From the NCBI GenBank assembly GCA_031841125.1, contig CM063108.1, positions 10,213,683 through 10,277,682 on the forward strand: DNA of 64,000 bases, given 5' to 3'. Below are positions 1 through 64,000 of this stretch, in pieces. The DNA comes from Acanthococcus lagerstroemiae. Its lineage: Eukaryota; Arthropoda; Insecta; Hemiptera; Eriococcidae. Both the position numbers and the translations under genes were made by a program. Positions within the stretch are counted from its first letter, which is position 1. Each line of letters opens with the position of its first letter. The notes below the pieces were generated by a model. The model searched no databases, was not told the origin of the DNA, and was given only the letters and a program-made list of their open reading frames with translations.

Positions 1-753
1 ATAATATCAAACACTTCAGTTTTTTCCTACCACCATAACTCGTAGATTATTTTACAAAACTGGATGAAACTTTCTACAGGTTGTTTTATTCAATAATTGA
101 GCCGAGAAAAGCAGTGCTGCCTACGAATTACTCATTTCGTGAAAGATAGCAATAGTCATCTTAACCCCACGCGTCATCTTTCCCCTTGTACTTTACAGCT
201 GTGTCTAGGATGTTTGGTGGAGCGTTTGGCGATACACATCGTCAGTGGCGCGTTTGACACCTCATATGTGGAAAATATACTTTTTACTCATCACTTACAC
301 ATACGAGATATTTGGAGCCACGTTTCGAAACCCATGCACATAGGGAGGTGTTACATAACGTCCTCTAGTGGACAACATTGTAACATAGGAGGAATTTTAT
401 TCGATGCGTCCATCAGAGACGAATCCCAAAAAATGTCACACACGAAATGTCAAACGCGCCACCAACGACATGCCAAAATGGCTCCTCAAACACTGCACCC
501 CTGGCTCCAGAACTACCCTTTAGAGTTTAGAGTATCGCATCAGTGATCAGAAAGAATCTGTGTCTAGGACATCTCAGAATAACATTTGGAGTATAGTATA
601 CAATGAGTTGATAATGTAGCAGTAACAATACAAACTCTATTCAGAAACTCAAATTTAAATTATATAATGCTCATTTTCTAAACGATTTTAGAACTGTTTA
701 CATGAACAAATGAGAAAAGTCGGTCGCTTGACCCCCGGAGAATGGTGCACTCT
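1..753. other. Downstream flank of gene A, partly repeat-derived
   Basis: No gene is recognised here. The part from about 190 to 545 holds diverged, oppositely oriented pieces of the SINE-like core seen again at 12935-13035 and 15740-15840 (shared words such as GGCGATACAC and GTATCGCATCAGTG). The open frame over 97-546 runs through this repeat and has no protein-family features, so it is not called. Confidence 0.4.
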
Positions 754-3700
754 TTAACCTACGGCAAGATCTTCGACTTTCTTTACTTCGTCTGCAAACA
801 TTTTTTGCAATATTGGCAGAGGACATATTCCATTTGGACACCCCGGAACTTGTATAAAATGTTCGTTATGGTAGAACATGACCTCAAAATCATTCTCATC
901 ACCAGTACACCTGGAAATTATTTGAAAAACAGAGCGGGAGTCAATACATTGTTAATGTCAAACTTTTCATTGAATTTTAGTACAATAGCATCAGTGGAAT
1001 GAGTGTTTGGTAAGAAGGAATGTATCAGTCAGATGAAAGAAAAATCTCTGAATAACAGAGAAGCAAATTTTATAAAATAGAATAGAAACTGAATGCATGT
1101 TTTTCACATGACAATCCAATATGCAACACTTAGCATACATGTCACGCATTTTAATTAAGTACTGTGCAGACAATCAATATTTTCAGCAATAAAATAACAA
1201 ACAATTCAATGGCTCGTTACTTGTATAAGACCGCGATTATGTTGCCTGCAAATGGGCCTATGTGAGACATCTTCCACTTCCGGTTCGTTTTCATAGTATC
1301 ATAATTTTCGAGTCTTAACGGCTCTGCGTCTTCATACAAGTGCAGCTTCAGGAGAGTCGGTATTGTCGTTCCCCCGTGCGAAAAATAAAACGCTCCTCGT
1401 TCTGCTTCATTTTCATCTCTAGCAGCTCGACTAAAAAATTAAACACGTGAAGAGTGAGAGTATTTTATTGAAATATTCTCCGAGTTTTGTTACTCAGAAT
1501 CTGAGAATGGGCGCGGGAGCCCGAAGCACTTGTCTCCCATTCGTGAATGTGCTGAGGCAGTAGTGTCATTTTGCTCCTTGGTGACAACAAAGGAAACTAT
1601 AACGAGGACAGCTCACACAAAATGGTATGTAACAGGACAAATATGCTGAACGCTTCCTTTTTTTTCTGACGACTGAGAAATAACTTATTTAAAAGAATAA
1701 ATAAATAAATAAATAAATTATGAAATTGAAATAAACCAAAATTTATAAACGAGGGAGAGGACGAAGTCAACCTCAATATGCCAAAAATTAACCTCATTCA
1801 TATCTCATACAACCAATTCCGATACAAACGTTAACAAAAAATTATTAAAACAGAGAAGGGCTACTAAACAACCTCAGAAACACTCCAATTCTTATTTATC
1901 AAATTTCTTATGATTTGATTGTTACAATTATTTTCTTAGATCTTAAGATTGTAAAATCAAATTTCTTTCCAAAAATTATCATTATCATAGGCGTCGACTT
2001 ATGGAAAATATTGGGGGGGGGAGGCAGAACCAAAGTTACCACGGTTCTTAGGAGCGGCCAAAAATCCCTCTCTTTGAAAATTCGAATGGTCGTCTTCCAT
2101 CTATTTTGGTGCCAAAATTATACCCTTCTCATTATTAATTACCATATTTTACTTTCTTTTTTGTTAAATTAAAAAATTGATGGTAAAATTTGTTGCACTT
2201 TTTCCATTTTTGAGTTGAAAATAATGGGGGGGGGGCGTCACCCTCCCCTCCTTAAAAAAAGCCAAGTCGGCGCCTCTATGATCATTATACGTACTTAACT
2301 TGTTTTCCATTGATTAAAATTTCTGTTATTACAAAATATCTACTTCCTAATAAAAATTTTTCTTTTCTTTTAATTTTTTATGAAGTTTTTTGCACTTAGC
2401 GATTGAATATATTTCGTGTTCATCCAAGCTCTATATTCATTCCCCTGCAGCTGCTTCTCATTCCACTATCTCACAGAAAAAACAACAAAATTCTAAGCTG
2501 GTGAAGAGCCAAAATGAAGCCAAACTCAGTATATTTGTTTATTTGTACCTATAGACTAATTACAAACAGAAAAAATCCTAGAAATCTATTGAAAAAATAT
2601 CAAGACATTCCGTATTCCGGAAGAATTACTCTTATATGTGTTCATTAAATATGTAATGTAATAATACGGGTTGACTATATTTATAATAATATTGTTCTCT
2701 TTTCTGTCCATATACGGACTGTCCGGCTTGATAATTTGAAGAAGAGACTCAAGAAACACGTTATTATATACGCATGCGTCGTATAAGAAATACAGAGGAC
2801 AACTCGAGACTCTTCTTCATATTATCAACCAGTTAAAACAAGGTACACTTTTTATGTTACATTTCCTCCCAGTATAATATACTATGCGCAAACAGGGTAC
2901 TTTCCAACAAGAATCCCTGAATCAGCATTTATGCAAACGCACCATTTTATTTTTCGTAAACAGGGGTCTTTTCACCATAATTTGCGCAAACGTTATACGT
3001 CCGGCAATTATTCACATAGAAGATCAGAGATACATTTTAAAGTGGTCCGGCACAGATGACGGCACAAGTTAGTCAATATTAGAAAAACCAATAAAACACT
3101 TCTTGTTAGGTGTTATCATTTCACTTTCCAATAACTTTTTAATCCAATTTTAAACACTTCATTATGATGATAAGGTTAACAGTCTTACGACCGGTTTGTT
3201 GCAACTCTCCATTTCTCCCTATCTCGTGCGAGTTCTTTCATTTCGTAATAACACTTACATTCGACATCATTGACTATCTGTTGAACATTGGAATCTTTAC
3301 CGACCCCTGCCCAATTCTGTCCCTCCACTCTTCCTTCTAGCAGCAGTCATATTATTCGTGGGTGCCTCAAATTATGCCCAATTAGTTTATCTCTCCTTCT
3401 CTTCAGACAATTCTAAATGTCCATTTTACCTCCCACTCTGTTAAGTACTTCCTCATTTCCTCGTACAGAACCTTACAGCACAGTTCTGTACAATGCATGC
3501 AGCACCTGGGAACCAGAGTTGGGCGTTATTCGAACAAGACGTTATTCGAATAATAATCATGAATAACAGTTCAATCATTATTCTTTATTCATCATTCGTA
3601 AACACGTAAAATTATTCATCAATCATTATTCAGTAAAAAATCATCGTTATTCGTTATTCATTGCGGACGCAGTAACAAAACAAAAAATTTAACTAGGATC

Positions 3701-6700
3701 GTTGCCAGGATTTTTTCAAGGGAGAAAAAGTCGAAAATTAAAGTATTTTTTAAAAATTGCCAATATTAGAGGACTATGAAAAAATATTGGGGTATTTTTT
3801 CGTTGAGGGATTTTTTGGAGAGAGGGGGGGGGGGTAAAAATATTATTTTTATTGGGAGGGGGTGTCAAAGTATATATTTTTTGGAAAATTTTTTTGGGGT
3901 GTGAAAATATTTTTTGGTGGGGGGAGGAATATTTTTCTCCCTAATCTTCTTGGGGTAATTGGAAAGTAAATAAAGTCTTTCCGATTTTCTCGGAGGGGGG
4001 GGGGCAAATGACTGCGCCAGGGTAGGACAACGCCCCCCCCCCGGCCCCACTTTGGCTACGAGTCTGATTTCATTATTCGCGTGATTGATGTTACTGAATA
4101 CTGATTACTGAATAATGAATGACTATTCGTTATTCATACTTACGACTAACGAATAAATTACCTATTCGTTATTCGTTATCCATGCGCTTATGAATAACGA
4201 ATAAATTATTTATTATTCATGAATAACGAATAAGGGTTGCGTTATTCATTATTCAGTATTCGAATAATATTCTGCCCAACTCTGCTGGGAACCAATTCGT
4301 TTGGGAAACAACTCGATTCGGTGACGGATTCTGCCTAGGAACCAATTCGACTGGCTAAAAGGGTACTTGGGAACAAATTCGACGTCCACCAGTTAATTTT
4401 GTCCGTTTCGAAGCTACAATTTGGTTGGATTCCAAGACAGATCAAAATAATGATAAAATAATTTGAATAAGCGATTCCAGAAACTTATATATTGACTTAT
4501 TTAAGTTACTGGTAATTGCTTGATTGTTATCATTAAAACAGCCCCGTAGAGAGAAAAAGAAAGCCTGGGAGAACTTCCACGGGGCCCCTTCTCCTTCTAG
4601 TTCAATTAGTTCTTTTGTTAGATGGGGAAAAATTATAAGCTACGGGATAAGAGGTTTCGTTCATGGTGTAAGGAGTGATTGCTGATTTGATGTACAGTAT
4701 GATTGAATTCAGGCCTTATAAAAATATCGGGCATCCTTGAAAGACACAGGGCCCGTTGTATTTCTCCCATTTCTCACCCCCTCTCGACAGGGTTGCATCA
4801 AAATCGGAAATTTGATTATTTCTCGTTCGAACTAAATTGCGTATTTAGGCTCTGTTGCAAATCCTACTTTTCCATTAGGATACCGTTTTCCGGATAATAT
4901 CCCAATACCTATATATAATACAACTTCCTCTAGAATTCTTCAAAATATGACAAACTTGAATAGCATACTTAGAAAAGAGAAAACATTCTTTGTTATTTCG
5001 AATCCTGTTACTTATCTCTGAAAGTTCAAACACCATTCAAGTCATGCATCCGCGAATATAAAATTTCGAGCAATCGGAGACCTGTAGAAACTATATGAAC
5101 TCAGAAGTCCGGGAAATTAAGTATCTTCTGAATAGCTTACACGTATTTACATCAGTTACCTCTATTGCATTCTTTAATCTGCTATGTTTGAGCATGACTC
5201 ACGTTAATTTAGTCACCATATCCGCAATGGTTGGATTAGGTATTTCCACGTTGAAAGAACTACCATACCCAAGTCTGTAATAACTGCGAAGATCGTTAAA
5301 GTAATATTCCAGTGTCTGTAGAAAATACGCATAAATCACCAGTAAATCAAACATACACAGAGCAGAGATAGCAAGAAACGGAAGCAATTGATAAGCAGTT
5401 AAATATAACAGCACCGAGTTATACTTCGGAAGCTTAAGTGGAGAATTTTTTTGTTTCGTGGAGTAAGTAGATATAATTAAAAGTAATGAGACAGCTACCA
5501 TTAGGGAAGTACAACCCGTGGAGCACATATCTTATTCACATAAATGTACTGCAGACTGTTCATATGTGGAAAAAAGGGACCATGTTCATGGAAAATAGAA
5601 CGCACTTGTGGATCCAGTGGTTTTTCTATCGACAGTTCAGAATTGCTGACCGATTATGGCTAACCTTCTGTCTGACTTCAATAGTGACTCACCAAGTTTA
5701 CCATCATGGGTAGACGAAGTGACAAAATCCGTCGGTCTTACAGAAGGTCTGCGAACCATCCAACAAGCTTCTTTCAATCACCCAGTACCGAAAGCGGATC
5801 AGTTGTATTGGAACTATCTGACTCTATATCTCTGATGTCAATAGCATATGTATGCCAAATGACTACTTCGGACTTTCCTCAGATTTGCAGTTTCTGAGAT
5901 GATTTAATTTGAAAAAAGGATCTGAAGGAAATCAAAACTGTCATGATTCACTTTTGGTAATGACTTGTTTTGAACCACCTTCAATCTCCATATACCTGAA
6001 CTTGTTTCACCTGCCTGGGATCATCACTGCACCAATACAATAAATGGGTATCTACTTACTTAAATGTTGACGTTCTCATTTTATCAAATATTTATTGAAC
6101 ACTGTGAACTTTATATCATCCATCAAATACTTTAAGGAGATCGCAAGTGGATCAATACCAAAAGTGGATCGATATCGACCTCTGTATCAGTCTTCATCAG
6201 AAATGTTGACTAGGGCTATACTAAATGTACTCGTAAGTAAAAAGTAATTTATCGATAAAATACCATAAAATGTACCTAGATTTCTCTTTAAAATATCTAA
6301 CGAAAATGCAAATTAAGAACTTTAAAAGCAATCTTCGCCATGATTATCAAGTGATTTTTTTTTGTTTGAAAAAATTTAGTACTATTTTTGGTAGTTGTCC
6401 TAACACATTAACGCAAATAAAATCTAACGTTCATTTAGAATAAAATCTATTATTAAATCAAAATTCGACAATTTGCAAATAGTGTAGATGATATGAAACA
6501 CGAGGAACTGCCATAAGCAAAATATAGAAATACATAATTATAAGAGAATATATCTTTCCGAGGACACGATTACGGATTTACTGAGTAAGCCACAATCTAA
6601 AATAGGTAACATTCTGCGTGACGTCACGTCAGTCGCCATTGCACACAAATCGCGACACTGATTCACTTTTGGTACAGTGAGCTGCTTCTGGTAGGTGATT

Positions 6701-9700
6701 CGCGATTCTAGATATTAGACAGTTGATTTAGGAGCTCGTCCACCATTTATAGTCAGTGAATGTTTTATGGACAATTATGTGAGCAGCTTAGTGGATGTCT
6801 ACTAGACGTCTTTTGTAACTTACTTATATTTCCCTAAGAAATCATTATGCCGAATAGTTCTTCGGTGATTTCAACATTACGGTTACAAAGATAACAATAT
6901 TGACAACTGACGCAAAACTTCGCAGAAAACGAAAAGGAAGAATTTCCAGATTTGTGTCCAGTTCAATTTTCATGTAGGCAATGGACAGCGCATTGCGAGA
7001 AACATGCTCGAAATTACTCAAATAAAGTCAAACGACTGTCAACTTCAAAGAACATTATAGAAACCAAAAACAAATCAAACTACTGGTTTCTTACAACGCG
7101 TAGCCCTCAGAAGGAATCCTTTCAGAGAAACCGACTGAAACTTTGAATTGGTGACAGACAAAAATGAAAGACCTCCAACATTTTTAGCCAATTATTAGGT
7201 GCAAGTGGAGGAATCAGGGGTCAGAAACTAGTGAGCATTTTAATAAAATTATTATACTTCAACTAATTATACACATTAACGGTAACATAAGCATCATGCA
7301 CGTATAAAGGGAAAATATGTACGTACTATCAACTGTGAATGAGTAAAAGCTGCACAGAAAGCTGGTCTGGAATTATGCGCTATTGCATTTTCCAAGGCAC
7401 ACGTCATGTACATTTGTTCAATATCGTCTGACGTCAGTAGGGTAATTGAGAACATATTACATTGTGCTTTCAGTTTAGTTTAAAAAAGATTAAGACTAAC
7501 GTAAGATTTTCAAATCATTATCAAAATTAGAAACATGTAAGCCCTACATACCAATTGACAATGAATATACGAAGCCAAGATGGGCACTCACGTCCATTCT
7601 GAGCTCTACCATGTAAGGCGACTCAGCAAAACGAATTAGTTCTTTGCGTGTGTCAGGATTTCTCTCCACTTTCTCTTTCCATTCCTGAGATATGTGGATG
7701 AACTGCAAGAAACAGCCAATCAGATATGAAATGGAGATAAAACCACAGAAATGAACATTAAACTTTTTAGAAAAGGTAATTAAAGGGTAAAGAATCAAAA
7801 CTCACATTTGCCATTTTCTACTTCCAGGACGCAAATAGGCAAAATACTGTACACGGGTGCAGGAATATCTTTGCTGCGCCTGTGAAGGTGGAGTATGTTA
7901 TACATGATATTCCTGCACCCGTGTTCAGTATTTTGCCTATTTGCGCCCTTAAAGTAAAATGGCAAATAATGTGAGTTTTCATTCTTTACCCTTCAATTAA
8001 CCTACACACAACACTCACATGTAAAAGGGCGTCATTTGTATTAATTTCTGCATTTCCTTTGTCCTGACTTCCAAGTTGTAAAAAAGCTTCTCTAAAGGCG
8101 ATCAAGCTGTCTTTAGCGCGCTTCTTTGTACCGCTTACAAACTGATATACAGAAATATTAGTGTGCGCTGTAGATTACACAATCATAATTCAACAGTAAA
8201 AACAAATACAGGTTGAAAGAAAACAATTGGGTATTGAAGTAAGGAGAAATATATCACTCTGCTCATTAGCAGAACCGTGCATGCCTATCAGTCAGAAAGT
8301 ATTGCTTCTCGTAGGTATAATACAATGTCTATCATCAAGAAATAATATGTTTATAATAAGATCGTGAAGTTGTTATCTGTAAACACCGGGATGTTCATCT
8401 CAATGCCAACATTTTCTTTCAATTCCAATAATGCACCGGTCCTCTGGTACTACACCAGCAATCCATTTTACTATGTAGTATGTACCTACATATACATATT
8501 ATAATGTTGAGATTTCAGCAGTTACAATTATTGATTTAATTATAATCAAAATTTTGCTGCAGTTCCCGAATTACCTATTTGCATATTCAAACAAAGCTTT
8601 ATCAGCGGACGAAAATATGATTTATTACACACCCTACATTAGTGTGAACATATAAACTTTGCACATCATTTTGAAATTGAAAATAATCATTTCCGAACAA
8701 AATTCTGTTTTATTAGGGTAAGTGTAGTCTAGTAAAAAAGAACAAATTCATTTTAACATGAAACTAAAAGCAGGAGATTAGTAAATCAACTGATACTTTC
8801 ACCTTTTTGTCCAGAGATTACAGCGCTTCTAGCGGAGTTCGAATACGCGAATACAATTGAATAGTTTTTGTGAAAAACAACCGTAGTCAGTTTTGAAATT
8901 TCAACTTTGCCGATAGATAGCGCTATAAGTTCTTTTGAAGTGTAATGTCAGCGTGAGTTTGCCGGCAAACTTTGCCTTGTTTTAAATGTACTACAGTAAA
9001 ACGCCGATTAACCGGAACGCCGAGGGGGGGGGGGGGAGATAATCCGGGCCCCGATTTCTAGGCAAAACCTCTTATTTTTTTCCTTTCTAGTCCAGCTTAT
9101 TCAGTCTATTAAGGTTTCCTGGATAAATCAGGAAATTCTGAAATCAATGAGCTAATTTTTTGGGCTATTTTCCTTCAAAATGTGTTTACCTCTATAAAAT
9201 AAGCACATGTTTCGGTTATCCGGAAAGCCTCTGATCCCAATTAGTCCGGATAATCGACGTGTTCTACTGTATTATGTTGGGGCATAATGGCTCTGGATAC
9301 AACGCTATCAGTCTGTACAAAGTCGGAATATCAAAACTGACTACGGTTGTTTTTCACATAGACCCTTCAATTTAGCTATGAACATTCACCATGCAATGCA
9401 ATGCAATGCAAAAAAAAAATGATTCCTCGTCTTATGGAGGTTGCTGTGTAAAGACGTTCTTACAAAAGCCGCGATTTACCGAAAACTTAGGCTGCGGGTA
9501 CGAGAAAAGAACTTTTAAGTTGATCCGGAGTCGTTCAGCTAAACTTTCCATTTCTATTCGGCCTGAAGTTGTTAGTTCGTCATCCATATCTTTATTCCAA
9601 CTGTATTGCCACCATCTAAGATTATCCAAATCTAGATCGCAGAGAGTGCCGCCTAAGAATACAATGAAAATACAGATTGAGGATAATTCGCTGAACTATT

Positions 9701-12168
9701 AACAATATTATGTAAGGTATAAAAAGTATCGAATGCAGATCTGGAACATGTACACGGACTACACCAGGATGATGTGAGAGCAAAGAAAACGGAACCAGAG
9801 ACAGTTGTTCTCACAATCTTCTTTCGTAAAAGGTGTATGGGAGGGAGCATAATTTTGCGGCCCCCCTCCAACTATGACAAATAGAATTGTAAAAATGACA
9901 GCTCGATTACTCAATGTTGCATGTAATCGGGATCCAGTTCTACAGAACACCAGATTTTGAATTTCACCTCCAAACATATTTAAACCATTTATATTTCGTT
10001 TGTATAAAACTTCTTGCTTGAACTCCAAGCCCTGTTCATGTACAGCTTTTGAGTCGATACAGAGGACGCGGAAACGAGAGTCCCCTCCTTAAAATAGGAA
10101 TTTTGACTCGGGACTAGTGGTATTTGTTTGTATACTTCGTACAAGGGTCGTTTCAGAAGTAAGGTAACATGATCTGTAACAGACTCAAAACAAAATCGAA
10201 ACACTTTGGATAAAAAGGAGTTTATTCGTAAGGAAATTTGCTATTTTTATACATAACCTTCCTCACGATCCAAACATTTGTTGAATCAGTACACAAGGAT
10301 TTCTATTCTGGAAGAGTACTATAATTTTTGATAAACTGCCTCGATTGCGTTACGCAGTTCGCCTTCATTCGCAAAGGGCTGACTCCTAAGCTCGCGTTTT
10401 AACCCCGGAAACAAATGGAAATCCGAAGCGGCCAAATCCGGCGCGTAAGGAGGATGAGGGAAACGTTCCATTTCAGATTCTTGAGGAGGGACTGAACGAG
10501 TACATTTGTCGCTGCAAAAATCCAGGGCGTTTGTCTTTGATAGCAGATTGGAGCTTTCCCTTTCTTTAAATCTCTCAATGCTTTGTCAAATTGCCCTCTT
10601 AAAATTGAGTCTCCCCTCTCATCTTCTTCCACATCTTCCTCCCTTTCCATTCTTATCTCTTCAGCCCCATTATTACTATATAGTCCTTCTACATACTCTA
10701 CCCATATTTTCACATTGATCCACATTCGGTACTTCACCTAATATTCATAGAATTGTTCATGTATTATAATTTATTTATAAATTAAATAATACAAGTCTCC
10801 TCATTATCCTTACGTTCATGAACATCATGATTTTGAATAATTTGGTTTTTTAGGTCCTCCAACCTTGTGAAGTCCTTTCGTTTTGCATATCGAGTTCCAT
10901 GACGGATCAACGCCCATATATACACTGGAGTACCTTCTACAAAATTATAATTATTTGAAATCAACACTTGATAAAATTAATAAGTGGAGGATATGACGGA
11001 TGAAGCCTAAAAATGAACATGTCGATACCTACAGTAACGAACCTCTAATTTATTTTCAATAGGCCTCTACCATAAAAAGGAATTCATCGATTCTTCGTCA
11101 TAAGTAGTGCTCAGAACAATTACAACGAAAGGGTTAAGAAACTCTGACAATGCGTCTAATCGCGATGTTTTTACTATAGTAAATATGTATAGAGTCAGAA
11201 GTGCAAATCTTTTATTATGTATGTCTGTAGCGCAAATAGCCGACTGGAGGGGGGGGGGGCACATAGGAACTGACAGGTATAATAATGCTGAAATTTCTTT
11301 CGCTCGTACAATTTTTCAGTATTTTGGAGGGCTTCCAGAGGATTTGGGAACCTATATAATATGCGTAATACCTATACAGTTGCCAAAGTTGGGCAAGTAG
11401 AATAAGCTGTTGTAATGTTTTTGCACAAATTTTGACAATTTCGGTTCAAAAAAGTCCTCAACAACTATTTAAGTAAATACGATATTGCCAGTAGAAAAAC
11501 CTCAAATTTTTTGTAAAATTCGCTACCTAAGAAAACCTCTTGCATTGAGAATAGAATCCTATCCACTTAATTTCTTTGAATACGACTTATTTCCCAGTGA
11601 GCTCCCTCACCATTCATCAGAGAAATACCCGGATATTATATGCCGCTCAAGTTCATTTCCCGGGGGAAGCAAATGAGGAAATTGTCCCCTTGAGAAAGTC
11701 CCCGTTTTCAAAATCTATTAATACCCTTTCACCCGCCAAAATTAGCCCCTCCCTCCCTCCGCAGAAATGTTTCTAAATATTCTTTCCTCCTGATGCTGCT
11801 GAATAGAGCAAGGATGTGGGTTAGTTATCCTTGAACATAAGTATTCTATTCTTCAATCTAGCAGTGAGCCTAATTGTACTATGATATTAAGGGTGGAATA
11901 TTAACGTACTTGCTGGTTCCATAATTTTCATTTTAGAGGCACGAACTAGATTATAGGCTGTCTTTGATCCAAAAAATACATACGGATGCAATTCGGTTAC
12001 ATAACAAACATTTTCTGCCTCACTAGTGGAACCTTCGATATTCAAACGGTTCCTTTTCAGGCCTCTGGGAGATTGCAACGATCCATTAATAAACTCTACG
12101 AGCACCATAAGAATTACAACCATGGACATGACTCTCATCGTCATTCCCGATATCCGATATAACTTCAT
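754..12168 (-). CDS. MINPP1-like histidine phosphatase, gene A (9 exons, HGG variant)
   Basis: Spliced gene for a multiple inositol polyphosphate phosphatase-like protein. The family removes phosphates from inositol polyphosphates in the ER lumen or outside the cell. Exons in transcript order are 12168-11910, 10936-10814, 9652-9480, 8141-8019, 7702-7552, 7427-7327, 5315-5203, 1430-1221 and 910-754. Every junction is GT-AG with matching phase, giving 1410 nt (469 residues plus stop), close to the usual family length of nearly 490. Exon 1 encodes a hydrophobic signal peptide and YFGTKT-like YVFFGSKTAY; exon 2 carries RHGTRY; exon 7 carries YYRLGYG; exon 8 carries the HAE position, here HGG; exon 9 has the Cys pair typical of the C-terminus. 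No KDEL-like ER retention tail ends the protein. The frame is fully open. Loss of the acidic residue suggests altered or lost catalysis, but this is inference. The start is the first ATG before the signal peptide; an upstream exon is possible. Confidence 0.88.
1221..1430 (-). CDS. Gene A exon 8: HAE-position exon with HGG
   Basis: Acceptor TTTTAG before 1430 and donor GTAACG after 1221. It translates to a segment aligning codon for codon with gene B exon 9 (18589-18798), both 210 nt and phase 2 to phase 2. Where gene B reads FYFTHAE, this exon reads FYFSHGG. In histidine phosphatases of the MINPP type the His-Ala-Glu motif supplies the general acid, so two substitutions fall on the key motif while the rest (LKL..Y.D.EPLR, NRKW, NIIAVLYK) is kept. 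Confidence 0.88.
1986..2280. mobile_element. hAT-type miniature element (295 bp) with 8-bp TSD
   Basis: Imperfect terminal inverted repeats (CATAGGCGTCGACTT at the left; AAGTCGGCGCCTCTATG at the right) are flanked by identical ATCATTAT at 1978-1985 and 2281-2288. It holds two G-runs and no coding capacity. It lies in the large intron between exons 7 and 8 of gene A. Confidence 0.85.
2728..2830. repeat. Small foldback repeat
   Basis: The arm near 2728-2750 (TTGATAATTTGAAGAAGAG) is the near reverse complement of 2805-2830. The 50-60-bp centre includes a GCATGC palindrome. It is a likely remnant of a miniature element inside a gene A intron. Confidence 0.6.
3161..3465 (-). mobile_element. LINE 3'-end fragment, same family as 25265-25705
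   Basis: The reverse complement matches the 3' part of the LINE at 25265-25705 over most of its length: the GAGAAGGAGAGATAAACTAAT word, the GAAATGGAGAG and AAACCGGT words and the terminal ATC-type tail (here ATGATGATAA on the plus strand). It is frame-broken. It lies next to a hAT-type element in the intron between gene A exons 7 and 8. Confidence 0.8.
3514..4284. mobile_element. hAT-type miniature element (771 bp) with 8-bp TSD
   Basis: Ends CAGAGTTGGGCG and CTGCCCAACTCTG are flanked by CTGGGAAC at 3506-3513 and 4285-4292. The subterminal zones are packed with ATTCG/CGAAT words in both orientations, a typical arrangement of hAT transposase binding sites. The middle has long G and C runs. 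It has no transposase frame. Confidence 0.88.
4293..5202. other. Intronic DNA, nothing recognised
   Basis: Remainder of the gene A intron 7 region. It begins CAGCCCCGTAGAG near 4540, like the end of the hAT element at 19333, but no partner end or target duplication was found. No coding features are seen. Confidence 0.4.
5203..5315 (-). CDS. Gene A exon 7 (YYRLGYG segment)
   Basis: Acceptor CTACAG before 5315 and donor GTGAGT after 5203; 113 nt, phase 0 to phase 2. It encodes LEYYFNDLRSYYRLGYG and a following NVEIPNP segment. Gene B exon 8 (19004-19116) has the same length and phase and differs at only a few residues. The FNDL..YY..GYG pattern is the family segment that precedes the HAE motif. 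Confidence 0.88.
5656..5835 (+). CDS. Possible small nested ORF, 59 aa, unrecognised
   Basis: An ATG-initiated frame on the strand opposite gene A, inside the intron between exons 6 and 7. It reads as a compositionally normal protein (short motif SWVDEVTKSVGL) ending in a Trp/Tyr-rich stretch, unlike the low-complexity frames around it. A polyadenylation-like AATAAA follows near 6040. It could be an exon of a nested gene, part of a transposon, or chance. I do not recognise the family. Confidence 0.2.
   Translation: MANLLSDFNSDSPSLPSWVDEVTKSVGLTEGLRTIQQASFNHPVPKADQLYWNYLTLYL
5836..7326. other. Intronic DNA between gene A exons 6 and 7
   Basis: Mostly AT-rich and unrecognised. A TGACGTCA palindrome (cAMP-response-element-like) lies near 6621 in GC-richer DNA. 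The open frame at 6952-7146 has no recognisable features. Confidence 0.35.
7775..8002. repeat. Long intronic inverted repeat (about 95-bp arms)
   Basis: Arms at 7775-7869 and 7906-8002 are near-perfect reverse complements around a loop of about 36 bp (words GGCAAAATACTG and CACGGGTGCAGGAATAT). The repeat nearly fills the 316-bp intron between exons 4 and 5 of gene A; the equivalent intron of gene B is only 86 bp. The pre-mRNA would fold into a long hairpin between the splice sites. It is probably an inserted foldback element. Confidence 0.85.
8869..9358. mobile_element. Miniature inverted-repeat element, host of a nested insertion
   Basis: The left end TGTGAAAAACAACCGTAGTC is repeated as its reverse complement ending at 9358, and the inverted similarity continues for about 60 bp on each side (ending near CGCTAT). 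Removing the inner element at 8994-9269 leaves a unit of roughly 210 bp. It lies in the gene A intron between exons 3 and 4. Confidence 0.75.
8994..9269. mobile_element. pogo/Tigger-like miniature element with TA TSD
   Basis: It starts CAGTAAAACGCCGATTAACC and ends with a sequence complementary to CAGTAGAACACGTCGATTAT, flanked by TA on both sides. CAGT...CGATTA...CCGGA ends are characteristic of pogo/Tigger-type Tc1-mariner elements. It is 276 bp with a G-run and no coding capacity, and it interrupts the element at 8869-9358. Confidence 0.8.
10143..10551 (-). mobile_element. Mariner-like element, truncated copy
   Basis: It begins with the same end as the mariner at 24271-25130 (GGGTCGTTTCAGAAGTAAGG). 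Its reverse complement aligns with that copy's 3' half, including the C-terminal transposase region. The frame is broken and the 5' half is missing; the break lies near 10551, where LINE sequence starts. It is intronic in gene A. Confidence 0.8.
10552..10740 (-). mobile_element. LINE fragment (pre-RT segment)
   Basis: The reverse strand encodes an acidic stretch followed by ALRDLKKGKAP, matching the A-L-x-x-L-K-x-G-K-A-P motif just upstream of the RT domain in many LINEs. It is fused at its 3' side to mariner sequence, so the open frame 10399-10737 is a chimera of two transposons and not a gene. Confidence 0.65.
10814..10936 (-). CDS. Gene A exon 2 with RHGTRY catalytic motif
   Basis: Acceptor TTGTAG before 10936 and donor GTAAGG after 10814; 123 nt, phase 1 to phase 1. 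It encodes TPVYIWALIRHGTRYAKRK. The His of RHGTRY is the residue phosphorylated during catalysis in the histidine phosphatase superfamily, so gene A keeps its nucleophile even though its acid motif is changed. Confidence 0.9.
10937..11909. other. Gene A first intron, nothing recognised
   Basis: AT-rich with one long G-run near 11251. Open frames here lack features of known families. Confidence 0.4.
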
Positions 12169-12756
12169 TTTTGATTTCAGGAAGCGGTGGAACTGTAATC
12201 AAATCTGAGATAGGAATCAATAATTCTTGCTTCTATTAAAGACAACGAGGATGGGCGTTGCTAGTAGGGGAGAAAAAATTTCGAAGGAATCCTTCATTTG
12301 ATCAAATGAGGCATACATCTTGAAAGGGTTTCCCCTCTGGACTTGACTTCACCCTAACCCGGAAAAAGGTCTAGCGGCGTCCATAACAATGTTTTAGTTA
12401 GGTACTCTAGATCTGCGATACTTACTCAGCGTTAACAGGAAGAGATATTCTTATTCTTTCCTCAAATGACTCACAATACTGTACAAAAAGCAAAGACGAA
12501 AGTTTTCTTAGAGACATAAGCGTATTTTAACCGTGTACACAGTGTACCTAGTGATAGTAGGTATGATACCGTTTGTAGGTAACTTATTTTTAGCTGATTT
12601 GAAAGAATTATAGCTTTTGACCGTATGAAAGTAAGGACCTCAGGAGAAAAGTTTTTCTCGACGTTTCATGAGAACAGAATTAAACTAACTTGGATGATTA
12701 GAATAACATACTTACGACGAAAAACCGGTTCATTTTTATAGAAATCAGATCTACTA
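12169..12756. other. Upstream flank of gene A
   Basis: This should contain the gene A promoter, but no core element is convincing. A possible diverged miniature element lies at about 12249-12386 (GGATGGGCGTTGCTAG against CTAGCGGCGTCCAT), without a clear target duplication. Confidence 0.3.
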
Positions 12757-13035
12757 CCTATGAGCCAGTGAAGAGGCAGCGCGTCCAGCTGTGAGGGACC
12801 TGAATTCTAGGCGAGTGCTCAGAGAGCGCGGACCTCGGTCAGTAGGGAACCCCATGGTGGCCCTTGCAGGACGCGCGCACCGGTCGCGGCACGGCGAAAT
12901 GGGGCTCGGGGCCGGCCCCAAAGCGTCCCTCCAGTCGCTGATGCGATACTCGAAAGGGTAGTTTCCGGGGCCAGGGGTGCGTTATCATAGGGACCACTTT
13001 GGCATGCGTGCATCGCCATACGTCCCACCACACCG
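12757..13035 (+). repeat. SINE-like repeat with conserved 100-bp core
   Basis: A GC-rich island in AT-rich DNA. The core 12935-13035 (GATGCGATACTCGAAAGGGT to CGTCCCACCACACC) recurs at 15740-15840 with a few changes and, diverged and inverted, within 190-545. The 5' part has weak resemblance to a tRNA-derived head. Strand orientation is provisional. The open frames on the minus strand are a by-product of the repeat. Confidence 0.5.
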
Positions 13036-13049
13036 ATACTACCTATGAG

Positions 13050-13638
13050 CAGAGATGGGCGTTGCTCTTGAAGAGCAAGTAGTTCACTTGCTCTTGTTCA
13101 CTACTTGGTGAACTTAGTTCTGAACTAGTTCATCTTCCCAAAAAATGAACAAGAACTAGTTCACGATTTTTGGACCTGATCAACTTGTTCATTCTTTGTT
13201 CATCTATTTTTTCGTAATTTTCTTTTTTTTAGCTTTTTCTTGTACGAGTATATTTCCACTTTCCAGACTTTAGTTTCAACGTTCATAATGGTTTCAGAGT
13301 TACAATTACAAATTATAACATTATTGAATTTTTATTTGATGTTTAAATTTTATCAACAATCTCATAGGATTTCAATGGGGATTAAAAAAATTTGGGCAGC
13401 AGCCTAGTTTTCAGTTGTAGGCTATTACCCCAAAAAAAATTTTTGCTCGCAATTTGTTTGTACAAAAACCCTATTTTTAAATGAGCAAGACCAAGAGCAA
13501 AGGTTCTTTTTAATGAACAAACGATGAACTAGATCAATTGGAAGACCAAGTGAACAAGAGCAAGAACCAGTTCACTAAAAATGGAGAAGAACAAGAGCAA
13601 GAGCAAGTTCATTAAATAGTGAAAAACGCCCATCTCTG
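13050..13638. mobile_element. hAT-type miniature element (589 bp) with 8-bp TSD
   Basis: Ends CAGAGATGGGCG and CGCCCATCTCTG are flanked by CCTATGAG at 13042-13049 and 13639-13646. The subterminal zones carry many copies of GAACAAGAGCAAG- and GTTCA-type words in opposite orientations. It has no transposase. The CAGAGxTGGGC ends resemble the element at 3514-4284, so the two may share a transposase source. Confidence 0.9.
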
Positions 13639-13836
13639 CCTATGAGCCAACTATATCTTATACTTTCAGTTATTAGTTCTGCAGTATTATCAATTTCTTT
13701 TACAATTTATTCGTATTTCAATGTACGAGTATAATCAATAGAGGACTGTGAATATTTTTTTACAGTGATTGGATTTTACGCGTAAAATGTCGATTCTATG
13801 TTTTCGATGTAAATTGTGTAAAATATGCATGGAATG

Positions 13837-14001
13837 TGTAGAATGTGTAAAATGCGTAGAATAGGCGTAAAATGAGTAAAATGCTGTATCCAAACCAGCA
13901 AAAAGCCAAAAAAATCAATTTTTTGAAAGTTGAATTTTTCTGGCTTTTTGGTTTGAGTTACATAGCATTTTACTCATTTTACGCATTCTACACATTCTAC
14001 A
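13837..14001. repeat. Palindromic foldback built of 10-bp words
   Basis: Arms at 13837-13918 and 13930-14001 are reverse complements apart from a 10-bp indel. Each arm consists of near-tandem words of the type GTGTAAAATG and GCGTAGAAT. The arm length and short loop would give a strong cruciform or RNA hairpin. The open frame at 13872-14222 is an artefact of this structure. Confidence 0.8.
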
Positions 14002-14249
14002 GAAATTTCAAGCTATTCTACACCATTCATTTTATTAGAATGCTGATGTATTTGACGCCATGTATTCTACGGCACAACGCGGTTTTTTTAAATCAACTTT
14101 TTAACGCGCGTTACTGCGATCGGTTTTCTATTTTAGTATCATGCGAATTTTTTCTTTTCTTCGATATTCCCTACCTGTTCAAATACATGTATGACGTAAA
14201 GAAAATCTTTCTGTTTCTTTGACTAACAGAAGAATTAATAAAAGGTTTA

Positions 14250-15130
14250 CAACTGCCTGCGAAACACGGTCGGTACAAAAGTCAACACTTTTGTCGACAT
14301 TCAAAATTGATCACTTTCTAACGCGATAAATTTGTTGAATTCGATATAAAAAGTTGATTGAAAAGGCGAGTTGAAATCGATATCGTGGTGATGTCGACTT
14401 TCTTGTCGTCTTTCACTAATCAAAAACCGATGGGAAAGTCGATATCGAATTATGTACGATAAAAAATCAACTCGGCCATCTCGACTTTTTTATCGACTTT
14501 GGCTACTCAAGAGCCGACGAAAAAATTAATATCGATGTACAGAAAAACGTCTCGATAACCATACACTTTTTGTCGACCTTGGCTACTCCAATGCCAATTA
14601 AAAAGTCGACATCAGTTCTCATACAGACTTTGATCTTGTCATCCAATCATTTAATTTTCCTATTTCTGATTCGACTTGACGCTAATACGTAAGTTCTTCC
14701 ACTACATACATTCAATATCGACAATCTGCAAATTCTTCTTGAGAACTATGATATCGGCTGTCCAACACTTTTTCTATACAAAATTCGATATCGATTACCT
14801 ACTAGACTGTCGATCCAAACTTCGATAGCAACAAACATGCCGACATGTCGATTCTACTATCATTACCGTTGTAACTTTTTGTAATTAATTCGAAATGAGA
14901 TACCCGATCTGCAGGGGTTAACATAATTTCGGCCTGCAGCAATTTTGCGAATTTTGACATTTTGACAATCATAACTCCGACGCATTTTTGACTTCTTGAC
15001 ACACTTTTGACTGATCAATTCTGCTATACAAGTGGGCGGAGGGGCGGAGCCAACATGATTGTCAAGGATCGACACTATTTTGACTCAAAAAGAGTGTCAA
15101 GAGTGTCTTTTAACGCAGATTTTGCAGATC
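14250..15130 (+). repeat. Dispersed repeat rich in TCGATA/GTCGAC words, copy 1
   Basis: The segment from about 14550 to 14870 aligns in the same orientation with 30550-30930 (shared words CATACAGAC.TTGATCTTGT, CCAATCAT.TAATTTTCC, CTATACAAAATTCGATATC). It is dense in TCGATA-type words and has no coding capacity. A weaker relative may lie at 25863-25990. Confidence 0.65.
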
Positions 15131-15134
15131 AGGT

Positions 15135-16040
15135 AATTCCAGGCTAATACCACGTCAAATATTGATGTCTAAAGAACAGCATAAGAAATTGTATTCAGTG
15201 CATTTCGGTCGTCAACTCCCTCCCTTGGAGCTCCGATGTTCCACTGAGGGCCAAACTTATACCAAACTGATTTCTGTGACCTTCAGTACCCAACATTTGA
15301 TATACTATCTTGATTCTACTGATCGTCATAGAAGTTCGAAAGTACTCAAAAATTAGCTCCCGTGGAGCCCAAAAATCAGAGGTCAGAGACAGAATACCTA
15401 CCTTCAAATTTGAATTCACCGATTCAGAAATTCTATTTTCAACGGATTTAAGCACACCGTGAATTGAAAGTAGTTCCCCCAGGGGGCCAAAAGCTTAGAA
15501 ACCAAAGACAAGGCAACCTCAACTTTGACATCAGCGTCCAAATTACCCAACAAATGAAAACATTAATTTATTGTAATTGCCGACTCTCGAGGATTCTCCC
15601 CAACCGATTTCGCTCAAATGTTACAGATTTTTAAATATTATTTGAACAGATTTGCGGGTTGTCCCTGCGGAAGAAATGAAATTATTTGACTAGTATGAGT
15701 AAACGAGTACCACATTAAATGGTGCATTATACTTAAAACTCCCACTGATGCGATACTCGAAAGGGTAGTTTCCGGGGCCGGGGGTGCGGTGTCATAGTGG
15801 ACACTTTGGCATACGTGTATCGCCATACGTCCCACCACACCAAACTTAAAATTGAAGTGAATCTCAACGCAGGTTCTAAATCAGCCTTCGAAAGACCTAC
15901 ACCATATGGGGAAGTGCGGAAGCATCTAGATCAAACGAGAGGACATCATGAAGGCTCTAACGCATAATGAATACACGTTTTAATTGAGAAGCTAGGAACA
16001 ATCTTTCCTCTCACAAGTTAGTCCCAAGAGCTTCCTAACT
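15135..16040 (+). repeat. Dispersed repeat, copy 1 (paired with 17190-17850)
   Basis: It shares ordered blocks with 17190-17850: GCATTTCGGTCGTCAAC against GCATTTCGATCGTCAAC, then CTGTGACCTTCA.TA.CCAA, and a distal GCATAATGAATACACGTTTT-like block. Its centre is interrupted by the SINE-like core at 15740-15840. Nothing coding was seen. Confidence 0.6.
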
Positions 16041-16043
16041 CTT

Positions 16044-16815
16044 GTTAGCGGCAAATTGTGAAATTCAGACATTTTATGGAGTGACTAAGCATATAATAAA
16101 ATGCCTAGTCATTTTAGGCAAATTATAGAAACATTCACTATAGGCCTAGGAAATTTTAATTTAAAACGACTAGGTATTATAATATAAAATGACCAACAGA
16201 TGTCCGGCGAATGTATAATTACAAAATTTCAATAAAGTGGACAATTTAAAGTAAAAGTAAAAACATAAAACGATATGAGAGGTTCACGAGTCAGAAAAGT
16301 AGGTGTGAGCATTAAAAAAATAAAATGGACAATTTGAGCAGCTGACTTTTTTTTTTTTTTTGGGGGGGGGGATTTGATGTACAATTTATTGCAAATAAAA
16401 AAACAGTAACTCAAGAGGGCAAGTTCCACATGAAATTGATTTTATGAACGCCCTGTTTAACCGATTCCGACCATTTTTTTCTGCGGTTACCACAACTGCT
16501 CTCTGTTGGTACCATTTTTAATTCAAAGATAGAAAACTTTTCAAAATTTGACCATAACTCAGTCCCTTCAAAAGTACGAGTATGCAAATATATCTACATA
16601 TTGTCGGGGTAGGTTGTCTACTTATCAGGTGGAAGGGAGGAGAGGTCATTGCAAAAGAGACGCCCTGTATTGCCGAAGTGGGTTTAGTCAATTTATAAAA
16701 TGACTCGCCTTTTGTGAGTAATTTTATAAACTGACGGTTTTCGCACTGCGTATCCGACAATTAACATAATGCCTCAGCATTTCACTGAATGACGGATTTC
16801 ACAATTGTCGTTAAC
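16044..16815. mobile_element. Inverted-repeat element, unclassified
   Basis: The left end GTTAGCGGCAAATTGTGAAA and the right end (complement reading GTTAACGACAATTGTGAAAT) are inverted and similar over about 40 bp. The interior has poly-T/G runs and no transposase. No target duplication was found, so superfamily and exact ends are open. Confidence 0.55.
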
Positions 16816-17189
16816 ATATATGTATAAATGAATAAAATTTCTGAGGTCTTTAGGATAGCTATACTCATTTTTGACGTCAGATTGACTCTAATCTGAAAAT
16901 GTGGGAATTAGAGGCAAGAGGTTGATGATCAAATACGTGCAGAATAATACATGGCATTACGTGTACAGTATTAGATGTTTCAATTTCATTGCCCCTGGCC
17001 GACCCCGGTGTGTCTTTAGAAATGACGTAAAAAATATTTAAACCCAGTTCAGCGATCTTGGAAACCTAATATTGCATACCCTGAATTTCATTGCATTTTA
17101 AACTAGGACCGACACCCCGGCATCACAATAAATTCATAACATACAGTCAATCAAAAATGAGCTTAGCTACCTGAACCCCCCAATGGCAT

Positions 17190-17525
17190 GCATATTATAT
17201 TTTCCAAATTTTTTAATTTCAGTCCACTCCTATACATCTAGAAGTTCCAGTTCTTATAATTTAGTCAAATTGACGTCGAAATTTAGTTCAGTGACTTTTC
17301 GAACCTATCACCAGATACCCGTATTACTGTATTTAGGGCATTTCGATCGTCAACCCTCTCACTTGGTGCCCTAATGTTTCACTGAGAGCCAAACTGATAT
17401 CAAAATTAAATTCTGTGACCTTCAATAGCCAACATTTGATGTCTTGATTCAACTGTTTATTATAAAAGTTCGAAAAGATACTAATTGAATCTCAATGTGT
17501 CTTTTAAATCAGTTTTCGTTAGACT

Positions 17526-17600
<75 letters not shown>

Positions 17601-17850
17601 TTGAGCCCCTCCACAACAGCCCAAAAAGGCCAATTATAGTGGTGGGGCTTTTATATACAGTTTACAATTTTTATTTTATTTTTTTTAAATATAGAATGGA
17701 GAAGAGCAGTGGAATATAGATCAATCGTGGAAACGCTGTGGGGCTCGATGCATAATAAATATAGGTTTTGACTTCATAAGAAGCTAAGAATAATAATTGA
17801 AGAACAGATTTTCCTCTCTCAAGTGGGTCCCAAGAGAAGTCAGCGAAAAA
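17190..17850 (+). repeat. Dispersed repeat, copy 2
   Basis: Second copy of the repeat at 15135-16040 in the same orientation, lying just beyond the stop codon of gene B and broken by a TTTA microsatellite. Its position suggests that part of the 3' flank of gene B was duplicated, or that both are remnants of one transposon family. Confidence 0.55.
17525..17602. repeat. (TTTA)n microsatellite
   Basis: About 19 uninterrupted TTTA units. On the minus strand they supply several AATAAA-like words downstream of gene B. The Tyr/Leu/Phe/Ile-rich open frame over it is a by-product. Confidence 0.97.
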
Positions 17851-17894
17851 ATTAGATAATTTAGAAACACACAAATGTAATAAAAGTTTATATT

Positions 17895-20800
17895 TCAAAT
17901 AAATCGAACAATCTTAGTACGGATGAATGATGAAATCGAGTTGAGAATTTGGCTACCGAAGGTCAAGATGCACTTCACTGCACGGCAAAACCAGCTCTGA
18001 GCAGCTTCTTCAATTCCTTTTACTTCCTTTTTAAACTTTTCTTGCAATAATGACAGAGCACAAATTCCACCTGGGCAGTTAGGGTATTCTATAACGTATT
18101 CGTTAAGGTAGAGCATAACTTTGAACTCATTTTCACCAATACATCTGAAAATTAAAGAGGAATAACAATTGGAAAATCAAAAATGTCCTCCAAACATTGG
18201 AGTTGATATCTTTTTCCATCAGCAAAGTCATTCGCTGACAATCTTCCATCAGTTTATAGCCTTTTTATCATCCCGGGTCCCTGGTCTGTATTCAGGACAC
18301 CAAATGGAATAAAATAAATAAATCACACATTTTAAGAAGTTTATACAAGTTAGAGTACTCAGAGAGGATGATATATGGATTGAAATGACGTAAATACAGA
18401 ACTCACGTCAAAAGTGAATTTTATGAAACAGAGCTAAAGAATTTTTGTAGTCATAGTTCTGTAAATAATCATACAAACGTTTACCATACTCTTTAACATC
18501 GCAGTCAACACAAATGGCACAAGGTCGGCGTGAAAATTTTGCTGAAAAAATGAAATTAATAGTAGGTAGGTATAATGCTCGTCGTTACTTGTACAATACC
18601 GCAATTATGTTGGCCATGAATGGACTCAAATGGGACACCACCCATTTGCGATTTTGTTTCATCGTTTCAAAATTGTCATGTCTCAGAGGCTCTTTGTCAC
18701 GATACAGACCCAGTTTTAGAATAGATGGAATTATTATTTCCGCGTGGGTAAAATAGAACGCTCCCCGCTGTGTTCCATTTTCAGCATTGGCGACTCGACT
18801 GAAAAATTAGAAGTGAATAGAGTTAAAGAATTTCACTGCGTTATGAGAAAATCAAATTTCAGCGGGTCGGAGACAAAATAACTGTATATATAAGCACTAT
18901 TCAGCCTAATTGAGAACTTTAAGTTCAGAAATCAAGTACCTCTTCAAAAGCTTAGGTACATTAATTAGACAGCATTTTCAAGTTCCTTATGAGCAGGACT
19001 CACGTTAATTTGGTAATCATGTCCGCAATGGCTGGATTAGGTATTTCCACGTTGAAAGTACTACCATATCCGAGTTTGTAGTAACTATTAAGTTCAAAAA
19101 ATAAATACTCCAGCAACTGTAAAGATGACCAGAAATTTACCAATAAATAAGTGAATAAATAACATAATCAGCAGACTAGCAGCTAAAATTGAGGCAATAA
19201 GCTCAAGGTCAAGATTTGAACAGGTCACTGATATTTTAATTGTTTCCTTCATTTAAAGTGGAGTGATAGGTTTTTCCAAACTATTTATCAAGTAAAAATG
19301 AACAGCTACTATATCATCTGGAGAGGATTGTACAGCCCCGTAGCCAGAGTTCATGCGTAGGTGGGGCCCTATGAACCTTTAGGGGGGAAGGGCGAGGCCG
19401 ACATTTCTTAACAAGCGAACAGAAAAGTGATCTTTGCCTAGGGGGGCTCAAAATACCTGTAGAGAAAGCTCAGCCCCAGCTTATCACCCCCATGACTACG
19501 GGGCTGGAATTGTAAAAAGAACTAAGAGTGTACAACAATCAGTGGAATATTTATGGAATTTGTGTTGGCTGTCGGGCGCTCTTCTGTTGTTCCAAATTTC
19601 GCCACCGATGTTTTCTACTTAATCCTTGATTAATCTGTCCATCAGAATTTAAAATCACTTTATTAATCAATTAAAATACAATCTCGAAATCAGCGGAAAT
19701 TAGCTTAGCACAAAGGGGGGGGGGCGAAGTTTTCAAACGAAACATCTCTAAATGAAAAAGTACTCGATAGTAAGTACTATTTGTAGGTTAGTGGCCCGCG
19801 TGTGGATCACCTCTATAACTCGAGTTCCAATAATTCGATAATCGCCAAATCAGAGGCGGCGCGAGGGGGAAGGAAGTCCGCCCCCCCCCAGTTGAATTTT
19901 CATTCGGCAATTTCGGTAAATTGGTTTAAATTCGGCTAAATTTCGGAAATTTTATAATATTTCCGTTCTTTCTGGAAAAATTTTACAATTCGGAAAATTG
20001 CGGTAAGATTTTGTAAACTGCAAAAAATAGTGTGTGTTTATTCTGTTTTCGTAGATTAAGACGAAACACGAAACTTCAACGCGAAATAGCGAATAGTCTG
20101 TAGCCGGCTTAAAATCCGTACGAGCTGGATCAATTTCATCTAGCAACCCCCTCCCCCCTCATATTATAAAGAACCCACCTAAATCATCTGACATTCTTTT
20201 TTTGGTGGAGGGCTTTCCAAAATTGTATCGCTATTCTTTTTGTTACGAATGAAAATGTATATGAAATTTCCATTTGAAGGTGGGGGGGGGGTCACACTCG
20301 AGGCTGTAAATAGTCTGTTGCTGGATTAAGCCGGCTACAGACTATTCGCTGTCTCGTGTTTTGTGTTATGTGTTTCGTGTTTCGAGTTTCACTTGTCGTC
20401 GTTTCGCACGTTTTCGTGCATAGAGTGTGAAAGGTTTTTTTTTCACGAAAAATATTTTTTCGTGTTTCGCAGTTTTTTCGCACTTGAGCTGTTTTTATGC
20501 GAAACACGAAAAATTCATTTCGTCGGTAGTGTGTAGCATTTCGCTGATGTTTCGTCATTTCGTTCATGTTTTACGACCAAACCTGCAAAACGATGAAAGA
20601 AATCTCGGGGAAAATCTCCGATGATTTCCAAAGAATTTCATCAGAATTTATCTTTGAGAAGATTTCTTTAATATCCAATGCTAATTTTCGAGGAATTTTA
20701 TCGAATATAAGTAAGAAAAAATTTCCGATCGTTTTCGGAGAATTTCATCGGACATCACTGACAAAAATCTCCAATGATTTTAGGAGAAATTTGTTGAAAA

Positions 20801-23800
20801 TTTTAGCGAAAATCTCAAACGATACCAAAGGATTTTATTTGAAATCATCGAGAAATATCTCTGATGATTTTTGAAGCATTTCTTCAGAAAAAAGGTTCTA
20901 TGATTTCCAGAGATTTTTATCGGAAAATTTTGGGTTAAATTACCGATGATTTTCGAAGAATCTCATCAGAAATTTCTGGGAAAATCTCCAAGAATTTCCA
21001 AAAATTTTATCAGAAATCTTTGAGAACAATCTCTGATAATTTTCGGAGAATTTCATCGGAAATCTTCAGAAAGTATTTCCGGTATTTTCCAGAGATTTTC
21101 TTCAAAAATCTTCCGATGATTTAAAAAAAAATTTTGAAAAATATCTTGGAAAAATTCAATGGTTTTTGAAGAATTTTATCGAAAATTATCAGGAAAAATC
21201 CCCGATGATTTCCAAAGAATTTCATTGGAAATTTTTGGGAGAAAATTCCGAAGATTTTCGAAGAATCTCATCGAAAATCTTCAGGAAAAATTTCCAATGT
21301 TTTCCAGAAAATGTTTATCAAAATTCTTCGAGAAAATTTTCCGATAATTTTTGAATAGGAAATACTCGGGGTTTAAGCTTCGATGGTTTTTGAAGAATTT
21401 TATCGAAAATCTTCAGGAAAAATCTCGGATAATTTCCAAAGAATAATTTCATTGGAAATCCTCGAGAAGAGTCTCCGATGATTTTTAAGGAATTTCATCG
21501 GAAATTGTTGGAAAGAAATTCTGGTAATTAGAAGAAGCTCATTGGAAATGCTTAGAAAAAATTTTCAATGTTTTCCAAAAAATTTCCAGTGATTCATCGA
21601 GAACATTTTCTGATAATTTTTGAAGAATTGCATAGGAAATATTCGGGGGGAAAACTCCGATGGTTTTTGTAGAATTTTATCAAAAATCTCCAGGGAAGAT
21701 GTTCGATAATCTTCGAAGAATTTCATCAGAAATTTTCGAGAAGAATCTCCCCAATGATTTTTAAGGAATTTCATCGGAAATGTTTCGAAAAACATTCCAA
21801 TAATTTTCGAAGAATTGAGACTATTTCTCACTCATGCAATGGAATCAGAGATTTTTTCCGAAGATCTCTTATAAAATTTTTCGAAAATCTGAAATTTTTT
21901 CTGAAGATTTCCGACGAAGTCCTCTGAAAATTAGGGGAGATTATTTTCTATAAGATTTTCAATGGCATATTTTGAAATTATCGGCGATTTTTCTCAAATT
22001 ATTTCCGATAAAATTCTTTGAAAATTGTGGGCTAATTTTCGAAGAATTTCATCAAAAATCTTCTGAAACTAGTGAAAAGTCCCCTGAGTACAACTATGAC
22101 AAACGTACGATTGAAAAATTTACTAATGGTGAATTGTAACAAAGATATATGTGACAGAATAAACTTGATTTTGTTGTAATACTTTTCTATTGACACTGAT
22201 ATTACTTTTTATTCAAATATATAAAATTTGTACTTATTACATCACAGTTACGTCAACATTCAATGCAAAAAAAAAAAAAAAAATATTTGGCAATTTAGAA
22301 TTTTTATTTGGCACTTTTTTACCCGACCCCCCCCCCCCCAGAAAAATTCATTCGAACCGCCTCTGCGCCAAATTGCCGTTTTCCTCCTTATACTATCACA
22401 GCAACTCAACCATCCAGCTTTATCATCCAAGTGTACATGAGAAAAATTGTGCTATTTCACAGTTGCTGTCAAAAAGGATCATATTTTGTGAAGGAAGAAA
22501 AGTGATCGTTAGGTTTTCTTTCGAGTGAGCGTATTTTTTAAATCCGAGTAATTAATGTTGCATATTTGTATTCAGTACCTACTCCTACATTCAAAGGAAA
22601 ATTTTGAAATCTTAGAAAGTTTTGTAAACCTGCTTGTAGCGACTTTAAAAGTACGGGCGTATTAAGAATAGCCAAAACACATCATAAAACACGCAATATT
22701 CTGGTTTGTATTTTTTTTTTTTTTTTTTTGGACAGATTTACGACTGTTGCTCATTCACTTCTGATCCACAAACGGACACGTTTTCATTGATCAACGTTCG
22801 GACAATACCTCAAGCTCGTGTCGCTCAACTATCAAATTTATCCACTGCATGCCGACCAATGTTCTGGCCAACGTGTTCGAACGTGGATCAAAATGCAATT
22901 CCCAGACACTCACTACTCAGCAGTAAATTTCAGGAAAACAAAAAGACCTTTCAAATCATGTTTCCTAGGTGCCAGTAACAACATTCCGAGCCTCAAACAT
23001 CAGCTTAATTCATTATCTTCGGGAAAATTTCAAAAGTGACCCACGAATGGTACTTCACCATCATTCACCTTTGCGTTTTTTTTTTTTCAGGCATGGATTT
23101 TTGATTTCGGCTTTTTTGTTACCAAAGTAATCTTACTATGGATGAGCAAATTATTTTTTTGCGACTATAAACCATTAACGTGCACGAGGAATTACTGATA
23201 ACGCAAAAATAGGAAGAAACGAATAACGCCGGATCAATGCGATTTGGAGTCAAATTCAATTTTTTTCGAAGTTGAGATTTTGGTATAATTGGAAAGGTAA
23301 TTTCGCATACTTCATCGAAGAAGAAATTCCTTTCCAGTGATACGTAGTAACAAAAATCTAATTTTCGGGGGGGGGGGGCTGGAGTTGTCTCCAAATCGCA
23401 CTAACCCAACGATAAATAAAAACAACATTTTTAGGGGGCAAAACGATATACTATTGCCCATTAACTCGACATGGAGGGTCGCTCCCATAATTCCCGCCTA
23501 AATGCATCTTGTTCAAACATTTCGAGAGAAAATGTACGAGCACGTACCATTAACTGCGACGGAGTGAAAGCAGCACAAAAAGCTGGTTTGGAATTAGGAA
23601 CATGCGCCGTTTCAAATGCACACATCGTATACATTTGTTCAACATCATCTAAAATCAGTGGAATAGTTCAAAGTGGAAATTCATTATTGTCACTTGTCCA
23701 GAAACTCGCGGCTAAGATTTTCATATCATTATAAAATTTGGGAATCGTGTAGGCTCAACATACCGAGTGACAAAGGTTCCTTGAAGCCGAGACGGTTACT

Positions 23801-26800
23801 CACGTCGATTAAAAGCTGTTGAATGTACGTCGACTCGGCGAAACGATTCTCTTCTCTCCGTGTGTCAGGGTTATCAACCACTTTCTTGTGCCATTCTTTC
23901 GAATCGGGGAGAAACTGTGAAGCAGATTAGAATCAGAGAACAAACATTCAACTTTAAGGGTCGTTTGCCTACACCTAAACTACTTATAGGTAACACTTAC
24001 ATGCAGGAGTGTATCGTTCGTTTTAATATTATATGCATTCGCTTTGTCATCGTCTGCGAGCTCATAGAAAGCTTTTCTGAAAGTGGTCAAGCTGTCTTTG
24101 ACACGTTGTTTTGAACCACTTTCAAACTGTTGTACAGAAAATTTCATGCTTGTTTTAAATTTTATATCTCCTTTTCCGATTACCGATTATTGAGTAATGA
24201 ACAAGGTTAAAGCCGGGTGATTTAAAGAGAAAATGGCTGTGCTCAGATTAGCAGTTTTAACACTGTGTATAGTCGTTTCAGAAGTAAGGTCACATTGTCT
24301 ATAAAACGCCGGAGAAGTGGTAACATTGAGAATGTTTGTTAGCCTTCTGTGAACAGAGTGCATAACGTGCTAGTAAACGTTCGGTCCCATATATTGTGTA
24401 AAATCGAACAAAATGGTGAATGCAAAGACGTGCGATCAGTCCAATTTCTGTGTTTGCAAAGTTCGCCCTGTAATAAAATGTTTAAACGCTGAAGATGTGC
24501 CCCGTGTGGAAATTAATCATAAATTGTCAGTAGTGTATGGCCTGTATGGCAGTACAAACGGGTTTAATAAAGGGCGAGTAGACACGCAGGATGACGAGCG
24601 AATCTCACTAACGGCTCTGTTACAAGAAACCCAGTGATTCACTATTTCTGACACTGATTACAAGATGGCGACACGTTATATTGGCCCCAATAATCTGCTA
24701 TCAAAAACAACCGCCCTGGATTTTTTCAGCAGCAAATGTGGTTTCATGACGATGTACCTGCTCACAGATCCCAACTCATTCAATCCCTCCTCGAGGATCT
24801 GAAATTGAACGGTTTTTTCGCATCGTCCTTATTCACTAGACTTGCCATTTGATTCTGGGGTTGAAACGCGAGCTTGGGGGTCAGCGCTTTGCGAATGAAG
24901 GTGAACTGCGCAATGCGATCGAAGCAATTTACCAAAAAGTGGACGGTGCCTGGTACTCTTCTGGAATAGAAAAACTTGTGTCCCAACTCCACCAATGTTT
25001 AGATCACGAGGAACATTATGTAGAAAAATGGCAAACTTCCTCACGAATGAATTCCTTTTTATCCGATGTGTTTCGATTTTGCTTTGAGTTTTTTACAGAC
25101 AGTGTGACCTTACTTCTGAAACGACCCTTCTAATTAGCACATGATTAACAAACGCTTCTTACATTGTAGCAGAGGTTACAGTAAGCTATACACCATTAAC
25201 AAAAAAATGTTTTATTGCAATGAAATCATGAAATTGCAATCATTTAAGTATATTTCCAAATCAAAAAAATATTGTTCTTGAAAAGTTACGTTTGGAGGGT
25301 AGCCTTGTCCGGATGTGAAACTCGGACCGTAGGAAAACGAAAGAAGAGAAGGATCCAAGCTTTTGAGTTGTGGTGCTATAGGCGGATACTTAGTATCAAA
25401 TGGACGGATAAGGTAAGAAATGAGGAAATATCTAACAGAGTAGGAGGTAAATTAGATGTTTGGAAGTATCTGAAGAGAAGGAGAGATAAACTAATAGGGT
25501 ATAATTTGAGGCATCCAGCAATATTGCTCCTAAAGGGAAGAGTGGAAGGAAAGAACTGGGTAGGTCGGCAAAGATTCCAGTACGTTCAAGGTTCAACAGA
25601 TAATTTACGAAATAAAATTAAAAAAAACTTGCGCAAGATAAGGAGAAATGGAGAGCTGCATCAAACCGGTTGTAAGACTGATAACCTTATCATCATCATT
25701 ATACAGCGTATCTTTTCTTTTACAGGTGGTACAGTTTACACAAAAATATGAACATTGAAGCTGGGTATCACTCATTTAATACCAACATTATTTACTTTGC
25801 ACTCCAATAATTGGTCTTGTGATTAATGCATATGACTTTTAGCTAAACCGTTTCAATTCCCCTTAAAAAACAGTCGATACTAAAATGGACTCTTTTAACA
25901 AAATTCAAACCCTGTCATTTTCTCGATACGACATTGTGCTCGAATTCAACACAGACATCGATACAAAAATCGAGTTACCATGTTGACATTTGTTTCGAGG
26001 GTATAAGGGCGAGTCAATGAATTCTTCTTCCTAAAAAACACTGCGATATTATGCTCTCATATGGAAGTCAAAATTTACCACAAATGTAGACTGAGGAGAT
26101 GAAAAAAGAACTGCAAATTTGGCATGGATTCGTTTAGCCAGAGATGTTAGTTCTACTCTTCCTTCAGATGTAAGTTGATTATCCATATCTACACTCCAAC
26201 TGTACGTCCATTGTCTCAAGTTATTCAAATCTCCTGGGCAGAGAGAGCCACCTATAAGAATACAATAACATGCTGCACATTAATAACCCGCGTTTGATGT
26301 ATTTGCACTGTGTAGTATAGGTTTGAGTGAAGTGAGGCAATTTAAAGGCAAAAACAACATTTTGTAGCCATTGTTTCAGTGACATTAATGTTTTTTTGGA
26401 AACATGATTACATAATAGAAAGCCCAAACACTCCACTATATGACGGTTAATTCCAAAAACTCAGTTTACAAACTCCTGAATTCGAAATTTAAACTGTGTG
26501 TCCCTGAACTGCCCTATGCATTGAGGATACTATGGGATAATGGTGGGTCAATTCTAAAACACTCCTTTTTACCTCATTTTCAGACTTCTTCCAACATTTT
26601 TGGCAACAAAAATGGAAAGACCAACGAGAAAGCTTTAAATTCACGTACACGTGTTCGTATCTATCCAAAATTTCTTCATCGCAGCATTTAAATTCAAAAT
26701 TTTAAGGCAGGTAAAAAATAGTTCACCTGTGCACATTCTGTAGAGGCATTAAAATTTAAGTATAAAGTTTGCATTTGGGAAACAAGAAAATTCCGGCTGC

Positions 26801-29800
26801 TCAACGTTTTGAAAGGCACTCAGGAATATGTTTAAATTTACAAAATTTGACTCCAGCTATATCTTCAACTTTTTAGAAACATTTAAACGTTTTCGACAAT
26901 GACTTCTTTCCTAACTGCCCCACAGCATGTCTCAGAGCTGCCCCAACATTTGAGACCTGAATACATTTTCCTTAAATCAACGTAGACATCACGTGTGTAG
27001 ATGCAATCATCCCCACTTCTTATTTGCGGAATTAAAAACTGTGTAGTTTGATTGTCTCATAAGCAGAGGGCAAATTTTTTTTCTGTCCAAAGTCTATACA
27101 TTTGATTTTTTTAGTTGTTGATTTTTCATGCAACATATTTGCATGGCACACTTAATAAATATTAATTTATATGTATTTTGATGCAATTTGTATATGAAAA
27201 TATTTACTGGAAGCTCAAAATTTCGTGTTCCATACTTGCCCCCAAAAGGCTACACTCCCAAAAGTACCCCACTTCACCTTAGCTTACGTTTATCAACATC
27301 ATGATTGGAAATAATTCGTTCCTTCAAGTTCAGTAAGTTGGTGAAAGATTTTCGCTTCCCATATCGAGTTCCATGACGGATCAACGCCCACACATAAACA
27401 GGAGTACATTCTAAATCATATAGTAGAATAATATTTTTAATTAATAATTGTATCTACAGAAATACTGTAATTGTTGATATTATATCTGCATTACATGGAG
27501 ATTTAGTGTTTCAAACAATAATATGATGGAAATAAATAATTAGGAGACCCAAAGACTTACCGAAGGGGGGGGGGAGAAGAGGCAATGTACCCCTTCCCCC
27601 CTTGTAGGGATTTTTCACTCAGCAGTTGGGAAAATTTACTATTTCAGTCAGGCGGAGTTGGGAAAATCCAACAAGTCGAAAGGTTTTTTGAGGGGATTTG
27701 ATACATGGTAATTTTGAGTTGAGGAATTGGGAAAATCTAACTAGTCAACTTTTTTTTTTCTTTCATGCTTGGGAATTCTGAGTTCAGTCAACTGAGACTT
27801 CCACAATTTTTGCCCCCCCCCCTCACGGGAAAAACTCTTCGGTGCGTCCCTGAAAAGACCTGTTAAAAACAAGAGTTTGAAATAAAAAATAGAAAAGTTT
27901 AAAACGTTCGTTTTAATCATGATGTTGCTTCATACACACTGCATTGTTACATTTTGTGAAGGAAGGGGAGAAGGGAGCTGGATTTTAGGTTAGGTTTGAA
28001 AATGCGACATTTTCTTCCCAAAAATACTTTGATCTAATTCGGAAATGGGACGAACTTTCTTTTTTATACTCAACGAGAATGTTCGACATTTTTAAGGTTG
28101 ACAGCAATAAATTTAAATGAAAAGTTTTGATTTTAATGAGACTGTGTTCGACTGATTGCAAATAGGACCGAATTCGGGATTTTTACTACGCGTGGCCAAT
28201 TACTATAGTAAGTAAAAGGTTTTCATTTTGCAACATTTTTGTTTGAAAAATCTTCTAAATTCTATCTTCTTCAAATTACAAAAAAATCATATCTGAAGGT
28301 AGTACATAATTTCTTCTGTTAACCACGCCTAAGCACCCGCAGAAACTACGGAAGGGAAACATAGAGGCTCGGCATTAAAATGCTCCAATGGAATGGATTT
28401 TACGATGTTGACCTTGAAAATTATTTTAAAACGCTAATTTCTTTCAATTTTTCGGAAAGTTTTGACGAAAACATCATATTTTGGATAATTATTGGGGGGG
28501 GGGGTGATGAAATTAAAAAATCCTCTTAAAATCAGTCATGTAAGCATACCCAGAAGAAGGGAGTTCATTTACTCGAGAGATTACCAGAACATGAAACAAA
28601 ACTTGCGATGTTTTCTTAAATTTATTTTTAATCGTTAATACTATGGGTCAGGGCCGGCACTATCTCACTTTCAGAAGAAATTTACTAAGACTAGTCACAA
28701 AAAAAAATCATTTTTTATCAGGATTTGTGTTACAAAGACTGAATATGACGGTGCGACCACTAAAATTCATGTGTAGCGTTCTTCTATAAAACTGATGCCG
28801 GCCCTGCTATGGGTTTTTTCATCTGAACGTGAACCTTTTCAACGTCCCCAAAGAAATTCTGATTGCGGAGTACGCCGCTAAAGCAAAGTACATGGTTCTC
28901 AAAGATAAACTGTACCAACGAAATACAAAAGGACGCACAGTAACGATTTTTGATCTTGCTCACAGCAAAAATTAAAATGGGTGTCTAGATTTACAACTTA
29001 AATTTTGTAGGAATTTCTGAAATCAACAAAAGTCTGCTCATTCAACTGGTCAACTCAACTGATAAACTGGGGTAACTTCGGATTTGTGGGGAAACTCTGG
29101 ACATTGCCAGAACTGGAGTAATACTGGTTAGACGCGTCATCTCTTCGTTAACTAGGATGTCATACAAAATCTGAGACCTGTAGCTACATTGTGTCATGTG
29201 ATGGAAACCGATATTTCACTTCTAATATATAAAACCAGCAATGTTCGATGTTCCCCCACAAATCCGATGTTACCCCAGTTTACTCTATACTTCACTTGAA
29301 GCAACGAGTTTGAAGCTCCGACCCCTGTAACTCTGCCGTTCTCATTGGTCAAGAAATACCCATTCGTGGTATTTTTGTACACTGATGTTCGGTGAAAAAT
29401 TTTTCTTCAATTGGGAAGATGCCCACACACCGACAAGTTTACCAAATGACGACTATTTTTATGCCATTGCTCCAGTAAGACGAATTGGCCAGCTGACAAT
29501 ACGTATCTAGAGGAGCTCTCTCTCCCTCCTCCATATCTTCCTTCTCTCCTCCCACTAGGATGCTATTCTCTGACTTGAGAATAATTGTAGATGCTACGAA
29601 ATAACAACGTACTTGATGGTTCTAAAATTTTCATTTCACGAGCACGAACCAGATGATAAGACGTTTTCGTTCCGAAATACAAATACGGATTCTTGTCTGT
29701 TACATAGCAGAAATCTTCTCCACTAACGGAACTCAGGAGTACCGTGAGAATCGTAAAAATGGATGCAATATCTACAGCCACCTTCGTTGCCTTGTGCAAC

Positions 29801-29933
29801 TCCATTTCCAGTTGCACTAGTGGTGATGCTGTAAATTTTTAAACCAAATTAGGTGCAGAGCATACAAAACTAGAATCGACAACGTCTTATTCTGAATCTG
29901 TGTTATACCTGCTCGATATCCATTCTTCTTCAT
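17895..29933 (-). CDS. MINPP1-like histidine phosphatase, gene B (10 exons)
   Basis: Spliced multiple inositol polyphosphate phosphatase-like gene. Exons in transcript order are 29933-29909, 29828-29613, 27410-27288, 26251-26079, 24126-24001, 23914-23764, 23648-23548, 19116-19004, 18798-18589 and 18144-17895. All junctions are GT-AG and phases agree, giving 1488 nt (495 residues plus stop), the expected family size. The protein has a hydrophobic signal peptide, YLYFGTKTSY, the nucleophile motif RHGTRY (exon 3), a SGSKQR segment matching the conserved S-S-K-x-R region, YYKLGYG (exon 8), the proton-donor motif HAE (exon 9) and a Cys pair in exon 10. The C-terminus is longer and more hydrophobic than in gene A, with no KDEL-like tail, so secretion or membrane association is possible. 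Catalysis looks intact. The 25-nt first exon is the least certain part. A TTTATT near 17671 could be the poly(A) signal. Confidence 0.9.
18589..18798 (-). CDS. Gene B exon 9 with intact HAE motif
   Basis: 210 nt between acceptor TTTCAG and donor GTAACG, phase 2 to phase 2. It encodes GAFYFTHAEIIIPS, then LGLYRDKEPLR and NRKW, the standard second catalytic block of the MINPP type. It is the intact counterpart of gene A exon 8. Confidence 0.92.
19333..19506. mobile_element. hAT-type miniature element (174 bp)
   Basis: Ends CAGCCCCGTAGCCA and TGACTACGGGGCTG are flanked by GGATTGTA (19325-19332) and GAATTGTA (19507-19514), one mismatch in 8 bp. It lies in the large intron between gene B exons 7 and 8. 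Confidence 0.85.
20040..20410. repeat. Inverted repeat inside the hAT-like element
   Basis: GAATAGTCTGTAGCCGGCTT near 20090-20110 is repeated in reverse complement near 20325-20350. Flanking blocks of ACGAAACACGAAA-type words are also inverted. The arms are about 70 bp with an intervening 220 bp. Confidence 0.65.
20580..22070. repeat. Degenerate 45-bp tandem repeat, about 33 units
   Basis: Units contain GATGATTTTCGAAGAATTTC, then ATCGGAAAT and a GGAAAATCTCC-like word, recurring at roughly 45-bp steps with strong drift. Because 45 is a multiple of three, several frames stay open (20566-20874, 21159-21354, antisense 21565-21831), giving protein-like repeats such as DDFQRIS. These are judged not to be genes. 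Confidence 0.85.
22366..23547. other. Intronic DNA of gene B, nothing recognised
   Basis: AT-rich with poly-T near 22710 and a G-run near 23368. No exon or transposon signature was seen. Confidence 0.4.
24271..25130 (+). mobile_element. Mariner-like element with inverted ends, decayed
   Basis: The left TCGTTTCAGAAGTAAGGTCA and the right complement of the same word ending near 25126 are inverted terminal repeats. The C-terminal part of a mariner-type transposase is readable in pieces: a WFHDDVPAHRSQ segment matching the catalytic-Asp HDNARPH-type block, then KRELGGQRFANEGEL and a DHEEHYVEK tail. Frames shift and stops occur and the N-terminal part is mostly lost. It is intronic in gene B and related to 10143-10551. 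Confidence 0.85.
25265..25705 (+). mobile_element. LINE C-terminal fragment with ATC-type tail
   Basis: It encodes the conserved LINE segment after the RT domain: GCETRTVGKRKKRRIQAFEL, then WCYRRILSIKWTDKV and a downstream RRRDKLIGYNLRH block, matching the G-E-T-W...AFE.WCYRR.L.I.WTD pattern of non-LTR elements. The 3' end is CTTATCATCATCATTA. It lies in the intron between gene B exons 4 and 5. The same family occurs at 3161-3465. Confidence 0.85.
25706..26078. other. Intronic DNA of gene B
   Basis: Nothing is recognised except TCGATA-type words at 25863-25990 that may be a remnant of the dispersed repeat at 14250-15130. Confidence 0.35.
26252..27287. other. Gene B intron 3, nothing recognised
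   Basis: AT-rich sequence without inverted repeats or coding signatures. Confidence 0.4.
27288..27410 (-). CDS. Gene B exon 3 with RHGTRY catalytic motif
   Basis: Acceptor GATTTAG before 27410 and donor GTAAGC after 27288; 123 nt, phase 1 to 1. It encodes TPVYVWALIRHGTRYGKRK, the phosphohistidine loop. Exon length and phase match gene A exon 2. Confidence 0.92.
27550..27852. mobile_element. Diverged hAT-type miniature element
   Basis: Ends CAAAGACTTACCGAAG and the complement of CAGGGACGCACCGAAG (12 of 16 alike) are flanked by AGGAGACC and AAAAGACC (6 of 8 alike). Long G and C runs sit just inside both ends. Divergence suggests an old insertion. Confidence 0.5.
28649..28806. mobile_element. 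hAT-type miniature element (158 bp) with 8-bp TSD
   Basis: Ends CAGGGCCGGCACTATC and complement CAGGGCCGGCATCAGT are flanked by CTATGGGT at 28641-28648 and 28807-28814. It lies in a gene B intron. Confidence 0.9.
29064..29281. repeat. Foldback repeat with about 50-bp arms
   Basis: AAACTGGGGTAAC.TCGGATT starts the left arm at 29064 and is repeated in reverse complement ending at 29281; the arms also share TTTGTGGGG and ACATTGC. The spacer is about 125 bp. It is probably a miniature element in a gene B intron. Confidence 0.75.
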
Positions 29934-30549
29934 TTTGTTTCAGAAGACCGCGCAATATGCCATGAACGGAAGCATTTTCCCACTAACTCATAATACAAAT
30001 TCAGTAAGTCTATTACACCTGCTTTAAAATAAGAATGTGTTTTAGCTTATTGTGAATGAACCGTGAGCGTAACATACATAGCAACAGAAAATAACCGCTT
30101 ATCTGAAAGGGTTATTAATTTTTCCAGTTGTTCTTCAACCCATTGTGAATTTTCTCTCGATATTTCGTGACTGTTTGAACACTTGAATAACGTTGAAAAC
30201 CCCTTTTTGTGGATGCCTCCGAAAAACAGAAGTGTAATAAATTGGATATAATTGACAACATAAGTACGTAATTTGGTTTTCAGTTTTCAAAAGAACATAC
30301 GACAGCAAATGAGTAGTACACATATAAACGTTCAACTGGACGGAAAATTTAGCGTTACATGCGAAATGAAATAAAATCACAACGTAACATCTAAATCAGT
30401 CATTAAGGGGTTGGAATTTAGAAAAGCGGTGACCTCTGGGCAAATTAAATTGGAGAAAAGGGGTCTTCCAAACTTTGAGAAACACTAATTCTGACTGCCA
30501 TGCCAGACCAAAAATTGAAATTGAAGGAGATATTTCTTTAAATTTCAGT
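29934..30549. other. Upstream flank of gene B, nothing recognised
   Basis: Expected promoter region of gene B. No TATA or initiator is convincing, and no repeat was identified. Confidence 0.3.
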
Positions 30550-30930
30550 TATGTTATGGAATTAGGTACAGAAAAACGTCAGTAACCACGAATTTCTTGC
30601 CTACTTTGGCTACTCATATGGCAATGAAAAATTCGATATCGATTTTCATACAGACGTAGATCTTGTTGTCCAATCATCTAATTTTCCAATTCGACTCGAC
30701 GCTAAGGTTTTCTATTATACATTCAATATCGGAAAGTTGGGTAAGTTTTTCAAGAAGAGATACGAAATCGACTGCACAATAGTTTTTCTATACAAAATTC
30801 GATATCAATTAGGTATCGAATTATCGATCCAATCTTTGATAGCGACAAACGTGTCAACATGTCGAGTCGACAATTTATTATTGTTATAATTATTTGTCAA
30901 TATAATTCGGAATCAGATAATGCCAAGCAA
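30550..30930 (+). repeat. Dispersed repeat rich in TCGATA words, copy 2
   Basis: Aligns with 14550-14870 over most of its length with many substitutions. It is shorter than copy 1 at both ends. Confidence 0.65.
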
Positions 30931-31039
30931 GTGCCACTTAAATATTGGTGTCAACGCAATAGTATACGAAATGTAACAGAAATTATTAAATTAAAATGTT
31001 GAGTACAGTATCGAGCTCAGTGCTGATATGGCTGAAAAT

Positions 31040-31260
31040 AATAGATGGTACAAAATAGTTACAAAATGGAACTCTTACGAGCGGAGAAGACGGCTGGAAG
31101 ATTCGCTTTACGCTAGAGGGATGAAATTGTGAAAAATGTGGAAACCCAATGGATGAGAGTGGCACAGGACAGAACGGGATGGAAAAAAGTGGTGGAGGCC
31201 GTTGTCCCGCGGTGGGCTGATTAGACAGCGACGCACCTGAAATAAATGAAATAACGTTAC
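31040..31260 (+). mobile_element. LINE 3'-terminal fragment
   Basis: It encodes a short segment typical of the extreme C-terminus of LINE polymerases: DEIVKNVETQWMRVAQDRTG followed closely by a Trp and an EAVVPRW end, that is, the D...W...AQDR..W...E pattern. An AAATA-rich tail follows near 31310. This is a 5'-truncated insertion. Confidence 0.65.
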
Positions 31261-32199
31261 GGGTATTTACTAAGTCCTCAGTCTATTTGTGGTTGTAAAT
31301 AAATAAATAATAAATAACTGAAACGGTTCATTTTGTTTTTTCGTTCTCTTTTCTCCCTCCTGGGGGAGCGGGGGGGGGGGGGGGGTCCATGCCGTGCTGG
31401 CTAGCTCTTTACCACTGATCTTTTTTTCCCCTCTGTGAATCATCCGGCCTGGACAGGAAACACCATTCTCTTTTTCTGTATCATATCGAACCAGTTCCTT
31501 TCAAAAAAAAAAAACTACCCTCGTTTTTTTTTCGTACAATTCGTCTCTAACCAACTGGTCCAGACAAGTAAAAAGGTATTGTTTAGTTTCGCCTGCTCGA
31601 TGTCGGGTGATTCCAAAAGGAAGGATATAGTATACAGTCGATTCGGAAATACAAAAAACGTTCGTCGGTTGCTCCATCGTTGGTTTTCAATTTTTTTTTA
31701 TTTAAACAAATGGTAATAACTTAGTGCGGGGCCAGTACCGAAAATCCCACAGCATTCTACGACGCAACTGTTTTATGTGTAAATAAAAAAGCGCGCGGAA
31801 TTTTAGTTGATGAACAAACGTGATATGGTGATAACCAAACGATGATGATTTCCTTTTTGATTTTTCCTCAAATCTATATCATAAATTGAGCTACGCAGCA
31901 CACTGGCGGAAAGCATATTGGAGATTTCAGAAATCATAACGGCTAATAAAATAAGTACGGTAACGAATTTTCAATTATTATACTAAACTTAATGGAAATT
32001 TTACACCTAAATGAATTTATGTATCTTCATTTTATTTTAAAAATCAACATTTGTCTAGTGAAATCGAAAAATAAGACCAGCTGTTGCATTCGCAGCCTCT
32101 CGTCAGTAATTTTTCCTTTTTTCTACATTCATATTCTTTACCCCTTATCGTTTCCGATAACAGTGTACTTTGATATTCATATCACGATTGTCAAAAAAC
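31261..32199. other. Region upstream of Gypsy-1 gag
   Basis: It contains (AAAT)n-like sequence near 31300, a 17-bp G-run near 31368, and AT-rich DNA that may include the leader or LTR of Gypsy-1. No LTR pair could be found. Confidence 0.3.
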
Positions 32200-33060
32200 T
32201 CTTAACAGAAGACGACGCAGCCGATCTCGAAAAAATATTGCATACTGCCAACTCCATGGTGACCGCCGTAGAACAAGCATAGGGACTTTCCTCATCGACG
32301 GAGCCAGAAATTCACGCCGTTAACAGGCAAAATAAACCAAATCAGCGGCCGTTCCCATCATCAATGGAGGTAAAAAATGCTAAAAGTCAGGAAAAAGGTA
32401 AAACAAATTTTAAATATGATAAATCGAGTAATTCCAAGCGTGAACGCGAATCCGATAAATCGAATAATTTAAAACGTGATCGTGACTTTTTTAATAATTA
32501 CTAAAAATACAAACAATCCCAGCCGCCTAAAAAAGAATGCGGGAGATGCGGTTATACGCATAATTTTCGAGAATGCCCGGCTTATGGGAAAATTTGTAAC
32601 AAATGTCAGAAAGAGAATCATTTCAACAGAGTATGCAAAGCTAGGGATGTAAATTTATTGAATTTAAAAGACAACCAAACGTCGGACAGCGAATCTAACT
32701 ACAGCATAGGTATTATTAGAAAAATAAACAAAATATCTGAATTATCTCCGTGGCATATAAAAATAAAAATTAATAACTCAAACATTATTGTTCAACTAGA
32801 TACAGGAGCTGACGTAAATTTAATACCCTTTAATATTTTTAAGAAATGAAGTTATCAACCAAACATGATCAAAAACTCAAAAGACATTTTAAAATCGTAT
32901 AACAAGACCGTTATTCCGTTAATGGGCACATGTTCTATTAAATGCACCATTCAAAGTGAAGTAACAAATATTAATTTCCATGTAACGAGGGAAACCAAGA
33001 ATAAAGTGATTATAGGAGGCGAAACATATAACAATTTAAAACTTATACAACATACTAGGG
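32200..33060 (+). pseudogene. Gypsy-1 gag C-terminus and protease (broken)
   Basis: One frame carries the end of a Ty3/Gypsy gag and the start of pol. Two CCHC zinc knuckles lie at about 32539-32637 (CGRCGYTHNFREC and CNKCQKENHFNRVC). The retropepsin active-site motif IVQLDTGADVN lies near 32790-32820 and the flap and C-terminal IIGGETYN near 33010. Stops lie at 32280-32282 (TAG), 32502-32504 (TAA) and 32847-32849 (TGA), all in the same frame, so it is a pseudogene by point mutation. The reading ends at the insertion junction near 33060 and resumes at 42741. Confidence 0.85.
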
Positions 33061-33107
33061 GGCTCCGCCCCCTGCCCGCTTCGCGGGCCCACCCCCGGAG
33101 TTAATGA
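33060..33107. repeat. GC-rich palindromic junction sequence
   Basis: GGGGGCTCCGCCCCC and GCCCGCTTCGCGGGC are two consecutive perfect GC-only hairpins with TCC/TTC loops, followed by CCACCCCCGGAG, in otherwise AT-rich DNA. They sit exactly where Gypsy-1 reading stops, so they mark one end of whatever was inserted. The element type is unknown. Confidence 0.6.
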
Positions 33108-33844
33108 AATATAGGTTAATTTGCACTATAGAAACACAGAATTTATTTTATTTATATAGGAAAAAAAGTTAACCTCTATGAGGATGCACCTATTATCATT
33201 ACACAGAGATACACCTTATGTAAATATCAAACTACAGTACGAGTATATGCATATACTGTAACTATTTCAAATTTAGAAGTGTCCACTGCAGGTAAAGTCG
33301 TTGATACATAGAGATAGATGTTCTCATACTGTCCGAGAGAAAAAAGCAGTTTTAATCAAAACATGTATTTTTTTGACTTCACATCAAGTTTACTGTTTCA
33401 AGGGAGACACATTGGAAATGTTAAACAAAGGCTAAAGAAATCAAGTAAAACTTCATTTTTCTACATGCACAGTTCTAATTATGGATTTTAAATATGACAG
33501 GTTATGTCATAACAAATGTATTAATATTATTCAGAAGTGAGTTTATCTACTTTACATATGAAAAACAATATAGCCTATTACATGCAAAAAATTGAATTTT
33601 GTTTAGGCTTTACTCCATTTTAATTCATTATCGATCGAGTAACCATTTTTTACGATTTTTCGGACTTCTGAGTATACGTTCCCTTCTGAAATTTCTAGTT
33701 ATGGTCCCTAGAGAGAAATTCAAGAACATAAAAATACTACATAAATCAATGATTTGTGAGTTAAATACTATTACGGCTACAAATTTCACTGTTCTGATAT
33801 ACCTTATGACTCTTTAAAAGACTTCGAACAAAAAAATAAACAGG
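33108..33844. other. Unrecognised AT-rich stretch
   Basis: It lies between the GC-rich junction and the satellite array. No coding or repeat structure is recognised. Confidence 0.35.
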
Positions 33845-34575
33845 GGCTCACGGAAAATTATTTCTTAAGCCGACCAAATGGAGAATTCAATTTCCGAAGT
33901 TGGGGTCGGGGTCAACCCAACGGATCCACAATAGATCTGAATCGAAAAAAGTTAACCATGAATAATCTTGAGAGGCTGAAAGATCGAGAATTAGATTTGC
34001 GGAATTGGGGTGGAGACAATCCATCGGGTCCACAATATTATATTATTATTTTTATTTACTGAGAGTGTTATTGCCTTTTGCTGCTATAATCTAACTATTA
34101 TTAAAACAAACGTAAATTATTAGAAGAGGGTTAACGTATTATTTGAATTGAAAAAGTAAGACGTTCACCAAGAATAACATTGAGAAGCCGGAAAATCGAG
34201 TTTTAGATTTTCGTCGTAGGTGGGAGAGTTATTCCTTGATCCACAAAAGATCTCGATTAAAAATAAGGGGCTTATGGAAAATTGTTTTTCAACATCTACA
34301 ATCAAGAATCTGATTATCGGAGTTGGGGTGCGGTCAACCCCTCGGAATCACAAATTATTTCAATCAAGAAAAATAAAGTTCACCAACAAAAACTCGAAAG
34401 TATACTCTTTTGGTGTAGGGGGCGCGAGTCCACGTTTCCAGTGTACAAAATGTAGCAGTTGAAAAAAGGGGAGGTTTACGTAAAAGAATTCAGAAATTTG
34501 AAGAATCGAGAATTAGATTTCCAGAGTTCAGGGCGGGCTTCACCCCTCAAGTCCACAATAGCTTCCGTCTTTCAG
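33845..34575. repeat. Degenerate satellite, block 1 (about 105-bp unit)
   Basis: Units contain GAAAAATCGAGAATTAGATT, then CGGAGTTGGGGTGGGGTC, ACCCCTCGG.TCCACAA and a GATTTCGATCGAAAAAATAA-like end. This block holds about five to six units, interrupted by an unrelated 35-bp TATTATT stretch near 34035. Segment 34096-34562 is nearly duplicated at 39796-40268. Confidence 0.8.
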
Positions 34576-34740
34576 TTCCACGTTCTCGTCAGAGAACTGG
34601 GGCCCTGGGTGGCAAAGATAAGCGCAGGATAAAAAAAAAATGGAAAAGCTACGTGGAGGCGTATGCCCAAAAATGGGCGGAGGTACTTACACACACGCAC
34701 ACGTTTGGTCGACGAACGGCGCAAAATGTGTCTGCCCATT
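34575..34740 (+). mobile_element. Probable LINE 3'-terminal scrap
   Basis: A short frame W.SYVEAYAQKWAEV resembles the end of the LINE at 41390-42470 (REMVETYALKWAG). It is bounded by satellite on the left. Confidence 0.4.
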
Positions 34741-34894
34741 AAAATTTTTCAATCTCATTATTTCTCTCTAAATTGATCAGCGCCGCCGCACGTTTTTCGA
34801 CTGTCGTCGCAACATACGCTTCTTTCATTTTTGTAAGTATTTTATAAATGCAGGCGGCGGCGCACCGGCCATTTGCCCGAATCGCCCTATGACT

Positions 34895-35155
34895 TATCCG
34901 CCCCTGGAAGAGGCTCAAGGTGATAGGTCCACTTTCATTGAGTAGACTGTAAAAAATACATGTATGCGCTTTGTAATACAGTACAAACATAAAGATGTAT
35001 GCACTGTGATGAAATTAGGAGGCTCATAGTGTACTAAAGAACCTTCAGATGTAAGTAGCATCTTCTGGATGCCCCGTGTAATGAAAGCGAGGTCTCATTC
35101 AGAAAATAAATATTTGTGTTTGAAACCATAATGCATTGCAAAGGAGTAGTTGATT
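34895..35155 (-). repeat. 260-bp inverted repeat, left copy
   Basis: Reverse complement of 40960-41228 at roughly 85% by eye: shared words GAGGCTCAAGGTGATAGGTC, CACTTTCATTGAGTAGAC, CCCCGTGTAATGAAAGCGAG and AACCATAATGCATTGCAAAG. With the right copy it brackets about 5.8 kb. Confidence 0.8.
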
Positions 35156-35159
35156 TCAG

Positions 35160-37110
35160 CAGGTTTTCAAGTTACTGGCCTACCTATCTTTCCTTTTCTT
35201 TGCAGCGTATCCATAGTTGAGTACTTTTACTCCCTATTTGTTGCTATCTGCCCTCGCCAGATGCCCCACATATTTCCACTTAAATTGTTCGACATTATAT
35301 CCTATATCCTCGCCTCCAGCCATTTCGTACAGTTTTTCATTTGAAATTTTGTCTACCCATCGTAGTCCTAGAAGTTTCCTCAACATAGATCTGAACGTAA
35401 TTTGTAGCTTCACGATTTGTCTCCTGTAAGGGAACAGGTTTGTACTCCATACTTGAGGGCTGGTACCGTTGAGCTATTTAGTGCTTCCATTTTGAGGAAG
35501 GTGTTGAAATTCCGGCAAAAAATACATTTTAATGCCCAGAGGTTGTTCCACCCCTGTTTAATACGCCCTCATAATTCCTTTATCTCTTTCTTCGAAACTA
35601 ATAATCTGTCCCACAGATATTCGATTCTGTTACCTCTTCTATCTCTTGCCCATCGATTATTAGATTTTTTCTTTCCACTCTTCTGATTATTTTTGATTAG
35701 CTACCATTCAGTTTGAGGCCAGCTTTTTTGCATTCCCTCAATAGCTTTTCTGCCATTTTCTTCAACTCCTTACTATTTTCTGTAAATAAGATAATATAGT
35801 TTGCGTACCTTAAATTACTTAGAAATTCTCCATTTATTTTTAGTCCCCTTCTTTTCCACTTCAGATTGCGAAATACATCTTCCAAAATGCAGTTGAAGAG
35901 GTTTGGCGACAAGGTATCCCCTTGTTGAACTCCGCTCCCAATTTTGAATTCCCTCCCTTTGCTTTTAAGGCTAGCTCTTGCACTCGAATTTGCATAGCAA
36001 TTCTGTATATGACTTTAATAAACCCACTTTCAATTCCCTTATTTTCCAGTGCTTTTAACATATACTTATGATCCACTGAATCAACTGCCTCATGAAAGCC
36101 TATGCAAAATATTTCAATTTCTACATCATATTCGTGTGTTTTTTCAATAATTTGGCTCACAACGAAAATATTCTTTACAGTTGAGAAGCCTTTTCTGAAT
36201 CTCGCCTGTTCACTCCCCTGATGATTTGAATCCAGATGGTTATACATACGTCTTTTTAAGACTGCCATACATGCTTGAAAGATGTTCGATGTTAAGCATA
36301 TTGGCCTGTAATTTTCAATGTGTTCCTCCCTCCTTGTTTGTGTAATAATATTATTTTGGCCAAGTTCCACTGTTTTGGACATGTTTTCATAATTCCGATT
36401 TTGTTGAATATTTTAACCTGGTGTGGCACTCTCTGATCGCCAAACCTTTTCAGCATTTCGTTCGTAATTCCATCCGGTCCTGGGGCTATGTCATTTTTCA
36501 GTCTACATTTTTAGTACGTATTCCACTTCTCTCTCCATTATTTCCGGGATTTCTTCCTCCTTTCACCCTCCAGTTTTTGCTATTTTCATGAGCTCGTTTT
36601 GCTCGCGGTAGAAGTCCTCGTAAAAAATTGTTGCTGTCTCTAGAATTTGTTCTTGATTCTTAGTCACTTTTCCTGTCTGATCTTTTAGCTTTAGCATAAC
36701 GTCTCTCCCGCCATCGAGTTCGAGCCTAACTTTTTTGGTGGACCAACTTTTTTCCAAAATATCTGGAATTCTTTTCTAATCATATTTCTTAATATGTTCT
36801 CTAACATTTTTCTTCACCAATTTTTGTATTTTAGTTCGCTTAGGTTTGTCCAATGGTGTTTTATTTCTATTTTTCCAAAGGTTATTCTTCCTGATTCGAG
36901 AGTCTATTTTGAAAGCTTATCCCTGGTTTTCTCTTTAACCCTCGTCACTCCAAACTCTTCAACCGTGTTTTTTAAAGCTTGATCCATACTGTCGTAAAAA
37001 TTTTCCTCGACTTTCATTTCCTCTTGCACTGATTTTAGTTTCTGGCGTGCGTCCTCTTCCTTTCTGACTGGGATAATCCGCCTTCTTCTCCCTTTACCCT
37101 TCCTGTGATT
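35160..37110 (-). mobile_element. LINE body with RT domain, frame-broken
   Basis: On the minus strand, from high to low coordinates: IAPGPDGITNEMLKRFG near 36500 (pre-RT motif), YRPICLTSNIFQACM near 36300, FIKVIYR near 36020, then the catalytic block near 35800 where FADD-type residues read YANY, and a GLKLNGS motif. Several frameshifts and stops separate them. The altered catalytic box and broken frames mean no active enzyme. It is flanked by satellite on both sides. Confidence 0.85.
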
Positions 37111-37578
37111 TTCATACTGGACTCACTGCGCCGGGATGCTCAATTACTTATCCACATGAGATTTCAATTCACAGAGGGTCGCCAATAAAGTCTCGAAAAT
37201 TGAGAAACAGATTTTCGAAGTTAGAGGTGGGGGACACCCCTCCAACTCATGAAAGATGAAATAGGAAAAATAAAAAGTTCAACCAGATCCGAAAAATCGA
37301 TAGTTAAATTTTCAAAGCTGGGGCGAAAATCTATCTCTTGGCTTCACAAAACTACCGATCGAAACAAATAATCAAGTTTATGAAATATAAGTTTCAAAAT
37401 TCGAACAACCGGGAAAAAGGGGGTCACCTCTCGAGTCCACAAAAGATTCAGATCGTGCGAATAAAAACTACTCGAAGAATAAGCATTAAATTTTGAAGAA
37501 TCAGGAATTAAATTTTCAACGCCTGAGGCGGGGATCCACCATCGGATCGCCAAAACAATTAGATGGAAAAAAAAATTT

Positions 37579-37825
37579 GTGACTGTCCATACTGAAAGGG
37601 CACTTCGGTCCAAAAAAATCGACTTTGAGATTATGTTCGATTTTGGTAGGTCAAAGAGTACTGTTTAACACTGTGAGTCTCTGAACTCGAAAAAGCAAAA
37701 GTGATAGAGCGCAAGAGTGGACGTCTATAGGCTATCGCGTTCTCGAGATTCCCGTTTGAATCTTTAAGTGTCTCCTGTAAAATTAATGTTTTGGACCGAC
37801 GTGCCCTTTTAATTTGGACGGTCAC
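37579..37825. mobile_element. Miniature element inserted in the satellite
   Basis: GTGACTGTCCATACTGAAAG at the left and the complement of GTGACCGTCCAAATTAAAAG at the right, both followed by GGGCAC.TCGGTCCAAAA, form about 37-bp terminal inverted repeats. The superfamily is not assigned. The flanks share only ATTT. Confidence 0.75.
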
Positions 37826-39795
37826 ATTTATCGAAAAATAATGTTTAAAGTGGATAAACGGCTGCACGAAAGATCCCAATTGAAAAAATAAAAAGGTCTC
37901 CAAAAATATTTTTAAAGACCGAAAAATTGAGAATTCTACTCCTCGGGTCCACAAAACACTTCCGATCAGAACAAAAGAGTTTCAAGGAGAATTATTTCTT
38001 AAGTCTGAAAAATCGAGAATTTGATTTTCGGAGTTGGGAGTGGGGTCCACCCCTTAGATGCACAAAGTAGTTAGATCGACAAAATAAGGGGTTCGCGGAA
38101 AAGTACTGTTCAAGACGGAAAATCATGCATTAGACTCACAGAATTGGGAGCGGGGTGCACTCCTCAGCCCCCAAAAATCTACGAATTGAAAAAATAAAAA
38201 GGTTACCAAAAAGTATTTTTATAGGCCAAAAATTCGTGAATTAGAATGTTCGGACTTGTGGGTGGGGGCACCACCCTTCGAGTCCACAGAAGGCTTAATA
38301 CAACAACTATGGTTTTACGGAAAACAATTTTTCAAGCCTGTAGATTTTCGGCGTGTAAGTGGGGGTCCACCCCTTGGATCCATAAAAGACTTCGATCCAA
38401 CATAAATATAAGTTTAGCAAAAAATTATTTTTAAGCCTGAAAAATCGAGATTTTAATTTCCAAGTCTGGGGTGGGGTCAACTCTTCGGTCTCACATAAGA
38501 TTTCAATTGAAAAAATAAACAATCACCAGGAATAAATTTGAGAGGCTGAAAATCGAGAATTAGATTTCTGGGGTTAGGGTGAGGGTTTACCCCTCAGATC
38601 CACAAAACACTTCGATTAACAAAATAAGAGGTTTCAGACAATCGTCGTTCAAGCCTGAAAAATCGAGACAAATGTCCGAAGTTAAGAGTGTGGTCAACCC
38701 CTCGGAGAAATGAAGAGTTCATCAAAAATAATTTTAAAGGCCGAAAAATCAAGAATTGTTGAGGGCAAGAATCCACCTTTCGAGTCTAAAAAATGTGGCA
38801 ATCGAAATGAGAGGAGGTTTATGAAAGATACTTCAGACGTTGAAAAATCGAGAATTAGATTTCCGGAGTTCAGGATGGGCTCCACCCCTCAAGTCCGCAA
38901 TAGATTTTATCAAAAAAACAAAAATAAATATTTAATAATTCAAAATCGAAAATTAGACTTTCGGAGTTGCGGGTGTAGGTTTACCATTCAGATCCACAAA
39001 ATACTTCGACCAACGAAACAGAGGTTCACGGAACATTATTGTTCAAGACTGAAAAATCGAGAAGTAGACTTCCAGAGGCGAAAAATATTTTTAAAGGGCA
39101 AAAAATCGAAAATTAGATTTTCGGAATTGGGGTGGGATTCCACTCCTCGGGTCCAACAAAGACTTCGATCAGAAAAATAAGGGGATCGCCGAAAATTATC
39201 TTTCACGTCAGAAAAATCGAGTATTAGATTTCCAGGGTTGGGGCCGGGTCAACCCATCGGGACTGAACCATTTGACCCCGCAAATGATAACAACTGAAAC
39301 GTGGAAAAGGTCACTAAAAATATTTCTAAAGGCCAAAAAATCGAGAATTAGATTTTCGGAGTTCGGGTGGGGTACCACCCCGCGGCTCCACCAAAGACTT
39401 CGATCAGAAAAATAAGGGGGTTCATCGAAAATTATTTTTCACGTCAGAAAAATCGAGAATTTGATTTCCAGAGTTGGAGGTGGGGTCACCACATCGGGAC
39501 CACAATAGATTTGAATCGAAAAATTAAAAATTTCATCAAGAATAAATCTGAAAGCCCGGAAAATCGAGATTTATATTTTAGCAGGCAACGGGGGGGGGGG
39601 GATCTATCCCTTGGGTCTACATATGATTTCGATCGAACAATAGAAGGGTTATGGAAAATCAGCTTTCAATACCTACCAAACAAGAATTTCATGACCGGAG
39701 TTGGGGGCGAGGAATCTTCCCCTCTGACCCATATACATCGATTAACAAAGTAAAGGGTCCAAAGAAAACTATTGTTGAAGACTGAAGAATCAAGA

Positions 39796-40268
39796 TTATT
39801 AAAACAAACGTAAATTATTAGAAGAGGATTAACATATTATTTGAATTGAAAAAATAAGTCGTTCTCCAGGAATAACTTTGAGAAGCTGAAAAATCGAGTT
39901 TTTTTGATTTTCGTCGTGGGTGGGAGAGTTATTCCTTGATCCACAAAAGATCTCGATTAAAAATAAGGGGTTTATGGAAAATTGTTTTTCAACATCTATA
40001 ATCGAGAATTTGATTTCTGGAGGTGGGATGTGGTCTACCCCACGGATCCACGAATTATTTCAATAAATAAATAAATAAAAAAGTTCACCAACGAAAACTC
40101 GAAAATATACTCTTTTGGTGTTGGGGGCGCGACTCTACTTTTCCCGTGTAGAAAATGTATCAGTTGAAAAAAGCGGAGGCTTACGTAAAACAATTCAGAA
40201 ATTTGAAGAATCGAGAATTAGATTTTCAGAGTTCAGGACGGGCTTCACCCCTCAAGTCCACAATAGAT
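39796..40268. repeat. Higher-order satellite block, second copy
   Basis: This segment repeats 34096-34562 with high similarity, much higher than between neighbouring units. Shared stretches include ACAAACGTAAATTATTAGAA, GGGAGAGTTATTCCTTGATC and ATACTCTTTTGGTGT.GGGGG. The copies are 5.7 kb apart in the same orientation. Confidence 0.85.
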
Positions 40269-40959
40269 TTTATTCAAAAAAATTAAAGGTTCACGAAAAA
40301 TGAATATTGAAGTCCGAAGATTCGAGAATTTGATTTTCGGAGTTGGGGTTGAGGGTCCACATGTCGAATCCACAAAATACTTCGATCAATAAAATAAGGG
40401 GTTCGCGGAAAATTATCGTTCAAGCCTGAAAAATCGATAATTAGACTTCCGGAGTTGAGGTGATGGTCCACCCCTCGGAACCACAACAGACTTAAACAAT
40501 CGAAAATCATTTTTCACGTCAGAAATATCGAGAGTTTGATTTGCAGAGTTGAGGGCGGGGTCAGCTCATCGGGACTCAACCATTAGACCCCACAAATGAT
40601 TACAACTGAAAAACGGAAAAGGTCACTAAAAAGATTTTTAAAGGCCAAAAAATTGAGGATTCGATTTTCGGGGTTGGGGGTGGGGTTCCATTCCTCGGAT
40701 CCACAAAATAATTTAGAAGTTTGAAGAATCGAATGTTATATTTTTGGAGTTAGGGTGGGGGTCTACCCCAGGTTCCACAAATTACTTCGATCAACAAATT
40801 AAGAGGTTCACAAATTCGAGAATTAGACTTCTGGAATTGGACCCACGAAAGATTCCAATTGCAAAAATTAACAGAGGTCATCAAAAATATTCTTCAAGGC
40901 CGAAAAATCGAGAATTAGATTTTCGGTGTTAGGGTGGGGAGCACCTTCCGTTTTTCAGT

Positions 40960-41228
40960 TACATGTTTAAAACTGCTGAAATGAGCTATTCCTTTGCAAT
41001 GTATTATGGTTTCATACACAAACATTTATTTTCTGAATGAGGCCTCGCTTTCATTACACGGGGCATCCACAAGATGGCTATTTACATCTGAAAGTTTTTT
41101 GGTACACTGTGGGCCCCCTAATTTCGTCTCAGTGCGCACATCTTTCTGTTGTACTGTATTACAAAGCACATACATGTGTTTCTTTACGGTCTACTCAATG
41201 AAAGTGGACCTATCACCTTGAGCCTCTT
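40960..41228 (+). repeat. 260-bp inverted repeat, right copy
   Basis: Partner of 34895-35155 in opposite orientation. It is immediately followed by a short satellite remnant (41229-41310). Confidence 0.8.
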
Positions 41229-41316
41229 CCCCTACGGCAAACATACCCTCTGGACCCACATAAGATTTCAATTAAAAAATAAACAGTCACCAAAAATGAC
41301 AGCATAGGTGTAGTCA

Positions 41317-41318
<2 letters not shown>

Positions 41319-41367
<49 letters not shown>

Positions 41368-41393
41368 TAATGACAATAATAATAATAATAATG
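41319..41393. repeat. (AAT)n microsatellite at a LINE 3' end
   Basis: About 20 AAT units with two interruptions. It lies directly at the 3' end of the minus-strand LINE 41390-42470, as expected for the simple-repeat tails of some LINE clades. Confidence 0.95.
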
Positions 41394-42470
41394 TAACCTT
41401 GGATAGGTGGGCCATGCCAGTTATCCTGCCCATTTGAGGGCATAGGTTTCCACCATCTCTCTCCATATGTCACTGTCTCTCGCCAATCTTATCCATCTTC
41501 TCCCGAGCTCCTTGAATTCGTCTCTCCAGCGTAGCATCAGTCGTCCCCTTGCACATTTATGGCCATATGGGGTCCAGTCGGTTGCAGTCTTATGCCATTT
41601 GAAATTCTTTTCCCTCATCAGGTGCCTCGCATATTTCAATTTTAATTTTCTGATTATGTAGCCAATATCCTTTACATTAATTCTTTCTTTGATGTCCAGA
41701 AGCTTAATTTTGTCTTTTAATTTGATTTTTAGGATGTTCCTAAACATTGAATTTTGCATAACTTTTAACTTCTTTAAATGTCTTCTAGCTATTGACCACA
41801 TCTGGGCCCCATGTGTTGCCACTGGGAGCACACAGGTACTTACGATTCTTGCTTTTGTTTTAATTTTCATGTTGCTTTTAAAAATATGTTTTTGTGCCCA
41901 ACATGCTTTCCATGAGTTATTTATACAAATTTTAATTTCCTTATTACTTATGTTTTTGAAAGATACAGTTTGTCTTAAGTACTTGTATTCATCGACTATC
42001 TCTAGTTCTGCTGCGCTGGATCAAAGGTATTTGTCCTTTTTCCCATCTTTCGTCATAATTTTGGATTTCCCCAGGTTGATCGATAATCCTACATTAGCCC
42101 CTTGTTGTGCCAAATCTTCTATCATTATATTTATATCTTTACTGTTTTTACCTATTAATACGATGTCATCGGCAAATCTGAGATTATTAATCTTCACGCC
42201 ATCTATCTTCAGCCCGTAACTATCCCAGTCCAATTTTCTGAAAAGATCCTCCACAGTACAGCATTAAAGATGTTTGGTGACACTGGATCTCCCTGTTTGA
42301 CTCCCCTACCCACCTTAAATATATCCCCCTTTTTTGTCCAGTGAAATATATTATGCTACCGAGTTTTGGTATAAATTTTCTAATAATATTTTCGGGAACT
42401 CCTTGCGATGCTAGAGCATTCCAGGCGCTATGGTGACTGATAAATGGAATCAAAGGCCTTATTAAAATTG
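41390..42470 (-). mobile_element. LINE 3' half: RT palm and C-terminal domain
   Basis: On the minus strand from 42470: a QGVPENIIRKFIPKL block and KRGIYL (RT region), LRFADDIVLIGKNS near 42170 with an intact FADD catalytic box, SINLGKSKI near 42080, then the C-terminal segment with ARHLMREKNFKWHKT, RGRLMLRWRDEFKELG and RDSDIWREMVETYALKW ending near 41421. Two long frames (42254-42021 and 41870-41421) are separated by frame damage. It is 5'-truncated and ends in the AAT tail. Confidence 0.88.
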
Positions 42471-42740
42471 ATGAATGCCAAAACGGTATAATGAAGCAGA
42501 ATTCCGAATTTTAAACAACACATTTTTTGTGAGCGGTGAAGTACCTAGAAGGGACTGGTTCTGAGCGACATTATTTTTCATATTTGTGTTATGTAGAACA
42601 TCGAGATTCGAGAACGAACGCGACGTAAAACACGACTTCTTCCCTCGAGCTGGAGGAGTCGTTCATGCACATGCGCATATAGAGCGTCGAAGAAACTTAC
42701 GATTTTATAATATATAGTAAGAAGATAAGATACGATTAAA
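42471..42740. other. Unrecognised DNA at the right insertion junction
   Basis: It lies between the LINE and the resumption of Gypsy-1. It has no GC-rich hairpins like those at 33060, and no feature is supported. Confidence 0.35.
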
Positions 42741-43813
42741 AGCGTCAAAGAATCTAATGATAAACCAAATCAAAATAATTATAAAAATTATAAAGAATTA
42801 ATTACGCAATTCAGCGAAGTTTTTAAAGGAATAGGATGTGTCCCAAGAACGTGCAACATTGCATTAGAACAACAATTTATACCCCATATCGACGCTCCCC
42901 GAAAAATACCTTTCAAATTACGTGCACCACTTAAAAAGGAATTAGATAAAATGATAAAGTTAAAAGTAATACAAAAACTTGCGTAACCCACTGACTTTGT
43001 AAGTTCTCTGGTAGTCGTCGAAAAACCAAATGGCAACCTTAGGGTATGCCTCAATCCAACAAAATTAAATAAATATATAAAACGATCACATTTTCAATTG
43101 CCTACCCTCGAAACAATACGAGCAGACCTGAATAACTCAAAAATTTTTAGCAAATCAGATGCTAGCTCAGGTTACTGGAATATAAAACTGGACGAAGACA
43201 GTGCTAAGCTCTGCACATTCAACACCTCTTTCGGAAGATATTGCTTTCAAAGACTCCTGTTCGGAATTAGGTAATTGTGCTCAGGATATATTTCAGGCAA
43301 AAATGTCAGAATTGTTCGGAGACATCGAAAGTGTCTCTATAAGTATACATTGATGATCTGTTAATACATGCCCCCAACAAACTTTTACATGACCAGATCC
43401 TTGAAAACGTATTAAAAAGGGCTAAACAAGTCAATCTTAAATTAAACCTGGAGAAAAGCGAATTCGGAGTGAACGAGGTTAAGTATCTAGGACATTATTT
43501 CTCAGAGAAAGGCGTATCCAGCGACCCTGAGAAAATCAAAGCCATTATTGAAATGAGTTCACTAACAAATATTCAGGAGCTATAACGATGGCTCGGAATG
43601 GTTACTCATTACTTAAGCCCATTTATACCAAACTTATCCAATCTCACGTCCAAAAAAATCGCATGGCACTGGAATAATAAACACGAATTAGAAATAAAAA
43701 ATCTGAAAAAAATGATCACAAATAATCCTGTTCTTATGCATTATTATCCAAAAAGACCTATAACTTTATCATGTGACGCTTCTAAAAACGCTAGTAGTAT
43801 GGGCGTCACTTGA
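42741..43813 (+). pseudogene. Gypsy-1 reverse transcriptase and start of RNase H (broken)
   Basis: Continues the pol of Gypsy-1. Motifs in order: VFKGIGCVP near 42815, a VEKPNGNLRVCLNPTKLNKY block near 43015-43075, FSKSDASSGYWNIKLDED near 43150-43200 (first catalytic Asp), FNTSFGRYCFQRLLFGI near 43220-43265, a YIDDLLIH catalytic box near 43345, LEKSEFGVNEVKYLGH near 43455, and an RNase H start LSCDASKNASSMGV at 43770-43812. There is an in-frame TAA near 42985 and at least two frameshifts. It is cut at 43813, where the capsid-like block begins. Confidence 0.85.
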
Positions 43814-44018
43814 TACCAATTTCCCCCAGGGTCCCCCACTGGGTATTATAGGCTATGTCTCAGACTAGTCTACCCCCTCCCCCTAAGGTCCCCGCCCCAC
43901 ATCGCCATTTTGCCTCTCCTGCTGTACATATGAAACAGTTGATTGGTTAAAAAAAAAAAACACTATATATAGGAGGTAAGTTTAGTTAAAAATAAGTTCA
44001 TTTGCATTCAAAGCGACA
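43814..44018 (+). promoter_or_regulatory. Leader with TATA-like motif before the capsid-like gene
   Basis: CTATATATAGG at 43963-43973 lies about 50 bp before the ATG at 44019. The same core recurs before the next start codon (45053-45065). Upstream is C-rich and then T/A-rich DNA. The left boundary of the virus-like block is somewhere in 43813-43960, and no terminal inverted repeat was recognised. Confidence 0.45.
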
Positions 44019-45094
44019 ATGGGTGACAATATCATTGACAGTGTCGAGTATTACGATTACAGGCCTCCTGTATCCGAAAATTTTAATGATTTAGGAACAG
44101 AGTTTCCTATAATTGTTTATAATGAGGACATAGTGACCCAGCCTTGTAAGAGTTTACTAGTAATCAGTGGTAAAGTAACGTTGAGGCAAATAAAAACTGA
44201 TTTTAAAAATGATAAAAATGCTGTAGAGGCGGATATTATGGAGACTGTTACAGATTATAAACCTGAAGATTTTCGTCTCCTTAATAATGGTATCTTGAGA
44301 TTTTTCGAACGGATTGACTACTATATAGGTGATAGTAAAATTGATAGCATAAGAAAACCTTGTATCTCTACAACAATGAAGGGATTAGCGTGTTTTGAAA
44401 ATGATTTAAAGTACAGTAATACGGGTTGGTCTGTCAGAAATCAGGAAAATATAATGAATGAGCAGGGTTACTTTTCAGTTTGTATACCTGTGTCCATAGT
44501 TATGGGCTTTTTCGAGGATCATAAGCAATTTCTATTTCGTATTCCGCAAAAATTAGTGTTCTACAGGAGTTCTAACCACTTTCACACAGCGTTCTATCTA
44601 AATCCAGCAGTATACCATCATTCGATTTCAGGTGTCAGTGGTCCTGATTTCGTTTGGGATATACCCACGGCTTATTCGCGCACTAAATATATTTTAATTG
44701 GGTTCCAGTCTCGAGGGAAAGATACTTTTGAACTGAGAGATCTAGAAAATGTCCAGGTAGTGCTCAACAATAATGTCTATTACCCCCGTGAAAGACTAAA
44801 TTTGAATGTTGCGGAAAGAAGGTGTTCCAATCTTTACCAAATGTTCAAAAAGTTTAAATCGGCCTACTATAACGAAAATGAAGATGAAATTGAGCCGTTA
44901 ATAGATTACAATACTTTCCTAACGCGATTGATTCTTCATACCAGCCGGATGTTATAAAAGAATCTTTAATTAATATTAAAGTGATTTTTAACTGGCGGTC
45001 AGTTTTTCCGTCTTCTCTGGATATACATATCGTTTTAATTTCGGACCATAAAACTATATATAACCCTCTGAATAATCGGGTTGTTTCTGGTTAA
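44019..45094 (+). pseudogene. Major-capsid-like protein (double jelly-roll type), one frameshift
   Basis: An open frame of 312 codons (44019-44957). Between about 44925 and 44940 the family-like reading moves to another frame and continues to a stop at 45092-45094, so the ancestral protein was about 355-360 residues. Motifs resembling virus-like capsid proteins found in invertebrate genomes are LLNNGILRFFERIDYYIGD followed by a STTMKGL turn, a GFFEDHKQFLFRIPQKLVF strand region, and a downstream ISD motif in the shifted frame. I recognise the family pattern only by memory of such loci, so the capsid assignment is inference. It would form the icosahedral shell of an adintovirus/Polinton-like particle. 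The damage implies it is no longer made in full. Confidence 0.6.
45053..45065 (+). promoter_or_regulatory. Second TATA-like motif
   Basis: ACTATATATAACC lies about 32 bp before the ATG at 45097 and within the 3' end of the capsid-like reading. It closely repeats the motif at 43963-43973, which suggests gene-by-gene viral promoters. Confidence 0.4.
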
Positions 45095-45096
45095 AA

Positions 45097-45238
45097 ATGG
45101 ACTCTGAAGAAAAATCTACCGTCTATTTTCCGTCCTTTTGAGGTTTAAGAAGAAGAAGAAGAAGCGTAAGTCGTTGTGTAGACTGATGTGTTGGATAAAG
45201 TATAGAAGGACCCAGCACAGGGGAAAACGTTCAGTTTG
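45097..45238 (+). pseudogene. Short ORF followed by a Lys/Arg-rich frame
   Basis: The ATG at 45097 opens only 14 codons. From about 45140 another frame reads a very basic stretch (six Lys then RKSLCR, later YRRTQHRGKRSV) to a stop at 45236-45238. A single frameshift would join them into a small basic protein. Small basic core-like proteins are common in DNA viruses, but no specific family is recognised. Confidence 0.3.
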
Positions 45239-45254
45239 ATTTTAATCGCTATGA

Positions 45255-45696
45255 TATAAGTTTACTATCGATTTCCAAGCTTTTAAAATTAATAATAATC
45301 AATTTGTGGTGAAAGAGTACGCATTGTCTTATCAAGCCACTTGAGGGACTGTAGGTAGATTACACGTGTGCAAAAATTCACGGCATTCGTTGGGACGACG
45401 GTTATACTACGTTTTTTGACGCTGTGAAACTACTGAAAGATTGTGTGCGAGGGGCGTCTATAGTGTACATTAAAGGTAGCGAACGCGCCGAATATTTGAG
45501 GGAATTACTACAGTTTAAGGTGGTACTGTGCAATTTAGATACACTTAATTGTCCACGTACTGTAGATCTGGTTTCTACATCTAAATTTTCAGGGTGTTCT
45601 TACCACAAACAGCGTTATTTGCCAAAGAATACACGCATTAGGTGTGCCTTAAAAAACGCCGTGATCTATAAGGATTGGTTCAGGAAAAATAAATAA
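45255..45696 (+). pseudogene. Conserved virus-like gene of unknown function (D..KE and WDDG motifs)
   Basis: The N-terminal part (45255 to about 45350) reads IDFQAFKINNNQFVVKEYAL. A frameshift or stop follows near 45345; the rest reads HGIRWDDGYTTFF near 45380-45420, then IVYIKGSERAEYL, NCPRTVDL and Cys/His residues up to 45696. The spaced Asp and Lys-Glu at the start resemble the first motif of DnaQ/RNase H-fold exonucleases, but this is only a suggestion. Its stop overlaps the next start by one base (TAATG), typical of compact viral coding. Confidence 0.4.
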
Positions 45697-46416
45697 TGAG
45701 TTTCCAAATTTCGTTAAACAGTAACAAGTCGACTATTCACCGCGAGTACCAGCCAGAGATCCGGTTAGATGGTGCTTATGAAGTGGGTTTAAAAAGTTTT
45801 GTGACCTACAACTCTATCCCGAATATTTCAAAATCATTAAAAAACAACATATTTGCTGTTAGAGATTATACTACCAGCACTCTGCTCACTCTAGAGATAG
45901 CTGATGGTACATACGAGCTCGATGATATTATTAATGTTGTATATTAACTAGTACAAAATTCGCTGGGACTGGTCTAAAAATGTTTTTGAATAAAAACACA
46001 TTGAGGGTGGGAGTATTCTGTTCTAAATGTAGCGTTGACTTCTCAGTTAAAAATTCAGTTGGTTATATTTTAGGATTCGGTAATACACGCATTGTCCCCC
46101 AAAACGCTGTCGAATATTCCGACCTGCATATCAACATTTTTCCTATAAATACAGTGAGAGTTAAATGTAACCTAATCAAGTGTAACATTGACGATAAAAA
46201 GCTTCATGACAACACGTTGTACGACTTTCCATTAAACAACAAGGTTGGTGAGAAAATTACAGAACGACCAAATAATATTTCTTATTACAGGGTGAATAGT
46301 GAAGAAATAATACACGCCTTATTCGTGACTATACCGTAGTAGATCAAGACGGTAAAATAGTCGACTTTAGAGGCGAGAAAATTTCGATTACTTTAGCTTT
46401 TAGACCGGCTAAATAA
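45696..46416 (+). pseudogene. Penton/minor-capsid-like protein, two frameshifts
   Basis: Three successive frames form one family-like reading: 45696-45947 (YEVGLKSFVTYNSIPNI, then a G-TYELDDI motif), 45980-46339 (SVGYILGFGNT, SDLHINIFPINTVRVKCNLI), and 46340-46416 (VVDQDGKIVDFRGEKIS). The L-x-G-x-Y/W-E-V-G-L and D-Q-D-G-x-x-x-D-F-R-G-E patterns occur in proteins proposed as pentons or minor capsid proteins of Polinton-like and adintovirus elements. Breaks lie near 45947 and 46337. Assignment is by pattern only. Confidence 0.5.
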
Positions 46417-46422
46417 AAAAAG

Positions 46423-46957
46423 GAGGAGTATATCAGATTAGGTAAGGCGTTAGCCGCCAAGTATGAAGAAATAAAACGAGGGAAAATTAATAGACAAATC
46501 AGTTTAGAAGAACAGTTTGCCCCATTATTGACACCTCTGCGTAATATTGATAAGCAACTGAATCAAAAACCTCCTATAGAACGTTTTGAAAAAAAAACAA
46601 GAAGAAGATATAGAAATGGGTGATAAAATTGAAATGGTCGGGAATATAGCTTACAAATATCTAAAAGATTACAACCCTAACAAACCAGAACTAGGTATTC
46701 AAATTAAAAATGATCATTTGTACATAGGTAACGAACCTGTATGGGTTGTCAATAATAATCTGATTTTTCAAGATGGTAAAGTTATCCGTGGGACAGAGGG
46801 CCTTTGGCATTTACTAACACAGCAATCAGACTCTACACAATATAATAAGACCGATTTGAAAAAATATAAAGAAATCTTAGCAAAGGGGCGGCCTACTAAT
46901 GAAGGGCCTATAACTAGAGGAAAAATCAAGAGGGGTGGGGGTTACAAAAAATACTGA
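46423..46957 (+). pseudogene. GTEGLWHLL-motif virus-like protein, frameshift at an A9 run
   Basis: The first part (46423 to about 46590) reads LGKALAAKYEEIKRGKI and a PLLTPLRNIDKQL coil-like segment. The frame changes in the run of nine A at 46589-46597, and the second part (to 46957) reads GTEGLWHLLTQQSDS, YKEILAKGRPTN and a Gly/Lys-rich end. G-T-x-G-L-W-x-L-L followed by a Y..IL segment recurs in multi-gene virus-like loci of invertebrates. Function is unknown; structural or scaffold roles are possible. Confidence 0.45.
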
Positions 46958-46965
46958 CAAATACA

Positions 46966-47180
46966 CCTGTCGAATATGTCTATTGGAACACTAGAGACGA
47001 ACTCATGAAAAGACTATATTTATATACTAGTAGGTGAATTAAATGCAGGCAACACCAATCCTCATTTAGTTAATGAACTTGTGAACATACAACAAGAACT
47101 AGCTGAAGAAGATGGATTACAGACAAGAAAGAACTCAAAAAATACTCAAAATGTTCCCTCAACCCGTGCAAAAAAAGGAT
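46966..47180 (+). pseudogene. Companion segment YVYWNTRDELMKRL
   Basis: After the GTEGLW frame ends, EYVYWNTRDELMKRLYL is followed in a shifted frame by a VGELNAGNTNPHLVNELVNI block. These look like the C-terminal part of the same or an adjacent small viral protein. It is broken by stops near 47035. Confidence 0.35.
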
Positions 47181-47189
47181 AAAATAGGG

Positions 47190-47804
47190 AGAGGCTTGAT
47201 CAATACGTTGATTAATAAATTGCCTGTCGAATGCCATCTACCCGGGGGATACCAATAATATGCTGGTCCTGGAACAAATTTAGATTTAAAATTGGAGAGA
47301 AATGTAAAGCCAAAGAACAAACTCGATGAAGCTTGTATGCACCATGATATCAGTTATGCACAATCCGATGATTTAAAAGATAGGCATGAGGCTGATTATA
47401 AGCTAGAGCAGGATTCGTGGAAACGTGTTACAGCAGGCGACTCTGATTTAATGGAAAAACTCAACGCTTGGCTGGTGACTAATGTTATGAAAGTTAAACA
47501 AAAAATGGGTGCAGGGTTACAATCTGAAACAAAGAAAATACCAAATTATGTGAAATATCCCGTAAATTTAGACAATACCCAGCATGAACTGACTATGAAT
47601 TCAAAAAAACCTATAGTTATTCAGGTCAAACAGGGTCGTACTAAAAATTCTGTAATGAGTAACACGTATCTACCATTAACACGTAAACAAATCACTAAAA
47701 TTCATAAAGGTGAGAGAATTAGGTTATCACTCGATCAATTAAAAAAAATAAAATCTGAGGATTTTTACCAGCAGTATTGGCGAAGACTACCACACCACAG
47801 ATGA
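47190..47804 (+). pseudogene. Parvovirus-type phospholipase A2 protein, stop in the calcium loop
   Basis: One frame carries LPGGYQ, an in-frame TAA at 47256-47258, then YAGPGTNLD (calcium-binding loop), LDEACMHHDISYA (catalytic His-Asp pair, near 47322-47360) and HEADYKL. A region with VTNVMKVKQKMGAGL and a terminal LPLTRKQITKIHKGERIRL block follow. YxGPG, HD..Y and AD..L are the diagnostic order of the viral PLA2 domain found in parvovirus VP1 and in adintoviruses, where it helps particles leave endosomes. The ORF from 47292 is open to 47804. The stop shows decay. Confidence 0.65.
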
Positions 47805-48929
47805 TTGCCAGGACTCTCACCATTCCAATATTTTCTAGCTGAGTTCTCTTACTTTGGTAGCACTGAGTCCCCAACTCTGGCTACAGGTCCAATGAGAGCA
47901 CCACTCTCTCCCTGCAGTGTTACTAAATGACAGAGTTAGGCCGCCTCCAACTGTGACAGGGTTTGCAAGGCCCCACCCACTGGTCCGACCAATCTGACCC
48001 CCGGTACACCTGGCCCGGCTCCCCTGACCAGAAGCACCGACCGTCTTGCACGGCATCCCCCTACATGAGTTGCATGATAGCTCCATCATCCGGCAGCTAC
48101 CCGACCAATTCCCCTGACTGCTGGTAACCCATCACTCTGGCTACCCACTCACGCAGTCAGGCCCCAGCCCCTCACGGCTGTCCACCAGGTACTGCCAGTC
48201 CATTGGCTTTCCATACCATCACATTACCAACCAAGACAACAAGACTCAGGCTACCCCTATACCACAATTACCACCTTGGGCCCCTGTGCACGCGCCACGG
48301 CAACTACCTTCGTGTACCGATCACAGTTCCACAGGCATCAGGTATGACAACCAACATTGTCTACCAATCCCATCTCTTCGAGGCGACTCTTTCGCTCCTT
48401 CAACACTGCTCGTCGCTCTCTTACTGAAACCATCATACTGTCCGCTCTATAGTAACGCTAAATAATCTATGACTAATCTAAATAGTGTACGATACCAAGC
48501 AGGTCCAGGCCATACTCCGTGAGAAACCACTATACTCAGTGAATAACTCACCTCACTTGTCAACGCGCGAAATATCTAACTTTTTTAATCTACTATTTGA
48601 AGAAACGCACTATCCGATCACTTAGGCTCGCATATACTCTGATCGCCGGTCACCATTTAACAATTGTGATTGTAGGCTGCGACGACCCTTAGGAGAAAGC
48701 AGCCCTCTCATGCCACTTCTCCTTTATATCACCAAACCGGATGTACACTTGTAACGATGAACATCCACCTTACGCGACCTAGTCTATTCATAAAATCGTT
48801 CGATCTCTCGCTAGTCAGTTTGTTACTTTTTTGCGTGTATAAAAAATGGACTGTAAGGGCTTCTCCGTCTTGACAGGGGTTCTCATTTACAGCGAGCATA
48901 AACGGCGAGTTACTGGCTACAAAATATAC
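47805..48929. other. Non-coding C-rich DNA, possible 3' LTR of Gypsy-2
   Basis: It lies between the virus-like block and Gypsy-2 pol. On the minus strand it follows the pol end directly, where a 3' LTR is expected. No second copy exists in the window to prove this. Open frames here are shadows. Confidence 0.3.
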
Positions 48930-51655
48930 TCACATAATATGTACAACTGTTACAACTCGGCCATCCTGTAGTCCACCTCGCCCCCGAGGTGACGGATCAA
49001 TTGTGGATTGGAGCAGGGAGTGGATGAGCATCATCAGTTCCATCCCCTTCATCTCTACTGCTGTCACCATCGTCACTGCTGCTAGACCCCAGACTGCCCA
49101 CTCGTTTGATTTTGTCGGCTGCCCAGACACTTTCGTATTTCCTGCCCTCTCTCCCTTGTCACCAACCACATATCAGTCATTGCCTAGCACCTTTCGAATT
49201 ACATAAGGCCCCCCGGAATGGTTTGCGCAACTTTTGACTGCCAGGCATCCCTAATGCTGTCTTCTGGAGCATCACCAAGTCCCCTACTTGGTACTGCTCC
49301 GCAGGACGTTTCTTTCGGTCGTATTGGGTCTCCTGCTGCTTCTGGGCTTTGCGGATGGTACATGCAGCTTCCTCTCGTTCTTCTATGATCTCCTCAACTA
49401 CGCGCGATGTTAATTGCACCTCATCCTGTAATGCTGCGTCTTCTCCTCCTCTGGGCTGGTATCCTAGCAGTAGCTGACTCGGGGTGCGTTTAGTTGACTG
49501 GTTTACCGTATTATTGAGGGCAAACTGTATTGCCCTAATCTGCTCATCCCATTTTTTCTTGTCCGTGACCAGGGTCATTAACCTATTCATTAATGCCCTG
49601 TTCATCTGTTCTACTTGGCCATTTGCCCTTGCACAGGTAACAGCTACCTGGATGTGGCGTTTTTGGTTCTGATCACAAAAATTGGCAAATCTTCTAGCAG
49701 TAAAAGCTGTCCCTCTGTCAGATATAATCACCTGTAGTGTACCATAAGTGGCAAACAAATCTCTCATGTACTCTATTACTGCCTTAGTGTCTGTAGATTT
49801 CACGGCTCTGAGAAATGTAAACTTAGTAAATCCACACACAATCACAATGATGTGTTTATTCCTCCTTGATGATGCAGGAAAAGGTCCTAAATGATCAACG
49901 TGGATGGTTTGCAAAGGTACACTGGCCTTAGGTATTGGGTGAAGTAAACCTTGACCTTTGCTCCCATATCGCTTTGCAAATAAACATGCGACACAACATT
50001 TTGTAAATTGGTCCACATATTTTCTCATTTTAGGGAACCAATAGACGTCGTTAAGCTTTAATAGAGTCTTCTCTGTCGCTCCATGATTTGTGGTCTCATG
50101 TGCCACCTTCACTACTTGGTATTGCATGGATCGGGGTACCACCCGCATCAACCCTTGAGTAGTCTTCCTATAAACTCGATCTGCTCTTAGAGCATACTCT
50201 CAATGAATATGTCTCTGGTCCTCTGTTTTTGGTGTTAGAAGCAGGGTCTCTCTTAAACATACTACCTGTGGATCAGTATTCTGTGCTGTACCAACCCAAT
50301 CCTCTGCTTCAATTCGTAGCACAAAGTCTGGTGGTTCTTTGGGTATTGGGTTTCTACTTAATGCATCAACATGTTGCATCTTTTCACCTGGTCTATGCTT
50401 AATGTCAAAATCAAACTCGGACATCCGCACCCACCACCAATATATTCTCCCAACCAACTCTTTCTGCTTCTGGCAGGCTGTTATCGCGTTACAGTCAGTA
50501 ACTATTGTGAACCTGTTATTCAATAGATAACTCCAATATTTACATGCAGTCTCAACCACTGCAAGTAATTCTAACTCATAGGAGTGGTAGTTTGGTTCTG
50601 ATCCTGTAGTCTGTCGACCATAATAAGCTATAGGGTGGAATTTCTCATCCTCCTTGCGTTGTAGTATCATCTCGGCTAAACCCAAACCACTAGCATCTGT
50701 ATGCACTTCTATCTCCGCATTTGGTTTATATAGACTTAAGATAGGACGACTAATCAATCTACTTTTTAGCTTTTGAAAGGCAGCTTCTTCCTCTCTCTGC
50801 CAATCCCATCCGCTATCTTGCTTCAGTAGCTTGGTTAAGGGTTTTGCTATAGTTGCATAATTTTCCACAAAATGTCGGAAGTATCTAGTGAAGCCTAAGA
50901 ACTGACAGACATTTTTCACTGTTGTAGGCTGGGGAAATTCCTCCACTGCCTTTAACTTCTGAGTACCTGGACTCACTCTTCCATTCTCAATTTCAAATCC
51001 TAGGAAAGACACCTTCCTGGTCATGAATCTACATTTGGCTGGGTTGAGTGTAAAACCAGCTTCACATAGAACATCTAGTACTCTTTTCAATCTGTGCAAT
51101 GCTTCCTCCTCAGTAGCTGCATGTATCAACACATCATCTAAGTACACTGCAGCAATCTCTTTTACTGGTTTCAGAACTCTATGCATATATCTTTGAAACA
51201 CCCTGGGAGCGTTAGTCAAACCAAAAGGCATTTTATTGAACTTGTACTGGCCAGTTGAAGTCACAAAAGAGGTCAACACCTTAGATTCTTCAAGCATCGG
51301 GATTTGATAATACCCCGACTTAAGGTCCAGACTATGGAACACAATTGATCCGCTGAAGCGGTCCACTAATTCATCTATCTGAGGTAAAGGATAATTATCT
51401 CTCACTGTTTTCGAGTTCAATTTCCAATAATCTATGCAAAGTCGCATGTCACCAGTTTTCTTCCCAACTAGAAGAGCTGGTGAGGAATAAGGGGAACAGG
51501 ACTCTCAAATAACTCGGCACTTCAGCAATTCCTCCACCATGCTGCTCACTGTTTGCTGCTCAATTGGAGCCATTTTATACGGTCGTGCATAGAATGGTGT
51601 ATCATCCAATAGGGTGATTTTCATTTCCACATAGATCTTTAGCCGTCTTCCCCCT
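48930..51655 (-). pseudogene. Gypsy-2 pol: RT, RNase H, integrase (few lesions)
   Basis: Ty3/Gypsy polyprotein on the minus strand. From 51650 downward: DDTPFYARPYK, an in-frame TGA near 51508, then LCIDYWKLNSKTVRDNYPLP, LDLKSGYYQIPM, FGLTNAPRVFQRYM, catalytic YLDD near 51135, FLGFTRYFRHFV, RNase H with HTDASGLGLAEM, HRPGEKMQHVDALSR, an in-frame TGA at 50200-50202, integrase HHCC zinc finger (HETTNHG...CCVAC), catalytic VDHLGPF near 49900, SDRGTAF near 49720 and GQVEQMNR near 49600, then a GGPYVIRKV GPY/F motif near 49215 after a frameshift. It is the best preserved element here. Gag and protease are missing because the next element's LTR begins at 51661. Confidence 0.93.
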
Positions 51656-51660
51656 TGGAC

Positions 51661-52643
51661 TATCCTAGTCATCCTGCATGAACATTTTTGCTGTTTTCCT
51701 CCCTCTACCCCTACCGCACCACGGTCATCGCTGCTAATTGCACTGATGAGTGCGATGTGGTTTGTCTTCCAATGGTCTTGTCCATACCTTTTTCATCGTT
51801 TTTCTTTCGCGGATTTTTGCTTACCTTTTACCGTGCTTGCCTTTTATAGGCCTTTTTCAGTTTACTTCTCCTTTTTTGAAATTTAATTCCATTTTGCAGT
51901 TTTTTTTTTGTTTTTTTTTTTCTCATTGAGAATTTTAACAGTGGACCTTGTTCCACGTCGAATACCGTGACCAGCAGTGAGTCTTTTTGAGTTTCCGCGA
52001 CCTGCTGAATGTGGTAACCGCAGATTTTCTTCTTTTTTTTTTTGACTGCAAAAAAGTGAACCGCGTGTACGTGAACCTTCGTGTGGCCCTTTTGGCCAGC
52101 CGTCCACTTCGCGACCGTCACCGCCACCGGCCGAAATCCAGTTCCTTTTTTCTCTTTTTTATTTATTTATTTTTTTTTCGGTTAATAAATTAATGTATGT
52201 ATATTTGCGTTGATGTGTAACCGTGTGTTTTTCTTTTGCAAACACCGCATTGACCGCGACATGAGGTTGTAAGTACCCTTTATTATATGAGAGAATGTAA
52301 GGGACCATGGCTTAGAGAGAGAGATGTCTTAGCTTTTCTTTTTATTTTTCTTGCTTCTGGCCCCGGAACTATAGAATATTCAACATGTGATCTGGGTATC
52401 CGCCTTCCAAAGCCCTGGCACCTCCCGCTCCCTGGGTGAGTCTCGTATGAGCTAGTTGTGGCTTTTCCCAGGCCCTTTCGGATGCCTGCAGTTTTTGAGC
52501 ATTGACACCGATTTTCTGACTTAAGCACGTACCCGCTGATAAATGGAAGGTATCAGCAGTACAATGTGCACACGTTTGTGAGCGATCAAAATACCTTGGT
52601 TTTTCTTGGTTGTGGTCGTTCATAAAAATGCCACAGCTTAATT
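51661..52643 (+). repeat. Gypsy-3 5' LTR (about 980 bp)
   Basis: Positions 51661 to about 52038 match 60899-61269 in the same orientation with scattered differences (for example ACCACGG against ACCGCGG). It ends just before a primer-binding site at 52644. An AATAAA at 52182-52187 could be its poly(A) signal. The left end directly abuts Gypsy-2 RT, so its true start may be lost. Confidence 0.75.
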
Positions 52644-52660
52644 TGGCGCCCAATGTGGGG
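52644..52660 (+). other. Gypsy-3 primer-binding site
   Basis: TGGCGCCCAATGTGGGG immediately follows the LTR. TGGCGCC plus a GGGG end is the classical form of a tRNA 3'-end complement used to prime reverse transcription. Confidence 0.75.
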
Positions 52661-53860
52661 TGAGATTTGAATACCAAATCTCCCAGGGTTTTCAAAATTA
52701 CTTCCCATCAAAATTTTTGTGTTACCCAAGTATCATGTTGATGCCTCTACAGTTCCGATGTTCGTTTTAGTAACGTAATTATGCGCCAAATAACGTAACT
52801 TCATTCTTTTATTTACTTTTTTCTAGTTATTTGGTTCAAAATTACTCTTTCCTTTTCTGTGTTTTCACTGCAAAATACAGTGGCGCTGAAAATTGACTGG
52901 TTTCTGGTTTCCGCATGCTCGGTTAACGTAATTTCCTGGGTGCAGCTACGTTTTCTTTTTCTTTTGGCTGACATCACAGTACCACACCAAGGCATGCCAT
53001 TTTTGTTTTCTCACTTTTTCTTTCTTTTTCTTTCTTTTGACGGTCAGCTGTTTTCTGTGCTTTCCGTCCTTGCTTTTTAGTAACGTAAGGTAGCCACTCG
53101 ACCACCGCATCATCAGTTTTTTGTGACGTTAGACCTGTAATGCTTTGTTTACCTTTTTGACCGTTCTTATGCCTCATTTTGGCAACGTTGTGAACCAAAC
53201 ACCCAGCGTCGCAGTACAAAGTCTGCTTGTCTTCAGTCTGTGCAGGTGCCCATCTGGCAACACCGCACTAGACACCGTCCACGCTGTCCGGGTATCTCAA
53301 CGCCGGCAGTGTGCGCTGCTTATTTACGTTTGATTTTTCGATTTTCGTTTCGTATCACGTAATTTGCACTTATTTTCTGTTATCGTTTTGTTTTTGCTTA
53401 TTAATTATTCTGCTTGTTATTCTTTTTGTTATTGTTTTCTTATTATTATTTTTATTCATCTGCTTTTTTTTCTTTTCATTACCACTTTTGGTTCTTCTTT
53501 TACCTCTACCGGTAAGTCGAGACCTGGCTACCCAGTCTATCTTACATTACGTATTATTTAATTTGCATTATTTTGCTTTTTCTTTATTAACTTCTTTTGA
53601 TTTTCTTTTAGTTTTTCTTCGCTCTCGCTCTCTCTCTCTCAAGTCCCCCTTACATTCTCTCGATTCTCCCAAATTGCTGAATAAATATTTGAATTTGATT
53701 TAATTCTGTGTTGTACTGCATTATCTACTATTGATATTTCGCCAGCTTTAACGTACTTCCTTTCAATGATAGTACCTTTTGTGTCCCTTATTTTCACTGA
53801 CTTCTGTTAGTATTCCTACCAATTTTCAACTTACTCTCCGTATCACCAATTTCAATTGCC
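52661..53860 (+). other. Gypsy-3 untranslated leader
   Basis: 1.2 kb of T-rich DNA between the primer-binding site and the first gag ATG. The open frames in it are T-run derived and have no family features. Confidence 0.5.
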
Positions 53861-55500
53861 ATGAACAAAGAACGGAAATTGCCTGAGCAAAAAGGTACCT
53901 GTGCCAAGAAAACTACCATCGGCAAACTGCCACCTACCGACCCGCCAAAGAGGGGACGCTTTGCACAGCGGTTTGACTTCTCCCGTTTGCCATCCGACCC
54001 TGAAGAGCTGAGAAAGCACCTCGAGATACTCGTCAGCAAGGCAGACAAAGATGAGGAGAACCGCAACCAGGCGCGTGAGAACGCCGAAAGAGAAGCTCGT
54101 GCAAAAGTGGAAGCAGCGCTCGCCAGAGCTGAGGATCTTGAACAACGCCTGCAGCCGACCCACAACCAATAGGTAGTCAAATTGACCAATCATTTTAAGA
54201 CTTTGTTGGACAGTCAACAAAATCAGAGCGCCCGCGATCTCAAGCTTATGCGTAATGAATTTTCCTCGCGATTTGAGGAACTGAAAACAACGACCTCAAA
54301 AATACCAGCGTCAGGCACTGAGAGTACGCAACTAGAATTCCCGCGTATACCACTGCCTGATAGTCAACCACCACAGACTACCTACTGCAATCAACCTCTA
54401 CAACAGAAAGAGCCAGTACATAAATCCGTAGATTTCCTACCTACATCACAATCTACACAAATGCCACCGTTTGAATCCACAAGAAACAACATTCCGCGTT
54501 ACGTGTCGCGCCAGGAAGAGTCACCAGATTTGGGGGATAATTCCGATGGGTCCAATTGATCAACCAATCACCAGCATTTCCAACGCATGCCTCTGACACT
54601 ACCGCGTTGTTACCGCCGTACTCATTCTGGTGCTGACTCCATGGCCAAGATGGAGGAGGACTCCTATATGTATCAAAGCCGCCACTACACCGCCAATATC
54701 ACGCGCAACTTGACCCATCGCAATACCCGAGCAGAAATTGGACATCTGAACTTTTCAAAAGTGCCGCAGATGTTCAAGGACAAAGAGATACTCGAACCAT
54801 TACATGGACGCAAAGACCGCCGAACACCTGTCGAGTTTGTAACCTTTTTCACTGAGAGGATCGGTGACTTCTGCTCCTCATTATCGGAACGGGTGAAACG
54901 GTTCCATAACCTAGTCATCAGTGGGTGCAAATGGATATCACTGTCCATGGAACACGGTGAAAGCTTCGAAGAGACAGTACATGCATTCATAGATGTGTTC
55001 TGGGCAGTATTAGAGCAAAAGGCACTAGTATTCGAGTTCGATAACGCGTCCTATGACCCATACTGTGAAGAACAGCAAATGTTCTTATACTGGTGGTACC
55101 GCAAGCTGGTACATTGAACCGGCAGAGCTTTTTTCTGACCTCCGCAGAAAGATGCCGTTGGATTTGCAGCCCGCTGTATGTGGCGTTTGCGGTCCGAATT
55201 ACCGCAAGCAGTGCACATATTTCGCACTTTCGACATTTTCGCCGCATCTAAATTTGTCAACCAAAATGTGGAGCGTTGGCCAGCGAACCTGAAAGCCGGA
55301 GACTTCCAAATCGACCACACTATGTTCCAGAAGGCTGATGCCCAGGGGCCGAATTTCAAGGCCTGGTCAGCAAAAGCAGCTGAAACTGTAAAGCGAGGAC
55401 TGCGAGGATTGATCGAGTATCAAAAAGATCTGACCCGATTCTGTAACCTGCAAGCCAAACTGCAACCTACAGCTGATGTAATCAGCGTAATGCAGATAGG
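53861..55500 (+). pseudogene. Gypsy-3 gag (multiple stops and frame changes)
   Basis: The ATG at 53861 opens a Lys/Glu/Ala-rich coiled-coil-like N-terminus (EELRKHLEILVSKADKDE). One frame continues across an in-frame TAG at 54170-54172 and TGA at 54557-54559 to a capsid-like segment at 54700-55117 with a Trp- and Phe-rich core. The reading appears to move to another frame at about 55090 (ELFSDLRRKMPLDLQP) and back near 55190. No CCHC knuckle is visible. Confidence 0.75.
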
Positions 55501-55878
55501 TTGGAAGCCTAATCCAGCTGGCAAGATCTGCTGTATGGGCAGATCACTGCACTTCGAAGCCCTGATTGATATGGGCAGCCCAATCTGCATTCTATCAGCT
55601 GAACTGTTCGAATTTATCAAGAATGCTAACCCATATGAAGACTTTGCCACTACCACCTGTGCGCCGCTGCAAATGTCTATGCTCACAGGGGAAAGAGTGT
55701 AGATGTCCAAGACCGCAGAAATTCCATTCAACTGCTGCATTGGTGGACTACCATCATACCTCTTCCGGCAACGCTTTTGCGTTACTGCTCACACTCGTGT
55801 GGCCTGCCTTATGGGCCGAGACTTCATTAACCGGTATCTGATAGACATCAGTCTACCAAAAAAAAAACACGACTGATA
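55501..55878 (+). pseudogene. Gypsy-3 protease
   Basis: The same frame as gag reads FEALIDMGSPICILS near 55555-55600, a retropepsin active site in which D-T-G has become D-M-G, followed after an in-frame TAG at 55700-55702 by MGRDFINRYLIDI, matching the I-L-G-x-D-F block of retroviral-type proteases. The stop and the changed active site show it is dead. Confidence 0.7.
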
Positions 55879-58800
55879 GTGGAGGCAGTGACACCGCACT
55901 TTCAGATACCGCTAGAACATTGTGATCTAGCCGACCAACCCATGATTGAGGCGGCGGTTCCGCAGCCTTCAATGAGCGCTGAGAAGAGCAAGACCCAGAT
56001 CAATTTCACGAACGTGACAGCGAGTCCACAACCCATACCATCGACAACCAAATCATCTGCGACTTTAACCTCGGACTACCCATTAATCTTTAAAGTTCCT
56101 GAACCAACTGCTTCTATCGTGCCTAGAATTCGAATCCGAGTGGCAGATGAGATTATGGCAGTGCGTTCTTACACTGCTAGTAATGTCACCCGGGGCACGG
56201 AGGATCTGACTACCCAGAGAACAATAGCGACTGCCAAAACTGCGGCAGCCCAGGGCAAGGACACACCGCTTCCAGAAACGTCTACCCGGGGCATGAATAA
56301 AACCAGCTGGTGGCTGGAAAACTTCCTGCGGAACCATAAGGAAGTCTTCGAGGAAAGGATTGGCCGGTGTTCTGTATATGAACACAAGTTCAACATCACC
56401 AAGCCCGGTATAGTGCGCAGGAAGGATTGTCCAGTGCCTAAACGCAAAGAAACTGCCGTGGCAGCCACCATAAACGAGTGGATAAGAGAGGGCATCTTGG
56501 TGGACTCAGACGCCCTGCACTGCATCCCTCTCATCGCAATTAAGAAGACAGATGACACTAACCGAGTCTGCGGAGACTTCCGGGTGCTTAATGGTTTTAT
56601 ATTGCCATAAACCATAAAGTCCCGCGTTTGGACCACCTCAAAACGAAATTCCGCAGCAGCCGAATTTTCAGCAAGGTTGATTTCCGATAAGGGTTCCTAC
56701 AGATACCGCTCAATGCAGAATCGCAGCCCTATTGTACCATAGTTTTCAACGGCAGACCGCTCAAATTTACCCGAGTCAGCTTTGGAACCAATGACTCAAT
56801 GGCAGCATTCATCGCCGCGCTACAGAGAGTGCTGCCAAGGGACGGAGGAATTCACCGTATCCTATGTAGATGACTGCATCATCTACTTGGAAAATGAAGA
56901 CGACCATAGAATCCACTGCCCTAAAATTGCTGCCGCCGGGATGACATTGAACTGGACAAAATGCCAGTGGTTCAAAACCACCGTACTGTTCCTAGGATGG
57001 ATTGTGGACGCTACTGGAGTGCGTTCCAACCCAGACAATGTGAGGAAAATGCTCAAAATTCCACCGCCCTCCAACTGTACCGATATTATGGCGTTCATGG
57101 GCAGCATCAACTTCTACCGCACTAATTTACCTGAATTGGCAGCAGTAGCACAACCAATTACTTCTCTCATCTCCGCCAAGACACCTTTTGTCTGGGGAGA
57201 ACCGCAAACTGCCGCCTTTCAGCGAATTAAACAGATGCTGGCCGACCATATTCAGCAAGCATATCCTCATCCGCAACAGCCATTTCATGTTGTGGTATCA
57301 GGAACAACGAAAGGCCTGGTCAGCTCAATACACCAGCTCGACGAACAACAGCGACCACTGCCAATTGCGTTCGATGGCTGAGCTCTACGCGGTGCTGAGC
57401 TGAACTACCCAGAGGGAGAATTGGAGCTGCTCAGTCTTGTGCATACATTGAAAAAATATTACTACATACTGCATGGGGCCCACATCATTGTACACGGATC
57501 TCATGCCTAGTCCGACCTACTGCGACTGCGACTGTACTGGCCTACCCGCGTCCTCAAATTTCAAACGTTCATCCGAGAATTTCACGTCGACTTCCAGACT
57601 GTGAAAGCACCTACAAACAAATTAGTCCGTTTTCACGAACTGCTTGTCGGTAAATATTCGGACCGATATACTGTGACCTCAGATCAGAACATCACCTACT
57701 TTGGGGTGGAGCCCACCGAAGAGTTGGTGCGAGTGTTTGATAATTTCGCAATTGCCCAGTCAACGGATGCGGAGATCCAAGAACTGCAGCAAGCCGTACC
57801 GCGCCAAATTACCACCGAAGATGGACTAATCTACCGCCGCGGATGAGACAGAATCCTGCGACTATTGGTACCAGCCAATATCCGCGGGGAACTCATCAAT
57901 TTCTACCACCGGTTCTATGGGCATATTGGAATCGAAAAGACGATTACAGTATTGCTACGACACTTCTCATGGCCGGCCCTGCGAGAACAAGTGTATGAGC
58001 TGATTGCGGCCTGCCAAACCTGCAATACATGCAAGAAAAATAAACGGCGAATTCAAACTCACTACATACCAATCGAAGTCCGTGAGAAAGGCCAGGCCGT
58101 GGCAATCGACTTTTGGGGACTGCTACCAACAGCGTGGGGAGGACTCAACCTGATCTTAGTAGTCATGGACGTCTACACCCGCTACACCCGCCTTTTTTCC
58201 GCTCCGTAAGGCAGGCACCGCAAATGCCATTAAAGCGATCGAATCCTTCATCCAGGACTTCGTCCAAGTCACCGCACTCATCAGCGACAACCAATCTTGC
58301 TTCCGGTCCGAGCTTTGGGAAAGCCACTGGAGCAAGAGAAAAATTGAAATACGGCATGTGGCGCCGTATAATCCTGCTTCTTCACCCGCGGAACGAGTAA
58401 TGCGAGTATTAGGTGATCGTTTCCGCGCCCACTTGCGTGGAAATAAGCAAGGCAAATGGGTCGACCTAATCTGGGATGTAGAAGCATCGATCAAAGAGAC
58501 CGAACACCGCACTACACAGACCGCGCCAGTAGTGTTAGTCAAGGGCCGAGCACCCACTGATCCGCTGTCATCCCGCCTGCGAAAACCACCGCCAGTGGAC
58601 CTGATACAAACGAACGGCCAAGTCCAGAAGCGCCTTGATCAGGTTAAAACACAGCAAATGCAAAAAAAATCCGCCGATTCACCGCGAATTTGTTCGAGTA
58701 GGGGACCTAGTGTTTGTAAAAACACACCCCATCTCGAACAAAGAAAAGCATGTCATGGCCAACCTCTGTGAACCCGCCCGCGGGCCATACCGCGTAAAAA

Positions 58801-58950
58801 AGATTATTACCGCGAACACGGTAGTACTGCGAACGATGGAAGATGACTCTGCAGAGGAGGTCCAGAACATCCACAATCTATTCAGACTGACGGAACCGCG
58901 CACCGCCCGAAATCTACACACCTCTAAACCGCTTTCGCCTGGTCCATAAT
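55879..58950 (+). pseudogene. Gypsy-3 pol: RT, RNase H, integrase, GPY/F (broken)
   Basis: Motifs in order: FEERIGRCSVYEHKFNI and WIREGILVDSD near 56350-56510, RVCGDFRVLNGF near 56565, a frame change and stops at 56600-56840, VSYVDDCIIY catalytic box near 56860, FLGWIVDATGVRSNPDNV near 56990, FMGSINFYRTNLPEL near 57095, an RNase H remnant near 57285-57500 with stops, integrase zinc finger HRFYGHIG...CQTCNTC near 57910-58030, AIDFWG near 58105, then in another frame LISDNQSCFRSELW near 58275 and SSPAERVM near 58380, and GPYRVKKIITANTVVLR near 58780 (GPY/F). At least six frameshifts or stops. Its reading is visibly more GC-rich than the satellite and MINPP regions. Confidence 0.88.
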
Positions 58951-59067
58951 AAATCTTCCCCTTGTTTCTACCTGATAACTCCTTTCCTTCTCCCCCGCCC
59001 CCTACCTCACTTTGTTACCATAAGTTAGATGTAATTATACAAATATGTATGTCTAATTATAACGCAT

Positions 59068-60340
59068 TATGTGTAATGTCGACAGCTGAAGACGAATATG
59101 GATTTGATGCGATATGCCCCTTGCCCGTCGGGACACCTCCACCGCCTGCTGCCCTGCACCAGTTAGCTGACATTGCTGGAAGGGTCGTTCTGGCCCAAGC
59201 AGTTCGGGGACCCGGCGCCGACTACAATTAAGATTAAGCTGGAGCAATTTCACCCGACGCCGTTGGCCGCATGCCCGGGCCAGACGCAAGCGATAGAAGT
59301 AATGGTTCGACCGCTCCGACCGCCACCAGGCCTAGCGCCGGCAGTGCAACCACGAGCCCTCTCACAAACGGCTATACTGAGGATGCCGGTATCAACCAAC
59401 ACACCACTGCTGAAGCACGTAAGCTTTGCTGAGAGGCCGCTGACAGCTGGATCAGATTGGTCCTCCACCGCTCCATTGGCCACCACAACCATGACCACAG
59501 CGACCACTGCTCCATTGGCCACCGTAACCACGACTATGACGACTACAGCCGCTATAACCACTACCGCCGCTACCGCAACGTCAGTCGAGACGTTGGTCAC
59601 TGCAGCGGCTGTAACTACCGTTACCACTACCGCAACTACAACCGCAACCACGGCCACTACCGCTACCGCGTCGACGACAGAATCGAGCCATGCCCTCCGT
59701 ACACGCACCCAAATTCTCGCGCGCGTGGAATATTTAGAGAAGGCGGTAGCTCAACTGCAGCAAGAGATGGCGGAGCTTAAAGGTCAACGTCCCGAGAAAG
59801 GCCAACGTCCGGAGAAAGGCCAACGTCCCAAGAAAGGCCTAAAGGAGAGCTTAGAGGACTATCAGAACAACTGGTCAGGGAAGGTCCGGAAGCTCCCCAC
59901 CTTCAGCGTCGCTATAGGCAACCGTCTATTCACCGCCATGTATGATTTCAGACTACCGCAGTCAGTTGTGTCCCCGGGATGTGGCCGAGGGACTGCGAGT
60001 CCGCCCAGTGAAGCCCGCTCCCCTGCACGTCTTCTGGAAGATGACGAAGCGGGTCGTCTATGACCAGGAGGCGCGGGTAGAACTCGTTATAGCCGGGGCA
60101 CGCACTCCCATCACCGCAGTGGTGGCCAAACGATGGCCCACGAACGACCCGCGCATCGTCCTGGGCACAGACTTCGAGAGGACGTACAGTTTTCACCGCG
60201 AGCGGGAACCGCAACTGGCGTCAATTCGACTGCCTGGCACGACGGCAAAAGTGCAGTTGATGTGCACTGACACGGAGGTGCAAAGCATCACCGCTACCGC
60301 AACTGCCACCGCGTCCATCACCGCATTCGCGGAAAGAAGA
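59068..60340 (+). pseudogene. Gypsy-3 third ORF: Thr-rich tract, coiled coil, retropepsin-like end
   Basis: It follows pol after about 120 bp. The frame from ATG 59068 shifts near 59190, then runs 59173-60063. It has a Thr/Ala-rich low-complexity tract at about 59460-59690, a short coiled coil (ILARVEYLEKAVAQLQQEM), three KGQRPEKGQRP-type repeats at 59780-59840, then LPTFSVAIGNRLFTAMYDF, QSVVS and, in a shifted frame after 59980, DVAEGLRV and IVLGTDFERTYSF. The D...SVVS...LGTDF layout recalls a retropepsin fold. It is neither env-like nor integrase. It could be an element-specific third ORF or the gag-protease of another inserted element. Confidence 0.5.
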
Positions 60341-60898
60341 TTTTTTTTGTTGTGTTCCACTATTTTTAAGTCCCGCATTTGCGGAAAATTCAGTATATTT
60401 ATTTTTTTAAATATTCAATCCCACCCCAGCGGAGATGGTTCAGAACACAAGTTTTTTTTTGTTTTTCTATCTTATTTTAAGTACCGCATCCGCGGAAAGG
60501 TTTTGTCTACATTTTGTTTTTTGTTCTTTTCTTTTCTTTTCTTTCTATCTAGTTCCTAAGTTTTTAGTTAAAAGTTGTTTTGTTTCTTTTTGTTTCTCAA
60601 GTTTTTTTTTTTTTTTGGTTATCCTTCTTTGTTTTGTATAGTTTTTTCTTTTTCTTTTTTTATCAATTTTTTGTGTGTTTGTTCATCCAGGACGGTTGGC
60701 TGAAGGGGTCACCCGAGGAAGAGTTTCCACGCCATGAAGTCTTTCGTGCTGGGGTCTAACGCTTGCGTTAGCCCCCAGCCCGCGGGGCATTGTGGCGTAG
60801 AAACGTGCGATTACACGCGTCAAAATTAACGTCCCGGCATTAGCACGTCCTCTCTTCTCTCCTTTCCCGTAACCGCTTTTCCACCTTCCCCCGCAGTC
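60341..60898 (+). other. T-rich region before the 3' LTR
   Basis: Long T-runs, a short hairpin GGGGTCTAACGCTTGCGTTAG near 60753 and a purine-rich AAGGGG/GAGGAAGAG tract near 60703-60724 that could be the polypurine tract. If so, the 3' LTR would start earlier than the part that matches the 5' copy. Confidence 0.4.
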
Positions 60899-61269
60899 TA
60901 TCCTGGTCATCCTGCATGAAAATTCTTGCTGTTTTCCTCCCTCTACCCCTACCGCACCGCGGTCATCGCTGCTAATTGCACCGATGAGTGCGATGTGGTT
61001 TGTCTTCCGATGGTCTTGTCCATACCTTTTTCATCGTTTTTCTTTCGCTGATTTTTGCTTACCTTTTACTGTGCTTGCCTTTTATAGGCATTTTTAAGTT
61101 TACTTCGGCTTTTTCGAAATTTAATTGCATTTTGCAGTTTTCTTCTTTTTTTTTTCTCATTGAGAATTTTAACAGTGGACCTTTTTCCACATCGAATACC
61201 GCGACCAGCAGTGAGTCTTTTTGAGTTTCCGCGACCTGCTGAACGTGGTAACCGCAGATTTTCTTCTTT
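60899..61269 (+). repeat. Gypsy-3 3' LTR, truncated
   Basis: It matches 51661-52038 with about twenty scattered differences and then stops abruptly at 61269, where unrelated sequence begins. The remaining 600 bp of the LTR, including the part that precedes the primer site, is absent. Confidence 0.8.
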
Positions 61270-61408
61270 TACCGACTTTTCGCAGAAAAGTCAGGTATTA
61301 TTATACCCGTCACAGCGGTGGATATGGGGGTGGGGGCAATGTTTTTTTAACGTTTCAGAGTGTGTAGATTGCAACTGTAATGGTGGCTGAATTTCAGGTT
61401 TCCTTATA

Positions 61409-61442
<34 letters not shown>

Positions 61443-62514
61443 CACGGAATAACCGTATAAAGGGAGGTCTTGCGTCCGCTGAACACTGGTGTTGTGGGGT
61501 CCATTTTCGTTGTGAGGTCTTCGGCTCGGACCCCACAACGTTTTAACCAGTTTTTTTGATACTTTGGGCCAAAATAATAGCCTAGAGCTTGATCCCGATT
61601 TGTTCTGAAAAAAGTCCCCGCTATGACTATTTTTCCGCTATACACTTAGTATATCACCAGATGTAAAGACTCTCAGAAGTATTCGCATTACTACAACGTT
61701 CTGAGGCCTCGGTGAAAACGCCGACGCAATGGGGCCCCACGTTGCCAATTCTCACCATTCCTCTATACCTATGGAGGACGTTGCGAAGGTCGCAAATTGT
61801 GGAGTGAAGTTCGTGAGTTGTGGTTTACTCTGAAATCGGATTAAGAACGGGCTTGTAAAGCTAATTTGAAATTGTGTGTATTGGTGCCTGTATTTCGCGG
61901 CCGTTGGGAGGTCACACACCTGAATTTTAGGTATCGCTGTGGGGCCACCATCTTGTATTATACCAAGCACTTTCTTAATTCCAAATGAGTAGAATCATGA
62001 TACTACAAAGTCTGAGAATCCGCAGTTCATCGACTGAAGTATCAGCATGGGTTATACATGGGTCATTCTCCCAATATTTCAATATTAATATTTTTCAAAA
62101 ACTAATAATGTTAGAACAATAATTTTTTTTTGTTAGATAAGTGTAAATCTCTTCTATCATGTCAATCAACCAAAGAGTTCAAAATACATAACCTGACATA
62201 ACTAACATTCCCAAACTGTCAAATTATGGTCAAAATTCCATCATCGTCTATGTAACCACTCACGGATTTTTCTTAAAAACGCATCACACAGACAGACATT
62301 TCTAATAAAAAATTTATGTGGAATGTTTTTCTTAAAGAGATATATTATGCAAGTCATTTGAGGGCGCTGCCCAAAATTTTGACCCCTCAAGAGGGTCTAC
62401 CGGCTACGTTGAAGTTGTGTAACCACTTTTATTCCTTCGTAGTTTGCACATTTTTATAGTGCTTATTGTGGGTGACATTCGTTGCAGAAAAAAATAGAAA
62501 CCCTGAATCCTTAT
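61270..62514. other. Non-coding flank with microsatellite and hairpin
   Basis: It contains a (TA)n(TATG)n microsatellite at about 61405-61442 and a GTTGTGGGGTCC hairpin with its complement GGACCCCACAAC at 61490-61541. The rest is unrecognised. Open frames on the minus strand (61291-61645) read through the microsatellite and are not genes. Confidence 0.5.
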
Positions 62515-63685
62515 GAGTGATTCTCCGAAAAATGGACAATTTATGTAAATGGGCTGTTACTCTGCCACTTATCATCAGAATGCTACACGCAATATGTCAA
62601 AATTGAGGAAATGAACTCTTCTGATGGAGACAGTGGTAAAAGCTCTCCCTTGTTCAGCAAAACATCCTTAAAAAATCGAAAATGCACCTGAAATGTCCAT
62701 CAACGTGGGTGTCAACCTAGTCTAGTTCCGTTTTTTTTTTGCTCACTGGAAAGGTTTAATACATAATTTCCAGGAACTACTGTTTCCCATTGTTGAAGAG
62801 GTAAGTTAAGGCAACACGGTATAGGTCTTACAATCTTTTTCTAACCAAGTTAAGTAACCTTTAGAATGCCTCAAAGTTGTGTCTAGGAAGAGATATGTCC
62901 TTCAACGTGCATAATTTTCAAACCTCTCTGTAGGGTTCCACTATAAGCATAAACTTCTCTCAAATACTCATATAATTTCCTCATAACTTCCTCTAGAAGG
63001 CTGTGTAAGAACTTCTGTGAAATGGTAATAATTTGTATGCTAAAATACTCATTTATTGCTGAGATCCTGGTTTCTAAAAAAAAAAGTGTCCTTCATCGTG
63101 GACATCAACAGGCATATTGCATTTACAACTCGGAATTTGTAAAAACGTAATAATATATCTAATGTTGACCACATTACATTCAGCAACATGTATCAAATAT
63201 TCTCCGCATATTTACCTAATGGGAAAAGGAAAAAGGCGATTTTGTCCTTAAACGCGGACATAAAATATTATTCAACGTGGATACTCACGTATTTCTTGTA
63301 TCCACGTTGAAGAACGTGCATCTTCCGACACTTAGAAGCAGTCTGTAGAAACAGCCTTTAAATCTTTTTCGTGCAGAGACTACTTTCCTAGATGAATTTT
63401 TGGTACTTCATAAAACCGTGATCCGCGAGATTGCAACCCACGGTGTCGCTGTGTGATCGTACAGCCTCATCTTATCACACTAAGTAAGCGTGAAAAATTT
63501 GTCTTTCAACGTGGGCAACAATTTTTTTACAACCCCTCAAAATCAAATTTAAGCCCGGCCGGTACCGGAATATGGTTTCTCAATACCCCTAGTATCGCTT
63601 TCAACGAAAAAAATTTGAAAAATAAACCTCATTTTTTTTTGTTTTTGTCCACGTTGAATTGTCCATTTTTCGGAGAATCACCCTT
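62515..63685. mobile_element. Inverted-repeat element (about 1.17 kb) with recurring CAACGTGGAC words
   Basis: GTGATTCTCCGAAAAATGGA at the left end and its exact complement at the right end (about 28 bp matched) form terminal inverted repeats. Inside, a word like GTCCTTCAACGTGGACA recurs in both orientations near 62694, 62897, 63087, 63243, 63272, 63297, 63501 and 63645. There is no transposase frame. The target duplication is unclear (TTAT-like words on both sides), so the superfamily is open. Confidence 0.65.
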
Positions 63686-64000
63686 ATAGTTAGAAGGATG
63701 TTATGTCTCGTCCACAAAATAATTTCCAAAAATTCCGAAGTTGATATGGCTATACAAAATGTTTTTTAACTGAAAATCGACTTTCCGTACTCTTAAATTT
63801 TCCTTTGTAGACTACAGTAATAAACTGTGAAGCAATTATCACAAGTATTGAATAACCGCATATTTGTAGCAAGCCAACACTGTAGAATATACAAACGTGC
63901 TCAGTATTAAATTTTTTCGAAGTACTGGCTGCCTACAATCAATTTATACACAAAATATTCCTTCGTCGTCTACAAGATTTTTTCCGTTCGTCATATCCGA
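63686..64000. other. Window end, nothing recognised
   Basis: AT-rich DNA without coding or repeat signatures. Confidence 0.4.

What the first reader, a model, noticed from the sequence alone, without database searches (positions are those of the whole stretch)
43814..47804. Fossil virion-gene block resembling adintovirus/Polinton-like viruses
Six adjacent plus-strand genes or gene remnants occupy under 4 kb with viral packing (TATA-led starts, a one-base stop/start overlap at 45694-45698). The set combines a capsid-like protein, a penton-like protein, a GTEGLW-motif protein and a parvovirus-type PLA2. No polymerase, integrase, protease or ATPase is seen, so it is either a capsid-only module or a truncated insertion between two retrotransposons. 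Sequence shows the motifs; viral identity is inference from family patterns.
Basis: partly seen in the sequence, partly recalled or inferred. Interest (0 to 1): 0.88.

Follow-up and report, generated by a model that had tools for sequence, protein, structure and literature searches.

The report
Broken virus coat genes in DNA
A 4-kilobase stretch of this genome is a decayed leftover of a virus that once inserted itself, keeping recognisable genes for the virus shell and for an enzyme that may have helped it enter cells; such leftovers are known from many animals, so this is a new example of a known kind.

Summary
On the + strand, 44019 to about 47840 is a compact block of decayed genes: open + frames of 50 or more codons cover 88.5% of it, against a maximum of 51.1% in 300 shuffles.

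Both are broken by missing blocks, frame changes or an in-frame stop. The penton-like and GTEGLW genes have no database support.

No polymerase, ATPase or protease family was found in the pieces scanned; the one integrase core match belongs to a retrotransposon. I read the locus as a truncated virion module of the Polinton/Maverick supergroup. It cannot be filed as an adintovirus: replication genes are absent and the relation of its capsid to adintovirus hexons is unshown. New member of a known kind.

The parts
43962..43971 (+). TATA-like element ACTATATATA, starting 57 bases before the capsid ATG
   Evidence: 2 occurrences in 64 kb, 0.12 expected by shuffling
44019..44957 (+). Double jelly-roll major capsid (hexon) gene, main open frame, 312 codons; lacks about 44 internal residues (core strands) and a 7-residue loop that relatives have
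   Evidence: PF21738 E=1.6e-20; 45 homologs; alignment A1; intact relative models as a DJR capsid
44894..45094 (+). C-terminal part of the capsid gene, in another frame
   Evidence: tblastn of relatives to about 44924-45091, 51-61% identity in the five relatives printed; frame listed
45053..45062 (+). Second TATA-like element, 44 bases before the ATG at 45097
45097..45696 (+). Degraded second gene; clear open piece 45355-45696. Looks exonuclease-like from recall only
   Evidence: no convincing Pfam, NCBIfam, PHROGs, PDB or viral-contig support
45693..46416 (+). Penton-like gene, apparently in three frames (45693-45947, 45935-46339, 46303-46416)
   Evidence: identity inferred from position and a recalled N-terminal pattern; searches empty or without meaning
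46417..46957 (+). GTEGLW-motif gene, apparently in two frames (46417-46623, 46580-46957); a possible tail lies at 46918-47182
   Evidence: no family or locus match
47103..47258 (+). N-terminal part of the phospholipase A2-like gene, ending at an in-frame stop
   Evidence: tblastn of P0046 runs 47112-47792 through the stop at 57% identity; alignment A2
47259..47804 (+). Phospholipase A2-like core (GPGT loop, HD pair); the frame changes near the end and about 70 C-terminal residues of the nearest relative are absent
   Evidence: PF08398 E=6.7e-9; 27 homologs; family profile matches parvovirus VP1, E=2.7e-5
42987..43813 (+). Upstream neighbour: retrotransposon RT/RNase H remnant, not part of the block
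   Evidence: PF00078 and PF17919
49177..51504 (-). Downstream neighbour: LTR-type retrotransposon pol (RT, RNase H, integrase), not part of the block
   Evidence: PF00078, PF17919, PF17917, PF17921, PF00665

Best explanation
The block is a truncated, non-functional remnant of the virion-gene part of an integrated Polinton-supergroup DNA virus (Maverick/MELD-type) in an animal, probably arthropod, genome. Shown here: one gene belongs to the PF21738 double jelly-roll family, one is a parvovirus-type PLA2-like gene, both are broken, and the stretch between them is coding in origin. Inferred: in life the first formed the icosahedral shell, the penton-like gene its vertices, and the PLA2 breached an endosomal membrane during entry, with TATA-led transcription; the parent carried a replication module; deletion or later transposon insertion cut the ends off, leaving the block between a retrotransposon remnant that ends at 43813 and a breakpoint near 47.8 kb.
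Against: No PolB, viral integrase, ATPase or protease family was found in the pieces scanned, and no inverted repeats mark both edges of the block, so the parent element is inferred. The window's own capsid model is poor (pLDDT 70; no Foldseek match at E 0.001 or better, best 3e-3). Three of five genes are unidentified. No related locus was found in viral or bacterial/archaeal contigs. PMC5803895 states that its PLA2-bearing Sf Mavericks lack a homolog of the usual Polinton capsid protein PY, so the pairing of PLA2 with a double jelly-roll capsid is not documented for them in that paper.
Confidence: 0.86

Rival explanations
1. A narrower form of the best explanation: it is a decayed member of Adintoviridae (now Eupolintoviridae) proper, and only the polymerase-integrase half is lost.
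For: The gene set (DJR capsid, penton-like, PLA2) resembles animal polintons; insect Mavericks with PolB, integrase, ATPase and protease carry a PLA2 gene (PMC5803895, passages).
Against: Adintoviruses are defined by OTU-bearing PolB, chromodomain integrase and a BLAST-recognisable hexon (PMC11071296 section 16); none is shown here. The viral models listed share 7-12% identity with the capsid relative (50 rows shown).
Confidence: 0.4
2. Another narrower form: the parent virus had this capsid module but a different replication module, with no PolB or integrase, and this locus is a fragment of such a virus.
For: [quoted passage not shown] No replication gene is seen here.
Against: Absence in a truncated locus says little; no complete relative was available.
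Confidence: 0.17
3. The genes are intact in reality and the breaks are sequencing or assembly errors in a live or young provirus.
For: Some frame changes lie beside homopolymers (A9 at 46589; A8 at 47741 and T5 at 47762). Conserved capsid residues are kept.
Against: The capsid frame change, the two penton-like frame changes and the in-frame stop are not at runs of five or more. About 44 core residues of the capsid are missing as a block, and about 70 C-terminal residues of the PLA2 protein are gone.
Confidence: 0.05
4. The host kept the block as a domesticated capsid-only module.
For: The capsid frame is open for 312 codons, its internal deletions are in frame, and 61 of 64 covered conserved positions are kept.
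Against: Core strands and the C-terminus are lost from the frame, and the neighbouring genes are broken up over several frames.
Confidence: 0.04

Closest known systems
Pfam PF21738 double jelly-roll-like proteins (e.g. Parthenolecanium corni V9T40 proteins)
   Same: Same family by profile; 39 of 45 homologs align over 92-98% of the frame at 37-49% identity
   Different: Most relatives are about 400 residues; this frame lacks an internal block and its in-frame C-terminus
Insect Mavericks such as Sf Maverick 1/2 of Spodoptera frugiperda (PMC5803895, passages)
   Same: Carry a separate parvovirus-type PLA2 protein (CAP); P0070, named CAP of S. frugiperda, aligns to ours at 51% over 49% of the query
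   Different: Those are complete elements with PolB, integrase, ATPase and protease, and are said to lack a PY capsid homolog; whether their 404-residue ORF7 is this capsid family was not testable here
Adintoviridae, renamed Eupolintoviridae (PMC12451622, passages)
   Same: Similar gene set in outline: DJR hexon and penton; PLA2 in adintoviruses is recalled
   Different: Defining polymerase and integrase absent; hexon relationship unshown
Parvovirus VP1 unique region
   Same: PLA2 domain; profile match to AAV-type VP1, E=2.7e-5 over about 70 residues
   Different: Here in a block with a double jelly-roll capsid gene; no parvovirus coat or NS1 family among the matches

Membership tests
PF21738 DJR-like capsid family | Profile score above the curated cut-off | tested here: met
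   74 bits against 27
PF21738 DJR-like capsid family | Double jelly-roll fold | tested here: met
Parvovirus-type phospholipase A2 (PF08398) | Profile score and GPG loop plus HD pair | tested here: met
   36.3 bits against 23.9; motifs kept in A2, but the gene has an in-frame stop just before the loop
Adintoviridae / Eupolintoviridae | OTU-bearing family B DNA polymerase | tested here: not met
   No polymerase B or OTU family at E 0.001 in 208 pieces scanned (121 of the 133 pieces of 60+ aa at 34-58 kb; all 87 of 75+ aa elsewhere). The locus is truncated, so this bears on the locus, not on its parent
Adintoviridae / Eupolintoviridae | rve integrase with chromodomain | tested here: not met
   The one rve match lies in a minus-strand retrotransposon with RT and RNase H; no chromodomain family matched. 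Truncated locus
Adintoviridae / Eupolintoviridae | Hexon recognisable by BLASTp among adintovirus hexons | tested here: inconclusive
   No adintovirus reference set at hand; viral structure models listed share 7-12% identity with relative P0002 (50 of 1195 rows shown)
Adintoviridae / Eupolintoviridae | Penton protein | tested here: inconclusive
   Pieces open but no homolog, family or PDB match; the homolog search was limited by length
Polinton/Maverick supergroup | Packaging ATPase and adenovirus-type protease | tested here: not met
   No such family in the pieces scanned. Truncated locus
Polinton/Maverick supergroup | Terminal inverted repeats | tested here: not met
   12 short inverted pairs (16-30 nt, 70-88%) in 42800-49200, none at both edges of the block. 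Truncated locus
Parvoviridae | VP1 jelly-roll coat fused to PLA2, and NS1 | tested here: inconclusive
   No parvovirus coat or NS1 family matched. The 27 PLA2 homologs are 111-314 residues with no other Pfam domain listed, but that search admits only about 100-316 residues, and our gene is cut at its 3' end

The most novel reading that the evidence does not exclude
The block samples an undescribed animal virus lineage with a PF21738 capsid, a separate PLA2 and three unknown genes between them, whose replication module is not the PolB-integrase pair of polintons. PF21738 would then mark a sister group of adintoviruses rather than adintoviruses themselves.
Probability: 0.17. Interest if true: 0.6.

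Novelty: new member of a known kind. Interest (0 to 1): 0.34.

Why it matters
It adds one record of a capsid-forming DNA virus in what looks like an animal genome. It also joins, in one block, the Pfam capsid family PF21738 (not found in the held paper library under its accession, short name or full name) with a PLA2 gene and three unnamed genes, which makes the family's viral context testable in complete genomes.

Tried and rejected
Searching the window's own assembly for complete copies was the decisive step. The genome search was tried 15 times and did not complete.

Related loci: eight scans found none by tblastn (viral contigs; genome contigs, which hold bacteria and archaea). A tblastn of P0002 against phage records was empty.

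The penton-like piece had no homolog, but full-length relatives may lie outside that tool's length limit, so this is weak. PDB sequence searches of the capsid and PLA2 frames, the capsid profile, the penton-like piece and the GTEGLW piece (best E 1.3) gave nothing of weight. A PDB match of the second gene to 4fs7 (E 8.3e-5, no stretch passing on its own) goes with a sub-threshold leucine-rich-repeat match and was set aside as likely spurious; this is a judgement. Other sub-threshold Pfam and NCBIfam matches were set aside too. PHROGs gave none.

Retrotransposon or cellular gene origin was rejected: no such family passes its cut-off in the block. The sigma-70 scan found 27 sites against 14.6 in shuffles; it does not apply to a eukaryotic locus. 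Host identity: no Rfam match; not determined; arthropod is inferred from the names of homologs.

Papers: PMC8502044 and PMC11426020 are not held. Of PMC11071296 I saw passages and sections 13 and 16; of PMC5803895, PMC10675110, PMC8363768, PMC11071308, PMC4028283 and PMC12451622 passages only; of the rest, listings.

Rows dropped: 6 of 45 capsid homologs (P0039, P0041-P0045) were left out of A1 and A3; P0040 was also left out of the tree, which places the window sequence only in an unresolved group of 29 of 39 rows. 15 of 27 PLA2 homologs were used in A2. Of 318 stop-to-stop pieces of 60+ aa, the bulk scan took 208; pieces of 60-74 aa outside 34-58 kb and all pieces under 60 aa were left out. 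The 12 pieces of 60+ aa within the block were left out of it: eight + strand ones were scanned (two with slightly shorter starts), four antisense ones were not scanned. The bulk scan does not say which member matched; the second of two Integrase_H2C2 members was not traced.
Full report
WHAT WAS CHECKED. On the + strand from 44019 to about 47840 the DNA (GC 36%) is filled with open frames of one orientation: 88.5% of 44019-47842 lies in + frames of 50 or more codons, against 34.6% on the minus strand. In 300 dinucleotide shuffles the mean is 26.4% and the maximum 51.1%. With 80 codons the four figures are 74.2%, 0%, 3.9% and 23.5%. The stretch 45097-47111 between the two identified genes shows the same excess by itself (67.3% at 80 codons, shuffle maximum 37.4%), so the unidentified pieces are coding in origin as well. 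In two control flanks, 20 to 231 of 300 shuffles reach the observed value. The motif ACTATATATA occurs twice in the window, both times just upstream of a gene start in this block. The stop/start overlap at 45694-45698 is present.

THE PLA2 GENE. The frame 47259-47804 matches PF08398 at 36.3 bits (cut-off 23.9). 27 homologs were found, 111-314 residues long; the search admits only about 100-316. The window keeps the GPGT loop and the HD pair and 46 of 57 near-invariant positions covered (relatives' mean 93%); 5 of the 11 changes lie in the out-of-register tail. The gene begins at about 47112; an in-frame stop lies just before the GPGT loop, the frame changes near the end, and about 70 residues of the nearest relative P0046 are missing at the 3' breakpoint. 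A profile of the family matches parvovirus VP1 (E 2.7e-5). One homolog is named CAP of Spodoptera frugiperda. PMC5803895 (passages seen) describes CAP as a PLA2-bearing protein of two insect Mavericks with PolB, integrase, ATPase and protease, and says that these lack a homolog of the usual Polinton capsid protein PY; a 404-residue ORF7 of theirs has no named domain. That P0070 is this CAP is inferred from the name.

THE OTHER GENES. 45097-45696 (clear piece 45355-45696), 45693-46416 and 46417 to about 47100 appear to hold three further genes spread over several frames.

SURROUNDINGS. Upstream, 42987-43813 is a retrotransposon RT/RNase H remnant on the same strand. Downstream, 49177-51504 is a minus-strand retrotransposon pol with RT, RNase H and integrase. 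In 208 stop-to-stop pieces scanned against Pfam at E 0.001, six families appeared, all of retrotransposon type: 121 of the 133 pieces of 60 or more residues at 34-58 kb (the other 12 lie within the block; eight of these were scanned, four antisense ones were not) and all 87 pieces of 75 or more residues elsewhere, which gave no family. No inverted repeats mark both edges of the block. The host was not identified.

READING. The best account is a truncated, dead virion module of a Polinton-supergroup virus. What is shown: capsid and PLA2 family membership, the coding nature of the rest, the breaks, and no replication gene in the pieces scanned. What is inferred: shell formation, membrane breach by PLA2 at entry, the parent's replication genes, and loss of its ends. 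Two or three frame changes sit by homopolymers and could be sequencing errors, but the missing blocks and the in-frame stop do not.

PLACE AMONG KNOWN THINGS. PMC11071296 (sections 13 and 16 read) defines adintoviruses by OTU-PolB, mutually recognisable hexon and chromodomain integrase, and reports virion modules joined to genomes without PolB and integrase. None of the three features could be shown here, so I do not file the block as an adintovirus. PMC4028283 (passages) established a double jelly-roll capsid and a penton in Polintons; PMC12451622 (passages) renames Adintoviridae to Eupolintoviridae. Endogenous relatives are well known in animals: PMC10675110 reports 453 adintovirus-type integrations in ticks, all from integrase sequences rather than capsids (passages), and PMC8363768 reports three adintovirus-like genomes in Drosophila samples (passages). 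Two literature searches for the Pfam family found nothing (library limited to open PMC papers).

Noticed in passing
49177-51504, minus strand: A retrotransposon pol (RT, RNase H, H2C2 and rve integrase) split into two frames of 434 and 340 codons.
   Followed up: partly
54560-58771, plus strand: A run of long frames around an RT/RNase H match (56743-57378), perhaps a second decayed LTR retrotransposon.
   Followed up: partly
35861-36412, minus strand: A reverse transcriptase remnant just under Pfam's cut-off (28.1 bits against 29.6).
   Followed up: partly
41421-42020, minus strand: A 199-codon frame without a Pfam match that looks like the tail of a non-LTR retrotransposon (impression only).
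   Followed up: partly
P0065: A PLA2 homolog is named from a Spiroplasma ixodetis genome bin, probably host DNA carried into a bacterial bin (inference).
   Followed up: no
20943-21350: Diverged tandem repeats of period 46 and 92 (69-77% match).
   Followed up: no
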